From assembly GCF_017304635.1 (NCBI RefSeq), contig NZ_JAFKMA010000001.1:868001-932000 (forward strand): a DNA stretch of 64,000 nt. Direction: 5' to 3'. The notes under the pieces were generated by a model. That model worked only from the letters and a program-made list of their open reading frames with translations. It did not search any database and was not told the DNA's origin. Every line of letters begins with the position of its first letter. Position 1 is the first letter of the stretch. This document shows, one piece after another, positions 1 through 64,000 of the stretch. The stretch is from Sphingomonas sp. GTDB lineage: Bacteria > Pseudomonadota > Alphaproteobacteria > Sphingomonadales > Sphingomonadaceae. The position numbers and the translations under genes were made by a program.

Positions 1-1
1 C

Positions 2-2053
2 ACCGACATCGTGACCGCGACCGGCGACGTCCGCATGTACCGCGAGGGGCAGAAGCTGCGCTCCGACCAGGTCGTGTGGAACCGCAAGACCGGCCAGGTC
101 GTCGCGACCGGCAACGTCGCCGTCACCAACCCGCAGGGCGACATCGCCTATGGCGACAAGATCGAGCTGACCGATTCGCTGAAGGACGGCGTGGTCGACA
201 ACCTGCTGATCGTGCTCGAACAGGGCGGCCGGCTCGCCGCGGTCGAGGGCAAGCGCGACGAGGACGGCGTCGTGACGTTGAAGCGCGCGTCCTACACCGC
301 CTGCTCGGTCACCGACTCGAACGGGTGCCCCAAGGAACCGTCGTGGAAGATCACCGCGATCCGCGTGGTGTACCGCCCCGATCGCCGCCGCATCTATTAT
401 ACCGGTGCGCGCGTCCATCTGTTCGGTTTCGCGAGCATCCCGCTGCCGCGGCTGTCCAACCCGGTCGGCGACAATGCCGAGAGCGGGCTGCTGAGCCCGA
501 TCATCCGCTACACCGCCGCCAACGGTTTCGAGGTCGCCGATCCCTATTACATCCGGCTCGCGCCCAATCGCGGGCTGATCGTCGCGCCGCATATCTACAG
601 CAAGGTCGCGCCGATGCTGCAGGGCAGCTTCGAGGCGCTGACCGACAAGGGCGCGTATCGCATCATCGGCTATGCGACGGTGTCGCCGCGTAACGATTTC
701 CTCAATCCGACCGGGCCGAACACGACGGCGTTCCGCGGTTACATCGACGGCATCGGCAAGTTCCAGCTCGACCCGAACTGGTCGATCACCGGATCGTTGC
801 GGCTGACCACCGACCGCACCTTCCTGCGCCGGTACGACATCTCCAACGACGATCGGCTGCGCTCGACCGCCAGTCTCGAGCGGATCGACGCCAACAGCTA
901 TCTCGGCATCACCGGGTGGTACGTCGAATCGCTGCGGCTGGGCGACAACCAGCGGTTGCAGCCGATCGCCCTGCCCGAGATCGACTATCGCCGCCGGATC
1001 GACGACGTGCTGGGCGGCCGCGTCGCCTTGCAGCTCAACACGCTCGCGATCACGCGTCCGGCGGGCCAGGACACGCAGCGCGCCTTCGCCAGCGCGCGCT
1101 GGGACTTGCGGCGGATTACGCCGTGGGGCCAGGAAGTCACGCTGACCGCCTATGCGCGCGGCGACGTCTATAATGCGAGCGACACGGCGGCGACGACGGT
1201 GGTCGCCTATCGTGGGCTGGAGGGCGTGCACGCGCGCGCGATCGGCGCGTTGGCGCTCGACATCAAATGGCCGCTGATCGGCGAGTTCCTGGGCGGTACG
1301 CAGCGGGTGACCCCACGCTTCCAGATCGTCGCCTCGCCCGGCACGCCCAACCTCAGCGTCCCCAACGAGGATGCCCGCGCGGTCGACCTGGAGGATTCGA
1401 ACCTCTTCGCGCTCAACCGCTTTCCGGGATACGACCGGTGGGAGGATTCGACCCGCTTCACCTACGGCGTCGACTATGCGCTCGACCTGCCGGGCGTCGC
1501 GGTCGACGCCAATATCGGCCAGAGCTATCGCCTGACCTCGCGGCCGTCGATCTTCCCCAACGGTACCGGCTTGAGCGAGCGCGTGTCGGACATCGTCGGG
1601 CGGACGGAAGTGCGCATCCGCGACTTCGTGTCGGTCATCCACCGCTACCGGCTCGACAAGGATAATTTCGCGGTCCGCCGCAACGAGATCGACGCGACGA
1701 TCGGGTCGAAGCAGACGTACGTCCTGCTCGGCTACCTCCGGCTGAACCGCAACATCGACCCGACGCTGGAGGATCTGCGCGACCGCGAGGAAGCCCGCGT
1801 CGGTGCGCGGGTCGGCTTCGGGCGGTTCTGGTCGATCTTCGGGTCGGCGACGATCGACCTGACCGACAAGGCGGAGGACCCGACCTCGATCGCCAACGGC
1901 TTCTCGCCGGTGCGGCACCGCCTGGGCGTGCAGTACGAGGACGACTGCCTCCGCCTGGGCGTGACGTGGCGGCGCGACTATCAGGATACCGGCGACGCCA
2001 GGGCGGGCAACTCGTTCCTGTTGACGCTGGCGTTCAAGAACCTGGGTCGCTAA
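2..2053 (+). CDS. lptD: LPS-assembly protein LptD, 5' end outside window
   Basis: Outer-membrane beta-barrel that, with LptE, inserts lipopolysaccharide into the outer leaflet. The reading frame is open from the window edge, so the signal peptide and true start are missing. The first ~95 visible residues are an OstA/LptA-like beta-jellyroll (repeated D-x-V..G-x-V strands). A Cys pair follows (YTACS and NGCPKE, around visible residues 98-106), then a long barrel of alternating aromatic strands. A further Cys near the end (EDDCLRLG) fits the inter-domain disulfides known for LptD. It is followed 80 bp later by surA, the chaperone that helps fold LptD, an arrangement common in proteobacteria. 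Confidence 0.95.
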   Translation, partial: TDIVTATGDVRMYREGQKLRSDQVVWNRKTGQVVATGNVAVTNPQGDIAYGDKIELTDSLKDGVVDNLLIVLEQGGRLAAVEGKRDEDGVVTLKRASYTACSVTDSNGCPKEPSWKITAIRVVYRPDRRRIYYTGARVHLFGFASIPLPRLSNPVGDNAESGLLSPIIRYTAANGFEVADPYYIRLAPNRGLIVAPHIYSKVAPMLQGSFEALTDKGAYRIIGYATVSPRNDFLNPTGPNTTAFRGYIDGIGKFQLDPNWSITGSLRLTTDRTFLRRYDISNDDRLRSTASLERIDANSYLGITGWYVESLRLGDNQRLQPIALPEIDYRRRIDDVLGGRVALQLNTLAITRPAGQDTQRAFASARWDLRRITPWGQEVTLTAYARGDVYNASDTAATTVVAYRGLEGVHARAIGALALDIKWPLIGEFLGGTQRVTPRFQIVASPGTPNLSVPNEDARAVDLEDSNLFALNRFPGYDRWEDSTRFTYGVDYALDLPGVAVDANIGQSYRLTSRPSIFPNGTGLSERVSDIVGRTEVRIRDFVSVIHRYRLDKDNFAVRRNEIDATIGSKQTYVLLGYLRLNRNIDPTLEDLRDREEARVGARVGFGRFWSIFGSATIDLTDKAEDPTSIANGFSPVRHRLGVQYEDDCLRLGVTWRRDYQDTGDARAGNSFLLTLAFKNLGR

Positions 2054-2133
2054 GCAGGGGTTCATCCGGGATCGGGCAAGCGCGGGGCAGTTCGCTGGGG
2101 ATGCGCCCATGCGCCATTGGGGTTTTTGACCAC

Positions 2134-3483
2134 GTGACCAAGTTTTCGTTTCGATCGCGCGCGGCGCGAGTTGCTGCCGCCGCTGCGCTGATCGGCCTGT
2201 CGGTTCAGACCTGGGCGCAGACCGTCCCCGATGGCGAGGTGCCGCAGGCGGGGCTCGACATCCCGGCCAATCTGACGATCTTCGGCAAGCTCGACCCGAA
2301 CATCCGCAAGCCGACCGCGATCGTCAACGGCACCGTCATTACCGGCACCGACGTCGATCAGCGCATGGCGTTCGTGTCGGCGATCAACAATTACCAGCTG
2401 AACGATGCCGAGCGCGACCAGTTCAAGCTCAGCGTGCTGCGCCTCCTGATCGACGAGACGCTGGAGATCCAGCAGGCGCAGAGCGAGAAGATCACGATCA
2501 GCCGCGAGAAGATCGACCTGGCCTTCGCGCGCATCGCGCAGCAACTGGGCAAGGACCCGGCGACCTTCGCCAGCTACCTCCGCTCGATCGGCTCGTCGGA
2601 GCGCAGCGTGCGCCGCCAGATCGAAGGCGAGCTCGCCTGGCAGTCGTACCTCCGCCGCACCGTCGACATCAACGTCAGCGATGATGAGGTGAAGGCGGTG
2701 ATCGACCGCATGGCCGCGGCCAAGGGTACCGAGGAATATCACCTCCGCGAGATCTACATGTCGGCGACGCCCGAAAGCGCGGCAGCCGTCAACGCGAAGC
2801 TGCGCCAAGCGATGGAAGAGATGAAGGCGGGCAAGGCGCCGTTCGGCTATTATGCCCGCACTCTGTCGGAAACGACGACCGCACCGCAGGAAGGCGAATT
2901 GGGCTGGGTGCGTCCCGCCTCGCTGCCGCCCGAACTGGCGCAGGCGGCCGCCGAGATGCAGGTCGGCCAGTTGGCCGGGCCGATCCCGGTGTCCGGCGGT
3001 TTCTCGGTCATCTACATGGTCGACAAGCGGACCGTGATGGGCGCCGATCCGCGCGGCGCGAAGCTCAGCCTCAAACAGATCAAGATCGCCTTCCCCGCCG
3101 GCACGACCGAGGCGCAGGCGCAGTTGCGCGCCGCCGATTTCGGCAAGGCGATCCAGGGCATCAATGGCTGCGGCGCCGCCAACAAGGCGGCGGCGGCGAT
3201 CGGCGCGCAAGTCGTCGACAACGACCAGCTGACGGTGCGCGACCTGCCGCCGCCGCTGCAGGACATGCTCCTGAAGATGCAGGTCGGCCAGGTCAGCCCG
3301 CCGTTCGGCTCGCCGACTGAGGGGATCAGCGCGCTGGTCCTGTGCGGTCGCGACGACGCACCGGCCGCGATGCTGCCCAGCGCCGAACAGGTGCAGGACC
3401 AGATGGTGCAGCAGCGCACCAACCTGCGCGCGACCAAGATCCTGCGCGACCTGCGCCGCGACGCGATCATCGAATATCGTTGA
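2134..3483 (+). CDS. surA: Periplasmic chaperone / peptidyl-prolyl isomerase SurA
   Basis: Periplasmic folding factor for outer-membrane proteins. The GTG start at 2134 gives a clean signal peptide (basic MTKFSFRSRAAR, hydrophobic AAAAALIGLSV, cleavage after TWAQ) and a 449-residue protein, the normal SurA length. An in-frame ATG at 2101 would add 11 residues in front of the signal peptide and cannot be excluded. The N-terminal SurA helical domain spans about residues 50-185. A parvulin domain lies at about 195-300 (EEYHLREIYMS to VIYMVDKR), followed by a degenerate second parvulin domain. It lies between lptD and pdxA, with 13 nt to pdxA, the common surA-pdxA-rsmA order. Confidence 0.93.
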   Translation: MTKFSFRSRAARVAAAAALIGLSVQTWAQTVPDGEVPQAGLDIPANLTIFGKLDPNIRKPTAIVNGTVITGTDVDQRMAFVSAINNYQLNDAERDQFKLSVLRLLIDETLEIQQAQSEKITISREKIDLAFARIAQQLGKDPATFASYLRSIGSSERSVRRQIEGELAWQSYLRRTVDINVSDDEVKAVIDRMAAAKGTEEYHLREIYMSATPESAAAVNAKLRQAMEEMKAGKAPFGYYARTLSETTTAPQEGELGWVRPASLPPELAQAAAEMQVGQLAGPIPVSGGFSVIYMVDKRTVMGADPRGAKLSLKQIKIAFPAGTTEAQAQLRAADFGKAIQGINGCGAANKAAAAIGAQVVDNDQLTVRDLPPPLQDMLLKMQVGQVSPPFGSPTEGISALVLCGRDDAPAAMLPSAEQVQDQMVQQRTNLRATKILRDLRRDAIIEYR

Positions 3484-3496
3484 GGGTAGACGTTCC

Positions 3497-4498
3497 GTGA
3501 CCTCGCTCCTGCCGCTGGCCGTCGCGATGGGCGACCCGGCGGGGATCGGCCCGGAGATCATTGCCAAGGCGTGGAATCGCCGCCGCGAGGAAAAGCTGCC
3601 GGCGTTCTTCGCGGTCGGCGACACGCGCGCGGTCGCGGCGGTGTGGGACGGCCCGGTCGTGCGGATCGGCTCGCCCGACGAAGCGGCGGCGGCGTTCGAC
3701 GAGGCGCTCCCCGTGCTGACGACCGCAGATGCCGGCGAGATCGCCCCCGGCCAGCCCGATCTGGAGGGCGCCCGGTGTGCGCTCCATTCGCTCGAGCTCG
3801 CGATCGGGCTGACCCGCTCGGGTGCGACCGCGGCGCTGGTGACGGGGCCGGTGTCGAAGGCGCAGCTCTACGATATCGGCTTCACCCATCCCGGCCAGAC
3901 CGAGTTCGTCGCCGAGCGCGTCGGCGTGTCATCGTCGGCGACGGTGATGATGCTGGCCGGCCCGACGCTGCGCGTGGTGCCGGCGACGACGCATGTCGCG
4001 CTGCACCGCGTGCCGGAGTTGCTGACGTCGGCGCTGCTGGTCGCGAAAGCGCGCGTGACCGAACGCGCGCTGGTTCGCGACTTCGGCATCGCGACGCCTC
4101 GTCTGGCCTTTGCCGGGCTCAACCCGCATGCCGGCGAGCAAGGCGCGATCGGTCGCGAAGAGATCGACATCATCGCTCCGGCGATCGAGACGCTGCGGGC
4201 CGAGGGCATCGACGCGACCGGTCCGCTGGCGGCCGACACGATGTTCCACGCCCGCGCCCGTGCGACCTATGACGCGGCGATCTGCTGCTACCACGACCAA
4301 GCGCTGGTGCCGCTCAAGACGCTGCATTTCGACGAGGGCGTCAACGTGACGCTCGGCCTGCCGATCGTGCGCACCTCGCCCGACCACGGCACCGCGTTCG
4401 GCATCGCTGGCCGGAACGTCGCCGAGCCCGGCGCGATGATCGCCGCGATCCGGCTGGCGGCGGAGTCAGCCGCGCGCCGCGCCGCGCTCAGCGCGTGA
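3497..4498 (+). CDS. pdxA: 4-hydroxythreonine-4-phosphate dehydrogenase
   Basis: Catalyses the NAD-dependent oxidation of 4-phosphohydroxy-L-threonine in the DXP-dependent pyridoxal-phosphate pathway. The 333-residue protein begins at GTG with [16 protein letters not shown], the PdxA N-terminal signature. Metal-ligand histidines are visible in the [17 protein letters not shown] and [11 protein letters not shown] motifs. Its stop codon overlaps the rsmA start by 4 nt (GTGA), so the two are probably translationally coupled. Confidence 0.96.
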
Positions 4499-5316
4499 CC
4501 CCGCCCGCTTTGCCGCCGCTGCGCGAGGTGATCGCGCGCCACGGCCTGTCCGCGTCGAAGGCGCTCGGCCAGAACTTCCTGTTCGACGGCCAGTTGCTCG
4601 CGCGGATCGCCGCGATCCCGGGCGATCTGACCGACGCCGAGGTGCTGGAGATCGGTCCCGGCCCCGGCGGCCTGACGCGGGCTTTGCTCGCGGCCGGCGC
4701 GCGCGTGACCGCGATCGAGCGCGACCGCCGCTGCATTCCGGCGCTCGCCGAACTCGGCGACGCCTATCCGGGACGGCTGCGCGTGATCGAGGACGATGCG
4801 CTCGCGGTCGACGCGCCAAGCCTGTTCGACGGCCGGCCGCACATCGTCGCCAACCTGCCGTACAATGTCGGGACCGCTCTGCTCGTCGCCTGGCTGACGA
4901 CCGCCTGGCCACCCTGGTGGCGGAGCCTGACGTTGATGTTCCAGCGCGAAGTGGCGGAGCGGATCGTCGCGAGCGCCGGCGACGACGCCTATGGCCGGCT
5001 CGCGGTGCTGGCGCAGTGGCGGACGGCGGCGCGGATCGCGATGAACGTCCACCGCTCGGCCTTCACCCCGCCGCCCAAGGTCATGTCGGCGGTGGTCCAT
5101 ATCGAGCCGCGCGAGGCGCCGGCGGGAGTCGCCGTCGCGACGCTCGAACGCGTCACCGCCGCGGCATTCGGCCAGCGTCGCAAGATGCTGCGCCAGAGCC
5201 TGAAGGGCGTGCCAGGCGCGCTCGACGCGCTGGCGGCGCTCGGCATCGACGCGTCGCGTCGGGCGGAGACCGTCTCGGTCGCCGAGTTCGTCGCGATCGC
5301 CCGCGCGCTTACTTAG
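4495..5316 (+). CDS. rsmA: 16S rRNA dimethyladenosine transferase (KsgA)
   Basis: Dimethylates two adjacent adenines in the helix 45 loop of 16S rRNA late in 30S assembly. The 273-residue protein has the N-terminal LGQNFL motif, the SAM-binding [15 protein letters not shown] at about residues 49-63, and the catalytic NLPYNVG motif near residue 120. The C-terminal helical domain ([14 protein letters not shown]) is complete. It starts with GTG overlapping the pdxA stop. Its stop overlaps the convergent TPR gene by 8 bp. Confidence 0.96.
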
Positions 5317-5821
5317 CGTCGCTGTCGGGCTTCTCCGGCACCTTGGTCGCGGGTTCGGCCGCGGGCGGCGGGCCCTTGGCGATGGTCGCGGTCAGCGAGG
5401 TGGCATCGGGACACGCCTTCTTTCCGCACAGCGTCTTGATGCGATCGAGATTCTCGCGTGCCGGACCCATCGCGCCCTTCGCGACCAGCGCCTCGCCCTG
5501 TCCGCGTAACGCGGCGGTGTCGTTGGGCTCGATCAACAGCGCCTCGCGATAGAGCCGGATCGCCTTGCCCGGCAGGCCCTGCCGCGTCGCCACCCCGGCC
5601 AGCGTTACGAAACCGGCGCGGTTGCGCGGATCGACCGCGAGCGCGGTCTCGATCAGGTCGGTCGCGCCCTCCAGATTGCCGGCCGCCGCAGCCGCCTGCC
5701 CCTGGCGGAGCAGCGCCATCGACCGCGGGTCGATTTCGGTATCGGCGCGCTGGCTATGGAGCGAGGTCGATACGCTCAGCGCGGCCAACGCGACGGCAAG
5801 GGCGGCGGGCGATAGGCGCAT
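5309..5821 (-). CDS. Periplasmic or secreted tetratricopeptide-repeat protein
   Basis: A 170-residue protein of unknown specific role. The start at 5821 was chosen because it yields a signal peptide ([20 protein letters not shown]) and has GGAG about 8 nt upstream; longer in-frame starts precede the signal peptide. The mature part holds at least two TPR units ([20 protein letters not shown] and [17 protein letters not shown], with a third partial one). Then come a Cys-containing segment ([10 protein letters not shown]) and a Pro/Ala-rich tail. TPR proteins usually scaffold protein-protein contacts. It is the last gene of a minus-strand run behind guaB and rsmB. Confidence 0.8.
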
Positions 5822-5856
5822 GATGGTCTCCACTCGGGGCACGGCCCAGCCGCCTA

Positions 5857-7035
5857 TCATGGCCGGATCAGGCGTGCGACAAAAAAGCCGTCGGTGCCGT
5901 CGTGGCGCGGGGTGAGGCGACGGCCCGCGCCGCGCTCGAGCCCGGCCGCGATCGGCGCGTCGGCGTGCCAGTCGGGATGCCGCGCCAGGAAGTCATCGAC
6001 TTGCCCCGCCCCCTCCTCGTCGAGCAGCGAGCAGACGATATAGACGAGCGCCCCGCCCGGCCGGACGAGCGTTGCCGCCAGATCGAGCAGGCGCCGCTGG
6101 ATCGCGACCAGACGATCGATCCGGACCGGTGTCAGCCGCCAGCGCGCCTCCGGATTGCGCCGCCAGGTGCCGGTGCCGGAGCACGGGGCATCGACCAGCA
6201 CGACGTCCGCCCGATCCTGCCAGTCGGCCAGCGCCGGCGCCTCGCGCTCCGGGTCGAGCAGCCGCGTCTCGACGATCGTCGCGCCGGCGCGGTCGGCGCG
6301 AGGGGCGAGCCGTGAGAGGCGCGCGCGATCGGTGTCGGTGGCGAGGATCATGCCCCCGTTGCGCATCGCGGCGGCCAGCGCGAGTGACTTGCCCCCCGCT
6401 CCAGCGCAAAGGTCGATCACCGCCATGCCCGGTGCGGCGTGCGCTGCGAGCGTCACCATCTGGCTGCCGGCGTCCTGCACCTCGACCAGTCCTTCACGGA
6501 ATGCCGCGCTCTGCTCGATCGCGGTGCCGGACGGGAAGCGGAGCGCATCGGGCGCTCCCGGCACGCGAGCAGCACCTTCCGCGACGAACAGATCGTCACC
6601 GCCGCCGCGCAAGCGGTTCAGGCGCAGGTCGAGCGGCGCGCGGTCGATCAGCGCGGCGGCCTCGTCGGCGTCGATCCCGGATGCGGCCAGCCGATCGATC
6701 AGCCAGCTTGGCGCGACGCCCGTCGCGCTCCCCACTTCGTCGCCGGCGATCGGCGCCGGTCCGTGCGTCGATCCATCGAACGTCGCGGCGATCGCCGCGT
6801 CCTCGCGCGCCAGCCCGACCAGTGCGGCGCGGCCGGTATCGGGCATGTCGCCGGCACGCCGGATCGCGGCATAGACCAGCTCGCGCACCGCGCGCCGATC
6901 CTTCGATCCGGCATAGCGCCGCGTTGCGAAATAGCGGGCGATCAGCGTGTCCGCCGCCGCCCCACCTTCGCGCGCCGCCGCGATCACCTGGTCGAGGATC
7001 TCGATCGCCGCCTGCGTGCGCGCTGCCGGAGTCAT
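5857..7035 (-). CDS. rsmB: RsmB/NOP family rRNA cytosine-C5 methyltransferase
   Basis: SAM-dependent m5C methyltransferase of the RsmB (Fmu/Sun) type, expected to act on 16S rRNA C967. Residues 1-130 are a NusB-like RNA-binding domain (TRRYAGSKDRRAVRELVYAAIRR). The catalytic domain has the SAM loop IDLCAGAGGKSLALA, the DAPCSGTGTWRRNPEARW motif with the conserved Cys, and VYIVCSLLDEEG, which carries the second Cys of this family. The 392-residue length is slightly short of the E. coli enzyme. It starts 10 nt after the guaB stop, and the TPR gene follows 35 nt downstream. The exact target base is inferred from the family. Confidence 0.9.
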   Translation of the reverse strand: MTPAARTQAAIEILDQVIAAAREGGAAADTLIARYFATRRYAGSKDRRAVRELVYAAIRRAGDMPDTGRAALVGLAREDAAIAATFDGSTHGPAPIAGDEVGSATGVAPSWLIDRLAASGIDADEAAALIDRAPLDLRLNRLRGGGDDLFVAEGAARVPGAPDALRFPSGTAIEQSAAFREGLVEVQDAGSQMVTLAAHAAPGMAVIDLCAGAGGKSLALAAAMRNGGMILATDTDRARLSRLAPRADRAGATIVETRLLDPEREAPALADWQDRADVVLVDAPCSGTGTWRRNPEARWRLTPVRIDRLVAIQRRLLDLAATLVRPGGALVYIVCSLLDEEGAGQVDDFLARHPDWHADAPIAAGLERGAGRRLTPRHDGTDGFFVARLIRP

Positions 7036-7045
7036 CGTTCCGCGC

Positions 7046-8587
<1,542 letters not shown>

Positions 8588-8642
8588 CTATAACGGCGGC
8601 GGCGTTCTGCTAGGATGACGGCGACAATCCAGGGGGAGTTCG

Positions 8643-9623
8643 ATGGGTCTCGTCATTGCCGCATTGCTCGCGTTCATCGTGCTGATCTACCTGCTCAGCA
8701 GCGTGAAGGTCGTGCGCCAGGGCTATCAATACACGATCGAGCGGTTCGGCAAGTTCACTTCGGTCGCGCATCCCGGCCTGACCATCATCATCCCGTTCTT
8801 CGACCGGATCGGCCGGCGCGTGAACATGATGGAACAGGTCCTCGACATTCCGGGGCAGGAGATCATCACCAAGGACAATGCGATGGTCGCGGTCGACGGC
8901 GTCGTGTTCTTTCAGGTGCTCGACGCGGCGAAGGCGGCGTACGAGGTCAGCGACCTGTACGTCGCGATCATGCAGCTTTCGACCACCAACCTGCGCACCG
9001 TGATGGGCTCGATGGACCTGGACGAGACGCTGTCGAAGCGCGACGAGATCAACACGCGGCTGCTCCAGGTGGTCGATCATGCGACCGAAGCGTGGGGCGT
9101 CAAGATCACGCGCGTCGAGTTGAAGGACATCCGTCCGCCCGCCGACATCGTCAATGCGATGACCCGGCAGATGAAGGCCGAGCGCGAGAAGCGCGCGACG
9201 ATCCTCGAATCGGAAGCCGCCCGTCAGAACGAGATCAACCGTGCCGAGGGCCAGAAGCAGGCGCAGATCCTGGAGGCCGAGGGTCGCAAGGAAGCCGCCT
9301 TCCGCGACGCCGAGGCGCGCGAGCGCTCCGCCCAGGCCGAGGCGGCAGCGACCAAGATGGTGTCGGACGCGATCGAGGCCGGCAGCAGCCAGTCGCTCAA
9401 TTACTTCATCGCGCAGAAATATGTCGACGCGGTCAGCCAGTTCGCCACCTCGCCCAATGCCAAGACGATCCTGTTCCCGGTCGAGGCGACTCAGTTGATC
9501 GGCACGCTCGGCGGGATCGGCGAACTGGCGAGGGATGCGCTGGCGGGCGGCGGCGGCGGCAATCGCCCCGCGCCCCCCGCTCCGCCGCGCGGCACAGTGC
9601 CGGTCACGCGGGGGCAGTCGTGA
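8643..9623 (+). CDS. SPFH/Band 7 membrane protein (QmcA/stomatin-like)
   Basis: A 326-residue slipin-type protein: a single N-terminal membrane segment (LVIAALLAFIVLIYLLSSV), an SPFH domain to about residue 180, then a charged helical coiled-coil (residues 185-250, RQMKAEREKRATILESEAARQNEIN). The C-terminus is Gly/Pro-rich. It resembles E. coli QmcA. Such proteins form large membrane-anchored oligomers and are linked to FtsH control and membrane microdomains. A strong GGGGGAG ribosome site lies just upstream. Its stop overlaps the NfeD gene by 4 nt (GTGA), the classic SPFH-NfeD pairing. Confidence 0.92.
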   Translation: MGLVIAALLAFIVLIYLLSSVKVVRQGYQYTIERFGKFTSVAHPGLTIIIPFFDRIGRRVNMMEQVLDIPGQEIITKDNAMVAVDGVVFFQVLDAAKAAYEVSDLYVAIMQLSTTNLRTVMGSMDLDETLSKRDEINTRLLQVVDHATEAWGVKITRVELKDIRPPADIVNAMTRQMKAEREKRATILESEAARQNEINRAEGQKQAQILEAEGRKEAAFRDAEARERSAQAEAAATKMVSDAIEAGSSQSLNYFIAQKYVDAVSQFATSPNAKTILFPVEATQLIGTLGGIGELARDALAGGGGGNRPAPPAPPRGTVPVTRGQS

Positions 9624-10069
9624 CGCTCGCCGGCGTGGGGTTCAGCGTCGCGGCGCTGTGGCTGATCGCGGCGATGGTACTCGCGATCCTGGAACTGATC
9701 GCACCGGGCTTCTTCCTGATCTTCGCCGCGGCCGGCGCCGCGCTGACCGGGCTGGTGCTGCTGGCGACGCCCGACCTGCACGCCATCACCCAGGCGCTCC
9801 TGTTCGCCGGGTTCGCCGCGCTGGCGCTGGCGGTCGGCCGGCGCTGGTATCACCGCAGTCGATCCGTGCGCGTCGCGGCGCAGCTCAACGATCGTACCGC
9901 CAGGCTGATCGGCCGAACGGTCGAGGTGTGCGAACCGATCGTCGCCGGCGAAGGTCGCGTGAGGGTCGGCGACGGCGCCTGGAATGCCCGCGGCCCGGAC
10001 ATGCCGGCGGGCGCGCTGGTGCGGATCGTCGGCGCCAGCGGCAGCGTGCTGGCGGTCGAGCCGGCCTGA
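9620..10069 (+). CDS. NfeD family protein (partner of SPFH protein)
   Basis: A 149-residue membrane protein of the short NfeD class. It has two to three hydrophobic segments in the first 75 residues (VAALWLIAAMVLAILELI; FFLIFAAAGAALTGLVLLA; ALLFAGFAALALAV). A soluble C-terminal beta domain of OB-fold type follows (LIGRTVEVCEPIVAGEGRVRVGDGAW). NfeD proteins are almost always encoded with an SPFH partner, here with GTGA start/stop overlap. The role is inferred from this pairing: assembly or membrane anchoring of the SPFH oligomer. Confidence 0.88.
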   Translation: MTLAGVGFSVAALWLIAAMVLAILELIAPGFFLIFAAAGAALTGLVLLATPDLHAITQALLFAGFAALALAVGRRWYHRSRSVRVAAQLNDRTARLIGRTVEVCEPIVAGEGRVRVGDGAWNARGPDMPAGALVRIVGASGSVLAVEPA

Positions 10070-10186
10070 ATACTTCCATATCGGAGGAAAGCGGCGTAGA
10101 CCTTCCGGTCGTTAAAGGGTTCTTTTCGTACCCGGGCGCTAACCAAGGTGATTGCACCGGTGCGCCCGCAAGGGGGACGTGGGGGC

Positions 10187-10315
10187 ATGGGAGGAATAAT
10201 CACGTGGCTGGCCGCGCTATGGCGCCGCTTGATGGGGACGCCGCGCTGCGACAATCCGGGTTGCACGCCGGATCGGCCCTGCGACGATTGCCTATGGTAC
10301 TGGTCGATCAAATGA
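10187..10315 (+). CDS. Possible 42-residue cysteine-rich microprotein
   Basis: A short frame that looks deliberate rather than random. A strong purine-rich AGGGGGACGTGGGGG precedes the ATG. The N-terminus is hydrophobic and Trp-rich (MGGIITWLAALWRRLMG). The C-terminal half carries four cysteines spaced C-x4-C-x5-C-x2-C (residues 21, 26, 32, 35), a plausible small metal site, and it ends LWYWSIK. I do not recognise a family. It lies 117 bp behind the NfeD gene and is convergent with the next gene. Confidence 0.4.
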   Translation: MGGIITWLAALWRRLMGTPRCDNPGCTPDRPCDDCLWYWSIK

Positions 10316-10377
10316 GCGCCACGCCGTAGCGCTCATTCTCATCCATTTTGGCGGTAATCCGCCGGCGGACGAGCCGC

Positions 10378-10746
10378 CTATTCCTTGCCGCCGAACAGCC
10401 CGCCGAGCTTGCCCATCAGGCCGCCCTCGCCGCCTGCTTCGCCACCGCCGAACATGCCGCCCAGCTTGCCGAGGAAGCCGCCATTCTCGCCGTTGTTGAG
10501 GATCGACGAGAATTGCCCGAGCGCGCCTTCGCCGCCGATATGGCTCATGATCTGGCCGACCACCCCCGAATCGAGGCCGGTCTGCGCCGCCGCGGTATCG
10601 ACCGTATCGCCCGGCTGGGCATGCGCCTGCGCCAGCGCGCCGACCGCCTGCTCCGCCTGTTCGGGCGAGATGCCGACCTTCTCCGCCAGATTCTTGATAT
10701 CGACGTTCGAGCCGATCTGACCGAGGATTCCATCGAGCAACGACAT
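10378..10746 (-). CDS. DUF937-like / YidB-type hypothetical protein
   Basis: A 122-residue protein with no signal peptide. Residues 1-70 are helical (MSLLDGILGQIGSNVDIKNL, then GISPEQAEQAVGALAQAH) and resemble the DUF937/YidB family. From about residue 85 it becomes Gly-rich with a twice-repeated motif (GGFLGKLGGMFGGGE and GGLMGKLGGLFGGKE). The function is unknown, and the family assignment is by resemblance only. Confidence 0.75.
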   Translation of the reverse strand: MSLLDGILGQIGSNVDIKNLAEKVGISPEQAEQAVGALAQAHAQPGDTVDTAAAQTGLDSGVVGQIMSHIGGEGALGQFSSILNNGENGGFLGKLGGMFGGGEAGGEGGLMGKLGGLFGGKE

Positions 10747-10800
10747 GGTGCGATCCTTTGCGGGTGAGTTCGAGGGGCTGCTTAGACCGAAGCCGGCCTG

Positions 10801-11241
10801 CTAGGAAGGGCGATCGGGCGCGATATACCCCAAGCGGGCATCGACCGAGAACAGGCGATCGCGCGAGTAGAGCGACAGCGGCCAGTCGCGCCGGCCTTCC
10901 GGTGCGGCGAGCAGCGCATTGACCGTCGCGGCCAGCGGCAGGGCGGTGTCCAAGCGCGCAAGAAACGACCGCACCCCCGCCAGGTACGTCAGCGTGATCG
11001 TGTGATGATAGCCCTGGGTCGCGTCGTTCACACCGCCGACGGCTTCATTGTAGCGCGAGATGATTTCGCGAATCTCGTTATCGAGGTCGATGTCGGGGCG
11101 CTCGACGAGCAGCCAGGTGCATGCGGCGAGGTGCGCCTCGTGCGTCCATTCCTCGCGCGGCAGCGTGCGGGCGAGCAGACCCTCGCCGACGCGGCGGACG
11201 GCGTGGTCGTCGGTGAAGAAGCGAATGGCGTGGTCGGTCAT
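10801..11241 (-). CDS. Conserved hypothetical protein with EWTHxAHLA and YHHT motifs
   Basis: A 146-residue soluble protein I cannot place in a named family. The start at 11241 (MTDHAIRFF) was chosen because longer in-frame extensions run into low-complexity Pro/Arg sequence. Two His-rich motifs stand out: EEWTHEAHLAACTW near residue 30 and GYHHTITLTYL near residue 80. The rest is largely helical, which would fit a small metal-binding helical bundle, but that is inference. It lies 46 bp downstream of pckA on the same strand and could be cotranscribed with it. Confidence 0.75.
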   Translation of the reverse strand: MTDHAIRFFTDDHAVRRVGEGLLARTLPREEWTHEAHLAACTWLLVERPDIDLDNEIREIISRYNEAVGGVNDATQGYHHTITLTYLAGVRSFLARLDTALPLAATVNALLAAPEGRRDWPLSLYSRDRLFSVDARLGYIAPDRPS

Positions 11242-11287
11242 CGGTCGGGCTTTCGGTGGAGAAGCCCGACCTTGAGGACCGGGCAGT

Positions 11288-12904
<1,617 letters not shown>

Positions 12905-12932
12905 ACTCGCTCTCCCACTATCGTTATATGGC

Positions 12933-12948
12933 GCGCATACGTATGCGC
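12933..12948. promoter_or_regulatory. 16-bp perfect palindrome in pckA-chvI intergenic region
   Basis: GCGCATACGTATGCGC is a perfect dyad lying 28 bp upstream of the pckA start. The half-site GCGCGCATA recurs in direct orientation about 26 bp further on (near 12959). Position and symmetry suggest a dimeric repressor or activator site controlling pckA, chvI or both. The binding protein is unknown. Confidence 0.45.
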
Positions 12949-13069
12949 CGTTGATTTTGCGCGCATAACCGGCCGCCGGGAGTCGGTCAAACACCCGAGA
13001 TGGTTAGCGAGTTGAGCCTGTCCCATTCTTGCATTAGGCCGGTCGCCGCATGACCCGGGCCCCCTGCCG

Positions 13070-13777
13070 ATGACCGCTTCGATCGCGCTGGTCGATGACG
13101 ACCGCAACATCCTGACCTCGCTGTCGATCGCGTTGCAGGCGGAAGGCTTCCTGACGCGCGTCTATTCGGACGGCGAAAGCGCGCTGAAGGCGTTGATCGA
13201 CAATCCGCCCGACCTCGCCATCTTCGACGTGAAGATGCCGCGGATGGACGGGCTCGAACTGCTGCGGCGGTTGCGCGAGAAGAGCCAGGTCCCGGTCATC
13301 TTCCTGACCAGCAAGGATGACGAGCTCGACGAGGCGCTGGGCCTGGCGATGGGCGCCGACGATTACATCGCCAAGCCGTTCAGCCAGCGCCTGCTGATCG
13401 CCCGGATCCGCGCCATCCTCCGCCGTACGGAAGCGCGCGTGGCCTCGCCCGAAGATGCGGTGTCGCCGGCAGAGGCGCTGATCGATCGCGGTCGGCTGCA
13501 AATGGACCCGGCGCGGCATCGGGTGACGTGGAACGGCGACAACGTCACGCTGACCGTCACCGAATTCCTGATCCTGGAGACGCTGGCGCAACGGCCCGGT
13601 GTCGTGAAGACGCGCAACCAGTTGATGGACGCGGCGTACCAGGACGACATCTACGTCGACGATCGCACGATCGACAGCCACATCAAGCGCGTCCGCCGCA
13701 AGTTCCGCGAGGTCGATAACGACTTCGACGCCATCGAAACGCTCTATGGCGCTGGCTACCGTTTTTCGGAGGAGTAG
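13070..13777 (+). CDS. chvI: Response regulator ChvI (OmpR/PhoB family)
   Basis: DNA-binding response regulator partnered with ChvG. In alphaproteobacteria this pair governs envelope and acid stress and central metabolism. The receiver domain (residues 1-120) has the acidic pair VDDDRN, phospho-acceptor Asp53 in [10 protein letters not shown], the Thr of FLTSKDD and the Lys of IAKPF. The C-terminal winged helix (130-235) contains [26 protein letters not shown] and YGAGYRF. Length (235 residues) and order match rhizobial ChvI. It overlaps the chvG start by 32 nt and is divergent from pckA, a conserved neighbour in alphaproteobacteria. Confidence 0.95.
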
Positions 13778-15332
13778 GAGCGAGCGCGACCCCGGCGACC
13801 TGTCGCTGCGCTGGTCGGGCAACGTATCGCTGACGACGCGCATTCTGGCGGTCAACATCTTCGCGCTGGCGATGCTGGCGGGCGGGTTCTTCTACCTCGA
13901 TTCCTATCGCAGCCGCATCCTCGACAACCGGTCGGAGCAGGCCGGGCGCGAGGCGCGGCTGATCGCCGCCGCGATCAGCGCCGCCCCCGCCGCGGCGCGC
14001 GACGAAGTGGCCCTGCAACTGGCGCGCGACACCGGCACGCGTGTCCGGCTGTTCCGGACGGACGGCAGAGTCGCGATCGACACACGGGCGATGGGGTTGC
14101 GCAACGTGACCTTCCTCGACCCCGACAAGCAGGACTGGACCCAGCAATGGGCGCGCTACATCGACGTTGCGATCGACGCGGTGGTCGGCGCGCCGCGCCC
14201 GCCGCTCTATCGGGAACGGGCCGTCGGCGACGAGTGGCCCGACGTGCGCAACGCGCATCGCACCGACACCACCTCGACCACCGTCTGGCGCGCGCCCGAC
14301 CGTACGCCGGTCATCACCGCCGCGGCGGGACTCGGCGACGGCGAGATCGTGATGACCACGGTCAACGCCCGCGACATCACCCAGACCGTCCGCAACGAAC
14401 GATTGCGGTTGAGCATCCTGCTCGCGGCGGTCAGCCTGGTCTCGGTGTTCCTGTCGCTGTTCCTGGCGCGGACGATCGTGCGGCCGCTCCGCCGGCTGGC
14501 GCGCGCGGCGGTGCGGGTGCGGCTGGGGCGCGCGCGCGAAGTGGTGGTCCCCCGCCTGCCCTCGCGCCGCGACGAGATCGGGAGTCTCGCCCGGGCGCTG
14601 TCCGACATGAGCCAGGCGTTGCGCGCGCGGATCGACGCGACCGAGGCGTTCGCCGCCGACGTGACGCACGAGATGAAGAACCCCCTCGCCTCGCTGCGCT
14701 CCGCGGTCGAAGGGCTGGCGAACGTCAAGGACCCCGCCTTACAGGAGCGGCTGCTGGCGATCGTGCGCGACGACGTGCAGCGGCTCGACCGGCTCATCAC
14801 CGACATTTCGGAGGCATCGCGGCTCGACGCCCAGCTCAGCCGCGCCAAGTTCGACGCGGTCGATATCCTCGGAATGCTGGCATGGCTGATCGCGCAGCGT
14901 ACCGATCGCGGGGTCGAACGCGGTATCCGCTTCCGCTTCGACAACCGTATCCGCAGCGACGTGCAGGTGATGGGCGAGGCGACCCGGCTGGAACGCGTGT
15001 TCGAGAACCTGTTCGACAATGCCGTGTCCTTCTCCCCCGACGACGGCCTGATCGCGGTCAGCGCGGCGATCGAGCAGGAGATGCTGGTGGTGCGCGTCGA
15101 CGACGAAGGACCCGGCGTCCCGACCGAGCAGCGCGAGGCGGTGTTCAGCCGCTTCCAGTCGATCCGGCCCGAGGGCGAGGCGTTCGGCAAGCATTCCGGG
15201 CTCGGCCTCGCGATCGGCCGGACCATCATCGAGGGACATCAGGGGACGATCATCGCCGAGTCGCGCGACGACCGCATCGCCGGCGCGCGCTTCGTCGTTC
15301 GCCTGCCGCTGGCGCAAGGCACGGCCGGATGA
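13746..15332 (+). CDS. chvG: Sensor histidine kinase ChvG
   Basis: Membrane sensor kinase of 528 residues paired with ChvI. The first transmembrane helix lies at about 30-52 ([19 protein letters not shown]) and a periplasmic sensor region at about 55-215. The second helix is at about 218-243 ([19 protein letters not shown]), followed by HAMP. The H-box [16 protein letters not shown] carries phospho-acceptor His308. The ATP-binding domain has [19 protein letters not shown] and [11 protein letters not shown]. The ATG at 13746 lies inside chvI and is the only canonical start in frame; AGGAGG of the chvI end sits downstream of it, so the start is not certain. The stop overlaps hprK as ATGA. Confidence 0.93.
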
Positions 15333-15748
15333 GCGAGACGCTGCATTTCAGCTGCGTCGCGATCGGCGGGCGCGGCGTGTTGATCGGCGGAGCGTCGGGC
15401 GCCGGCAAGTCGGACCTGGCGCTGCGGCTGATCGATCGCGGCGCGATGCTGGTGAGCGACGATTACACGACGCTAACCGCTTGCGACGGCACGCTGATCG
15501 CGAGCGCGCCGCCAAACATCGCCGGACGGATCGAGGTGCGCGGGATCGGGATCGTGTCCCTGCCGTATCTGGCCGAGGCGCCGGCTGCGTTGCTGGTGAC
15601 GCTGGACGATGTGCCCGAGCGGCTACCCATGCCGGCGGTTCGTCCCATCGCCGGGCTGGACATTCGCGAAGTGGCGGTGGATGCGCGATCCGCGTCGGCA
15701 CCGATCAAGGTCGAGCTGGCGCTGGCCGGTCTCGTCGAGGAACCATGA
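15329..15748 (+). CDS. hprK: HPr kinase/phosphorylase, short alphaproteobacterial form
   Basis: Phosphorylates HPr on its regulatory serine. At 139 residues this is the truncated form typical of alphaproteobacteria, lacking the N-terminal domain of the Firmicute enzyme. The P-loop GASGAGKS is at residues 21-28, followed by LALRLIDRGAMLVSDDY. The signature region PPNIAGRIEVRGIGIVSLPY is present. ATGA overlaps at both ends couple it to chvG and rapZ. Here it most likely sets the HPr-Ser phosphorylation state of the regulatory PTS encoded three genes downstream. Confidence 0.93.
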   Translation: MSETLHFSCVAIGGRGVLIGGASGAGKSDLALRLIDRGAMLVSDDYTTLTACDGTLIASAPPNIAGRIEVRGIGIVSLPYLAEAPAALLVTLDDVPERLPMPAVRPIAGLDIREVAVDARSASAPIKVELALAGLVEEP

Positions 15749-16665
15749 CGCAAGCCAAGGAAATCCTGCTGGTCACCGGCCTGTCGGGCGCGGGCAAGTC
15801 GACCGTGTTGCGCACGCTGGAGGATCTCGGCTGGGAGACGGTCGACAATTTGCCGCTGCGCCTGCTCGACCGCCTGCTCAGTTCGCCGCCGCCGGAGGGG
15901 AGCGAGGACGGGCAGCGGCCGCTCGCGCTCGGCATCGGGGCGCGTACCCGCGACTTCGACCCCAACCGGATCGTGAAGCGTATCAAGCAACTGCGCGACG
16001 AGCATGGTTATGACATCGGCACGCTCTACCTCGATTGCGGCGGGGCCGAGCTGGAACGCCGCTATTCGGAGACGCGGCGGCGGCATCCGCTGGCGCTCGA
16101 CCGCCCGGCCGGGGACGGCATCGCGCGCGAGCGCGAATTGCTCGAGCCGCTACGGCGCTGGGCCAACCGCCTGATCGACACGACCGACTTGACCGCCAAC
16201 GAGCTCGCGCAGCAGGTGCGTTCGACCTTCGGTGGCGACGGGACAGGCGGGCCGACGCTCGCGGTGATGTCGTTCGGCTTTGCCCGCGGGGTGCCGCGCA
16301 ACGCCGACCTGGTGTTCGACATGCGGTTCCTGCGCAACCCGCATTGGGAGCCGGCGCTGCGCCCCGGCACCGGGCTCGACCCCGACGTCTCCGCCTATAT
16401 CGCGGACGACCCCGCCTATGAGGCCGCGGTCAGTCGGATCGAGGACCTGCTCCTGCTGCTGCTCCCCCGCTATCGCGCCGAGGGCAAGTCGTATGTGACG
16501 GTCGCGTTCGGGTGTACCGGGGGGAGACACCGCTCCGTCCACGTCGCCGAACGCGTCGCTCGACGGTTGCGCGACGCCGGGTTTTCGCCCACGGTCGCGC
16601 ATCGCGATTTGGGCGCGGCGCCGCAGGACTCGCTGGAGGGTGCGCCGCGGACGGCTTTGGGGTAA
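15745..16665 (+). CDS. rapZ: RNase adapter protein RapZ
   Basis: A 306-residue P-loop protein of the RapZ (YvcJ) family. The Walker A motif TGLSGAGKS is at residues 11-19. The C-terminal domain contains the invariant SFGFARGVPRNADLVFDMRF and VTVAFGCTGGRHRSVHVAE. In enterobacteria RapZ binds the small RNA GlmZ and guides its cleavage by RNase E; in alphaproteobacteria the target is not clear. It starts with an ATGA overlap on hprK and is followed 11 nt later by the PTS EIIA gene. This association with PTS regulation is widely conserved. Confidence 0.94.
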   Translation: MTQAKEILLVTGLSGAGKSTVLRTLEDLGWETVDNLPLRLLDRLLSSPPPEGSEDGQRPLALGIGARTRDFDPNRIVKRIKQLRDEHGYDIGTLYLDCGGAELERRYSETRRRHPLALDRPAGDGIARERELLEPLRRWANRLIDTTDLTANELAQQVRSTFGGDGTGGPTLAVMSFGFARGVPRNADLVFDMRFLRNPHWEPALRPGTGLDPDVSAYIADDPAYEAAVSRIEDLLLLLLPRYRAEGKSYVTVAFGCTGGRHRSVHVAERVARRLRDAGFSPTVAHRDLGAAPQDSLEGAPRTALG

Positions 16666-16676
16666 CAAGCAAGCGT

Positions 16677-17084
16677 ATGATCGGCCTGGTATTGGTGACG
16701 CACGGGCGGCTGGCGTTCGAGTTCGTGACCGCGATGGAGCATGTCGTCGGCGCGCAGGCGCAGGTCGTGTCGATCGCGATCGGCCCGGAAGACGACATGG
16801 AGGCGCGCCGCGCGGACATCGCCAAGGCGATCGCCGACGTGGACGCCGGCAAGGGCGTGATCCTGCTGACCGACCTGTTCGGGGGCACGCCGTCGAACCT
16901 CGCCATCTCGTTGCTCGAGCGCGGGCGAGTCGAGGTGATCGCGGGGATCAACCTGCCGATGCTGATCCGGTTGGCGTCGGCGCGCAAGACGATGAACGTG
17001 GTCGACGCGGTGTCAGCCGCGCGCGAGGCGGGGCGCAAATATATCTCGGTCGCGTCCGAAGTGCTCGGCGCGGCGGCCGCCTGA
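16677..17084 (+). CDS. PTS EIIA component, mannose/fructose type
   Basis: A 135-residue EIIA of the Man family. The phosphorylatable His9 sits in LVLVTHGRLA. The fold is complete (GVILLTDLFGGTPSNLAISL and INLPMLIRLASAR). No EIIB or EIIC gene is present in the window, so a regulatory rather than transport role is inferred, as in other alphaproteobacteria with this gene order. The stop and the HPr start share one base (TGATG). Confidence 0.93.
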   Translation: MIGLVLVTHGRLAFEFVTAMEHVVGAQAQVVSIAIGPEDDMEARRADIAKAIADVDAGKGVILLTDLFGGTPSNLAISLLERGRVEVIAGINLPMLIRLASARKTMNVVDAVSAAREAGRKYISVASEVLGAAAA

Positions 17085-17353
17085 TGCCGGTCAGCCGCCA
17101 GGTTCAAATCACCAACAAGCGCGGCCTGCACGCGCGCGCCTCCGCCAAGTTCGTCACCCTCGCCTCGTCGCTGCCGGTTGAGGTGATCGTCGTGAAGGAC
17201 GGCCCCGGGGTCACCGGCACGTCGATCATGGGGCTGATGATGCTCGGCGCGGCGATGGGCGACACGATCACGATCAGTGCCGATGGCGACGGTGCCGACG
17301 GCGCGGTCGGGGCGCTGTGCGAACTGGTCGAGGCGAAGTTCGGCGAGGACTGA
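17084..17353 (+). CDS. ptsH: Phosphocarrier protein HPr
   Basis: An 89-residue HPr. The catalytic His16 lies in KRGLHARASAKF. The regulatory serine is Ser47 in VTGTSIMGLMML, the expected target of the neighbouring HPr kinase. Enzyme I is not in the window and must be elsewhere. It is the last gene of the chvI-chvG-hprK-rapZ-EIIA-ptsH string and is followed by an 11-bp-stem hairpin at 17363. Confidence 0.95.
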   Translation: MPVSRQVQITNKRGLHARASAKFVTLASSLPVEVIVVKDGPGVTGTSIMGLMMLGAAMGDTITISADGDGADGAVGALCELVEAKFGED

Positions 17354-17362
17354 GCGAGCGCA

Positions 17363-17387
17363 GGCGACATAGCGGAGCTATGTCGCC
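17363..17387 (+). terminator. Hairpin after ptsH, possible terminator
   Basis: A perfect 11-bp inverted repeat (arm GGCGACATAGC) with a 3-nt GGA loop begins 9 bp past the ptsH stop. No U-run follows, so it may be a 3'-end stabilising or Rho-assisted structure rather than a classical intrinsic terminator. Confidence 0.5.
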
Positions 17388-17428
17388 GATCAGCGCCGCT
17401 CCGGCCGGCATCATGCAACGATGGCCGA

Positions 17429-17449
17429 CGGCGTGGCTTTGCCACGCCG
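17429..17449. repeat. Compact 9-bp hairpin with TTT loop
   Basis: Perfect inverted repeat with arm CGGCGTGGC and a 3-nt loop, 20 bp upstream of the RNA methyltransferase start. It has the same build (long GC stem, trinucleotide loop closed by C-G/G-C) as the hairpin 42 bp before it. It could be part of the upstream operon's termination region or act on the downstream gene. Confidence 0.4.
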
Positions 17450-17469
17450 ACTTGCGCTAGGGGCGAGAC

Positions 17470-18267
17470 ATGGTTCGCCAAGTTACTGCCTTCTCGAACA
17501 CGACCGTAAAGCGCGCCCGCTCGCTGCGCGACAAGAAGCATCGCCGTGCCGAAGGCCGCTTCCTCGCCGAGGGCCTGCGCATCCTGACGGAGGCGCGCGA
17601 GGCCGGCCACCTGCCGGAGCAGCTGTTCTTCACCGCCGATGGCGCGCGGCATCCGTTGGCGGCGGCGCTGATCGAGGCGACCGAGGCGGCGGGCGGCGAG
17701 GCGATCGAGACGAACCACGACATCCTGTCCAAGCTGTCGGGCAAGGACAATGCCCAGGCGCTGGTCGGCGTCTTCCCGGAGTTCACGACGCCGCTCGACG
17801 CGCTCCGCCGCACCGCCTCGCCGATCTGGCTGGTGGCTGAGCGGCTGCGCGATCCGGGCAATCTCGGCACGATTCTGCGGACCGGCGACGCGGTCGGCGC
17901 CGGTGGCCTGATCCTGATCGACGACTGCGTCGATCCGTTCTCGGTCGAGGCCGTGCGGGCGAGCATGGGCGCGTTGTTCACGGTGCCGATCGCACAGGCG
18001 CGTTGGGAGGAGTTCCTGCCGTGGTTGCGGTCGGGGCCGGGCCAGTTGGTCGGCCTGAGCCTCCAGACCGATGCGAGCTATCGCGAGGCGCCCTACACCT
18101 CGCCGACCTTCCTGCTGACCGGCAACGAAGCGCAGGGCCTGCCCGAGGCGTACGAAGCGGAATGCGATCTACTCGTGAAGCTGCCGATGCTGGGCAAGGC
18201 GGACAGCCTGAACGCCGCGGTGGCGACGGCAGTCATGGCGTACGAGGTACTCGCGCGCTACCGCTGA
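17470..18267 (+). CDS. TrmH/SpoU-family RNA 2'-O-methyltransferase
   Basis: A 265-residue SPOUT-class methyltransferase. The N-terminal substrate-binding region resembles the RlmB/TrmH accessory domain (HRRAEGRFLAEGLRILTEA). The trefoil-knot SAM domain has motif 1 LRDPGNLGTILRT, motif 2 LLTGNEAQGLP, and motif 3 LPMLGKADSLNAAVATAVMAYE. The family 2'-O-methylates ribose in rRNA or tRNA; the exact position cannot be told from sequence alone. It is convergent with rmuC, with only 2 bp between the stops. Confidence 0.9.
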   Translation: MVRQVTAFSNTTVKRARSLRDKKHRRAEGRFLAEGLRILTEAREAGHLPEQLFFTADGARHPLAAALIEATEAAGGEAIETNHDILSKLSGKDNAQALVGVFPEFTTPLDALRRTASPIWLVAERLRDPGNLGTILRTGDAVGAGGLILIDDCVDPFSVEAVRASMGALFTVPIAQARWEEFLPWLRSGPGQLVGLSLQTDASYREAPYTSPTFLLTGNEAQGLPEAYEAECDLLVKLPMLGKADSLNAAVATAVMAYEVLARYR

Positions 18268-18269
18268 CG

Positions 18270-19622
18270 TCAGCCCAGCGTTCCGCTCTCTTCGGCGCTC
18301 GCCGCCAGCTTTACCAGCGGGCGCGGGATCTGTTCGACGACCGGCGGCGATTCGATTGAACGACCAGCAGTGTCGATATTATAGTCCTCGAACCGCTTTG
18401 CTTGCGTGAGCACTTGCGTTTCCAGACTGCCGACGAAGGCGTTGTAAGCGTCGTTCGCCAGCCCGAGGTTGCGGCCGAGTTTAGCGACGTGGCCGCCCAT
18501 CACCGACAATCGCGCGTAAAGCTCCTTGCCCAGTTCGGCGATCGCCCGCGCCTCGCCCGCCAGCTTCTCCTGTCGCCACACCGCCGCCACCGTCCGCGCG
18601 ATCGCGATCAGGTTGGTCGGAGTCGCCAGCAGCACGCGGCGGTCGAACGCGAAGTCCCACAATGTCGGGTCCTGCTCCAGCGCGGCCGACAGGAAATGCT
18701 CGCCTGGCACGAACATGATGACGTAATCGGGCGCGTCGGCGAACTGGCTCCAATACGCCTTGGCGCCCAGCGTGTTGACGTGCGCGCGCATCGCCGCGGC
18801 GTGGCGCTGTAGCCCGATCGCGCGCTCGGCATCGTCGATCGCGCCGAACGCGTCTTGGTAATCGTTGAGCGACACCTTGGCGTCGACCACCAGCGCGTTG
18901 CCGCCGGGTACGCGAATGATGACGTCGGGGCGCAGTCGCGCGCCCTCGCCGATATCGACCGACACCTCGGCCTGGAAATCGGCATGCTCGCTGAGGCCGC
19001 AGCTTTCGAGCACGTTCCGCAACTGCTGCTCGCCCCAGCGACCGCGCGCTTTCGGCGCATTGCGCAACGCATTGACCAGCTTCGATGCTTCCGCGCGCAC
19101 CGACTCCTGGCCGGTCCGCATCGCCTCGATCTGGCCGTGCAGCGCACCGAACGCATCGCGGCGCTCCGACTCGACCTTGGCGACGCCCTCCTCGTAGCGC
19201 TGGAGACGATCGTGGACCGGTTGCAGCAGCGCGCGCAGGTTCTGGCCGCTGGTCGCCTCCGATTCCCTGAAGCGCTGGTCGGCGCGTTGCAGGAACTTGG
19301 TCTGGGCATCGTCGAGCAGTCGCTGCCCGACTTCGGCGAACTGGCTGGCGAGCGCGTTCTTCGCTGCCAGCAGCTCGGTCTGGCGCGCCTCGAACGCCTT
19401 TTCGCGTTCCGCCGCCGTTGCTCGTTCGGCATCGAGCAGCCGCATCGCCGAGTCGCGCTCGGTCGTCACTTCGGCGAGTAGCCGCCGCGTCATATCGTGC
19501 TGATCGGCATGGACCTTCGCCGCCGCGAGCTCGGCGACACCATGGCGCGACGCGAACAGCCAGCCGATCGCGACGCCGGCCGCGAGTGCGACGATGATCG
19601 CGAGGATACCCGCGACGCTCAT
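18270..19622 (-). CDS. rmuC: DNA recombination protein RmuC homologue
   Basis: A 450-residue protein. The start at 19622 (MSVAGILAIIVALAAGVAIGW) gives an N-terminal membrane anchor; upstream codons in frame encode unrelated Cys/Arg-rich sequence. A long coiled coil runs from about residue 30 to 150 (LAEVTTERDSAMRLLDAERA). The RmuC nuclease-like domain follows at about 170-410 (RWGEQQLRNVLESCGL, PGGNALVVDAKVSLNDY, PDYVIMFVPGEHFL). RmuC limits recombination between inverted repeats, a role known genetically in E. coli. Confidence 0.92.
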   Translation of the reverse strand: MSVAGILAIIVALAAGVAIGWLFASRHGVAELAAAKVHADQHDMTRRLLAEVTTERDSAMRLLDAERATAAEREKAFEARQTELLAAKNALASQFAEVGQRLLDDAQTKFLQRADQRFRESEATSGQNLRALLQPVHDRLQRYEEGVAKVESERRDAFGALHGQIEAMRTGQESVRAEASKLVNALRNAPKARGRWGEQQLRNVLESCGLSEHADFQAEVSVDIGEGARLRPDVIIRVPGGNALVVDAKVSLNDYQDAFGAIDDAERAIGLQRHAAAMRAHVNTLGAKAYWSQFADAPDYVIMFVPGEHFLSAALEQDPTLWDFAFDRRVLLATPTNLIAIARTVAAVWRQEKLAGEARAIAELGKELYARLSVMGGHVAKLGRNLGLANDAYNAFVGSLETQVLTQAKRFEDYNIDTAGRSIESPPVVEQIPRPLVKLAASAEESGTLG

Positions 19623-19800
19623 CGCCCCGCCCCGAAGTTGGCAAAAGTTGCGCGCAGGGGAGCGGCGGGAACGGCGGCAAATGGCATCGTCATGGCAGGG
19701 AACATAGATCGAACGCGCGGCCGGGGACAACCCCAATCGACCAAAGGCCGGATCGGGCCGTTACCTCTTGCTAACGATTGCAGCGTTATGATGCGCGACC

Positions 19801-19953
19801 ATGAAGCTGTTCGTGCTCGCCCTGCTGTTCGTCGGCGTGATGTATGACGTGACCTATTGTCACGGCCAGCACATCACCGACATCCTGCGCCCGCTCGCCG
19901 GGATCGCGCAGGGTATCCGGACGGGCGGCAACATCTGGGGTGACGGCACCTAA
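19801..19953 (+). CDS. Small 50-residue protein with N-terminal membrane or signal segment
   Basis: The frame opens MKLFVLALLFVGVMYDVTYC, an N-terminal hydrophobic segment that could be a signal peptide or single anchor. A short polar tail follows (GQHITDILRPLAGIAQGIR). It ends 6 bp before the convergent def stop and fits the gap exactly. The composition is protein-like, but I recognise no family. Confidence 0.5.
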   Translation: MKLFVLALLFVGVMYDVTYCHGQHITDILRPLAGIAQGIRTGGNIWGDGT

Positions 19954-19959
19954 GCCGGA

Positions 19960-20484
19960 TCAGGCGGCCTTGCGCGCCTTGGCCAGCTTCTTCATCAGCA
20001 TGTCGCGCTTCAATTTCGAGATGTGATCGGTGAACAGCACGCCGTTCAGGTGATCGATCTCGTGCTGGATGCACGTCGCCATCAGGCCGTCCATCTCCTC
20101 CTCGTGGTCCGCGCCGTCACCGTCGCGCCACTTGACCCGGCAGCGCGCCGGACGCTCGACCTCAGCATATTGCTCGGGGATCGACAGGCAGCCTTCGTTG
20201 TAGGTCGCGGTCTCGTCGCTGACCCAGAGCAGCTCGGGGTTCACGAACGCGACGGGCTTGCGTACCGGATCGCCGTCTTCCTCCTCGGGCTCCTGCAGAT
20301 CGATCACCACCAGCCGCCGTTCGATGCCGACCTGAGTCGCGGCGAGGCCGATGCCGCGCGCGTCGTACATCGTCTCGAACATGTCGGCGAGCGTCGCACG
20401 GACGGCGTCGTCGATCGTGGCGACGGGTTCGGCGACGGCGCGCAGGCCGGGATCGGGCACTTCCAGGATGGTCAGGATGGTCAT
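19960..20484 (-). CDS. def: Peptide deformylase
   Basis: Removes the N-formyl group from nascent proteins, working with Fmt, which is encoded 0.7 kb away on the other strand. The 174-residue protein has all three metal/catalytic motifs: GIGLAATQ (44-51), EGCLSIP with ligand Cys99, and HEIDH (141-145). The C-terminal helix is rich in Lys/Arg, as expected for ribosome docking. The start is an ATG giving [15 protein letters not shown]. Confidence 0.97.
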
Positions 20485-20541
20485 GGCCGCGCGCTATGGG
20501 AGGCGCGGCGGACCGTCAACCTCCCCCGACCGCGCGTGTCG

Positions 20542-21138
20542 TCACGCGACCGGCCGCCGCGCACGCAACGCCTGGGCCAGCGTGCCCTCGTCGAGATAGT
20601 CGAGTTCGCCGCCGACCGGCAGGCCGTGGGCGAGCTGGGTCAGCCGCACCGGGAACCGCTCGATCCGTTCGGCGATGTAATGCGCCGTCGTCTGCCCCTC
20701 CAGCGTGGCGTTCATCGCCAGCACGACCTCGTCGATCCCGCCGCCCTCGACTCGCTGGATCAGCCGGGCGATCGACAGATCCTCCGGCCGCACGCCGTCG
20801 AGCGCCGACAGCCGGCCGCCCAGCACATGGTAGCGGCCGGGGAACAGCCGCGAGCGTTCGAGCGCCCAGAGGTCGGCGACTTCCTCGACCACGCACAGGC
20901 TGCGCTGGTCGCGGCGCGGGTCGGCGCAGACGCTGCACGGATCGCTGGTGTCGATGTTGCCGCAGGTCGAGCAGGTCGCGAGCCGGCGGTCGACCGCCTC
21001 CAGCGCCGACAGCAGCGGCATCAGCGCGCCTTCGCGCTTCTTCAGCAGGTGTAGCACCGCGCGCCGCGCCGATCGCGGGCCCAGCCCCGGGAGCCGCGCC
21101 AGCGCCTGCGTCAGCGCGTCGATTTCCTGCGATGCCAT
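20542..21138 (-). CDS. recR: Recombination mediator RecR
   Basis: A 198-residue partner of RecF/RecO that loads RecA at gaps. The start at 21138 ([18 protein letters not shown]) matches the family. It has a helix-hairpin-helix (residues 14-32), a four-Cys zinc finger (Cys56, 59, 68, 71) and a Toprim domain starting at [13 protein letters not shown]. The C-terminal Walker-B-like region ([26 protein letters not shown]) is complete. It is divergent from fmt across only 53 bp. Confidence 0.96.
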
Positions 21139-21191
21139 GCGGAACAGATAGGGGGTTGCACCGCCCCCTGCCAAGCGGCGATGAGCGCGGC

Positions 21192-22148
21192 ATGCGGATC
21201 ATATTCATGGGAACGCCCGACTTCGCGGTGCCGACGCTCGATGCGCTGGTCGCGGCGGGGCATCGGGTCGTCGCCGCGTACAGCCAGCCGCCGCGCCCGG
21301 GCGGACGGCGCGGGCGCGAGTTGACGCCGTCGCCGGTGCAGGCGCGCGCGGAGGCGCTGGGCATCGCGGTGCGCACGCCGGTGTCGTTGCGCAATGCCGA
21401 GGCGCAGGCGGCGTTCGCGGCGCTCGGGGCCGACGTGGCGGTGGTTGCGGCCTATGGCCTGATCCTGCCGCAGGCGGTGCTGGATGCGCCGACGCACGGC
21501 TGCCTCAACGTCCACGGTTCGCTGCTGCCGCGCTGGCGGGGGGCGGCGCCGATCCAGCGGGCGATCCTGGCCGGCGATGCCGAGACCGGCGTCGGGATCA
21601 TGCAGATGGAGGCTGGGCTCGATACCGGGCCGGTTCTGCTGGAGGGACGGACGCCGATCGCGAACAAGACGGCAGGTGAGCTGACCGTGGAACTGGCGCA
21701 GATGGGTGCTCGGCTGATGGTCGAGGTGCTGGCTGACCTCCCCGCGTTTCCGCCCCAGCCGCAACCCGACGACGGCGTCACTTATGCCGGCAAGATCGAC
21801 AAGGCCGAACTTCGCCTCGATTTCTCGCAACCGAGCGAGCAGGTCGAGCGCCAGGTCCGCGCGTTCAATCCGCCGGGGGCGTTCTTCGAACTGAACGGCG
21901 AGCGTATCCGTGTGCTGTCTGCAGAGCCATATTCCCGCGAGAGCGGGAACCCAGGATTGCAAGCAACGCCGCCCGAGGCTCTGGACCCCCGCCTTCGCCG
22001 GGGAACGGTGGTGGACGATCGACTGACGATCCGATGCGGCGACGGCAGTAATTTGCGCCCCACCCTCGTCCAGCGCGCCGGGCGTGGCGTCATGACGCCA
22101 GACGATCTGCTCCGTGGTTTCCCCATCCCGCCCGGCACGCGGCTGTGA
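21192..22148 (+). CDS. fmt: Methionyl-tRNA formyltransferase, carrying an in-frame palindromic element
   Basis: Formylates initiator Met-tRNA. The 318-residue protein starts [19 protein letters not shown]. The catalytic domain has the [20 protein letters not shown] loop and the conserved Asp of GLDTGPVL. The C-terminal OB-fold domain ([15 protein letters not shown] onward) is interrupted at about residues 247-273 by sequence encoded by a bipartite palindrome (21931-22008), read as [10 protein letters not shown]...ALDPRLRRG. Family homology resumes at [14 protein letters not shown]. The reading frame stays open and the gene overlaps truA by 4 nt, so it is presumably functional with an enlarged loop. 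Confidence 0.94.
21931..22008 (+). repeat. Bipartite palindromic element inserted in frame in fmt
   Basis: First hairpin at 21932-21949: 7-bp stem TTCCCGC/GCGGGAA with a GAGA loop. Second imperfect hairpin at 21986-22003 (CCCC/GGGG outer stem). Between them is a CCAGG/CTCTGG-flanked spacer. The architecture and flanking bases match the intergenic copy at 32611. It is translated within Fmt. Confidence 0.75.
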
Positions 22149-22885
22149 CTCGGTTCGCGCTGACGGTGGAATATGACGGCCGCCCGTTCATGGGCTGGCA
22201 GCGGCAGGATCACGGCCCCAGCGTCCAGGGCGCGATCGAGCGCGCCGCGTTCGAGATCACCGGCGAGACCGTCACCGTCCATGCCGCCGGCCGCACCGAC
22301 GCCGGCGTCCATGCGCTCGGCATGCGCGCGCACCTCGACGTGGCGCGTGCGATCACGCCGTTCCGGTTGATGGAGGCGCTCAATGCCCGGCTGCGGCCCG
22401 ATCCGGTCGCGGTGCTGGCGTGCGAAGCGGTCGCGGAAGACTGGCATGCGCGTTTCTCGGCGCTGGCGCGGCATTACGAATATCGCATGGTCACGCGCCG
22501 CGCGCCGCTGACGTGGGAGAAGGGGTTGGCGTGGCGGATCGCCCGCGAGCTCGACGCCGGTGCGATGCAAGACGCCGCGCAGGTGCTGGTCGGGCGGCAC
22601 GATTTCACGACGTTCCGCTCGGTGCATTGCCAGTCGGACAGCCCGGTCAAGACGCTCGACCGGCTCGATGTGGTGCGCGACGGCGACCGGCTGAGCGTGT
22701 TCGCGTCGGCGCGGTCGTTCCTGCATCACCAGGTGCGATCGATGGTCGGCTGCCTCGCGCTCGTCGGCGAGGGCAAGTGGTCTAAGCAGGACCTGCGCGC
22801 CGCGTTGGTGGCGGCCGATCGCACGGCATTGGGCTTCAACGCGCCGTCGGACGGGCTCTATTTCCTCCGCGCCGATTACCCTTAG
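22145..22885 (+). CDS. truA: tRNA pseudouridine(38-40) synthase TruA
   Basis: Isomerises uridines 38-40 in the tRNA anticodon stem. The 246-residue protein has the opening [16 protein letters not shown] and the catalytic Asp52 in [13 protein letters not shown]. The RHYEYRM and [14 protein letters not shown] motifs are also present. The GTG start overlaps the fmt stop. It ends 9 bp from the convergent RNA methyltransferase gene. Confidence 0.96.
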
Positions 22886-22894
22886 CTTCTAGCC

Positions 22895-24076
22895 CTACCG
22901 GCTGAATCGCGCCGCCAGTTCGACATGCGTCGACCAGCGGAACTGGCCGACTGGTTGCACCCAGTCGAGGCGATAGCCACCTTCGCATAACATGCGAGCA
23001 TCACGCGCAAAACTGCTGGGATTGCACGAGACATAGGCGATGACCGGCGTCTGCGAGGCGGCCAGCGCCGCCGCCTGCTCGCGCGCGCCGGCGCGGGGCG
23101 GGTCGAGCACGATCGCGGCGAACCGGTCGAGCTCGGCGGTGGTCAGCGGGCGGCGATAGAGGTCGCGATGCTCGGCGAACACCGCGCGTCCCGCCCGCGC
23201 GCTCGCCGCCTTGAGCGACAGGATCGCGTCGCGCGCCGCCTCCGCCGCATAGACCTTCGCATCCAGCGCCAGCGCGAACGTGCCGAGCCCGGCGAACAGG
23301 TCGGCGACCATGCCCGCGCCGCCCACCGCCTCGCGCACCGCGGCGACCAGCGCCGCCTCGCCATCCGCGGTCGCTTGCAGGAAGCTGCCCGGCGGCAACG
23401 GCACCGCGACGCCGCCCAACGTGATCGTGACCGGCTCGGGTTCCCACCGCGTCTCCGCACCCAGCCCGTCGTCGATCGCGAACCGGGCGACCGCATGCTG
23501 TTGGCAGAACGCGATGATCGCCTCCGCCGCCGCCAGCCCCTCCGCGCGTGCCGTCACCAGCAGGTCGGCGCCCTGGTCGCTCCACGTCATGTGGACGTCG
23601 CCGCGTCGCTTCAGTCCCAGCCGCGCCAGCAGCTTGCGAAGCGGCGCGACCAGCGCGAACAGTTCGGGGCGCAGGATGTGGCACTCGCGGATATCGACCA
23701 GCGCGTGGCTCTGCGCGGCGCTGAACCCGATGCGGATCGCGCCGCCGCCCGGCTCGGCGTGCAGCGTGGCGCGGCGGCGGGTACGCGGCGGCGACAGGAT
23801 CGGCGCGCGGATGTCGGCGGTCAGGTCCTGCGCGGCCAGCGCGCCGGCGATGCGGTCGGTGACGAACTGCGCATAGGCGGCATCGTCGAGATGCTGGAGC
23901 TGACACCCGCCGCAAGTCGGGAAGTGCCGGCAGGGCGGCGTCTGGTGGTGCGGCCCGGGGATGACGTCGCCGCTGGTGGTGAGGGTATCGCCCGGTGCGG
24001 CCAGCGCGGCATGGCGGCCGTCCGCCGTCACGCCCTCGCCCCGCGCGGCGACGCGAACGATCGTGTCCCCACTCAC
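22895..24076 (-). CDS. RumA/TrmA-family 5-methyluridine RNA methyltransferase
   Basis: A 393-residue class I SAM methyltransferase with an Fe-S cluster. A TRAM-like N-terminus precedes cluster cysteines at 49, 55 and 58 (CRHFPTCGGCQ), with a fourth in RECHILR. The substrate loop is LPPGSFLQA, the SAM motif VADLFAGLGTFALAL, then VLDPPRAGA. The catalytic Cys lies in YVSCNPSSFARD. The family makes m5U in 23S rRNA (RlmD/RlmC) or related sites; the exact target is not determined by sequence. The start overlaps the nnr stop by 4 nt. Confidence 0.9.
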   Translation of the reverse strand: MSGDTIVRVAARGEGVTADGRHAALAAPGDTLTTSGDVIPGPHHQTPPCRHFPTCGGCQLQHLDDAAYAQFVTDRIAGALAAQDLTADIRAPILSPPRTRRRATLHAEPGGGAIRIGFSAAQSHALVDIRECHILRPELFALVAPLRKLLARLGLKRRGDVHMTWSDQGADLLVTARAEGLAAAEAIIAFCQQHAVARFAIDDGLGAETRWEPEPVTITLGGVAVPLPPGSFLQATADGEAALVAAVREAVGGAGMVADLFAGLGTFALALDAKVYAAEAARDAILSLKAASARAGRAVFAEHRDLYRRPLTTAELDRFAAIVLDPPRAGAREQAAALAASQTPVIAYVSCNPSSFARDARMLCEGGYRLDWVQPVGQFRWSTHVELAARFSR

Positions 24077-25485
24077 AGCGCGGCTCGCACAGGCGACAGT
24101 TCGCGCGCAAGGTCATCGGCCAGGAATGCGCCACCCAGCCGCCGCGCCGCCTCGGCATGCATCCAGACGGCGGCGGCGGCGGGGTCACCGATCGCGATGC
24201 TCACCATCGCGGCGGCGACGGTGCCGGCCAGCACGTCGCCGGTACCGGCGGTCGACAGCCAGCGCCGGCGGTCGGCCGACACGAACGCCTCGCCATGTCG
24301 CGTCGCGACGACGGTATCAGGCCCCTTGAACACCACCGTCGCCCCGGCGCGCTTCGCCGCCGCCAGCGCCGCGTCGATCTTGCTGCCACGCCAGTCGCCG
24401 AACAGCGCCTGGAACTCGCCGGCATGCGGTGTCAACACGACATCGTCGTCGTCCCGCGCGGCGAACGCGGCGAACGCCGTGTCGTCGAGCAGGTGCAGCG
24501 CATCGCCATCGACCACCAGCCGCTCGCCGCTGGCGATCGCCGCCGCCAGCCGCTCGCGCGCTGTCTCGTCGCGACCGAGCCCGGGTCCGACCACCACCAC
24601 ATTGTTGCGCTTGCCGTGGATCACATCGCGCAGCGCGTGCGACGACCACGGCCGCCCTACGATCGCATGCGGCACGGCATCGGCATCGTCGTCGCCCAGT
24701 AGCGTGACATAGCCCGCCCCGCCATGCGCCGCCGCTGCCGCCGCCAGCCGCGCGGCACCGGGCATCCCGCCACCGATCACGACGACTAGCCCGCGCGAAT
24801 ATTTGTGATCGTCGACCTGCGGGCGGAGGAACCCCGGCCGCGCCATCACGTGCGCGATCGGATCGTCCAGCGTCAGGCCGAGGTCGATCACGCGAACCTC
24901 GCCACCATAGGGCGCCGCCGGCATCAGCAGGTGCGAGGGCTTCACCGCGCCCAGCGCCAGCGTGACGTCGACCGCACCGATCTGCTCCTCGGCGAACACG
25001 GCGCCGGTGTCGGTATCGACGCGGCTCGGCAGATCGACCGCGATCGACAGGCGGGCGGCAGCGATCGCCGTGCCGAGCGCGGCGGCCGTCGCGGCATCGG
25101 GCGCTCGCGACAGTCCGGTGCCGAACAGCGCATCGACCATGACGGGGGCCGGTTCGGCGTCGGCGAGGGCGGCGACCGGGCCGTCCCACGCCGCGCAGGC
25201 AGCACTCGCCGCTGCGCTCTTGGGCTCGCCCGTCGCCGCGACGCGTACCTCGACACCGTTCGCGCGTAGCACCCGCGCCGCGACATAGCCGTCGCCGCCA
25301 TTGTTGCCGGGCCCGCACAGTATCTGCACCGCGGAACCCGCCGCGAGCCGCCGTACCGCCTCCGCCACCCCGGTGCCGGCGCGTTCCATCAACGTCTCGA
25401 CGCTCGTACCGGCCGCGATCGCGCGCGCTTCGGCCGCGCGCACCTGCGCGGCAGTCAAGATCGGCTGGCCGTCGATCGGGATCAC
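24073..25485 (-). CDS. nnr: Bifunctional NAD(P)HX epimerase / ADP-dependent dehydratase
   Basis: Repairs hydrated NAD(P)H. The 470-residue fusion has an N-terminal YjeF_N epimerase domain (1-205; LMERAGTGVAEAV, CGPGNNGGDGYVAAR, VDALFGTGLSR, DLPSRVDTDTG). The C-terminal ribokinase-like dehydratase domain follows (215-460; VVGPGLGRDETA, LTPHAGEFQALFG, STAGTGDVLAG). Both active sites look intact. It is linked by 4-nt overlaps to a small lipoprotein gene upstream and the RNA methyltransferase downstream. Confidence 0.94.
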   Translation of the reverse strand: MIPIDGQPILTAAQVRAAEARAIAAGTSVETLMERAGTGVAEAVRRLAAGSAVQILCGPGNNGGDGYVAARVLRANGVEVRVAATGEPKSAAASAACAAWDGPVAALADAEPAPVMVDALFGTGLSRAPDAATAAALGTAIAAARLSIAVDLPSRVDTDTGAVFAEEQIGAVDVTLALGAVKPSHLLMPAAPYGGEVRVIDLGLTLDDPIAHVMARPGFLRPQVDDHKYSRGLVVVIGGGMPGAARLAAAAAAHGGAGYVTLLGDDDADAVPHAIVGRPWSSHALRDVIHGKRNNVVVVGPGLGRDETARERLAAAIASGERLVVDGDALHLLDDTAFAAFAARDDDDVVLTPHAGEFQALFGDWRGSKIDAALAAAKRAGATVVFKGPDTVVATRHGEAFVSADRRRWLSTAGTGDVLAGTVAAAMVSIAIGDPAAAAVWMHAEAARRLGGAFLADDLARELSPVRAAL

Positions 25486-25877
25486 GGCTTGCCTTGCCCC
25501 TTGATCGTCGCGGGCAGGCGATAGCGGTCGCCGCCGATCGCGACTTCGATCTCGCCGTTGCCGACCACCGTGACCTTGGCGGCTTCCGCGCCATCGGCGG
25601 CCACCAGCCCGCGTCCGTCCTTGACCGCGAGCAGGCGGTGGAACCCGCCATCGGGATTGTGCACCGTCAGCACGAGGCCCTGCGCCGACTGGATACGGTC
25701 GAGCGTGCAGCTTCGCGATAACGCCTCGCTGCCCGCGACCGCGCAGACGATGCGGCCGTCATCCACAGCGGTCGCGTTGGATTCGGCCATGACGCGCGTG
25801 AACGCGGCGTTGTTGGCCGATTGGCGGTCGCACGCCGATACGAGCAGCAGCATGGCGGCACAGGAAAGGTATCGCAT
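25482..25877 (-). CDS. Small putative lipoprotein of unknown function
   Basis: A 131-residue protein with a lipoprotein signal: MRYLSCAAMLLLVSAC, where Cys16 would be lipidated after LVSA. The mature part holds a Cys pair (IVCAVAG and RSCTLDR, possibly a disulfide). A beta-rich domain follows (GLVLTVHNPDGGFHRLLAV, KVTVVGNGEIEVAIGGDRY). I do not recognise a named family. Its stop overlaps the nnr start as ATGA, so the two are probably cotranscribed. Confidence 0.78.
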   Translation of the reverse strand: MRYLSCAAMLLLVSACDRQSANNAAFTRVMAESNATAVDDGRIVCAVAGSEALSRSCTLDRIQSAQGLVLTVHNPDGGFHRLLAVKDGRGLVAADGAEAAKVTVVGNGEIEVAIGGDRYRLPATIKGQGKP

Positions 25878-25944
25878 TTCCGGGCATCTAGCCGCTCATG
25901 CGCGGCCGGGATAGCGGCTCGGCATGTCGCGTTCGTCCGACCCC

Positions 25945-26763
25945 TCAGGTCAGCGTGGACGCGAGATACCACCAGTCCGGCCGATCCCGCGCGATCGCGG
26001 CGTGAGCGGCGTTACACGTGGCGGCATCGGCGAACAGAGCAAAGCACGTCGCGCCCGAGCCCGACATTCGCGCGAGCGTCACGCCCGGCTGCGCCTCCAG
26101 CCGCTCGACCACCTCGCCGATCACCGGGGCCAGCGTCCTCGCCGGCGCTTCGAGGTCGTTGCGCCCGCTCGCGACATCGTCGAGCGCGCCGCGATCCCGG
26201 CCGTCCCAGCATGCGAACACCGCCGCGGTCGAGACGCCGACGCGCGGGTTGACGAGCAGCACCGGGGTCCCGGCAAGGTCGGATGCCGGCCGCAGCACCT
26301 CGCCGCGCCCGCTGCCATAGGCGCTCCGCCCGATCAGGCAGGCGGGAACGTCGGAACCGAGGTCGGCCGCGAGCGCGATCAGTTCCGGCGCATCGGGCGC
26401 CACACCGCTCAGCCGCGCCAGTGCGCGGAGCGTCGCGGCGGCGTCGGCCGACCCTCCGCCGATCCCGGAGGCGACCGGCAGATGCTTGTCGAGGCCGATC
26501 GCCAGCGGCGGCAACGGCGCGATCCGCGCGGCGAACACATCGCGCGCGGCGAGGACGAGGTTACCGCCCTGCCCCGCCAGATCGCCGGCGAACGGTCCGG
26601 TGATCGTGAAGCCGTCGGCGGCGGCCGGCGCGACCGTCACGCTGTCGCCGTCGCGCAGCAAGGCGAACAACGTCTCGATGTCGTGATATCCGTCCGCGCG
26701 ACGCCGCCGGACATGGAGTGCGAGGTTGATCTTGGCCGGCGCCGGCTCGACGATCGTCGTCAC
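25945..26763 (-). CDS. ispE: 4-diphosphocytidyl-2-C-methyl-D-erythritol kinase
   Basis: GHMP kinase of the MEP isoprenoid pathway. The 272-residue protein starts with GTG (MTTIVEPAPAKINLALHVRRRR), the family N-terminus. The ATP-binding motif PVASGIGGGSADAAATL is at about residue 93. The C-terminal GHMP motif ARMSGSGATCFALF is intact, as is the DGYHDIETLF substrate region. The start overlaps the stop of the upstream TPR gene by 4 nt (GTGA). Confidence 0.96.
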   Translation of the reverse strand: MTTIVEPAPAKINLALHVRRRRADGYHDIETLFALLRDGDSVTVAPAAADGFTITGPFAGDLAGQGGNLVLAARDVFAARIAPLPPLAIGLDKHLPVASGIGGGSADAAATLRALARLSGVAPDAPELIALAADLGSDVPACLIGRSAYGSGRGEVLRPASDLAGTPVLLVNPRVGVSTAAVFACWDGRDRGALDDVASGRNDLEAPARTLAPVIGEVVERLEAQPGVTLARMSGSGATCFALFADAATCNAAHAAIARDRPDWWYLASTLT

Positions 26764-28397
26764 GATGCGAGACCGTCGCGCAGCTTCGTCTCGATCCGCA
26801 GCACCGCCGCGCCGTCGGCCACCACCAGCGCCGCGCGCCAGGCATAGCGCGCCTCGTACCGCCGCCCCGCCGCCCAATAGGCGTCGCCGAGATGCTCGGC
26901 GATCGACGAGTCGGCCGGCGCCTGCCGCGATGCCGTCTCCAGCAACGGCAGCGCGCGGGCACCGTCGCCCTGTCGCAGATACGCCCACGCCAGCGCGCCC
27001 GAAATCTCGGGCTTGTCGGGGGTCAGGGTGTTGGCGCGCTCGAGCATCGCGACGGCGCGGGGCAAATCCTCGCCGCGCGCGACCAGCGCCGCGCCGTAGG
27101 ATGTCAGCGCCACTGCCTCGTTGCCGCCGAGCTTCACCGCGCGGTCGAACGCCGCGCGCGCCTGTCGCCAGTCTCCGGCGCTGTCGTTGGCGGTCGCGAT
27201 CTGCAACCATATTTCCCACCCCGCATCCTTGCCCATGCGATCCCGCGCGCGGTCATAGGCAGCAATTGCCTCGCGCGGGTGGCCGTTATCGGCGAGCAGG
27301 TCGGCATAGACCTGCGCCGCGGTCGCGCTCGCCCCGGGCGCTTCGGCCAGCGCCTTGGCCGCCGCGAGCGATCCGGCATCGTCGCCGCTCGCGCGGAGCA
27401 GCCCGATATGGAGCTGCGCCGCCGGCCCGCGAAACGCGCTCGTCGGCGCCACCTCGCCCAGCACCGCCAGCGCGCGGCGGTACGCCTTCATCCGCCCGAG
27501 CGCGCGCGCCAATACCAGCCGCGCGCGATCGTCGCTCGGGTCGAGCAGCAGCGCGCTGCGCGTCAGCGCCACCGCCAGCGGGGCGGTGCGAGCATCGTCG
27601 AGGTCGGCGGCGACGCGGGTGAACAGGCGCGAGACGCCGAACGCGGCCGACGGTTTCGCGACCGGGATCGCGGCACGAAAGCCCGCGACCTCGACATCGT
27701 TCCCCGCGACCAGCTTCATCGCGATGTCGCTTTTGCCCTGCCCCGCCAGCAGTTCGGCGGCGGCATAGCGCAGGTCGAGTTCGCCGCTGCTGTCCGCCAG
27801 CAATGCCTGAAGGTCGGGCACCGCCACGTCGAAGCGGTTGGTCGCGATCAGCAGGAGGGCGCGGTTTTCGCGGACGACGCGCGCGAAGGCGCCGGTCTGT
27901 TTCGTCGCCACGAGCGTTCCGGCCGGGTCGACGGCGTTGCCCAGACTGCCCCACGCGGCGATCACCGGGGTCAGGAAATCGAGCGGGCCGTCCTTCATCG
28001 CCGCGAGTGCGCGGGCCAAAGCAGCGGTGTCGCCGCCATGGATCGCATCGGCGACGCGGAGCAGCGACACCTCGGCCGCGATCGCGCCATTCCCCGGCCG
28101 GCTCGTATCGAGCGCGGTCGTCGCCGCGCGCCGCGCCAGCGCCAGATCGCCCGCCGCCATCGCCTCGCGCCATGTCCGGGCCGCGATCGCGGGATCGTCG
28201 GGGGTGGCCGCCAACACGCGCGCATAGTCGCTCGCCGCCGCGCCGACTTCGCCCCGCGCTTCGGCCGCGCGAGCGCGTACGTACGCCGCGAAGCGCTCGA
28301 TCTGTGCGACAGCGGGCAGCGACGCGACGGCCAGCGCCAGCGTCGCGGCGCTCAGCGCCAGGCGGCTACATGTTGGGATAGTTCGGTCCCCCGCCAC
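26760..28397 (-). CDS. Exported tetratricopeptide-repeat protein
   Basis: A 545-residue protein. The GTG at 28397 gives MAGDRTIPTCSRLALSAATLALAVASLPAVAQ split as a short polar lead and a signal peptide ending PAVAQ; any longer start runs back through the ETF-QO gene in another frame. The mature protein is almost entirely TPR-like helical repeats, clearest at the C-terminus (AVAMLERANTLTPDKPEISGA; ALPLLETASRQAPADSSIAEHL). The last repeats resemble the cycle seen in other proteobacterial outer-membrane assembly and secretion TPR proteins. The partner is unknown. The start overlaps the ETF-QO 3' end by about 32 nt, and the stop overlaps ispE. Confidence 0.82.
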   Translation of the reverse strand: MAGDRTIPTCSRLALSAATLALAVASLPAVAQIERFAAYVRARAAEARGEVGAAASDYARVLAATPDDPAIAARTWREAMAAGDLALARRAATTALDTSRPGNGAIAAEVSLLRVADAIHGGDTAALARALAAMKDGPLDFLTPVIAAWGSLGNAVDPAGTLVATKQTGAFARVVRENRALLLIATNRFDVAVPDLQALLADSSGELDLRYAAAELLAGQGKSDIAMKLVAGNDVEVAGFRAAIPVAKPSAAFGVSRLFTRVAADLDDARTAPLAVALTRSALLLDPSDDRARLVLARALGRMKAYRRALAVLGEVAPTSAFRGPAAQLHIGLLRASGDDAGSLAAAKALAEAPGASATAAQVYADLLADNGHPREAIAAYDRARDRMGKDAGWEIWLQIATANDSAGDWRQARAAFDRAVKLGGNEAVALTSYGAALVARGEDLPRAVAMLERANTLTPDKPEISGALAWAYLRQGDGARALPLLETASRQAPADSSIAEHLGDAYWAAGRRYEARYAWRAALVVADGAAVLRIETKLRDGLAS

Positions 28398-30024
28398 CCT
28401 CGGGCACGACCCAGACGATGTTCTGCGTCGGATCCTTGATGTCGCACGTCTTGCAATGGACGCAGTTCTGCGCGTTGATGACAAACTTCGGATCGCCGGT
28501 TTCCTGACCGACGATCTCGTACACGCCGGCCGGGCAATAACGCTGCGCCGGCTCGTCATACATCGGCAGGTCGTAGGCGACCGGAATATCCGGGTCCTTC
28601 AGCGTCAGGTGGACCGGCTGGTCTTCCTCGTGATTGGTGTTCGACAGGAACACCGACGACAGCCGGTCGAAGGTCAGCACGCCGTCCGGCTTGGGATAGG
28701 CGATCGGCTGGACCTGGTCCTTGCGCCACAGGCTCTTGTGGTCGGGATGGTGCTTCATCGTGAAGGGCATGCGGATGCCCCAGCTTTCCAGCCACATGTT
28801 GATACCCGCCAGTACCGTCCCGAATCCCTCGCCGAACTTCTCGACCAGCGGCAGCACGTTGCGGACGACCGACAGTTCCTTCTTCACCCAACTCGCGTCG
28901 TACGCCTCGGTGTAGGCGGTCAGTTCGTCGCCTTCACGCCCCGCCTGGACGGCGGCGTAAGCGGCGTCGGCGGCCATCATGCCGGACTTCATCGCCGTAT
29001 GCGTGCCCTTGATCCGCGGCACGTTGAGGAAACCGGCGGTGTCGCCGATCAGCGCGGCGCCCGGCATCACCAGCTTCGGCACCGACTGATAGCCGCCGTC
29101 GCTGATCGCGCGCGCACCGTACGACACGCGCTTGCCGCCCTCCAGGATCTCGGCGATCGCCGGATGCGTCTTCCAGCGCTGCATCTCTTGGAACGGCGAG
29201 AGATATGGGTTCGAATAATTGAGCCACGTCACGAAGCCGAGCGCGACCTGCCCGTTGGCCTGGTGATAGAGGAAACCGCCACCGTTCGATCCCGTCTCGC
29301 TGAGCGGCCAGCCCTGGGTGTGGATGACGCGGCCGGCGGCATGTTTCTCCGGCGCGATGTCCCACAATTCCTTGATGCCGAGGCCATAGACCTGCGGCTC
29401 GCAATCGGCGCGCAGGTCGAAGCGATCGACCAGTTGCCGCGTCAGATGCCCCCGCGCGCCCTCCGCGAAGAAGGTGTATTTGGCGTGGAGCTCCAGCCCC
29501 GGCTGGTAATCGGGCTTGTGATGCCCGTCGCGCGCGACGCCCATGTCGCCGGTCGCGACGCCTTTTACCGTCCCGTCCTCGGCATAGAGGATCTCGGCGG
29601 CGGCGAAGCCCGGGAATATCTCGACGCCCAGCTCCTCGGCCTTGCCCGCCAGCCAGCGGCATAGGTTGCCCAGGCTGCCGGTATAGGTGCCCTTGTTGTG
29701 CATGAAACCCGGCGTGAAGACGTGCGGCATGCCGAACTTGCGTTTCTTCGACAGCATCCAGTGCTGGTTGTCGTTGACCGGCACCTCGGCCATCGGACAG
29801 CCCTGCTCGCGCCAGTCGGGGATCAGTTCGTCGAGGCTGCGCGGATCGATCACCGCACCCGACAGGATGTGCGCGCCGACCTCCGACCCTTTTTCCAGCA
29901 CGCACACGGACAGCTCGCCGCCCTGTTCGGTGGCCAGCTGCTTCAGCCGGATCGCCGCCGACAGGCCCGCCGGCCCGGCGCCGACGATCACCACGTCGTA
30001 CGGCATCGACTCGCGTTCGCTCAT
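28366..30024 (-). CDS. Electron-transfer flavoprotein:ubiquinone oxidoreductase
   Basis: Inner-membrane-associated flavoprotein that passes electrons from ETF (fed by acyl-CoA and amino-acid dehydrogenases) to ubiquinone. The 552-residue protein has the FAD dinucleotide fold DVVIVGAGPAGLSAAIRL near residue 10 and a ubiquinone/membrane loop region in the middle. The C-terminal 4Fe-4S domain shows cysteines in RYCPAGVYE and NCVHCKTCDIKDPTQNI. The protein ends GGGGPNYPNM, a typical ETF-QO terminus. It is divergent from the UDG-like gene. Confidence 0.96.
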   Translation of the reverse strand: MSERESMPYDVVIVGAGPAGLSAAIRLKQLATEQGGELSVCVLEKGSEVGAHILSGAVIDPRSLDELIPDWREQGCPMAEVPVNDNQHWMLSKKRKFGMPHVFTPGFMHNKGTYTGSLGNLCRWLAGKAEELGVEIFPGFAAAEILYAEDGTVKGVATGDMGVARDGHHKPDYQPGLELHAKYTFFAEGARGHLTRQLVDRFDLRADCEPQVYGLGIKELWDIAPEKHAAGRVIHTQGWPLSETGSNGGGFLYHQANGQVALGFVTWLNYSNPYLSPFQEMQRWKTHPAIAEILEGGKRVSYGARAISDGGYQSVPKLVMPGAALIGDTAGFLNVPRIKGTHTAMKSGMMAADAAYAAVQAGREGDELTAYTEAYDASWVKKELSVVRNVLPLVEKFGEGFGTVLAGINMWLESWGIRMPFTMKHHPDHKSLWRKDQVQPIAYPKPDGVLTFDRLSSVFLSNTNHEEDQPVHLTLKDPDIPVAYDLPMYDEPAQRYCPAGVYEIVGQETGDPKFVINAQNCVHCKTCDIKDPTQNIVWVVPEGGGGPNYPNM

Positions 30025-30144
30025 CCCACTCTCTCCCCATCGCGTCGGCCGGACCGATCATCGCACGATGACAACGGTTTGTCGGAACATGCGGTGCCCG
30101 TGAATTGACCCCGCCGTCAACCTCGGCTGCTATGCAAAACGGGT

Positions 30145-30864
30145 ATGGGGGCTGACCAGAATCACGATTGGCGGGCGAGCATCGCCAGTGCACTCGAATG
30201 GTGGCGGGATGCCGGCGTCGATTGCGAGCTCGATGAGGTGCCGCGCGACTGGCTGGCGCGCGCGCCGATCGCCGCGCCCGTTACCCCGGCGATCGCTGCC
30301 GCTGCTGTACCCGCATTGCCCGACACACTCGATGCCTTCGTCGCCTGGCGGATCGGCGAGGCCGCGCCCGAGGGTCGCTGGCCGGGCCGGCCGATGGCGC
30401 CGCAAGGCTCAGCCGCGAGCGGGCTGATGGTCGTGGTCGACATGCCCGATCGCGAGGACGAGGCGGCGGGTGCGCTGCTGTCGGGTGCGGCCGGGCGGCT
30501 GTTCGACCGGATGCTCGCCGCGATCGGGCGCGACCGGCAATCGATCCATCTCGCCAGCGTCGCGGTGAAGCGTCCGCCGGCCGGTCGGCTGGCTGACGAT
30601 GTCGCGCAGGATCTCGCCGCGTTGCTCCGCCATCACCTCGCCCTTGCCCGGCCGAAACGCATCCTCGCTCTCGGCAATGCGGCGAGCCGTGCGATCGCGG
30701 GGTTGGATGTCGCCAGCGCCCGCGGAAATTTACACGCCGTTAACCATGACGGTGGGACAAGCGACGTCGTGGCGAGCTTCCATCCGCGCTTCCTGCTGGA
30801 ACGTCCCGCCGCCAAGGCCGACGCCTGGAAAGACCTGAGACTGTTGATCGGGGGGTTCGAGTGA
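30145..30864 (+). CDS. Uracil-DNA glycosylase-like protein, divergent
   Basis: A 239-residue protein with the alpha/beta fold pattern of family-4-like UDGs: LMVVVDMPDREDEAAG in place of the usual GEAPG motif, GRLFDRMLAAIGRDR, LARPKRILALGNAASRAIAG, and the catalytic-loop-like SFHPRFLLERP. It has a single cysteine, so the Fe-S cluster of family 4 is absent. Whether it still excises uracil is uncertain. The stop overlaps the transglycosylase start by 4 nt (GTGA). Confidence 0.7.
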   Translation: MGADQNHDWRASIASALEWWRDAGVDCELDEVPRDWLARAPIAAPVTPAIAAAAVPALPDTLDAFVAWRIGEAAPEGRWPGRPMAPQGSAASGLMVVVDMPDREDEAAGALLSGAAGRLFDRMLAAIGRDRQSIHLASVAVKRPPAGRLADDVAQDLAALLRHHLALARPKRILALGNAASRAIAGLDVASARGNLHAVNHDGGTSDVVASFHPRFLLERPAAKADAWKDLRLLIGGFE

Positions 30865-32603
30865 AGGTGACGAAATTGCTGGCCGCGACCGCGCTGGCCC
30901 TGACCCCGTTGCTTCCCGCCGCGGCGCATGCCGGCGAACCGGCCCCCAATCTGACCACCGGCGTAATGAGCCGCGGCATCCCTGCCTTGCTCGATGGCGA
31001 GCAGCGCGACGGCTATCGCGCGGTATTCAAATCGATCCACGACAGGAACTGGACCGACGCGCAGCTGCAACTGGCGCAGATGAAGCCCGGCCCGCTCCAT
31101 TCGGTCGCGGAGGCCGAACTCTACATCGCCAAGGGCTCTCCCAAGGTGGACGACGCGGCGTTGCTCGCCGTGCTGACCGCCGCCCCCGAACTGCCGGAAG
31201 CGCCGGCGATCGCCCGCATCCTGACGACGCGCGGGGTCGCCGTGCCGACCCTGCCGACGCAGCAGCGACTGATCTGGCGCAACGGCGCCTCGGTTCGCAC
31301 GCGCGCCAAGGCGACGAAGCTCGACCTTGCCGCCGCCGATCTGACGCTCAAGATGCAGCCTTATATCAAGGGTGACATGGGCCCCGAGGCGCAGGCGCTG
31401 CTGGAGGCGACCCCCAACCTCACCCCCGACGCGCAGACCGAATGGCAGCAGCGCATCGCGTGGATCTATTTCCTGCAGGGCGACAATGCGAACGCGCGGT
31501 CGATGGCGGCGAAGGCGCGCGTTGGCAGCGGCGACTGGGCCGTTCAGGGCGACTGGGTCGGCGCGCTCGCCGCGTGGCGCCAGCATGACTGCGCCGCCGC
31601 CGGGGCCGGCTTCGTCGACGTCGCCGCCCGGGCGAGCGACGTCGAACTGCGCGCGGCCGGGCTATATTGGGCATCGCGCGCCGACATGCAGTGCGGCCAT
31701 CCCGAGCGGGTCGAGGCGCGGCTCAAGAACGCCGCCCAGCTCGACGAAACCTTCTACGGCATGCTCGCGCGCCAGCAGCTCGGCATCCAGGATCGCCCGC
31801 GCGGCGGCGACGAGCTGATGCTCGCCGATTGGGACAAACTGTCGAACCGCCCGAACGTCCGTGTGGCGGCTGCCCTGGTCGAGATCGGCGAGACCGACCT
31901 GGCCGATGACGTGCTGCGCCAGCAGGCGAAGATCGGCCCGGCGACCGAATATTCGTCGCTGGTCCGCCTGACCGAAAGCCTCGACCTGCCCGAGACGCTG
32001 ATGTGGCTGGGCAACAATTGCCCGCAAGGGACGACGCCGCCGACGATCGCGCGCTTCCCCGCGCCGAAATGGGCGCCGGACGGCGGCTGGCGCGTCGACA
32101 AGGCACTGATCTACGCCCACGCGCTCCAGGAATCGCGGTTCCGCCGCAACGTCATCAGCCCGGCCGGCGCCTATGGCGTGATGCAGATCGTGCCGGCGGC
32201 GGCGACCGATTATGCGCGCGAGCGTGGTATCACGATCGATCGCGGCGCCCTCGCCCAGCCCTCGGTCAACATGGCGGTCGGCCAGCGCACGCTCGAACGG
32301 CTGAGCACCCAGAGCTTCAGCGGCGGCCTGCTGCCCAAGGTGATCGCCGCCTACAATGCCGGCCCGCTGCCGGTGACCGAGTGGAACACGATCGTGCGCG
32401 ACGGCGGCGATCCGCTGCTGTGGATCGAATCGATCCCCTATTGGGAAACGCGCGGGTACGTGACCACGGTGCTGCGCAATTACTGGATGTACGAGAAAAA
32501 GGACGGCCGCACAACCTCCGCCAGCCGTGCGGCGCTGGCGCAGGGGATGTGGCCGAAATTCCCGGGCCTGCCGGGGCCGAGCGCGGTGCGGTTGATCAAA
32601 TAG
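30861..32603 (+). CDS. Soluble lytic transglycosylase (Slt-type)
   Basis: Periplasmic murein hydrolase of 580 residues. The GTG start gives a signal peptide (MKVTKLLAATALALTPLLPAAAHA). Residues 30-390 form a superhelical U-domain-like helical region. The C-terminal SLT domain has the catalytic Glu in YAHALQESRFRRNVISPAGAYG, then MQIVPAAA and VIAAYNAGPLPVTEW. It cleaves between MurNAc and GlcNAc, forming 1,6-anhydroMurNAc (family knowledge). A palindromic repeat follows the stop. Confidence 0.93.
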   Translation: MKVTKLLAATALALTPLLPAAAHAGEPAPNLTTGVMSRGIPALLDGEQRDGYRAVFKSIHDRNWTDAQLQLAQMKPGPLHSVAEAELYIAKGSPKVDDAALLAVLTAAPELPEAPAIARILTTRGVAVPTLPTQQRLIWRNGASVRTRAKATKLDLAAADLTLKMQPYIKGDMGPEAQALLEATPNLTPDAQTEWQQRIAWIYFLQGDNANARSMAAKARVGSGDWAVQGDWVGALAAWRQHDCAAAGAGFVDVAARASDVELRAAGLYWASRADMQCGHPERVEARLKNAAQLDETFYGMLARQQLGIQDRPRGGDELMLADWDKLSNRPNVRVAAALVEIGETDLADDVLRQQAKIGPATEYSSLVRLTESLDLPETLMWLGNNCPQGTTPPTIARFPAPKWAPDGGWRVDKALIYAHALQESRFRRNVISPAGAYGVMQIVPAAATDYARERGITIDRGALAQPSVNMAVGQRTLERLSTQSFSGGLLPKVIAAYNAGPLPVTEWNTIVRDGGDPLLWIESIPYWETRGYVTTVLRNYWMYEKKDGRTTSASRAALAQGMWPKFPGLPGPSAVRLIK

Positions 32604-32610
32604 GATTTCG

Positions 32611-32687
32611 TATTCCCGCGAAAGCGGGAATCCAGAGTCGCGTCCGATCCGCTTAGAGACCCTGGGCTCCTGCTTTCGCAGGAGCAC
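32611..32687. repeat. Bipartite palindromic element (intergenic copy)
   Basis: Two perfect hairpins. The first, 32612-32631, has an 8-bp stem ATTCCCGC/GCGGGAAT and a GAAA loop. The second, 32666-32685, has an 8-bp stem GCTCCTGC/GCAGGAGC and a TTTC loop. The spacer is bounded by CCAGAG and CCCTGG. Its reverse complement matches the dnaE copy nearly base for base at both ends. It lies between the transglycosylase and moaB. Confidence 0.85.
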
Positions 32688-32711
32688 TGAACGATGATAA
32701 GGCAGATTAGC

Positions 32712-33239
32712 ATGCCCATCGATGAAACCCGCATCTTCCAGCCTGTCGCCATCGCCGTCCTGACCGTCTCCGACACGCGCGGACCCGACGACGATCGGTC
32801 CGGCGACACGCTGGTCGAGCGGCTGACGAGCGCCGGCCACACCCTCGCCGCCCGTGCGATCGAACGCGACGACCTCGACGCGATCGTGGATCGGCTGGCG
32901 CACTGGATCGACGAACCGGCGATCGACGTGATCCTGACGACCGGCGGCACCGGCGTCACTGGCCGCGACGTGACGCCCGAAGCGATCGAGGCGGTTGCGG
33001 AGAAGATGATCCCCGGCTTCGGCGAACTGTTCCGCTGGCAGAGCTATGCGACCATCGGCACCTCTACCATCCAGTCGCGCGCGACCGCCTGCGTCGCCGG
33101 CGGCACCTACATCTTCGCGCTGCCCGGCTCGACCGGCGCGGTGAAGGACGCGTGGGACGGCATCCTCCGCGACCAGCTCGACAGCCGCTTCCGTCCCTGC
33201 AACTTCGTCGAACTGATGCCGCGCCTGACCGAGCGGTAG
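32712..33239 (+). CDS. moaB: Molybdenum cofactor biosynthesis protein B
   Basis: A 175-residue MoaB/Mog-fold protein that adenylylates molybdopterin or otherwise acts in molybdenum cofactor assembly. The ATG at 32712 gives [24 protein letters not shown], the conserved start; an ATG six codons earlier lies just past the repeat element. The signature [16 protein letters not shown] and the loop [18 protein letters not shown] are present. No other molybdopterin genes are nearby. It is convergent with the YbjN-like gene. Confidence 0.93.
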
Positions 33240-33245
33240 GCCGCG

Positions 33246-33758
33246 TCAGCTCTTGGCCGGCAGAGCGCCGAGATACTGATCGACATCGCCGATCGTCGAC
33301 CCCAGCCACTCGATCAGGTCGAGGAAATTCGCCTTGTTGAGGCCGCCGATCGTCGAGACGTCATGATCGAAGATCATCCGACCGTCGTCCAGCACATACG
33401 CGCGAAAGAGCCGCTTTTCGACGTTCCATTTGTTGGCGACCGCGAGCGAGAAAGTGGGATCGGTCTTGAACGTGATGCGAAACTGGATCGCCTTGCACTG
33501 CTTGTGCTCGGTACAGTCATAGAACAGGATCGCGACGTTGCGGCCCTTGATAAGGCTGTCGATCTCCGGATCGCCGTCACGGTCAACGGTCAATGCCGGC
33601 TTGTATCCCGCCGATTGCAGTGCCGCCACGATCGTTCCCGGATCACTTGCGCAGATCATGCCGGTCGGACACGTCGCGGTATCGCTAGCCGTCGCCGAAC
33701 CAGCATTGCTCGCCGCCAGCGTCATCGCCAGCAGCGCGAATCGATATTTCCGTCGCAT
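33246..33758 (-). CDS. Secreted YbjN-domain protein
   Basis: A 170-residue protein with a signal peptide (MRRKYRFALLAMTLAASNAGSATA) and a YbjN-like domain: DPGTIVAALQSAGYKPALTVD, then ILFYDCTEHKQCKAIQFR and a C-terminal NKANFLDLIEWLGSTIG. Several cysteines (TCPTGMIC; DCTEHKQC) suggest periplasmic disulfides. YbjN proteins are linked to type III chaperone folds and stress phenotypes, but the role here is unknown. Confidence 0.8.
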   Translation of the reverse strand: MRRKYRFALLAMTLAASNAGSATASDTATCPTGMICASDPGTIVAALQSAGYKPALTVDRDGDPEIDSLIKGRNVAILFYDCTEHKQCKAIQFRITFKTDPTFSLAVANKWNVEKRLFRAYVLDDGRMIFDHDVSTIGGLNKANFLDLIEWLGSTIGDVDQYLGALPAKS

Positions 33759-33818
33759 GATCCCCCCTCGATGCCGTGCCCCAACCTATCGGCAATGGAG
33801 ACGACGGCAAGCGTTCCG

Positions 33819-34157
33819 CTAGCGCGCCGCCTGCATCGCCGCCAGTTCGTTGCCGCTCGGGTCGCGGAAGTGGAAGCGGCGGCCGCCGGGAAAGGCGAAG
33901 ATCGGCTGCGTCACCGTGCCGCCCGCCGACGTCACCGCGGTCAGCGTCGTGTCGAGATCCTCGACCTCGATCACCGGCAACGGCGCCGTGGTCCATTCGG
34001 CGCGATCGCCTTGCAGCCCGAGATCGGCGGGACCGCCGCCGGTCGCGGCATAGGTCGGGCCGTAATCGGTGAAGTCCCAGCCAAACGCGCTCGCATAGAA
34101 ATCCTTGGCCGTCGCGGTGCTCTGCACCGGCAGTTCGACGTAATTGAGCTTTGCCAT
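33819..34157 (-). CDS. VOC family (glyoxalase-like) protein
   Basis: A 112-residue single-module vicinal-oxygen-chelate protein: MAKLNYVELPVQSTATAKDFY, GWDFTDYGPTYAA, PVIEVEDLDTTL, and the end RRFHFRDPSGNELAAMQ. Members are small metal- or ligand-binding dimers with varied functions, so the substrate cannot be given. It is divergent from the radical SAM gene across 53 bp. Confidence 0.88.
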   Translation of the reverse strand: MAKLNYVELPVQSTATAKDFYASAFGWDFTDYGPTYAATGGGPADLGLQGDRAEWTTAPLPVIEVEDLDTTLTAVTSAGGTVTQPIFAFPGGRRFHFRDPSGNELAAMQAAR

Positions 34158-34210
34158 CCTTGCCTCCCGATGTTCTTGCTATGTTCTAGAGATGCGACTA
34201 GCCTTGGGCA

Positions 34211-35281
34211 ATGGTAAAATTCCGTCCCGTTCGCGGCGCGACCGTCAATCGCGAAAGCACGCGGTTCGGCCTGGCCGAGCGGCTGGCGGACGGCGACTGG
34301 CTCGATGCGGTCGCGGATATCGACGGCGCCCCACCGCCGCTGCGCACGACGGTGACGGTCGAGACGCCGCGCACGATCATCGCGCGGAACCAGTCGCCCG
34401 ACGTGCCGTTCGATCGCTCGGTCAATCCCTATCGCGGCTGCGAGCATGGCTGCATCTATTGCTTCGCGCGGCCGAGCCACGCCTATCACGACCTCTCGCC
34501 CGGTCTCGATTTCGAGAGCAAGCTGTTCGCCAAGCCGACCGCGCCCGATCTGCTGCGCGAGGAACTGGCCAAGCCCGGCTATGTCTGCCGCCCGATCGCG
34601 TTCGGGACGAACACCGATCCCTATCAGCCGATCGAATCGCACTGGCGGATCACGCGTAATTGCCTGAAGGTACTGGCGGAGACCGATCATCCGCTGACCA
34701 TCACGACCAAGTCCGATCGGGTCACGCGCGACATCGACCTGCTCGCGCCGATGGCGGCGAAGGGGCTGGTGGCGGTCGCGCTGTCGGTGACGTCGCTCGA
34801 CAGCCAGATCGCGCGAACGGTCGAGCCGCGCGCGCCACATCCGGAGCGGCGGTTGACCGCGGTGCGGCGGCTGACCGATGCCGGTATCCCGACCTTCGTG
34901 TCGATCGCTCCGGTCATCCCGGCGATCACCGACCACGAGATCGAGCATATCGTCGAGCGCGCGGCCGAAAGCGGCGCGCGCGGCGTGTTCTTCCTGCCGG
35001 TGCGTCTGCCGCACGAAGTCGCGCCGCTGTTCCGCGCGTGGCTCGACGCGCATTTCCCCGATCGCGCTGGCAAGGTGATGGCGATCATCCGCTCGATCCG
35101 CGGTGGGCGGGACAACGACCCCGATTTCTTCTCGCGGATGAAGGGGCAAGGACCGTGGGCGGAACTGCTGCGGACCCGGTTCCAGATCGCGATGCGCAAG
35201 CACGGTCTCGGCAACGAGCGGATCGCGGTGCGCACCGACCTGTTCCGTTCGCCGCGCGGCGCGCAGGGCGAACTATTCTGA
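34211..35281 (+). CDS. PA0069-type radical SAM protein
   Basis: A 356-residue radical SAM enzyme. The cluster motif is CEHGCIYCF (Cx3Cx2C) in NPYRGCEHGCIYCFARPSHAY, followed by the TNTDPYQPIE and HPLTITTKSDRVTRD strands of the SAM barrel. This matches the Rv2578c/PA0069 family, related to the SPL DNA-photolyase branch; no substrate is known. The start ATG gives MVKFRPVRGATVNRESTRFG, the usual N-terminus. It is followed after 75 bp by a low-complexity small protein. Confidence 0.9.
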   Translation: MVKFRPVRGATVNRESTRFGLAERLADGDWLDAVADIDGAPPPLRTTVTVETPRTIIARNQSPDVPFDRSVNPYRGCEHGCIYCFARPSHAYHDLSPGLDFESKLFAKPTAPDLLREELAKPGYVCRPIAFGTNTDPYQPIESHWRITRNCLKVLAETDHPLTITTKSDRVTRDIDLLAPMAAKGLVAVALSVTSLDSQIARTVEPRAPHPERRLTAVRRLTDAGIPTFVSIAPVIPAITDHEIEHIVERAAESGARGVFFLPVRLPHEVAPLFRAWLDAHFPDRAGKVMAIIRSIRGGRDNDPDFFSRMKGQGPWAELLRTRFQIAMRKHGLGNERIAVRTDLFRSPRGAQGELF

Positions 35282-35356
35282 CGGATCGAAAGACAAGTCC
35301 GCTCGTTCTGCCAAAGTCCGGACATTTCAGATACTAACCGAGATCAGGAGACCAAC

Positions 35357-35683
35357 GTGGCTGACGACAATCAGGCCGGCGGTGCCGGCGCGCGCAACGA
35401 CGACGATATGACCAACGCCGGCACGACCGGTGCGGACCAGGGCGGCCAAGGTGGTGCCGGCGGCATGGGCAGCGGTGGCGCGACGGGCAACGATTTCGGC
35501 CAAAGCAGCGGGATCGGTTCGTCGGGCGGCCAGGGTGGCGCGGACACCGGTGCCGGCAACGACATGGACGATGACGACGAGTCGAACGACGGCGACCGGG
35601 ACGACATGGTCACCGGCGGCGATGGAGACAATCCCGGCGGAACGTCGGGTAGCGCCGCCGGCCAACCGGGAACCGACCGATAA
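35357..35683 (+). CDS. Gly/Asp-rich low-complexity protein
   Basis: A 108-residue acidic protein. A CAGGAGA site sits 6 nt before the GTG start, which supports real expression. The sequence is almost entirely Gly, Asp, Ser, Asn and Ala (GGQGGAGGMGSGGATGNDF; NDMDDDDESNDGDRDDM), with no hydrophobic core, so it is predicted to be disordered. Similar small proteins occur in sphingomonads without known function. It ends just before a strong hairpin. Confidence 0.65.
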   Translation: MADDNQAGGAGARNDDDMTNAGTTGADQGGQGGAGGMGSGGATGNDFGQSSGIGSSGGQGGADTGAGNDMDDDDESNDGDRDDMVTGGDGDNPGGTSGSAAGQPGTDR

Positions 35684-35692
35684 CGAAAGATC

Positions 35693-35719
35693 GGGAGCCG
35701 CCGCGCGGCGGTGGCTCCC
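35693..35719. terminator. Strong 12-bp hairpin between convergent genes
   Basis: Stem GGGAGCCGCCGC paired with its complement (one G-U pair) and a 3-nt GCG loop, 9 bp after the stop of the Gly/Asp-rich gene. CTTTC on the minus strand follows the hairpin. It fits a bidirectional terminator between this gene and the convergent acyl-CoA ligase gene. Confidence 0.65.
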
Positions 35720-35726
35720 CTTCCCC

Positions 35727-37325
35727 TCAAGCGGCGGTCGCCAACTTGTAATCCTTGTACCGCGCGCGCAGTTCGGTCTTGAGCAACTTGCCCGTCGCCG
35801 TGTGCGGCAAATCGTCCACGAACACGATCTCGTCGGGCAACCACCATTTGGCGACATGCTTGGCGAGGTGCGCGGTGACTTCCTGCGCCGTCACGTTGCT
35901 ACCTGGCTTGCGCACGATCAGCAGCAGCGGCCGTTCGTCCCACTTCGGGTGCTGCACGCCGATCGCCGCCGCCTCCCCGACGCCAGGACAGCCGACCGCG
36001 GCATTTTCGAGATCGACCGAGCTGATCCATTCACCGCCCGACTTGATGACGTCCTTGGCGCGATCGGTGATCTGCATCGTGCCGTCCGGATGCAACAGCG
36101 CGACATCGCCGGTGTCGAACCACTGATCGGCATCGACTGCCTCGCGCTCCGCTTTGAAATAGCGCTTCACCACCCACGGGCCGCGGACCTGCAACCGGCC
36201 CGAGGTAATACCGTCGCGCGGCAGGACGGCATCGGCGTCGTCGACGATCCGAAGCTCGATGCCGAACGGAATCTGTCCCTGCTTCGACACGTGATCGAGC
36301 TGCTCGTCGCGGCTGAGATCGTCCCAGTGCGGCGGTGGCGCGCCGGCGGTGCCGATCGGCGAGGTTTCGGTCATCCCCCACAGATGCTTGACCGTTGCGC
36401 CCATTCCCATGATCCGCTCGATCATCGCGCGCGGTGCCGCCGATCCGCCGATCACGACCTGTTGGATATGCTCAGGGCGCTGGCCGGTCGCGTCGATATG
36501 CTGGAACATTGCCAGCCACACGGTCGGCACCCCGGCCGAATGCGTCACCTTCTCCTGGTTCATCAGCCGGCACAGCACTGCGGCGTCGTTGGTCGCGGCA
36601 TAAACTAGCTTCGCTCCCGACAGCGCGCACGCGAACGGCAAGCCCCAGGCGGCGGCGTGGAACAGCGGCACCACCGGCAGCACCACCGCACGCGACGACA
36701 GGTTGAGGAGGTCGGGCGCCACCGCGGCCATCGCGTGGATGACGGTCGAGCGATGTTCGTATTGCACACCCTTCGGATTGCCGGTCGTCCCGCTGGTGTA
36801 ACAGATCATGCACGGATCGCGCTCCGGCCCCTCGTGCCAGCGGTAGTCTCCATCCTCACCGTCGAGGATCGCCTGGAACCCCGCCGGCCCTTCATCGTCG
36901 AACGCGACATAATGCTCGATCGAGGTCCATTGCGGCTTGAGCCGATCGACCAGCGGCTGGAACTGCCTGTCGTAGAACAGCACCCGGTCCTCGGCATGAT
37001 TGGCGATATAGACCAGTTGCTCGTCGAACAGCCGCGGGTTGATCGTGTGGATGACGCCGCCCATGCCGATCGTGCCGTACCAGGCGGTCAGGTGGTGGTG
37101 ATGGTTCATCGCCAGCGTGGCGACGCGATCGCCCGGCACCAGGCCCTGTTTCTCCAGCCATTGCGCGAGCTTGCGCGCGTCGTGGTGGATGCCGGCCCAG
37201 TCCGTCCGCGTCTCGCGCCCGTCCGCCCAATAACTGACGAGCTCGCGTCCCCCATGTTCGCGCGCGGCGTGATCGAGCAGCCGCATCACGCGCAGCTCGA
37301 AATCCTGCATCGCCCCCAGGGTCAT
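35727..37325 (-). CDS. Long-chain fatty-acid--CoA ligase (AMP-forming)
   Basis: A 532-residue ANL-superfamily enzyme activating a carboxylic acid via an acyl-adenylate. The start at 37325 ([20 protein letters not shown]) has GGAGAG upstream. The P-loop-like motif is [20 protein letters not shown]5 is [12 protein letters not shown]7-A8 is [34 protein letters not shown], and the catalytic Lys is in [12 protein letters not shown]. It resembles medium/long-chain ligases of the DMSP-lyase-associated/FadD3 type; chain length is not determined. It is 57 bp downstream of dnaE on the same strand. Confidence 0.9.
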
Positions 37326-37382
37326 CGTCACTCTCCGCTCCGTGCTTATCCCGCGCACTATTCCGTGACGGCCGAGCGGTGT

Positions 37383-40300
37383 CTACCCTACCAGTGCGAG
37401 ACGCTGTGGCGGAGCGATCGACACCTCGGCGCCGGTGACGCCGGGGATCGTGGCGAGCCGGTCGGCAAGTTCGACGTCGAGCAGGAAGTCGCGTCCCAGC
37501 AGGATCGTCGCGTGGCCACCATCCGGCAACGTCGCGGTCAGCCGCGCCTCGCCCCGCGCACCACGCGCCTCGGCCAGCAGCGCGGCGATGCCGCCGATCG
37601 CCGCAATGTCGTCGATCGCGATGGCGAGCGTCATGCGAGTCGAGGTGGCGAGGCTCTCGAACGGCTGGATTCGCTTGACCGTGACGCGCGGCGTCTCCTC
37701 ACCCGCCCGGCGATCGAGCTCGACCGTCAGCAGCCCGCAGCCGCCGTTGCGCGCCGCTTCCTCCAGGTCCCCCGCGACCATGTCGTCGAAGCAGGTCACG
37801 ATGAACTGGCCCGACGGATCGGACATCGTCGCCATCATGTATCGCCGCCCCTTGGCGGAGGTGCGCCAGCGCGCTTCCTCGACCAAAGCCGCCATCACCG
37901 CGCCGGCGCGCCCGCCCTCCGGGATCGGCACATCGCCCAGATCGGCGAAGCGCCGCGCGCCGTGCATCTTCGCCAGTTGCGCGAAACGATCGACCGGATG
38001 GGCGGAGAAATAGAAACCGAACGCCTCCTTCTCCTGCTCCATCCGCTCGGCCAGCGTCCAGCGCGCCGACAGCGGCAGCTTGATGTGCGTGCCCGAAGCC
38101 TCGCTCTCGCCGAACAGGCCGCCCTGCCCGCTCGTCTTCTGCTCGTGGACGCGCGCCGCCGTCGCCAGCACGGTTTCGGCACACGCGTAGATGCCGGCGC
38201 GATTGGCGTCGATCGCATCGAACGCGCCGGCCGCAGCCAGCGTCTCCAGCTGGCGCTTGTTGAGCAGGCGCGGATCGACCCGATGCGCGAAATCGTCGAG
38301 GCTGGCGAACGTGCCGCGCCCCTCGCGCTCCTCGACCAGCTTCTCCATCGCCCCTTCGCCGACCGACTTGAGGCCGGCGAGCGCATAGCGAACCGCCAAT
38401 TTCTGCCCGTGCTCCTGCGGAAGCAGGAGCCCAGGGTCACTAGCGCTACGCTCCTGGCTCTGGATTCCTGCTTGCGCAGGAATACTGGCTATCTCCTGCA
38501 CGTCGAACTCGGCCAGGCTGGCATTCACGTCGGGCGGTAGGATTTCGACCCCCAGCCGGCGCATGTCGTCGACGAACACCGCCAGTTTGTCGGTCAGGTG
38601 GATGTCGTAACACATGGACGCGGCAAAGAATTCCCCCGGATGATGCGCCTTCAGCCACGCCGTCTGGTACGCGAGTAGCGCGTAGGCCGCGGCGTGGCTC
38701 TTGTTGAAGCCATAGCCGGCGAACTTGTCGATCAAGTCGAACAGCTCGTTGGCCTTCGCCTTGTCGATGCCGTGCGCTTCCTTGCAGCCGGCGACGAACG
38801 TGTCGCGCTGCGCGTCCATCTCCGCCTTGATCTTCTTGCCCATCGCGCGACGCAGCAGGTCGGCGCCGCCGAGCGAATAGCCCGCCAGCACCTGCGCCGC
38901 CTGCATCACCTGTTCCTGATAGACGAAGATGCCGTAGGTCTCGGCCAGGATCGGTTCGAGCAAGGGATGCGGGTAGGTGATCGGCTCCTGCCCGTTCTTG
39001 CGCCGGCCGAAGCTCGGGATGTTGTCCATCGGGCCGGGGCGGTAAAGCGAGACGAGCGCGATGATGTCGCCGAAATTGGACGGGCGCACCGCCGACAGCG
39101 TGCGCCGCATCCCTTCCGATTCGAGCTGAAACACGCCGACCGTATCGCCGCGCTGGAGCAGCTTGTAGACGCCCTCGTCGTCCCAGGTCAGCGCGTCGAG
39201 GTCGAGCGCGATGCCGCGCTTCGCCAGCAAAGCGACCGCCTTCTTCAGCACCGACAGCGTCTTGAGGCCGAGGAAGTCGAACTTCACGAGGCCGGCGCCT
39301 TCGACATATTTCATGTCGAACTGCGTGACCGGCATATCGGAGCGCGGGTCGCGATAGAGCGGGACCAGCTCGGCGAGTGGACGGTCGCCGATCACCACGC
39401 CGGCGGCGTGGGTCGAGCTGTGTCGCGGCAGCCCCTCCAGCTTCATCGCCAGGTCGAGCAGGTGGCGTACGTCCTTGTCGCCGCGATATTCGGCGGCGAG
39501 CTCGGTCACGCCGTTGAGCGCGCGGTCGAGCGTCCACGGATCGGTCGGATGGTTGGGCACCAGCTTGGCGAGGCGATCGACCTGGCCGTAGCTCATCTGG
39601 AGCACGCGGCCGGTATCCTTGAGCACCGCGCGCGCCTTCATCGTCCCGAAGGTGATGATCTGCGCGACCTGATCGCGGCCGTACTTCGCCTGGACGTAGC
39701 GGATCACCTCGCCACGCCGGGTTTCGCAGAAATCGATGTCGAAGTCGGGCATCGACACGCGTTCCGGATTGAGGAAGCGTTCGAACAGCAGGCCGAGCTT
39801 GATCGGATCGAGATCGGTGATCGTCAGCGCCCAGGCGACCACGCTGCCGGCACCCGACCCGCGCCCCGGCCCGACCGGGATGTCGTTCGCCTTCGCCCAT
39901 TGGATGAAGTCGGCGACGATCAGGAAATAGCCGGGGAAGCCCATGCTGATGATGACGTCGAGTTCGAATTCGAGGCGGTCGCGGTATTCCTGCTCCCAGC
40001 CGGGCTCACCGCCCGTGCCGAGTTCGAGGATGCGGTCGAGCCGCGCCCGTAAGCCCGCGCGTCCGGCCTCGCGCAACGCCTCGGCTTCGGCGCTCGGATC
40101 GCCGGCGAGGCTCGGCAGAATCGGCTTGCGCTTGGGTGCCGCGACCGCGCAGCGCTGTGCCACAACCAGGGTATTGGCGATCGCCTCGGGCAGGTCGGCG
40201 AACAGCGCGCGCATGTCCTTGGCTGGCTTCATCCACGCATCGGGCGAGCTTTTCGGGCGATCGTCGCTGGCGACGTAGCTTGACGAGGCGATGCACAGCA

Positions 40301-40958
40301 TCGTGTCGTGCGCCTCGCGGAAATCCTCTTCCGCGAAGCAGCACGGATTGGTCGCGACGATCGGCAGGTTGCGCGCATAGGCTAGGTCGAGCAACTCGCC
40401 TTCCGCCTTGCCCTCGACCGGATCGAACCGCCGCGCGATCTCGATATAGAGCCGGTCGCCGAAGATCGCCTGCAACCGGTCGGCATAGGCGTGCGCCCGA
40501 TCGGGCTGGTCCTCTGCGAACAGTCGCGCGAGCGCGCCCTCCCCGCCCGCGGTCAGCGCGATCAGCCCGTCCGAATGTGCGGCGAGCTTGTCGATATCCA
40601 CATGCGGAGCCTGCTCGACCGGGCGGCCGAGATGCGCGTCGCTGACCAGCCGGCACAGGTTGAGATACCCCGCCTCGTCCTGCGCATAGAGCGCGAGCCA
40701 GTCGGTCTGCACCGCCGCCCCCTCGGGCAGATCAGGCCGCGCGACCCCTAGCATCGTGCCGATGACCGGTTGCACCCCGGCATCGCTCGCCGCGCCGGAG
40801 AATTGCATGGCGGCGTAGAGCCCGTTGCGGTCGGTCAGGGCGGCGGCGGGAAAGCCCAGTTCGCGCGCGCGCTTGGCGATCGCCTTCGGCTCGATCGCGC
40901 CGTCGAGCATCGTATAGGACGAAAAGATACGCAGGGGCACGAAGCCGGAATGGGGCAT
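37383..40958 (-). CDS. dnaE: DNA polymerase III alpha subunit DnaE, with in-frame palindromic insertion
   Basis: Replicative polymerase catalytic subunit, 1191 residues. The PHP domain is N-terminal (FVPLRIFSSYTMLDGAIEP onward). The polymerase core has GPGRGSGAGSVVAWAL, catalytic Asp residues in MPDFDIDFCETRRG, and GHAAAYA-type fingers (KSHAAAYALLAYQTAW). HhH and OB domains follow. Residues ~824-852, between AEFDVQE and VRYALAGLKSVGEGAM, are encoded by a bipartite palindromic repeat (38404-38487) and read IASIPAQAGIQSQ...LLLPQEHG. Homologues join directly across this point, so the protein is about 28 residues longer. The frame is intact. Confidence 0.97.
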   Translation of the reverse strand: MPHSGFVPLRIFSSYTMLDGAIEPKAIAKRARELGFPAAALTDRNGLYAAMQFSGAASDAGVQPVIGTMLGVARPDLPEGAAVQTDWLALYAQDEAGYLNLCRLVSDAHLGRPVEQAPHVDIDKLAAHSDGLIALTAGGEGALARLFAEDQPDRAHAYADRLQAIFGDRLYIEIARRFDPVEGKAEGELLDLAYARNLPIVATNPCCFAEEDFREAHDTMLCIASSSYVASDDRPKSSPDAWMKPAKDMRALFADLPEAIANTLVVAQRCAVAAPKRKPILPSLAGDPSAEAEALREAGRAGLRARLDRILELGTGGEPGWEQEYRDRLEFELDVIISMGFPGYFLIVADFIQWAKANDIPVGPGRGSGAGSVVAWALTITDLDPIKLGLLFERFLNPERVSMPDFDIDFCETRRGEVIRYVQAKYGRDQVAQIITFGTMKARAVLKDTGRVLQMSYGQVDRLAKLVPNHPTDPWTLDRALNGVTELAAEYRGDKDVRHLLDLAMKLEGLPRHSSTHAAGVVIGDRPLAELVPLYRDPRSDMPVTQFDMKYVEGAGLVKFDFLGLKTLSVLKKAVALLAKRGIALDLDALTWDDEGVYKLLQRGDTVGVFQLESEGMRRTLSAVRPSNFGDIIALVSLYRPGPMDNIPSFGRRKNGQEPITYPHPLLEPILAETYGIFVYQEQVMQAAQVLAGYSLGGADLLRRAMGKKIKAEMDAQRDTFVAGCKEAHGIDKAKANELFDLIDKFAGYGFNKSHAAAYALLAYQTAWLKAHHPGEFFAASMCYDIHLTDKLAVFVDDMRRLGVEILPPDVNASLAEFDVQEIASIPAQAGIQSQERSASDPGLLLPQEHGQKLAVRYALAGLKSVGEGAMEKLVEEREGRGTFASLDDFAHRVDPRLLNKRQLETLAAAGAFDAIDANRAGIYACAETVLATAARVHEQKTSGQGGLFGESEASGTHIKLPLSARWTLAERMEQEKEAFGFYFSAHPVDRFAQLAKMHGARRFADLGDVPIPEGGRAGAVMAALVEEARWRTSAKGRRYMMATMSDPSGQFIVTCFDDMVAGDLEEAARNGGCGLLTVELDRRAGEETPRVTVKRIQPFESLATSTRMTLAIAIDDIAAIGGIAALLAEARGARGEARLTATLPDGGHATILLGRDFLLDVELADRLATIPGVTGAEVSIAPPQRLALVG
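38404..38487. repeat. Bipartite palindromic element inserted in frame in dnaE
   Basis: Hairpin at 38411-38430: 8-bp stem GCTCCTGC/GCAGGAGC with a GGAA loop. Hairpin at 38464-38483: 8-bp stem ATTCCTGC/GCAGGAAT with a TTGC loop. The spacer starts CCCAGGGTC and ends CTCTGG, as in the reverse complement of the copy at 32611. It is translated as part of DnaE. Confidence 0.85.
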
Positions 40959-40967
40959 GCGCCGATG

Positions 40968-42353
40968 TTAGGGAGTGGCCGGCCCCAAGGGAAGCACCGG
41001 GGCGGCGTTATCCACAGCGTTCCGCCGGTCCGCGCCACGCTTCGGCGCGGTGAGCGACAGCCGGTCGGCCAGCCCGCCGACCGCCACGATCGCCGGCCAG
41101 AAGATGAAGCTGTTGAGCGCGGCATCGATCGCCGCGAGCAGGACAATCAGCGCGACGATGCCGACGTTGATCTTCAGGCTCCCGCGCACCAGCGCCAGCA
41201 CCGGCGCCACCAGCATCGCCGCCATCATCAGCGCGAGCCCCGCCAGACCGTATTGCCCGACCGTCAGCATCGGCACACCCCACGGCCGATACCCGACCGG
41301 CATCCACCAGTCCCACCGTCCCCAGCCGAGCAGCAGATGCTGGTGGATCAGCGGCATGACCTTCTGGTCTTGCGAGATGCGCCAAAGGAACGAGCCGCGC
41401 CCGGTACTGCGGACGATCGCCAGGATGTGCTCGCCGACCGCGGTGTGACGCGCGATCCGCTCGAACGGCACGATGCCGGACACGTACAGCGCCGCCAGCG
41501 CGATCAGTCCGCCGCCCGCCAGCTTCCACCAGCGCGCCGGCACCCGGACGCGCCCGCTCCACGCCAGCACGCCGACCGCCAGCAACGCGATCGCGCCGAC
41601 CGACTGGCTGGCGACCGCTGCGATCGCCAGCACGATCGCACCCGGACGCCACTTGATGTCACGCCGCACCAGCACGATCGCCGCCAGCGCCGCCATCGCG
41701 ATCCAGATGCCGTACTGGTTGCCGTCCTCGAACATCGCCAGCGGACGGTGGCCGAGATAGCGCTCGACACCGTCCTTCTGGTATGGATGCCGGCCGTAGA
41801 ACATCTCGTAGACGAGCGGGCCGTGGACCAGCTCGACCATCGCGACGAGCAACAGCGCCATCCCGCTCCACGCCATCCCTTCGAGCAGCGCGACCGCGCC
41901 GTCCTCGCCGGCGAAATAGAGTTTGCCGAGCAGCCAGCTCCCGCCCCATGCCGCCAGTAGATAAGCCGATTGCGTCGCGCCACCTGCGATGTCGCCCGCC
42001 ACGATCGCGCGCAGCAACGGCCACGCGCACCACGCCAGGATCGCCGCGTCGAGCGGACGCCAGCGTAGCGCCAGCCAGCGGCGATGGTCGCGGACCAGGC
42101 TGACGATGCAGGTGACCATTGCGACCACCGCCGCCTTGCTGACCAGCATGTTGGCCGGCAGCACCAGCCCCATGATCTCGATCGGCGTCGCCGGCCCATG
42201 GGTGTATGGCGGGTAGGCCCCGACCGGCAGCAGCAGCCAGCCGCCGAAATAGCACCACGCCGCCGTGGCGCGCCCCGGACGCAGCACGAACCCCGCCAGC
42301 GCGAGCAGCGCGAAGGCGCCATAGACCCAGGCTATACGGTGCGTGTCGATCAC
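40968..42353 (-). CDS. Polytopic membrane protein, O-antigen ligase/polymerase-like
   Basis: A 461-residue integral membrane protein with about ten to twelve hydrophobic segments (IAWVYGAFALLALAGFVL; AVVAMVTCIVSLV; YGIWIAMAALAAIVLV; GLAGLALMMAAMLVAPVLALV). A large non-membrane loop containing HQHLLLGWGRWDWWMPVGY resembles the Wzy_C periplasmic loop of O-antigen ligase-family proteins. The GTG at 42353 is taken as start because upstream codons are polar and Arg-rich. The substrate is unknown; the family call is by topology and loop character only. Confidence 0.7.
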   Translation of the reverse strand: MIDTHRIAWVYGAFALLALAGFVLRPGRATAAWCYFGGWLLLPVGAYPPYTHGPATPIEIMGLVLPANMLVSKAAVVAMVTCIVSLVRDHRRWLALRWRPLDAAILAWCAWPLLRAIVAGDIAGGATQSAYLLAAWGGSWLLGKLYFAGEDGAVALLEGMAWSGMALLLVAMVELVHGPLVYEMFYGRHPYQKDGVERYLGHRPLAMFEDGNQYGIWIAMAALAAIVLVRRDIKWRPGAIVLAIAAVASQSVGAIALLAVGVLAWSGRVRVPARWWKLAGGGLIALAALYVSGIVPFERIARHTAVGEHILAIVRSTGRGSFLWRISQDQKVMPLIHQHLLLGWGRWDWWMPVGYRPWGVPMLTVGQYGLAGLALMMAAMLVAPVLALVRGSLKINVGIVALIVLLAAIDAALNSFIFWPAIVAVGGLADRLSLTAPKRGADRRNAVDNAAPVLPLGPATP

Positions 42354-42384
42354 CCTATTCCCCCGCCGTCCCTTTGGAGCAGTC

Positions 42385-42852
42385 ATGAACCCCACGCAAC
42401 TCGTCGGTACGATCGGCTGTGCCATGGCGGCACTCGCCTGCCTGTCGCGACGCGACCGCCGCTGGATCGCGCCGGCCTCGGTATTCATGGGCATGCTGGT
42501 CGATTTGCAACTGAACACGCGGTACGCGGTGCGGACCGCGGCGGAGAATTTCCTGTTCGCCCACGGCTTGCCGTTCGCGGAGAAGCGGCCGTTCCAGGTC
42601 GTCGTACTGATCGTCGCGGCGATCGTGCTGGTATTGGCGATCCGCTGGTTCGCGCGCGGCAAGAATGGGCTGCGCGAGGCGCGGCTCGGGGCGATCCTGA
42701 TCGCGGCGCTGTGGATGATCGAGGCGATCTCGCTCCACGCGACCGATCACATCATGTGGGCGCCGGCCGGCCCGATCCTGCTCGGCGCGTGGCTCTGGCT
42801 GGCCGCCTGCGCGCTGGCGATCTGGGGCGCGCTGTTCGGGCGGCGGCGCTAG
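42385..42852 (+). CDS. Small integral membrane protein of unknown function
   Basis: A 155-residue protein. A TTTGGAG site 8 nt before the ATG at 42385 (MNPTQLVGTIGC) decides the start. Four hydrophobic stretches are visible (LVGTIGCAMAALACL; FQVVVLIVAAIVLVLAI; GAILIAALWMIEAISL; PILLGAWLWLAACALAIWG). The loop LQLNTRYAVRTAAENFLFAHGLP is conserved-looking. No family recognised. It is divergent from the O-antigen-ligase-like gene (31 bp apart), and the stop overlaps the convergent gpx stop by 4 bp. Confidence 0.75.
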   Translation: MNPTQLVGTIGCAMAALACLSRRDRRWIAPASVFMGMLVDLQLNTRYAVRTAAENFLFAHGLPFAEKRPFQVVVLIVAAIVLVLAIRWFARGKNGLREARLGAILIAALWMIEAISLHATDHIMWAPAGPILLGAWLWLAACALAIWGALFGRRR

Positions 42853-43324
42853 AGCAGCTTCTCGATGTCGGCGGCGATATCCTCGGGCTTGGTCGTCGGC
42901 GCATAGCGTTCGACCACCTGCCCGTCGCGCCCGACCAGGAACTTGGTGAAGTTCCACTTGATCCCCGTCGTACCCAGGAACCCCGGCGCCTGCTTCTTCA
43001 GCTCGGCAAAGAGCGGGTCGGCATCCGATCCGTTGACCTCGATCTTGGCGAAGACCGGAAAGGTCACGTCGTAGGTCGTCGAACAGAAATTCGCGATCTC
43101 CGCCGCATCGCCCGGCTCCTGAGCGCCGAACTGGTTGCACGGAAAGCCCAGCACTTCGAACCCGCGATCGGCGAAGCGGCGATGCAATGCCTCCAGCCCC
43201 TCATATTGCGGCGTGAACCCGCATTTCGACGCGACGTTGACCACCAGCAGCACCTTGCCGGCGTAAGTGCCAAGATCGGTATCGCCACCATCGGCGGCCT
43301 TCACGTGGAGGTCGGTGATCGCGG

Positions 43325-43328
<4 letters not shown>
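42849..43328 (-). CDS. Glutathione peroxidase (thioredoxin-type)
   Basis: A 159-residue Cys-form glutathione peroxidase. The peroxidatic Cys36 lies in [16 protein letters not shown]. The Gln of LGFPCNQFG and the Trp of [11 protein letters not shown] complete the catalytic set. Bacterial members often use thioredoxin. The second Cys (FPC) is the usual resolving candidate. The start overlaps the lolD stop by 4 nt, so it is likely cotranscribed with lolC-lolD. Confidence 0.94.
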
Positions 43329-44054
<726 letters not shown>

Positions 44055-44062
<8 letters not shown>

Positions 44063-45284
44063 AACGCAACACCTGCACCGGATCGGTCCCGGCCGCCTTG
44101 AACGCCGGATACAGCGTCGCGAGGAACGTCAGCAGCAGCGCGACCAGAATGATCGCGACGATCTCGACCGGGTTGGGCTTCGATGGGAGTTCAGTCAGGA
44201 AACGGATCGACGGGTCCCACAAATTCTGCCCCGTGATCCTGCCGACCAGCGCCAGCACCTGATGCCGCACCGCCAGCGTCGCAAAGCCCAGGATCGTCCC
44301 CGCCGCCGTGCCGAGCACGCCGATCGTCGTCCCTACCGTCATGAAGATCCGCACCAGCGACCCGCGCGTCGCTCCCATCGTGCGCAGGATCGCGATATCG
44401 CGAGTCTTCGCGCGCACCAGCATGATGAGCGACGAGGCGATGTTGAACGCCGCGACCAGAATGATGATGCAGCCGATCACGAACATCACGACCTGCTCGA
44501 CCGCCAGCGCCTGGAACAATTCGGTGTTCATCTCGCGCCAGTCGCGGATCACCGCGCGGCCCTGCACCTTCGGGCGCAGCGATGCGAGGATCTCGCCGAC
44601 CTTGTCGGGGTTGGCCGTCTTGACCTCGATCATCCCGACCGTGTCGCTGGGCAGCAGCAGCAGTTGCTGTGCATCCTCCATCGGCATCACGACATAGGCC
44701 TTGTCGTAATCGTACACGCCGACCGTGAAGATCGCGCCGACCGTGTAGGAGATCATCCGCGGCACGGTGCCCATCGGGGTGGACTGGCCGGACGGGTTCC
44801 AGATCGTGATGTCGTCGCCGATATCGATGCCCAGCGCCTCCGCCAGGCGCGATCCGATCGCGACTCGCCCGCTGCCCGGGGTGACGCTCGCCAAGCTGCC
44901 GACGACGACGTTCTTCGCGATCGTCGGATTGGCGCGCATGTCCGCCGCGCGCATCCCGCGCAACAGGACAAATTCGACGCGACCGTTGTGCGTCGCCATA
45001 AGAGGCTGTTCGATCAGCGGCGTCGCGCTGGTGACGCCCGGCGTCGCATTGGTGTCGGCCAGCACCGACTGCCAATCGCGCAATTGCCCGCTATAGCCCT
45101 GAACGATGGCATGGCCGTTCAGTCCGACGATCTTGTCGAACAGCTCCGCGCGAAACCCGTTCATCACGCTCATCACGATGACCAGCGCCCAGACGCCGAG
45201 CAGCACCGCACCCAGGCTGAACCCGGCGACCACCGCGATGAACCGCTCGCCCTTGCCGGGCAGCAGGTAGCGCCGCGCGATCAT
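44055..45284 (-). CDS. lolC: Lipoprotein-releasing ABC transporter permease (LolC/LolE)
   Basis: Membrane subunit of the Lol exporter: N-terminal helix ([23 protein letters not shown]), a large periplasmic domain ([20 protein letters not shown] onward), then three C-terminal helices and the FtsX domain ending LRYE. A single LolC/E-type gene is seen here. The annotated ATG at 45284 lacks a ribosome site. Homologues usually start eight residues earlier with a LSRYER motif, which is encoded here upstream of the ATG, with ATA where the start codon is expected and AAGGA 8 nt before it. The true start is therefore uncertain. Confidence 0.93.
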
Positions 45285-45797
45285 CCGTTCGTAGCGTGAC
45301 AGGAGTATGGCCCAAGTCCTTCGATCGCGTTCGCCGCCGCTCTAGGGGGCGCGGCGGCGTCAGGCAACCGAGCGGTTGCTGTGGCGGAATCGTCACAGGG
45401 TTGGGGCAATCGGAGTCGCGCCCGGCGTTTGCCGGTGACAAACCGACTGGCGATACCGTAACACCATCACATCGAAACGCAGGTCAGAGGCCGTGGTTCG
45501 GGGAATCGCTTCCAGCTCCGCTCTAAAGGGCGCGCGGGCGGAGGCACCAAGGGGGCTGACGAGCAATCGTCACGCAGGCGACCGGGTCGGGAACGATCCG
45601 GTCGTTTGCATTTGGGCGGATTAGCGACGCTAATCCGCGGTGCGCGCAGCGCATCGCCCAAATCGGCTACCGGATTGGCGTAGTCGCTCCGAGACGGCGG
45701 CTTAGCCGCCGGCGGCCTTTTCGTCCCTTCGTCATTCTCAACCGTTCCGCATGCGGGTCGACGAGTTGGTCCTCCGCTCTCAAGGAGGTGACCGGCG
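45285..45797. other. ~500-bp gene-free region with repeats and secondary structure
   Basis: No convincing coding frame on either strand. The region holds: (1) two degenerate direct copies of about 95-100 bp starting CCGCTCTA at 45337 and 45518, sharing AATCGTCAC and GTTTGC at near-equal offsets; (2) a possible three-way-junction fold at 45610-45663; (3) a GGCGGC-TTA-GCCGCC hairpin at 45696-45710 followed by TTTT; and (4) a strong AAGGAGGTGA sequence at 45782 before an in-frame GTG (45798) leading into the heat-shock gene. It separates lolC (minus) from hsp20 (plus). Confidence 0.6.
45610..45663. repeat. Nested inverted repeats, possible three-way junction
   Basis: Outer 9-bp stem ATTTGGGCG (45610-45618) with CGCCCAAAT (45655-45663). 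It encloses two hairpins: GATTAGC/GCTAATC (45619-45635) and TGCGC/GCGCA with a GCA loop (45641-45653). All arms are perfect. It could fold as an RNA three-way junction or as a DNA cruciform. Confidence 0.6.
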
Positions 45798-45817
45798 GTG
45801 ACGGTCGATGCCGCCAT

Positions 45818-45845
45818 CTTGAAACCCTTCGAAACCCTCCCAAAT
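45818..45845 (+). promoter_or_regulatory. Possible sigma-32-type heat-shock promoter
   Basis: CTTGAA (45818-45823) matches the sigma-32 -35 element. CCTCCCAAAT (45836-45845), 12 nt later, is a weak match to the CCCCAT-type -10. A start near 45852 would give a ~60-nt leader covering the RNA thermometer. The -10 match is imperfect. Confidence 0.5.
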
Positions 45846-45854
45846 CAGTCGTGT

Positions 45855-45906
45855 CGCGATGCCCACATGGGGTCGCGGCGCAACCGTCATCGCTCTTCTG
45901 GAGGAT
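45855..45906 (+). promoter_or_regulatory. ROSE-type RNA thermometer in the hsp20 leader
   Basis: Hairpin I pairs CGCGA (45855-45859) with TCGCG (45873-45877) and CCC with GGG inside. Hairpin II pairs AUCGCUCU (45889-45896) with GGAGGAU (45900-45906) around a UCU loop: A-U, U-A, C-G, a G-G pair, one bulged C, U-A, C-G, U-G. This is the conserved UYGCU-versus-Shine-Dalgarno arrangement of ROSE elements and buries the GGAGG site 7 nt before the ATG. Two more pairs (G-C, U-A) extend the stem after one mismatch. Melting on heating would expose the ribosome site. Confidence 0.8.
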
Positions 45907-45911
45907 TACAT

Positions 45912-46379
45912 ATGCGACAGTTCGACCTGACTCCCTATCGCCGATCGACGATCGGCTTCGACCGCCTGTTCGACATGCTCGAAGCGTCGGCGCGGCAGAG
46001 CGGGGACAATTATCCGCCGTTCAACCTCGAGCGCACCGCCGAGGATCAGTATCGCATCACGCTCGCCGTCGCCGGCTTTCGCCGCGACGAAATCGAGATC
46101 GTCGCGCAGCAGAACCTGCTGACGGTCAAGGGCAAGAAGGACAAGGATGCCGACCAGTCGGCGTTCCTGCACCTGGGCATCGCGACGCGCAGTTTCGAGC
46201 GGCGTTTCGAACTCGCCGACTTCATCCGCGTCGACGACGCGCGGCTCAACGACGGTCTCTTGACCATCGACCTGATCCGCGAAGTGCCCGAGGCGATGAA
46301 GCCCAAGAGCATCGCGATCAAGACCGGCGCACCGCTGGCCGCGATCGATACCGCGGCCGACGAAAGCAAGGCCGCGTAA
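45912..46379 (+). CDS. Small heat-shock protein (Hsp20/IbpA family)
   Basis: A 155-residue ATP-independent holdase of the alpha-crystallin family. The ATG at 45912 gives MRQFDLTPYRRSTIGFDRLFDML, the class A bacterial sHSP start, with GGAGG 7 nt upstream. The alpha-crystallin domain runs about 35-130 (YRITLAVAGFRRDEIEIVAQ to LNDGLLTIDLIREVPE), and the C-terminal tail carries the KSIAIKT region. Expression is probably heat-induced at two levels: a sigma-32-like promoter and the ROSE leader. A strong terminator follows at 46421. Confidence 0.93.
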   Translation: MRQFDLTPYRRSTIGFDRLFDMLEASARQSGDNYPPFNLERTAEDQYRITLAVAGFRRDEIEIVAQQNLLTVKGKKDKDADQSAFLHLGIATRSFERRFELADFIRVDDARLNDGLLTIDLIREVPEAMKPKSIAIKTGAPLAAIDTAADESKAA

Positions 46380-46420
46380 CCGCTACGGCGCTTTCTCCCT
46401 CCCTTGGTGAGCGCCGACGA

Positions 46421-46453
46421 GGCGTCCGGATCGCGAGGTCCGGGCGCCTTTAT
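46421..46453 (+). terminator. Rho-independent terminator after hsp20
   Basis: A 10-bp stem (GGCGTCCGGA with TCCGGGCGCC, one G-U pair) with an 8-nt loop, directly followed by TTTAT. It lies 41 bp past the stop codon and 38 bp before the lipid-kinase start, so it separates the heat-shock gene from the next gene. Confidence 0.8.
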
Positions 46454-46490
46454 CATTGAGTGCGCGATCTTTGTGTGCGCATCACGGGGC

Positions 46491-47384
46491 ATGACTCGCC
46501 TCCCCGTCATCGTGAACCGCAACGGCGGCACTGCCAGCAAGCTCGGCGACAAGCTGGAGGCGAGGTTGCGCGACGCGTTCGCGCCGACTGGTGCAGACGC
46601 CGACATCCAGTTGCTGGATGGCAAGGACATGCCCGACGCGATCGCCACGGGCGCGCGGCAGGGCCGCGTCGTGGTGGCGGGCGGCGACGGGACGGCGGCG
46701 TGCGCGGCGGGGCAGCTGGCGGGCGAGGATGCGGAGCTCGGGCTGCTGCCGCTCGGGACGCTCAACCATCTCGCACGCGATCTCGGCCTGCCGGACACGC
46801 TGGAGGACGCCGCGCGACTGGCCGCGACCGGCACGGCGACCGCGATCGACGTCGCCGAGGTCAACGGCCACGTCTTCGTCAACAACGCCTCGGTCGGGCT
46901 CTATCCGATGATGGTGCGCGAGCGCGAAGGGCATCAGGACGAGAAGGGCTGGCCGAAATGGCTGGCGGCGCTCCCCGCGGCGTGGGCGGCGCTGGAGCGG
47001 TTGCCGCATCATCGCCTGACGCTCGATCTCGGCAAGGGCGAGCGGACGATCGTGACCCCGCTGCTGTTCGTCGGCAACAACGTCTATTCGCTGGCGGCGG
47101 GCCGGGTCGGGCAGCGGAAGACGCTGACCGGCGGCAAGCTGTCAGTTTATGCCGTGTCGCGGCGCGGGAGGCTGGCGCTGATCTGGTTCGCGTTGCGGAC
47201 CTTGGTCGGGCGGGCCGAACGCCGACTCGACTTCGAGACGCTGGGCGAATGCGAGACGCTGACGGTGCGGTCGGCCGGCGAGTCGATCGAGATCGCGCTC
47301 GACGGCGAGGTCGAGCGCCTGGAGTCGCCGCTCGAATTCCGCATCCGGCCGGGCGCGCTCAAGGTCGTGACGACACAGCCCTGA
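46491..47384 (+). CDS. Diacylglycerol kinase family lipid kinase
   Basis: A 297-residue member of the DAGK/YegS/sphingosine-kinase family. The start at 46491 gives MTRLPVIVNRNGGTASK with the first conserved motif. The nucleotide-binding GGDGT motif sits in VVVAGGDGTAACAAGQLA, and LGLLPLGTLNHLARDLGLP is the second family motif. The C-terminal beta-domain ends DGEVERLESPLEFRIRPGAL. The substrate could be diacylglycerol, another lipid, or a sphingoid base in this sphingolipid-containing group; sequence alone cannot decide. Confidence 0.9.
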   Translation: MTRLPVIVNRNGGTASKLGDKLEARLRDAFAPTGADADIQLLDGKDMPDAIATGARQGRVVVAGGDGTAACAAGQLAGEDAELGLLPLGTLNHLARDLGLPDTLEDAARLAATGTATAIDVAEVNGHVFVNNASVGLYPMMVREREGHQDEKGWPKWLAALPAAWAALERLPHHRLTLDLGKGERTIVTPLLFVGNNVYSLAAGRVGQRKTLTGGKLSVYAVSRRGRLALIWFALRTLVGRAERRLDFETLGECETLTVRSAGESIEIALDGEVERLESPLEFRIRPGALKVVTTQP

Positions 47385-47461
47385 CCGGCCGAACGGCGGA
47401 CGCCCGAAGACACCCACCGCCAGCTATTCCATATTTCTAAAGCGGTCGCTCGGCCGAAGCG

Positions 47462-48259
47462 TCAGGCGATCGCCGTGCTCGTCGCCGCGGCCCGGCGGCG
47501 TAGGCTCGCGCCGACCATGCCGAAGCCCAGGATCATCATCGCCCAGGTCGCCGGCTCCGGCACTGCCGGGATCTGGCGAGTCACCGCCAGGCCGGCGAGC
47601 TTGAACCCGTCGTCGCGGCTGGTGCTGAGCACCGACGCGCTGACCAGCCAGACCTGTGAGAAGCCGGTCGAGCTGAGATCGCGATAGCCCGAGTTCGAAT
47701 TGCCCAGCGTCGTCGACCAGTTGGTCGTCGGCATCGACGACAGCGCGACCGCGCCGTTCCACGTCGACGGCGTCAGCGCCGATCCGTTCCATACGCTGGC
47801 GTCGCTGTCGTCCGCATAGCCGTCGAGGCCGTACAAGTTCAGCGTGCCGCCATCGATGTGGACGGCGCTGTTGAACTGGAGGAGCACGAAATCGGTGTAG
47901 CCGCCGGTATTGTCGATCTGGTGCTGGCCGCCGCCGCCCGCGACCCACTGGTAGTTGGACCAGCCCATGTCGCCCGAGCCGGTGACGCCGAACCCGCCGG
48001 TATAGGCACCGAGATACGCCGAGGTGATCGCGCCGGTCGACTGGTTCGCCTGCCACGCGCTGATCTTGACCTTCAGGGTCGCATCGTTCTGCGCGTTCAG
48101 CGTGACCGAATTGCCGGCGGTACCGCTCAGCGACGAACTGCACGCCGCCTGTGTCGTCGAACCGCCATTCACGCAGATACCGTTGAAGGTGACACCGGCA
48201 TGAGCACTGATCGGAACGAGCAGCGGCGCCATCCAAGCCACGAGCCGCGACAACTTCAT
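47462..48259 (-). CDS. PEPxxWA-CTERM sorting-domain protein
   Basis: A 265-residue exported protein. It has a signal peptide (MKLSRLVAWMAPLLVPISAHA) and a beta-rich, Gly/Ser/Asn-rich body (VNGGSTTQAACSSSLSGT; GGYTDFVLLQFNSAVHIDGG). The C-terminal PEP-CTERM signal has VPEPATWAMMILGFG, then a short helix and RRR. Such proteins are processed by an exosortase after Sec export and end on the cell surface or in the exopolysaccharide matrix. No exosortase is in this window. The specific function is unknown. Confidence 0.9.
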   Translation of the reverse strand: MKLSRLVAWMAPLLVPISAHAGVTFNGICVNGGSTTQAACSSSLSGTAGNSVTLNAQNDATLKVKISAWQANQSTGAITSAYLGAYTGGFGVTGSGDMGWSNYQWVAGGGGQHQIDNTGGYTDFVLLQFNSAVHIDGGTLNLYGLDGYADDSDASVWNGSALTPSTWNGAVALSSMPTTNWSTTLGNSNSGYRDLSSTGFSQVWLVSASVLSTSRDDGFKLAGLAVTRQIPAVPEPATWAMMILGFGMVGASLRRRAAATSTAIA

Positions 48260-48384
48260 CTCTTATACCCCCGTTGCCGCCTGCTTCCCCCGCAGGCCGG
48301 CGAATCGAGGACTATATTTACGATTCGTTCAGCTTTTAAAAGAGCTTCGCGAAATCGACGCTGTGCGGAAACGGGACTCGGCCG

Positions 48385-50019
48385 TCAGACCAGCCGGCTC
48401 TGGCGCACCGCCGCGGCGATGAAGCTGGCGAACAGCGGGTGCGGGTCGAACGGTTTCGACTTCAGTTCGGGATGGAACTGCACGCCGACGAACCAGGGAT
48501 GGTCGGGCCGCTCGACGATTTCGGGCAGCATGCCGTCGGGCGACATCCCGCTGAACACGAGCCCGCCCTGCTCCAGCCGCTCGCGATAGCCGGTGTTCAC
48601 CTCGTAGCGGTGGCGGTGCCGCTCGCTGATATCGGTCCCGCCATAGATCGAGGCGACGACGCTGTTCCCCGCCAGTTTCGCGTCATAGGCGCCCAGCCGC
48701 ATCGTCCCGCCCAGGTCGCCCCCCGCCTCGCGCTTCTGCACGCCCTCGGCCGACATCCATTCGGTGATGATGCCGACCACCGGCTCGGGTGTCGGGCCGA
48801 ACTCGGTCGAGCTCGCCTCGGCCACACCGGCCAGGTTCCGCGCGCCTTCGATACACGCCATCTGCATCCCGAAGCAGATGCCGAAATAGGGCACGTTGCG
48901 TTCGCGCGCGAACTTCACGCTGGCGATCTTGCCCTCCGCGCCGCGCTCGCCGAACGCGCCGGGGACCAGGATCGCGTGGCACGGTTCGAGCGCGGCGGCG
49001 ACGTCGGCCTCGTCATGCTCGAACACTTCGGCGTCGATCCAGCGGACGTTGACCTTCACCCGGTTGGCGATGCCGCCATGGACCAGCGCCTCGTTGAGCG
49101 ATTTGTAGGCATCCTGCAACCCGACATATTTGCCGACGACGCCGACCGTAACCTCGCCTTCCGGATTGGTCAGCCGGTCGGTGATGTCGGCCCAGCTCGA
49201 GAGATCGGGCTTGCCCTCGGCCGCGATGCCGAAGGCGTCGAGCACGGCCTCGTCGAGGCCCTCGGCATGGTACTGCGCCGGCACCGCATAGATGCTCTTC
49301 GCGTCGAGTGCCGGAATGACCGCGGCGGCAGGGACGTTGCAGAACAGGGCGATCTTGGCGCGCTCGCTCGCGGGCAACGGCTGCTCGCACCGGCAGACCA
49401 GCACGTCGGGCGCGACGCCCAGCGCGGCGAGTTCGCGGACCGAATGCTGGGTCGGCTTGGTCTTCAATTCGCCCGCGGCCGCGATGTACGGCACCAGGGT
49501 CACGTGGACGCTGATCGAATTGCCGCGGCCGAGGTCGTTGCGCAACTGGCGGATCGCCTCGATGAACGGCAGCGACTCGATGTCGCCGACCGTCCCGCCG
49601 ATCTCGCACAGGACGAAGTCGAGGTCGTCGGTCTCGGCCAGCGCGAACGCCTTGATCGCATCGGTCACGTGCGGGATCACCTGCACCGTCGCGCCGAGAT
49701 AGTCGCCGCGCCGTTCGCGCTGGATGATCTGCTGATAGATTCGGCCCGAGGTCACATTGTCCGACTGCCGCGCCGCGACGCCGGTGAAGCGCTCGTAGTG
49801 CCCCAGATCGAGGTCGGTCTCCGCCCCGTCGTCGGTCACGTAGACCTCGCCATGCTGATACGGGCTCATCGTGCCCGGATCGACGTTGAGATAGGGATCG
49901 AACTTGCGGATGCGCACGCGATAGCCGCGCGCCTGCAGCAACGCCGCGAGCGATGCCGCCATGAGACCCTTGCCAAGCGAGGAAACCACGCCGCCGGTAA
50001 TGAAAATGAACCGCGCCAT
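48385..50019 (-). CDS. pyrG: CTP synthase
   Basis: Converts UTP to CTP with glutamine. The 544-residue protein has the N-terminal synthetase domain [19 protein letters not shown] with P-loop GVVSSLGKG and [28 protein letters not shown]. The C-terminal class I amidotransferase has the nucleophile Cys in [18 protein letters not shown] and the catalytic His/Glu in [13 protein letters not shown]. The start ATG is the only sensible one. It is downstream of secG on the same strand, 100 bp apart. Confidence 0.97.
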
Positions 50020-50119
50020 GGGAGGAAACGCCTAGCTTGGAAATGGGAGGGACGGCAAGCACGCGACTCCGCCGGCGCCGACAAAAATTGCCGCCGCCCG
50101 CGAGGGTCGCGCGGACCGG

Positions 50120-50557
50120 TTACTTCTTGGGTGCGGTGCCCTGCGGGTTGGCGGCATTTTCCTGCGGCGTCAGCGAACTGCCGAAGCTCAGGTTGCCGGT
50201 CCCCGCCGTATTGCCTGCCGCCGCATTGGCCGCATCGCCGAACGCGCCGCCCGGCGCCTGCTGCTGCGGCGCGGGTGCACGAGCCGCGGCCGGCGCAGTG
50301 CGGTTGATCGAGGTGTCGATCGACGTCGCATGCCGCGTCGCCGCCAGCACCGCGAGCACGATCGACAGCGCGACGAACGCCGTCGCCAGGATCGCCGTCA
50401 TCCGCGTCAGGAAATCGGCCGCGCCGCGCGCCGACATCAGCCCGGCCGGGCTGCCGCCGCCGGTCAGTCCGCCACCTTCCGACCGCTGCACGAGAATCAC
50501 CACGACCAGCCCGGCCGCGATGACGAAGTGAACGACGAGCAGGAAGGTGAACAGCAT
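50120..50557 (-). CDS. secG: Preprotein translocase subunit SecG
   Basis: A 145-residue SecG. The start at 50557 (MLFTFLLVVHFVIAAGLVVVILVQRSEGGGL) gives the first membrane helix and the conserved VQRSEGGGLTGGG loop. Helix 2 is ILATAFVALSIVLAVLAAT. A long Ala/Pro/Gln-rich cytoplasmic or periplasmic tail (residues 90-145) is typical of alphaproteobacterial SecG. It is divergent from the MarR-like gene. Confidence 0.92.
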   Translation of the reverse strand: MLFTFLLVVHFVIAAGLVVVILVQRSEGGGLTGGGSPAGLMSARGAADFLTRMTAILATAFVALSIVLAVLAATRHATSIDTSINRTAPAAARAPAPQQQAPGGAFGDAANAAAGNTAGTGNLSFGSSLTPQENAANPQGTAPKK

Positions 50558-50754
50558 GAAGAAAGCGGCGCCTGTGATTGCGGGAGAAGGCGCGCACATA
50601 AGCGAGGCTCGGCGCGCGATCAACCTGTGCCGCCCGGCCGTCGCGGACCGCACGATCCCGAAAGCGTGGCTATTCTGTAACAATTGCCGCCAAAAACGAA
50701 ACAAACCGCGACCTGCGCACGTTGTTACGGCACCGACCCGCCCCTGTTTCAGCA

Positions 50755-51138
50755 ATGGATGCGAGCCAGACCATGAACGTCGCCGCCACTTTCGCCACTC
50801 CCCCGCTGACGAAATGGATGAACACGCTGGTCGACTATGTTCGCTCCGGCGAACCCGACCTGACCAATCGCCAGATGGCGCTGTTGCTCGTCGTGTATCT
50901 CAGTCCGGGCCCGCACACGGTGCGTGGGCTGGCGCGGGCGCTGAATGTCTCGAAACCAGTCGTCACGCGCGCCTTGAACAGACTGGGTGGCCTCGGCTAT
51001 CTGCGCCGCCAGCGCGACGACAGCGACAAACGCAACATATTCGTCGCCCGCACCACCGAAGGGGCAGATTTTCTTGAAGGATTCGGACATTTTGTGGGAG
51101 AAGGCGAGTCAAGCCGAATCCGCCGCGCCACCGCATAA
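50755..51138 (+). CDS. MarR-type winged-helix transcriptional regulator
   Basis: A 127-residue winged-helix protein: helix LTNRQMALLLVVYLSPGP, recognition region HTVRGLARALNVSKPVVTRALNRL, and wing GYLRRQRDDSDKRNIFVARTTEGADFL. This is the MarR/DUF24-like pattern of a dimeric ligand- or redox-responsive regulator. Start choices are ATG 50755 or ATG 50773. A 7-bp inverted repeat (GTAACAA at 50677, TTGTTAC at 50722) lies upstream and might be an operator. Its 3' end overlaps the SH3-like gene. Confidence 0.8.
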   Translation: MDASQTMNVAATFATPPLTKWMNTLVDYVRSGEPDLTNRQMALLLVVYLSPGPHTVRGLARALNVSKPVVTRALNRLGGLGYLRRQRDDSDKRNIFVARTTEGADFLEGFGHFVGEGESSRIRRATA

Positions 51139-51448
51139 GAGTTTTGCGCTGACCGGACGATCGGTCGCGATCGACCCGCTGCACAACGCCGTCCGTCCCG
51201 ATCTAGCCGATATCCGGCTGGCCGAATATGTCTTCGCGCCGCATTATGCTGCGCCGATGCCGTGCACACTGACGACGGCGGCAACGCTCCGCGCCGCGAC
51301 GTCATCCGATTCGGAGGCGTTGGTCGAATTGCAAGCGGGCGAGCCGTTCGAATGCCTGGAGGTACTGCGCGAAGTCGCGTGGGGCGTCGCGCCCGATCGT
51401 CGGCTGGCAGGCTATGTCGATCGGCGGGCGTTGGACCGGCTGTCGTGA
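51092..51448 (+). CDS. Small SH3-like domain protein
   Basis: A 118-residue protein overlapping the end of the MarR-like gene by 47 nt in another frame. The TTG at 51092 is preferred because an AAGGA site lies about 11 nt upstream and it gives MWEKASQAESAAPPH; a TTG at 51074 is the alternative. The body contains AIDPLHNAVRPDLADIRLAE and a C-terminal SH3-like module (CTLTTAATLRAATSSDSEAL, ECLEVLREVAWGVAPDRRLAGYVD), resembling the N-terminal half of NlpC/P60-type proteins but without a peptidase domain. Its stop overlaps the argC start as GTGA. Confidence 0.68.
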   Translation: MWEKASQAESAAPPHKSFALTGRSVAIDPLHNAVRPDLADIRLAEYVFAPHYAAPMPCTLTTAATLRAATSSDSEALVELQAGEPFECLEVLREVAWGVAPDRRLAGYVDRRALDRLS

Positions 51449-52362
51449 GCGTCCATGTCTTCATCGACGGCGGCCACGGCACGACCGGGCTGGAGATCGC
51501 CGAGCGGCTGGCCGGCCGTGACGACATCACCCTGATCGCGCTGGACGACGCGCGCCGCAAGGATGCCGGCGCGCGCGCAGAAGCACTCAACAGTTCCGAT
51601 ATCGCGATCCTCTGCCTGCCCGACGATGCGGCGCGCGAGGCGGTGGCGATGATCGCGAACGACCGCACGCGCGTGATCGACGCATCGAGCGCCCATCGCG
51701 TCGCCGATGGATGGACGTATGGCTTTCCAGAGCTTGGCTTCGACGTGGCGAGTGCGCGATTCGTGTCGAATCCCGGCTGCTACCCGACCGGCTTCCTCGC
51801 TCTGGTTGCGCCGCTGGTGCGCGCGGGCATCGTTCCGCGGGATTGGCCGCTGACGGTCAACGCCGTGTCGGGTTATTCCGGCGGCGGCAAGGCGCTGATC
51901 GAGCGGTTCGAAAGCGACGCGACGCTGGCCTTCCGCGATTACGGGCTCGGCCTGGAGCACAAGCATGTGCCGGAAATGCAGCGCCACGCTGGATTGGAAC
52001 ACGCACCGATCTTCGCGCCGACGGTCGCACGCGCCTTTCGGGGTATGATCGTTGAGGTGCCGCTGCCTCTCGCCGCCCTCCCGGATGCGCCGAGCTCGGC
52101 GGCTGTGCTCGACGCATTGGCCGTCGCCTTCGACGGCACTGCGGCGGTGAAAGTTCATGCCGACCGACCCGACGAATTGCTGTTGGCGGTCAACGAGCAT
52201 CCGAACGATCGACTCGACCTCTACGTTTTCGCCGGGCCGGACGATCGGCAAGTGAGACTGGTCGCCACATTGGACAATCTCGGCAAGGGCGCGACGGGTG
52301 CGGCGGTGCAGAACCTCAACATCATGGCGGGGTTCGATCCCACCGCGGGCTTGACGCTCTGA
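51445..52362 (+). CDS. argC: N-acetyl-gamma-glutamyl-phosphate reductase (short type)
   Basis: NADPH-dependent reductase of arginine biosynthesis. At 305 residues it is the short (type 2) ArgC. The nucleotide-binding opening is HVFIDGGHGTTGLEIAERL. The catalytic Cys112 lies in FVSNPGCYPTGFLAL, and GYSGGGKALIERFE and LEHKHVPEMQRHAGL are family signatures. The GTG start overlaps the upstream SH3-like gene by 4 nt. It is followed 54 bp later by zwf. Confidence 0.95.
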   Translation: MSVHVFIDGGHGTTGLEIAERLAGRDDITLIALDDARRKDAGARAEALNSSDIAILCLPDDAAREAVAMIANDRTRVIDASSAHRVADGWTYGFPELGFDVASARFVSNPGCYPTGFLALVAPLVRAGIVPRDWPLTVNAVSGYSGGGKALIERFESDATLAFRDYGLGLEHKHVPEMQRHAGLEHAPIFAPTVARAFRGMIVEVPLPLAALPDAPSSAAVLDALAVAFDGTAAVKVHADRPDELLLAVNEHPNDRLDLYVFAGPDDRQVRLVATLDNLGKGATGAAVQNLNIMAGFDPTAGLTL

Positions 52363-52416
52363 TCCTGCCGTCTAGGGCCTGTCGCCGGCCCCGTTGACCG
52401 AACGAAGGACGATCGC

Positions 52417-53883
52417 ATGCAGACCCGCCAGCCGCTCGACAAACTGCTGCTGTTCGGGGCGACCGGCGACCTGTCGCAACGGATGCTGCTGCCGTCGCTC
52501 TACGGGCTGGACGAGGACGGGCTGCTGCCGGCCGACATGACGATCACCGGCACCGCGCGGACGGTGTTCGAGGACGACGCGTTCCGCAAGTTCGCGAAGG
52601 CGGCGCTGGAAAAATTCCTGCCCGAGGACCGCAAGGACAAGGACAAGATCGCGTCCTTCCTGAAGCGCCTCAACTACCAGGCGCTCGACGCGACCCAGCC
52701 CGATCATTTCAAGGACCTGTCCGACGAACTCGGCGACACGTCGAAGGGTCTGGCAATCTTCCTGTCGACCGCGCCCAGCTTGTTCGAGCCGACCATCAAG
52801 GGGCTGGAAAAGGCCGGCCTGGCGCATGGCAACGTCCGGATCGGGCTGGAAAAACCGCTCGGCTACGACCTCGCCTCCAGCCGTGAGATCAACGACGCGG
52901 TCGCGCGCGTCTTCCCCGAGGACCGCATCTTCCGGATCGACCATTATCTGGGCAAGGAAACCGTCCAGAACATCCTGGCGCTGCGCTTCGGCAACTCGTT
53001 CTTCGAACCGGTGTGGAACTCGCAAGGGATCGATAACATCCAGATCACGATCGCCGAGACGGTCGGGCTGGAGGAACGCGCGGGCTATTATGACGGCGCG
53101 GGCGCCCTGCGCGACATGATTACCAATCACGCGCTCCAGCTGCTCGCGCTGATCGCGATGGAGCCGCCGGCGCGCTACGACAAGGACGCGATCCGCGACG
53201 AAAAGGCCAAGGTCTTCCGCAGCCTGCACATCATGGCGCCGGAGGAAGTGCCGCATCTGACGGTCACCGGCCAGTATGGCGCCGGCGCGGTCGACGGCCA
53301 GATCGTGAAGTCGTATCAGGACGAACTCGGCAAGCCGTCCACCACCGAGACCTTCGTCGCGATCAAGGCGCAGATCGAGAATTGGCGCTGGCAGGGCGTG
53401 CCCTTCTACCTCCGCACCGGCAAGCGCATGGCGGTCCGGCGCAGCGAGATCGCGATCCAGTTCAAGCCGGTCCCGCACTCGATGTTCGCGGGGCGCGGCG
53501 GGCTGCTCCAGCCCAACGTGCTGACGATCCGGTTGCAGCCGGAGGAATATATCCAGATGCTCATCATGGCGAAGGAGCCGGGTCTGGACCGCGACGGCGT
53601 GCATCTGCGCGAAGTGCCGCTCAACCTCAGCCTCGACGCCGAATTCGCCGGCAAGCGCCGCCGAATCGCCTATGAGCGCCTGCTGCTCGACCTGATCGAG
53701 GGCGACCAGACGCTGTTCGTCCGCCGCGACGAGGTCGAGGCCCAATGGGCCTGGACCGACGCTATCCGCGCCGGCTGGGCGGCGAACGACATGAAGCCCA
53801 AGAGCTACGCCTCAGGCAGCTGGGGCCCGTCGACCTCGATCGCGCTGACCGAACGCGACGGCGTGACCTGGCAGGACGACTAA
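52417..53883 (+). CDS. zwf: Glucose-6-phosphate 1-dehydrogenase
   Basis: First enzyme of the Entner-Doudoroff operon: oxidises glucose-6-phosphate to 6-phosphogluconolactone. The 488-residue protein has the nucleotide-binding LLLFGATGDLSQRMLLPSL and the active-site RIDHYLGKETVQNILALRF. It also has WQGVPFYLRTGKRM near residue 330. An ATG start follows GAAGGACGATCGC. It is separated from pgl by a palindromic repeat (53891-53968) instead of overlapping it. Confidence 0.97.
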   Translation: MQTRQPLDKLLLFGATGDLSQRMLLPSLYGLDEDGLLPADMTITGTARTVFEDDAFRKFAKAALEKFLPEDRKDKDKIASFLKRLNYQALDATQPDHFKDLSDELGDTSKGLAIFLSTAPSLFEPTIKGLEKAGLAHGNVRIGLEKPLGYDLASSREINDAVARVFPEDRIFRIDHYLGKETVQNILALRFGNSFFEPVWNSQGIDNIQITIAETVGLEERAGYYDGAGALRDMITNHALQLLALIAMEPPARYDKDAIRDEKAKVFRSLHIMAPEEVPHLTVTGQYGAGAVDGQIVKSYQDELGKPSTTETFVAIKAQIENWRWQGVPFYLRTGKRMAVRRSEIAIQFKPVPHSMFAGRGGLLQPNVLTIRLQPEEYIQMLIMAKEPGLDRDGVHLREVPLNLSLDAEFAGKRRRIAYERLLLDLIEGDQTLFVRRDEVEAQWAWTDAIRAGWAANDMKPKSYASGSWGPSTSIALTERDGVTWQDD

Positions 53884-53890
53884 CGGTCTT

Positions 53891-53968
53891 GTGCTCCTGC
53901 GAAAGCAGGAGCCTAGAGCCAAAAGCGAGGGCCTCCGTGGCCCTGGGCTCCTGCTTTCGCAGGAGCAC
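53891..53968. repeat. Bipartite palindromic element between zwf and pgl
   Basis: Two perfect hairpins of the same sequence in inverted order. The first, 53893-53912, has stem GCTCCTGC/GCAGGAGC and a GAAA loop. The second, 53947-53966, has the same stem with a TTTC loop. GTGCTCC and GGAGCAC end the element, so the whole 78-bp unit is an inverted repeat. Same family as the copies in dnaE, fmt and at 32611. Confidence 0.85.
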
Positions 53969-53983
53969 GACGAGGAACCGATA

Positions 53984-54697
53984 ATGCCGATCAACGAAGA
54001 AATCGAATGGTGGGATTATGAAGATGCCGACGAGATGGCCGAGGCCGTCGCCGGCGACATCCAGTTCATCATCGAAAGCGCGATCGACGCGCGCGGCGCG
54101 GCGGTCATCGCGCTCGCCGGGGGCAAGACGCCCCTGCCGGCCTATGCCAGGCTCAGCGAGGCCAAGCTCGACTGGAAACGGGTGACGATCATTCCCGGTG
54201 ACGAGCGCATCGTGCCGCTCGGCGACCCGCTGTCGAACGTGACCTCGCTCGCGAAGACGTTCCTGCCCAAGGGCGCGCGGGTGATGCCGATCGTGCCGGC
54301 CGCGACTCCGGACTACAAGGCGGCGGGACGGTCGGCCGACGCGCTGATGCAGGACCTGCACTGGCCGCTCGACCTCTGCCTGCTCGGCGTCGGCGGTGAC
54401 GGGCATACTGCGTCCATCTTCCCTGGTCCCGATTTCGACGAGGCGCTTAACGGCCCGAAGGAACGTCGCGCGCTCGGTGTGATGCCCGATCCGCTGCCGC
54501 CCGAAGCGCCGGTCGCCCGCGTGACGCTCAGCCGCGCGGCGATCGTCTCGTCAGCCGCAGTGATGATCGCCGTGACGGGCGCCGCGAAGAAGAAGGTGAT
54601 CGAGGACGCGATCGCGCAGGGGCCGAGCTCACCCTACCCGATCGGCCGCGTGCTGGCGGATACCGAACTGCCGGTCGATATCCACTGGGCGCCGTAG
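53984..54697 (+). CDS. pgl: 6-phosphogluconolactonase
   Basis: Hydrolyses 6-phosphogluconolactone to 6-phosphogluconate. The ATG at 53984 gives MPINEEIEWWDYEDADEM, with AGGA 10 nt upstream; the codons before it encode the palindromic repeat. The 237-residue protein of the DevB/SOL family has VIALAGGKTPLPAYARL, IIPGDERIVPL and the signature LLGVGGDGHTASIFPG. Second gene of the Entner-Doudoroff run. Confidence 0.95.
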   Translation: MPINEEIEWWDYEDADEMAEAVAGDIQFIIESAIDARGAAVIALAGGKTPLPAYARLSEAKLDWKRVTIIPGDERIVPLGDPLSNVTSLAKTFLPKGARVMPIVPAATPDYKAAGRSADALMQDLHWPLDLCLLGVGGDGHTASIFPGPDFDEALNGPKERRALGVMPDPLPPEAPVARVTLSRAAIVSSAAVMIAVTGAAKKKVIEDAIAQGPSSPYPIGRVLADTELPVDIHWAP

Positions 54698-54720
54698 AGC
54701 ATACGTATTTGGCGCGCGGA

Positions 54721-54818
54721 TCGTCACCCCGGGCTTGTCCCGGGGTCCACCGTGCCGCAAAGCGTGCACCCATGGGGTGTTCGGCGCAGTGGATGCCGGG
54801 ACAAGCCCGGCATGACGA
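54721..54818. repeat. Second-family palindromic repeat between pgl and edd
   Basis: Terminal TCGTCA/TGACGA inverted ends enclose two perfect hairpins: ACCCCGGG/CCCGGGGT with a CTTGT loop (54726-54746) and ATGCCGGG/CCCGGCAT with an ACAAG loop (54793-54813). It is distinct from the GCTCCTGC family. Its right end abuts the edd ribosome site (AGGTGGG). Confidence 0.85.
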
Positions 54819-54827
54819 GGTGGGTCT

Positions 54828-56636
54828 ATGAATCCCGCAGTTTCCAAGGTCACCGATCGCGTTGTCGAACGCTCGCGCTCGAGCCGCCGCGCCTATCTCG
54901 ACCTGATCGCGCGCGAACGCGACGCCGGGCTCAAGCGGCCGATGCTCGGCTGCGCCAACCTGGCGCATGGTTATGCCGGGACCGAGGAAGACCGTGAGGC
55001 AATGAAGGCCGATCGCGGCATGAACATCGGCATCGTCAGCGCCTACAACGACATGCTGTCGGCGCATGCGGTGTACTACCGCTATCCCGAACAGATGAAG
55101 GTCTGGGCGCGCGAGGTCGGCGCGACGGCGCAGGTCGCAGGCGGCGTGCCGGCGATGTGCGATGGCGTGACGCAGGGCTATCCGGGAATGGAACTGTCGC
55201 TGTTCAGCCGCGACACGATCGCGCTGTCGACCGCGGTCGCGTTGAGCCACGGCATGTTCGAAGGAGCCGCGCTGCTCGGCATCTGCGACAAGATCGTGCC
55301 GGGCCTGCTGATGGGCGCGTTGCGGTTCGGGCATCTGCCGATGATCCTGATCCCAGGCGGGCCGATGCGGACCGGCCTCGCCAACAAGGCGAAGGCGGCG
55401 GTGCGCGAGGCGTTCGCGGAAGGGAAGGTCGGCCGCGAGGAACTGCTCGACGCCGAGATCGGCGCCTATCATTCGAAGGGCACCTGCACCTTCTACGGCA
55501 CCGCCAACACCAACCAGATGATGATGGAGGTGATGGGCCTGCACATGCCGGGCGCCGCCTTCGCCAATCCGGGCACAAAGCTTCGCCAGGAACTGACCCG
55601 CGCGGCGACGCATCGGCTGGCGGCAATCGGCTGGGACGGCGACGATTACCGCCCACTCGGCCAGTGCGTCGATGAAAAGGCGATCGTCAATGCGGCGGTC
55701 GGCCTGCTCGCGACCGGGGGCTCGACCAATCACCTGATCCATCTGCCGGCGATCGCGCGCGCGGCCGGGATCGTGATCGACTGGGACGATGTCGACGCGC
55801 TCAGCCGCGCGGTGCCCTTGGTCGCCCGCGTTTATCCCAACGGATCGGCCGACGTGAACGGGTTCGAGGATGCCGGCGGCATGCCGTTCGTGATCCGCGA
55901 ACTGCTCGATGCGGGACTGCTGCACGGCGACATCCTGACCGTGGCGGGTGAGTTCGCGGATTACGGCAAGCGCCCGGTGGTCGAGGATGACGGGCTGCGC
56001 TGGGAGGATCCGGGCGCGAGCGGCGACGAAACCATCCTGCGCCCCGCCGCATCGCCCTTCTCGTCCGAGGGCGGTTTTCGCATCCTGTCCGGCAATCTCG
56101 GCCGCGCCTGCATCAAAGTGTCGGCGGTGGAGCGCGAGCGCTGGGTGATCGAAGCGCCGGCCCGCGTGTTCGACGACCAGGGGCAGGTGCAGGCGGCGTT
56201 CAAGGCCGGCGAGCTCGACCGCGACGTCATCGTGGTCGTCCGCTTCCAAGGTCCACGCGCCAACGGCATGCCCGAACTTCACAAGCTGACCCCGCCGCTC
56301 GGCGTGCTCCAGAATCGCGGGTTCAAGGTGGCGCTCGTCACCGACGGCCGCATGTCGGGCGCGTCGGGCAAGGTACCGGCGGCGATCCATTGCTCGCCCG
56401 AAGTGCTCGGCGGCGGCCCGCTGGGCAAGCTGCGCGACGGCGACGTGGTGCGGCTCGACGCCGAGCGCGGGACGCTCGACGCACTGGTCGCGACCGAGGA
56501 TTGGGCCGCGCGGCCGATGGCCGGCGCCCCGCCCGCGGCCGAGGGCATGGGCCGCGAACTGTTCGGCCTGTTTCGCGGTGCCGCCGACGAAGCGGAAAAG
56601 GGCGCATCGGCGATCTTTGCGGGAGCGGGTTTGTGA
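54828..56636 (+). CDS. edd: Phosphogluconate dehydratase
   Basis: Dehydrates 6-phosphogluconate to 2-keto-3-deoxy-6-phosphogluconate, the key Entner-Doudoroff step. The 602-residue IlvD/Edd family enzyme has Fe-S ligand cysteines in [28 protein letters not shown] and [39 protein letters not shown] and [15 protein letters not shown] are further signatures. The ATG start has AGG 7-9 nt upstream at the edge of the repeat. The stop shares a base with the glk start (TGATG). Confidence 0.97.
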
Positions 56637-57604
56637 TGGAAGTCGTTGCGGTCGATATCGGGGGCACGCATGCCCGCTTCGCCATCGCCGAGGTGGCGGA
56701 CGGCAAGATCGTGTCACTCGGCGACGTCGTCACGCAGAAGACCGCCGAGCATGCCAGTTTGCAGACCGCGTGGCAGGATTTCGGGCGTCAGGCCGGCCGC
56801 CCCCTGCCCCGCGCCGCCGCGCTGTCGGTCGCCTCGCCGATCGGCGGCGAGGTCATCAAGCTGACCAACAATCCCTGGATCATCCGCCCCGCGCTGATCC
56901 CGGAACGGCTCGGCGCCGATACCTACGTCATCGTCAACGATTTCGCCGCGGTGGCGCATGCCGTGGCGCAACTGCCCGATGCGGATTTCCTCCACATCTG
57001 CGGTCCCGATCGTCCGCTGGCGCGCGACGGCGTGACGTCGATCTGCGGCCCTGGCACCGGGCTCGGCGTGGCGGGCGTGCTGCATACCGGCGGCACCTAT
57101 CATGTGCTGCCGACCGAGGGCGGGCATGTCGATTTTGCTCCGCTCGATGCGTTCGAGGATGCGATGATCGCGCGGTTGCGCAAGACCTTCACGCGCGTGT
57201 CGGCCGAGCGCGTGTGCGCCGGGCCGGCGATCGTCGCGATCTACGAGACGCTGGCGGAGATCGAGGGCAAGGCGGTCCGCCACCTCGACGACAAGGCGAT
57301 CTGGGGGCTGGCGTTCGACGGCAGCGATACGCTGGCGCTCGCCGCGCTCGACCGGTTTGTGCTCGCGCTCGGCGCGTTCGCGGGCGACCTGGCGCTCAGC
57401 CACGGCGCGAAGGACGTCGTTATCGCCGGCGGTCTCGGGCTCAAGCTCAAGGATCACTTTTCGCGGTCGGGTTTCGCCGAGCGCTTCACCGCCAAGGGCC
57501 GCTTCCAGCAATTGATGGCTGCGATTCCGGTCCGCCTCATCACCCATCCGCAGCCCGGCCTCTACGGCGCCGCGGCGGCGTTCGCGCAGGAGCATGCTCA
57601 ATGA
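56636..57604 (+). CDS. glk: Glucokinase
   Basis: Phosphorylates glucose to feed zwf. The 322-residue enzyme of the bacterial Glk family has the phosphate-1 motif [29 protein letters not shown] with the catalytic Asp, [13 protein letters not shown] and [19 protein letters not shown] 56636 is used; a GTG one codon earlier is possible. Its presence in the operon implies free-glucose catabolism through Entner-Doudoroff rather than PTS uptake. The stop overlaps eda as ATGA. Confidence 0.95.
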
Positions 57605-58206
57605 CCGGTATCGAACAGATCATGCGCGCGGCGCCGGTGATCCCTGTGATCGTGATCGAGGACCTGGCGCGAGCGCGACCGCTGGCCGAGGCGCTGGTCG
57701 CCGGCGGCCTGCCCGCGCTCGAAGTAACGTTGCGCACGCCGGTCGCGCTGGAAGCGATCCGCGCGATGAAGGAAGTGCCCGGCGCGATCGTCGGCGCCGG
57801 CACGGTCGTCAACACCGAGCAGTTCGAACAGGTGATGGACGCCGGCGCCGAGTTCATCGTCTCCCCCGGTCTCACCGAACGGCTGGCCGATCCGATCATC
57901 GCGAGCGGCGTTCCGTACCTGCCCGGCATCGCCAATTCGGCCGACATCATGCGCGGGCTCGACCTCGGCCTCACCCATTTCAAGTTCTTCCCGGCCGAGG
58001 CCAATGGCGGGCTGAAAGCGCTCAAGATGCTCGCCGCGCCGTTCTACCAGTGCCGCTTCTGCCCGACCGGCGGCATCAGCGAGGCGAACGCAGCGGAATG
58101 GCTGGCATTCGACCCGATCCTGTGCGTCGGCGGCAGCTGGGTATGCATCGGCGCTCCGCAAGAAGTCGAGGCGAAGGCGCGGGCAGCGAGTTCGCTCAAA
58201 CGGTGA
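57601..58206 (+). CDS. eda: KDPG aldolase
   Basis: Cleaves 2-keto-3-deoxy-6-phosphogluconate to pyruvate and glyceraldehyde-3-phosphate, closing the pathway. The 201-residue class I aldolase has the catalytic Glu in ALEVTLRTPVALEAI, VGAGTVVNTEQF, the Schiff-base Lys in LTHFKFFPAEANGG and CPTGGISEANAAEWL. ATGA overlap with glk; the next gene starts one base into its stop. Confidence 0.96.
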   Translation: MTGIEQIMRAAPVIPVIVIEDLARARPLAEALVAGGLPALEVTLRTPVALEAIRAMKEVPGAIVGAGTVVNTEQFEQVMDAGAEFIVSPGLTERLADPIIASGVPYLPGIANSADIMRGLDLGLTHFKFFPAEANGGLKALKMLAAPFYQCRFCPTGGISEANAAEWLAFDPILCVGGSWVCIGAPQEVEAKARAASSLKR

Positions 58207-58682
58207 TGTCGCCTTGCAGCGGATGCGGCGGTGGCTTCCCCGAAAGTGATGGACCGACGCACCCGTATATGCTGTCGTCGCCCGGTTGTTGGGCCGCCTA
58301 TGGCGCCTTGCTTGAACGGGAATATAGCGACCCGGAACTGTTCGCCGCGTCGCATCGGCTGACGGTCGATGCCTATGCCGTACAGCATCCCGGGCTCGCG
58401 ACCGATCGTCGCGCGGTTCAGTCGGTGACGATCCACTTCGCGTCGTTGCACGCCATCCTCGAACTCGGCTGGAGCCACGCCGATGCTCGCGCTCATTTGC
58501 AACGCCTTGCCGGCCGTGACTATGCTTCGCTACCCGCGGCGCTGCGCTTCGACCTGACGCTGGCCGACCTCGACGGCTTGCCGGTCGGCCAACATCGCGA
58601 GCGGGTCGAACAATGGGCCATCTCCGCTTATCGAGCGTGGCGCCCGCTTCTATTGTCAGTCGTCGAGCCGCTCTTCGCCTAG
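58206..58682 (+). CDS. DUF5946 family protein
   Basis: A 158-residue protein appended to the Entner-Doudoroff operon (TGATG junction with eda). The N-terminus has a Cys-rich element, MSPCSGCGGGFPESDGPTHPYMLSSPGCW, quoted as CSGCGGGFP and SSPGCW. Then come DAYAVQHPGLATDRRAVQSV and LRFDLTLADLDGLP. This matches the DUF5946 pattern. The paired cysteines and His suggest a metal site, by inference. The stop overlaps the convergent mltG stop. Confidence 0.8.
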   Translation: MSPCSGCGGGFPESDGPTHPYMLSSPGCWAAYGALLEREYSDPELFAASHRLTVDAYAVQHPGLATDRRAVQSVTIHFASLHAILELGWSHADARAHLQRLAGRDYASLPAALRFDLTLADLDGLPVGQHRERVEQWAISAYRAWRPLLLSVVEPLFA

Positions 58683-59644
58683 ATCCCGTGCTCCGCGCGA
58701 TACGCGCGCCACTTGGCGACGTTGGCGTTGTGCTGTTCCAGCGTGTCGGCGAAGACGTGGCCGCCCGATCCGTCCGCGACGAAATACAGCGCCTGCGAAT
58801 CCGCCGGGTGCAGCACCGCATCGATGCTCGCGCGGCCCGGATTGGCGATCGGTCCGACCGGAAGCCCGGTCATCGCATAGGTGTTGTAGCCGTTCTTCGC
58901 CTCGATCTCCGACTTCAGGATGCGTCGGCCAAGCGGCTTGCCCTTGGTGATCGGGTAGATGATCGTCGGGTCGGCCTGGAGCATCATCCCCTTCTTCAGC
59001 CGGTTCGAATAGACCGCCGCGACCATCGCACGCTCGCTCGGCTTGCCGGTTTCCTTCTCGACGATCGACGCGAGGATCAGTGCCTCGCGCGGGGTGTGGA
59101 CGACCAACCCCGGCGCGCGCTTGGCCCAGGCGGCGGCGAGGTACGCGTCCATCGCCTGCTGCATGCGATCGACGATCGACTGGCGCGTGGCTTCGCGATC
59201 ATAGCTGTAGCTGTCGGGCAGCAGCGAGCCTTCCGCGGGGACGTCGATGCTGCCGGTCAGTTCGGGTGCCGCCATGATCCGCTCCTGCGCCAGGATCGAC
59301 GGCCACCCCTCTGGGATCATCACGAACCGCTGCAACGTCCGTCCGCCCTGCAACAGCTTCAGGATGTCCGACTGGCTCAGGTGTGCGGGGATGCGATATT
59401 CGCCCGCCTTGATCCCCTCGCCGCCGCCCAGCAACTTGGCGAGCAATGTGAAGCGGCCGGCCGAGCGAATCGCGCCGATCTTCTGGAGTTGCTCGGCCGT
59501 CTTCGCCAGCGTCGCACCGGGTTGGACGCTAACCGTCAGGTTCTTCGACGCGGGGCCGGGGCCGCCCCAATCGTGCACGCCCCACGCCGCGATCGCGACG
59601 AGCGCGGCCAAGACGACCACCCCGAGACAGCCGAAGCGGCGCAT
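58679..59644 (-). CDS. mltG: Endolytic murein transglycosylase MltG
   Basis: Inner-membrane enzyme that cuts nascent glycan strands and sets their length. The 321-residue protein has the N-terminal anchor FGCLGVVVLAALVAIAAWGV. A LysM-like region around residue 60-120 is followed by the YceG domain with the catalytic Glu in EALILASIVEKETGKPSERAMV. VYSNRLKKGMMLQADPTIIYP and LPVGPIANPGRASIDA complete it. It starts 1 nt after the fabF stop; fabF-mltG is a conserved pairing. Confidence 0.95.
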   Translation of the reverse strand: MRRFGCLGVVVLAALVAIAAWGVHDWGGPGPASKNLTVSVQPGATLAKTAEQLQKIGAIRSAGRFTLLAKLLGGGEGIKAGEYRIPAHLSQSDILKLLQGGRTLQRFVMIPEGWPSILAQERIMAAPELTGSIDVPAEGSLLPDSYSYDREATRQSIVDRMQQAMDAYLAAAWAKRAPGLVVHTPREALILASIVEKETGKPSERAMVAAVYSNRLKKGMMLQADPTIIYPITKGKPLGRRILKSEIEAKNGYNTYAMTGLPVGPIANPGRASIDAVLHPADSQALYFVADGSGGHVFADTLEQHNANVAKWRAYRAEHGI

Positions 59645-59645
59645 G

Positions 59646-60911
59646 TCAGGCGTCGACCGCCTTCATCACCAGGCTGGCGTTGGTCCCGCCAAAGCCGAAC
59701 GAATTGTTGAGCACAGCGCGGACCTTACGCTTCTTGGCGGTGTGCGGCACCAGGTCGACGCCGGCACAATTGTCGCTCGGATTGTCGAGGTTGAGAGTCG
59801 GCGGGACGATCTGGTCGCGCATCGCCAGGATGCAGAAGATCGATTCGACCGCGCCCGCACCACCCAGCAGATGCCCGATCGCCGACTTGGTCGACGACAT
59901 CGAGATATCGCCCAGCGCATCGCCGAACAGCCGCCGCACCGCACCCAGTTCCAGCTCGTCGCCGAGCGGAGTCGAGGTGCCGTGCGCATTGATATAGTCG
60001 ATGTCGGTCAGGGCGAGGCCCGACTTCCGCATCGCCATTTCCATCGATCGGAACGCACCCGACCCTTCGGGATGCGGCGCGGTCACGTGATAGGCGTCGC
60101 CCGACAGGCCGTAGCCGACGACTTCGGCGTAGATCTTTGCGCCGCGCGCCTTGGCATGCTCATATTCCTCGAGCACGAGGACGCCCGCGCCCTCGCCCAT
60201 CACGAAGCCGTCGCGATCCTTGTCGTACGGCCGGCTGGCGCGCCACGGCTCGTCGCGGAAACCCGTCGACAGCGCGCGCGCCTGGCCGAATCCGGCGATC
60301 CCGATCGGACAGATCGCGCTTTCGGCGCCGCCCGCCAGCATCACGTCGGCATCGTCCATCGCGATCATCCGCGCGGCATCGCCGATCGAGTGAGCGCCGG
60401 TCGAGCAGGCGGTGACGACGGCATGGTTCGGACCCATCAGCCCGTACTTGATCGAGACCTGGCCCGAGATCAGGTTGATGAGGCGGCCATGGACGAAGTG
60501 CGGCGACACGCGCTTCGGCCCCTTCTCAGCCAGCACCAGCGATTCGCTTTCTATGCCCGGCAGGCCACCGATGCCCGATCCGATCGAGCAACCCGCGCGA
60601 TACCGCTCCACCTCGTTCATCTCGGTCAGGCCGGCATCCTCGAGCGCCTGGCCCGCGGCGTCGATGCCGAACACGATGAAGGGATCGACCTGGCGCTGGA
60701 TCTTGTGATCGACGCGCTTGTTCGCATCGAAGCCGTATTCGTGGTCGGCCGGTTTGACCTCGCAGGCGTAATTGCTCTGGAAATCGGTCGCGTCGAAGCG
60801 CGTGATCGTGCCGGCGCCCGATTTGGCGGCGATCAGATTGGCCCATGCCGTTTCGACATCGGCGCCCAACGGGGTCACCAGGCCCAGGCCGGTCACGACT
60901 ACGCGCCGCAT
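59646..60911 (-). CDS. fabF: 3-oxoacyl-ACP synthase II
   Basis: Elongating condensing enzyme of type II fatty-acid synthesis. The ATG at 60911 (MRRVVVTGLGLVTPLGADVE) has GGAG 8 nt upstream; a GTG four codons earlier lacks a spaced site. The 421-residue protein has catalytic Cys in VTACSTGAHSIGDAA, His in NAHGTSTPLGD and SAIGHLLGGAGAVES, and the end NNSFGFGGTNASLVM. It is downstream of acpP with a terminator-like hairpin between. Confidence 0.96.
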   Translation of the reverse strand: MRRVVVTGLGLVTPLGADVETAWANLIAAKSGAGTITRFDATDFQSNYACEVKPADHEYGFDANKRVDHKIQRQVDPFIVFGIDAAGQALEDAGLTEMNEVERYRAGCSIGSGIGGLPGIESESLVLAEKGPKRVSPHFVHGRLINLISGQVSIKYGLMGPNHAVVTACSTGAHSIGDAARMIAMDDADVMLAGGAESAICPIGIAGFGQARALSTGFRDEPWRASRPYDKDRDGFVMGEGAGVLVLEEYEHAKARGAKIYAEVVGYGLSGDAYHVTAPHPEGSGAFRSMEMAMRKSGLALTDIDYINAHGTSTPLGDELELGAVRRLFGDALGDISMSSTKSAIGHLLGGAGAVESIFCILAMRDQIVPPTLNLDNPSDNCAGVDLVPHTAKKRKVRAVLNNSFGFGGTNASLVMKAVDA

Positions 60912-60958
60912 GGCAAGCTCCACTTCCTTGGTCGTCAGTTGCAGGTCGTCAGAATGCG

Positions 60959-61000
60959 AAACGGCCCCCCGCCCTGGATCGTCCGGGGAACGGGGAGCCG
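60959..61000 (-). terminator. Intrinsic terminator/attenuator between acpP and fabF
   Basis: Read on the minus strand: 13 base pairs, beginning CGGCUCCCCG and closing GGGGGGCCG, with a 2-nt bulge and an 11-nt loop, immediately followed by UUU. It lies 38 bp past the acpP stop and 48 bp before the fabF start, so it probably limits readthrough and keeps acpP expression above fabF. Confidence 0.7.
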
Positions 61001-61038
61001 CTCTTCAGTCAAGCCGCGGCGGACCGCCACGGCGGGGC

Positions 61039-61275
61039 TCAGCCCTTGTTCGCGTCGATATAGGTGATCGCGTCGTTCACGGTGGTGATCTTCTCCGCCG
61101 CATCGTCGGGGATCTCGACCCCGAACTCTTCCTCGAACGCCATCACCAGCTCGACGATGTCGAGGCTGTCGGCACCCAGATCGTCGATGAAGCTCGCCTC
61201 GGGCGTGACCGCGCTGGCCTCGACGCCCAAGTGCTCGACCACGATCTTCGTCACCCGGTCGGCAGTATCGCTCAT
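61039..61275 (-). CDS. acpP: Acyl carrier protein
   Basis: A 78-residue acidic carrier for fatty-acid synthesis. The phosphopantetheine Ser37 sits in [21 protein letters not shown]. The start ATG gives [19 protein letters not shown], typical of alphaproteobacterial AcpP. It is upstream of fabF and separated from it by a terminator-like hairpin; 113 bp lie between it and the gene at 61389. Confidence 0.97.
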
Positions 61276-61388
61276 TCGTCAGCTTCCCTCTATTGTCGGG
61301 GGCGCCCCCCGGTAATTCCTGAACGCACGTAGAACGCGGTTGGAGCCCGCGCAAGGGGGCGAGCGGTGGGACAGGCACGCCATGCCGT

Positions 61389-61904
61389 TCACGCGGCGGC
61401 GAATTCGCTCATGCTGGTTTCGAGCCCGGCCAGCGCGGCCAGGAACATCCAGACGCGCAGCCGCACCGCCTTGTCTGCCGACGCGGTGTCGACGACCGCC
61501 ATCGCCGCCGGGCTCATCTGTGCGAGGTAGCTGCGGCGATCCGCCGGAGCCAGTCTGGCCAACCCGATCGCGAGCCGTGCGGAATCAATGCCGTCGCGGC
61601 GCAACGCCGCCTCCGCGCCCATTCGCGTCGCGCGGGCCTGGACGTAATCCGTGGCCGCGCTGACCGCGGCGGGCGACCAATGGTTGGCCGAACGACACGC
61701 CTCGCGCGCCGCGAGCAGCGCGTCGCGGTCGGTATCGAGCGAGCGCGCCGGGTTGCCGGCGTGCTCCAATTGCACGATCACGCCGTCGCCGATCCGCTGG
61801 AGGACGGTCGAGCCCAGTTTCGTCGCGATACAATCGACCGACCCGCTCGCCGCCAGCGCCGGTGCCGGCGTCAGCAGGGCCAACAGCGCGAGCGCGCGCC
61901 TCAC
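61389..61904 (-). CDS. Exported hypothetical protein between fabG and acpP
   Basis: A 171-residue protein. The GTG start overlaps the fabG stop by 4 nt and yields a signal peptide (MRRALALLALLTPAPALA). The mature part is helical with a Cys pair (SVDCIATKLG and REACRSANHW). Further on are ATDYVQARATRMGAEAALRRD and DKAVRLRVWMFLAALAGLE. Not a recognised family. Its place inside the fatty-acid block may be incidental, but translational coupling to fabG suggests cotranscription. Confidence 0.72.
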   Translation of the reverse strand: MRRALALLALLTPAPALAASGSVDCIATKLGSTVLQRIGDGVIVQLEHAGNPARSLDTDRDALLAAREACRSANHWSPAAVSAATDYVQARATRMGAEAALRRDGIDSARLAIGLARLAPADRRSYLAQMSPAAMAVVDTASADKAVRLRVWMFLAALAGLETSMSEFAAA

Positions 61905-62641
61905 AGCATCGCCATCCCGCCATTCACGTGCAGCGTCTGGCCAGTGACGTAACCCGCTTCCCTCGAGGCGAGATAGACGACCGCCGCGCCGATGTCCTCG
62001 CCGCTGCCCAGGTCGCCCGCGGGGATTCGAGTCAGCAGCGCGGTCTTCTGCGCTTCGGGCAGCACGTCGGTCATCGCCGAGCGGATGAACCCCGGCGCGA
62101 CGCAATTGACGGTGATGTTGCGGCTGGCGAGTTCCTGCGCCAGCGCCTTCGACATGCCGACCAGCCCGGCCTTTGACGCGGCGTAATTGGCCTGCCCCGG
62201 ATTGCCCGTCGCGCCGACCACGCTGGTGATCGAGATCACCCGCCCGAACCGTGCCTTCATCATCGGCTTGGCGGCGGCGCGGATCAGGCGGAAGGCGGCC
62301 TCCAAATTGACGCGGATGACCTGGTCCCACTCCTCGTCCTTCATCCGCATCGCGAGGTTGTCGCGCGTGACCCCGGCATTGTTGACCAGGATGTCGAGCT
62401 TGCCGCCCAGCGCCTCGACCGCCTGCGGCACCAACGCATCGACCGCGGCGCCATCGGACAGATTGCAGGGCAACGCGACATGATCGCCGCCGAGCGAGGC
62501 GCGGAACGACCCCAGCTTTTCCGCATTCGACCCCGAGACCGCCAGCCGAGCCCCCTGCCCCGCCAGCGCCTGCGCGATTGCCGAACCGATGCCGCCGGAA
62601 GCACCAGTCACCAGCGCGGTCATGCCTGTCAGGTCGAACAT
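61901..62641 (-). CDS. fabG: 3-oxoacyl-ACP reductase
   Basis: NADPH-dependent ketoreductase of fatty-acid synthesis. The 246-residue classical SDR has ALVTGASGGIGSAIAQAL (nucleotide binding), LVNNAGVTRDNLAMRM, and catalytic Ser/Tyr/Lys in ISITSVVGATGNPGQANYAASKAG. It ends GQTLHVNGGMAML. First gene of the local fabG-(hypothetical)-acpP-fabF-mltG run on the minus strand. Confidence 0.96.
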   Translation of the reverse strand: MFDLTGMTALVTGASGGIGSAIAQALAGQGARLAVSGSNAEKLGSFRASLGGDHVALPCNLSDGAAVDALVPQAVEALGGKLDILVNNAGVTRDNLAMRMKDEEWDQVIRVNLEAAFRLIRAAAKPMMKARFGRVISITSVVGATGNPGQANYAASKAGLVGMSKALAQELASRNITVNCVAPGFIRSAMTDVLPEAQKTALLTRIPAGDLGSGEDIGAAVVYLASREAGYVTGQTLHVNGGMAML

Positions 62642-62701
62642 CTGTTTGGTCTCGCTCGTTGGATCGTGAGCGAGCGCCTTATCGGAGTGGGTGCGCGCCC
62701 G

Positions 62702-64000
62702 TCACGAAAAAATCGGCAGATAGAGCGGCGCGGTCAGCTTCGCCGCGTCGACCGACAAATGGTTGTGGTCGAAGAACATCGGCCGCCCGCGCGACTCGAT
62801 CGGACATAGGTCGCGCTGGCAGAGCGTATCGGTCGGCCAGACGAACGTCACGCCGGGACGACGGATGCGGGCGAAGATCGCCAGGATATTCTGATGACGG
62901 CGGCGATAGTCGGCCAGCTTGATCGGGCTCGCGCTGCCGGCCATGCCGAACTGCTCGACGAACAGGCGCTGCGGCACGTTGAAGGCGGGTTCGGGCAGCG
63001 GGCCGACGATCGTCACGCGCTTGCCGGCCGCGACCAGCGTATCGACCAGCTTGCGGAAGCCGCGCTCGAAGATCGTCGCGTTGCCGGCGACCGAGGTCGC
63101 GACGCCGGTGTCGTCACGCAACCGGATGTCGACCTTCGACTCGGCCGGATTGGCCGGCTCGCCGATCCGCCAGTTGGTCCAGCGCGACGACAACACGACG
63201 TCGCGGATCGACGGTGTCGCCAGCGCGATCCGCAGCATCTCGGCATTGTATCGCGCGCAGAAGCGGTAGGACGGCGTCTCGGTCAGCGCCTTCTCGGTCC
63301 CGGTATCGATCGCGAAGCCGATCCCGACCGGGCAGTCGGCGGTGGCGGCGAACAGGAACGCGCCATGCCGCGCCTGCGCCGCCGCCTCCAGCGCGGTCGC
63401 GGTGACCATCGCGTGCGAATCGCCCCAGAGCAACGCGGTCGGCGTGACACCCGGCGTGCCGAGGCGACAGGCATTGGCGGGCTCGACGATCGTGTCACCG
63501 ACGCTCAGGCACTCGCGATGGACGCGATCCTTGTCGCGCGCAGCATCGACCAGCATCGCCCCGCGCGGCCCCAGCCGCGACGGCAACCCATGCGTCGTCG
63601 CGACCACGCCCGAGACCGCCAGCACCACCGCCATGCCGATCAATCCGGCCGTGACCGGGCTCCAGCGCCGCTCGGCGCGGGCGATCCGGAACGGCATCTC
63701 GATCCAGCGATAGCTCGCCCAGGCCAGCACGAAGCTGAGCGCGATCATGCCCGCCGCCAGCCCGAGGCCCATCTCCGCACCGGTCAGGTACACCGCGAAC
63801 GCGAAGACCGGCACGTGCCACAGATAGAGCGAATAGGAGATGCGTCCGATGAAGGTCATCGGCGCAGTGCCGAGCAGCCGGGCGACCGTGGGTACATGCT
63901 CGGCCGCTCCGCTCCAGATGATGAGTGCCGCGCCGAGCACCGGCGGCAGGGCACTGACGCCGGGAAAGACGGTATGCGACGTGAAGAGGAATACCGGCAC
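62702..64000 (-). CDS. Acyltransferase-3/SGNH fusion, 5' end outside window
   Basis: C-terminal 432 residues of an OafA/YrhL-type membrane O-acyltransferase. The visible membrane part (ISYSLYLWHVPVFAFAVYL, GLAAGMIALSFVLAWASYR) is the end of the acyltransferase_3 domain with the WIEMPFR motif. The C-terminal periplasmic SGNH domain has block I GDSHAMV and the catalytic Asp/His block DHNHLSVDAAKL. Such fusions O-acetylate surface polysaccharides; the acceptor is unknown. The gene continues past the right edge, so the N-terminal helices are missing. Confidence 0.9.
   Translation of the reverse strand: MPVFLFTSHTVFPGVSALPPVLGAALIIWSGAAEHVPTVARLLGTAPMTFIGRISYSLYLWHVPVFAFAVYLTGAEMGLGLAAGMIALSFVLAWASYRWIEMPFRIARAERRWSPVTAGLIGMAVVLAVSGVVATTHGLPSRLGPRGAMLVDAARDKDRVHRECLSVGDTIVEPANACRLGTPGVTPTALLWGDSHAMVTATALEAAAQARHGAFLFAATADCPVGIGFAIDTGTEKALTETPSYRFCARYNAEMLRIALATPSIRDVVLSSRWTNWRIGEPANPAESKVDIRLRDDTGVATSVAGNATIFERGFRKLVDTLVAAGKRVTIVGPLPEPAFNVPQRLFVEQFGMAGSASPIKLADYRRRHQNILAIFARIRRPGVTFVWPTDTLCQRDLCPIESRGRPMFFDHNHLSVDAAKLTAPLYLPIFS

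Follow-up and report, generated by a model that had tools for sequence, protein, structure and literature searches.

The dnaE gene and its inserted repeat

The window, that is the whole stretch of 64,000 nucleotides analysed here, comes from a Sphingomonas genome and carries the gene for the DNA polymerase III alpha subunit, DnaE (Table 1). The NCBIfam model NF004226 scores this open reading frame at 1313 bits against a cut-off of 1002, which assigns the product to the replicative alpha subunits. PHP, DNA_pol3_alpha, finger and HHH_6 domains are recognised in the protein, and the nearest named records are DnaE proteins of Sphingomonas. The same genome also harbours a second, diverged DnaE-like gene (C7:1291806-1292159, 34% identical in this region and with a 1438-residue open frame), which is probably the error-prone DnaE2.

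Inside dnaE lies a doublet of two hairpins, each with a perfect 8-bp stem and a 4-nt loop, as the first-pass annotation had described. A covariance model of the repeat (see below) reports this copy at 38406-38486 on the minus strand (95.0 bits) and at 38408-38488 on the plus strand (80.2 bits). Translated in the dnaE frame, the 81-bp unit reads SIPAQAGIQSQERSASDPGLLLPQEHG and supplies residues 825-851 of the protein, 27 residues in total; the limits proposed at first pass, residues 824-852, contain the insert but are slightly too wide. The DnaE loop segment comprises 42 residues in the window and 15 in the nearest rows of the DnaE tree; the difference, 27 residues (81 bp), is exactly the unit length given by the covariance model.

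Table 1. Location of dnaE, of the repeat within it and of the other repeat copies in the window
Feature	Position	Strand	Basis
dnaE, DNA polymerase III alpha subunit, host of the insert	37383..40958	-	ORF, 1191 aa; NF004226; domain matches
REP doublet within dnaE	38406..38488	-	covariance model, 95.0 bits; multi-copy in the genome
Hairpin 1, stem GCTCCTGC/GCAGGAGC, loop GGAA	38411..38430		sequence
Inter-hairpin spacer, 33 nt, borders conserved, centre variable	38431..38463		20-copy alignment
Hairpin 2, stem ATTCCTGC/GCAGGAAT, loop TTGC	38464..38483		sequence
Doublet copy outside genes	32607..32690		model, 90.6 bits; L014: strand and phase shared on both sides, 2 stops
Doublet copy outside genes (zwf-pgl copy of the first-pass annotation)	53888..53971		model, 95.8 bits; L017: no common coding phase
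Diverged doublet copy outside genes	21926..22009		model, 66.3 bits; L171: no common coding phase

A repeat family close to the CGTC-1 REPs

The unit is one of many. A 92-bp query returns 54 BLAST matches in the own genome (both strands, E<=10), and a covariance model built from 20 copies, the dnaE copy included, with a consensus structure of 2 x 8 pairs and 4-nt loops, reports 133 hits in its 3.18 Mb (both strands, E<=1). After merging of hits, 42 distinct places are retained at E<=1e-6, and the family thus extends beyond the window. Most of these places measure 82 bp (28) or 81 bp (9, the size class of the dnaE copy), the remainder being of 86 bp (two), 87 bp (one) or shortened (60 and 70 bp). 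Full doublets of 81-87 bp account for 40 of the 42, the model itself being that of a doublet, so that single units may escape detection. In the alignment of the 20 copies, both ends are strongly conserved while the centre of the spacer is variable. Of the two other window copies put forward at first pass, the one at 32611 is recovered by the model as a doublet, and the doublet at 53888-53971 fits the zwf-pgl copy. Among 61 genomes (the own genome and 60 relatives), a family match at E<=0.001 is found in 23: 21 of the 37 genus members and 2 of the 24 genomes from elsewhere. Elsewhere in the window, positions 54721-54818 hold another palindromic pair (TCGTCACCCCGGGCTTGTCCCGGGG ... CCGGGACAAGCCCGGCATGACGA) with a CGTC-like start and 37-nt arms that are 84% complementary, possibly representing a second REP-type family.

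The loop at this site of DnaE is free to change in sequence and, by a few residues, in length, and one could imagine that a normal variable loop happens to look like the repeat, or else that the assembly is in error at a repeat. Such an origin is hardly credible in view of the 95-bit score, the two perfect hairpins and the borders, which are those of the other aligned copies. The best other copy in the genome is only 89% identical to the dnaE copy, so the assembly has not collapsed it with another copy; moreover, the assembly consists of 7 contigs and is rated 99.9% complete.

The family is very close to the CGTC-1 REPs, for which the available text of the original report describes an 8-bp stem, a 4-nt loop, a CCA tail and a mostly head-to-head dimeric arrangement (Di Nocera et al. 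2013, PMC3733652). The dnaE copy and the consensus both exhibit the 8-bp stem and the 4-nt loop, a CCAG tail follows the first stem in 19 of the 20 copies (CTAG in one), and nearly all places are spaced head-to-head doublets; as with CGTC-1, the copies are mostly intergenic, in-frame reading within a gene being seen for CGTC-1 in some genes and for the window family in dnaE. In contrast, the CGTC, TGTC or CCTC tag of CGTC-1 is replaced in the 20-copy consensus by a CGT directly abutting the stem, with ACG at the other end. Likewise, CGTC-1 stems start almost invariably with A and T pairs, whereas those of the window family often begin with GC or GT, and in the dnaE copy one hairpin starts with AT and the other with GC. 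The same source reports that CGTC-1 REPs are abundant in alphaproteobacteria, S. wittichii included, and that the dRS3 repeats of Neisseria are CGTC-1 elements found mostly in large clusters (PMC3733652).

Two other systems of palindromes invite comparison. REPINs consist of two inverted REPs forming one mobile-type unit that is mobilised by RAYT (Y1) transposases, and the window doublet resembles them in this arrangement; in contrast with the REPIN/RAYT pair, the own genome yields no Y1_Tnp match. Palindromic elements read in frame within Rickettsia genes were reportedly described by Ogata in 2000 and 2002. According to the accessible parts of later accounts, including a 2024 review that summarises the in-frame Rickettsia elements, these are about 150 bp long and nearly half of 44 insertions in R. 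conorii lie in ORFs (PMC10969869), with an in-frame element in yet another gene (PMC5656822). Like the window unit, they are palindromes read in frame within protein genes and add tens of residues; unlike them, the window unit measures 81 bp and only one of the tested copies is intragenic. The likeness to the Rickettsia elements noted at first pass is therefore apt, but a closer precedent exists, since REPs have been reported in frame inside genes, many of them for DNA synthesis or repair, with one CGTC REP in the dnaE of R. conorii itself, in the text available to us (PMC3733652). A class-wide search, in which 375 of 385 genomes matched, identified no Rickettsia with a DnaE insert among the matches listed; four small genomes have DnaE open frames of 1140-1142 residues.

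Copies inside genes are rare

The position of the copies relative to genes, a count that the first-pass annotation had called for, was assessed with a hexamer coding score trained on 39 ORFs of the window and applied to 240 bp on each side of a copy. The 48 copies comprise 28 BLAST matches and 20 fetched later, some of the latter being weak, shortened or clustered. The dnaE copy is the only one of the 48 that is read on a single strand and in a single phase with no stop across it. Nine further copies have a common strand and phase on their two sides but contain one to three stops; two of these, L169 and L173, whose flanks both show a clean coding signal in one phase, lie between genes, with a gene end and a gene start next to them. 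Thirty-four long candidate ORFs running across 28 copies were also considered, and all except the dnaE ORF are spurious or intergenic according to the frame test. By comparison, random 81-bp placements in the window pass the same test in 457 of 1000 cases (46%, an expectation that may be somewhat high, since control placements and training ORFs come from one and the same window), and the difference from 1/48 corresponds to P of about 8e-12. Insertions in genes are therefore either rare or purged. Of 40 full copies, 17 are open in the frame that dnaE reads, and the copy length is divisible by three in only 11 of 42.

An empty turn in close relatives

The unit is missing from the two closest of 32 aligned relatives by identity (L031, 88%, and L043, 89%) as well as from the nearest rows (L193, L158, L114, L043 and L164) of a tree made without the two variable turns of DnaE, and the own genome is the sole one in which this particular insertion is seen. 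The first-pass annotation expected relatives to join the flanking segments directly, which they do not: a short loop is present, the segment measuring 15-16 residues in most aligned rows (151 of 199). Nor do all relatives carry unrelated sequence of the same length. The L031 segment, with 22 residues, may retain part of another hairpin. The alignment omits 3 of 234 loci that miss an anchor motif (L044, L053 and L259), and L044 and L053, aligned separately, have no insert at this turn. Dropping identical DnaE cores reduces 231 sequences to 198. The tree, also of 198 rows, excludes the window's own gene (L111), one of the 199 rows. Rows L141-L164 were picked as the best matches to an insert-bearing query, hence insert rates among the 199 rows are not population frequencies. 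This pattern of presence and absence suggests that the family is mobile and that the dnaE copy arrived as a unit. When filled and empty loops are compared (five groups per turn), the flanking loop differs among relatives, which makes a target duplication and the exact junctions unreadable.

In-frame coding palindromes are recognised by their position inside a conserved gene, a preserved frame and their absence from orthologues, all of which are observed here. The structural setting, which the first-pass annotation had proposed to examine, was obtained from an AlphaFold2 model of moderate quality, based on 33 sequences (mean pLDDT 68.9, pTM 0.54), that matches the solved structures of PolIII alpha. 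Two predicted strands, residues 819-823 and 853-857, flank a stretch with pLDDT below 50 that covers exactly residues 825-851, one of 18 low-confidence stretches in the model (17 being elsewhere in DnaE). By sequence, the insertion site corresponds to the interval from residue 827 to residue 831 in E. coli, and the insert sits inside the HHH_6 match (residues 803-921). The insert is thus probably the disordered tip of a loop at a β-turn, at the start of the HHH_6 region, if the model is followed. The first proposal, that a REP- or MITE-like element inserted without breaking the frame and that the protein tolerates it as a loop, agrees with the multi-copy nature of the unit, its absence from the closest DnaE relatives and its coincidence with this predicted tip.

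Other palindromes at the same turn and at a second one

A search of the genus with the insert-bearing DnaE matched 290 of 295 genomes at E<=1e-20 and, among the matches listed, the whole query is covered in the own genome and 15 others. At the same turn, a different, CGTC-like doublet of 55 bp, TGTTCACCCGCGAAGGCGGGTGCCCAG-A-CTGGGTCCCCGCCTTCGCGGGGAAACA, is carried by 13 distinct genomes from a single clade (L049, Sphingomonas faeni, L055, S. albertensis and others); in translation it reads CSPAKAGAQTGSPPSRGN, with minor variants. An unrelated palindrome, CCCCTCCCC (type CCCCTCCCCTTCAGGGGAGGGG), occupies the turn in three lineages, with exact inverted repeats between the insert ends of 29 bp (L152), 21 bp (L153) and 15 bp (L190). 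A fourth lineage of this type is apparently cut by a contig end (L155), and L157 has a lone hairpin of the CCCCTCCCC type at the turn.

Both elements are repeats in their own right. The 55-bp element yields at least 80 matches, counting both strands, in six of seven genomes searched (for the best 40 of 125-162 candidates) and 3 in the seventh; one of the six, G205, has an empty dnaE. For the CCCCTCCCC element, matches on both strands number 48 in G122 (the source of L152), 11 in G078, 55 in G236, 77 in G125, 79 in G250, 2 in G228 and 12 in the own genome. Copies of the latter family in the own genome include those at C3:83928, C2:127066, C2:81288, C7:1376366 and C3:9140. Some relatives thus carry other repeats at the same spot, and DnaE seems to have a turn able to absorb palindrome insertions. 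On the FastTree phylogeny of 198 rows, parsimony requires a minimum of 13 changes at this turn, of which about nine fall within the clade with the 55-bp doublet.

Inserts of at least 10 residues in the 199 rows cluster at two internal places, the window turn and a second one near residues 310-325. Elsewhere, inserts of this size are confined to the N-terminus, where they reflect the choice of start, to a single outlier of 105 residues near 390 and, in four rows, to inserts of 12 residues near 1180. The second turn lies between predicted helices 288-312 and 321-339, and parsimony on the 198-row tree gives at least 18 changes there. It reaches 44 residues or more in 31 rows, 19 of which hold about four palindrome types while 12 hold none that is recognised; these types are assigned from peptides and inverted repeats, not from copy counts in those genomes. 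Left out of the parsimony counts for the two turns are L155, L157, L156 and L031 at the window turn and, at the other, long or cut loops with no recognised palindrome. Two sequences, L235 and L079, have in-frame CGTC-like single hairpins at the second turn (PVLLLSQGN and LDPGLRRGT). In-frame inserts resembling two further repeat families, of the types VRAEPVEA/FDKLSANG and FVSSEVET/FSTSLETNG, are seen in L061, L063, L237 and L240 and in L262, L034, L270, L271, L281 and L138, with exact inverted repeats of 13-15 bp in five of these ten rows. The close relatives L085 and L138 (tree distance 0.041) have different palindrome types at this turn.

The concentration of inserts at two internal places, together with at least five separate occupations of the window turn by two unrelated palindrome families (in the window, the 13-genome clade, L152, L153 and L190), could also mean that the turn is a preferred target of the insertion machinery, at which different palindromes keep arriving. 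We regard this as unlikely, although filled and empty states alternate in one clade as such a preference would have it (see below): palindromes of more types occupy the second turn, and by eye the sites have no obvious target sequence in common, so that tolerance of these turns fits better. Selection, rather than target choice, would then shape the pattern.

Turnover within one clade

The clade of the 55-bp doublet comprises 24 rows, 13 filled and 11 empty at the window turn. On a DNA tree of these rows and three outgroup rows, made with the turns removed, the filled and empty states require 7 changes, at least 4 of them forced by strongly supported branches. Shuffled labels give 9.3 changes on average, and 36 of 500 shuffles are as low as 7, indicating that the filled rows are only weakly clustered. 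At four-fold sites, pooled divergence is 0.023 inside the element and 0.225 across the remainder of dnaE (78 pairs, with about 13 sites each), or 0.012 and 0.221 when L144 is left out, and selection on the DNA of the element is possible. This sameness is what would be expected if the inserts were useful, the segment or its hairpins modulating DnaE through clamp or DNA contacts or mRNA stability, and were kept by selection. Such a benefit is nevertheless quite improbable, as the element is missing from 11 of the 24 close relatives, and the many near-identical copies in six of the seven genomes searched mean that gene conversion, exchange of dnaE segments or fresh insertion can explain the low divergence. 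For the window insert, seen in the own genome only, persistence under selection is not measurable.

Mobilisation

The available text on CGTC-type REPs describes them as apparently devoid of a dedicated transposase (PMC3733652). A profile search with PF01797 (Y1_Tnp, the RAYT domain) returned no hit in the own genome, the control being positive in 5 of 14 genomes. Across the genus, Y1_Tnp is found in 33 of 295 genomes; this search reports none in G000, G034, G024, G204, G066, G217, G205, G122, G078, G236 or G125 and finds the domain in G250, one of the genomes rich in the CCCCTCCCC family. The six genomes with most matches to the 55-bp element, among those searched for it, are without a Y1_Tnp hit. 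A RAYT as the required mobiliser was accordingly rejected. A present-day Y1 transposase is thus not required, in agreement with the account given for CGTC-type REPs (PMC3733652), and the mobilising enzyme is probably not a Y1/RAYT transposase now present in the own genome.

Interpretation

Taken as a whole, the locus is very probably explained by a REP doublet similar to CGTC-1 that inserted in a tolerant turn of DnaE and is translated in frame. A small non-autonomous repeat would have spread over the genome, and one 81-bp copy, its length a multiple of three and its frame open, would have landed in the turn between the two β-strands, where it would be translated as 27 extra, probably disordered, residues. 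Palindromes of this kind would insert widely, copies in genes being normally purged and survivors remaining in tolerant DnaE turns; the dnaE copy would survive because its turn tolerates a change in length. The DnaE protein would carry the extra residues and function with them.

Intragenic REPs being already known, in R. conorii dnaE among others, this kind of insertion is not new. In the consulted part of the CGTC-1 report, REPs in genes of one functional category occupy different sites, and a shared position is mentioned only for Xanthomonas recB (PMC3733652); by comparison with that text, one DnaE turn is hit repeatedly here. In the open-access literature on intragenic palindromes and REPs, dnaE and sphingomonads, we found no account of a single DnaE turn being entered repeatedly, and what appears new is this convergence, that is, the recurrent use of one turn by several families. 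A broader proposition, which we advance as a tentative one, is that the two DnaE turns are recurrent landing sites in Sphingomonas, where several unrelated palindrome families come, homogenise and leave on the scale of species divergence, by means of a system other than Y1/RAYT. If so, DnaE would serve as a natural trap in which the activity of palindromic elements is recorded.

The window gene offers a clear natural case in which repeat DNA lengthens a replicative polymerase by a peptide segment and apparently does not destroy the enzyme. As members of Sphingomonas can be grown, and as the DnaE turn is repeatedly filled and emptied in close species, these events can be aligned and may serve for testing how CGTC-type REPs move.
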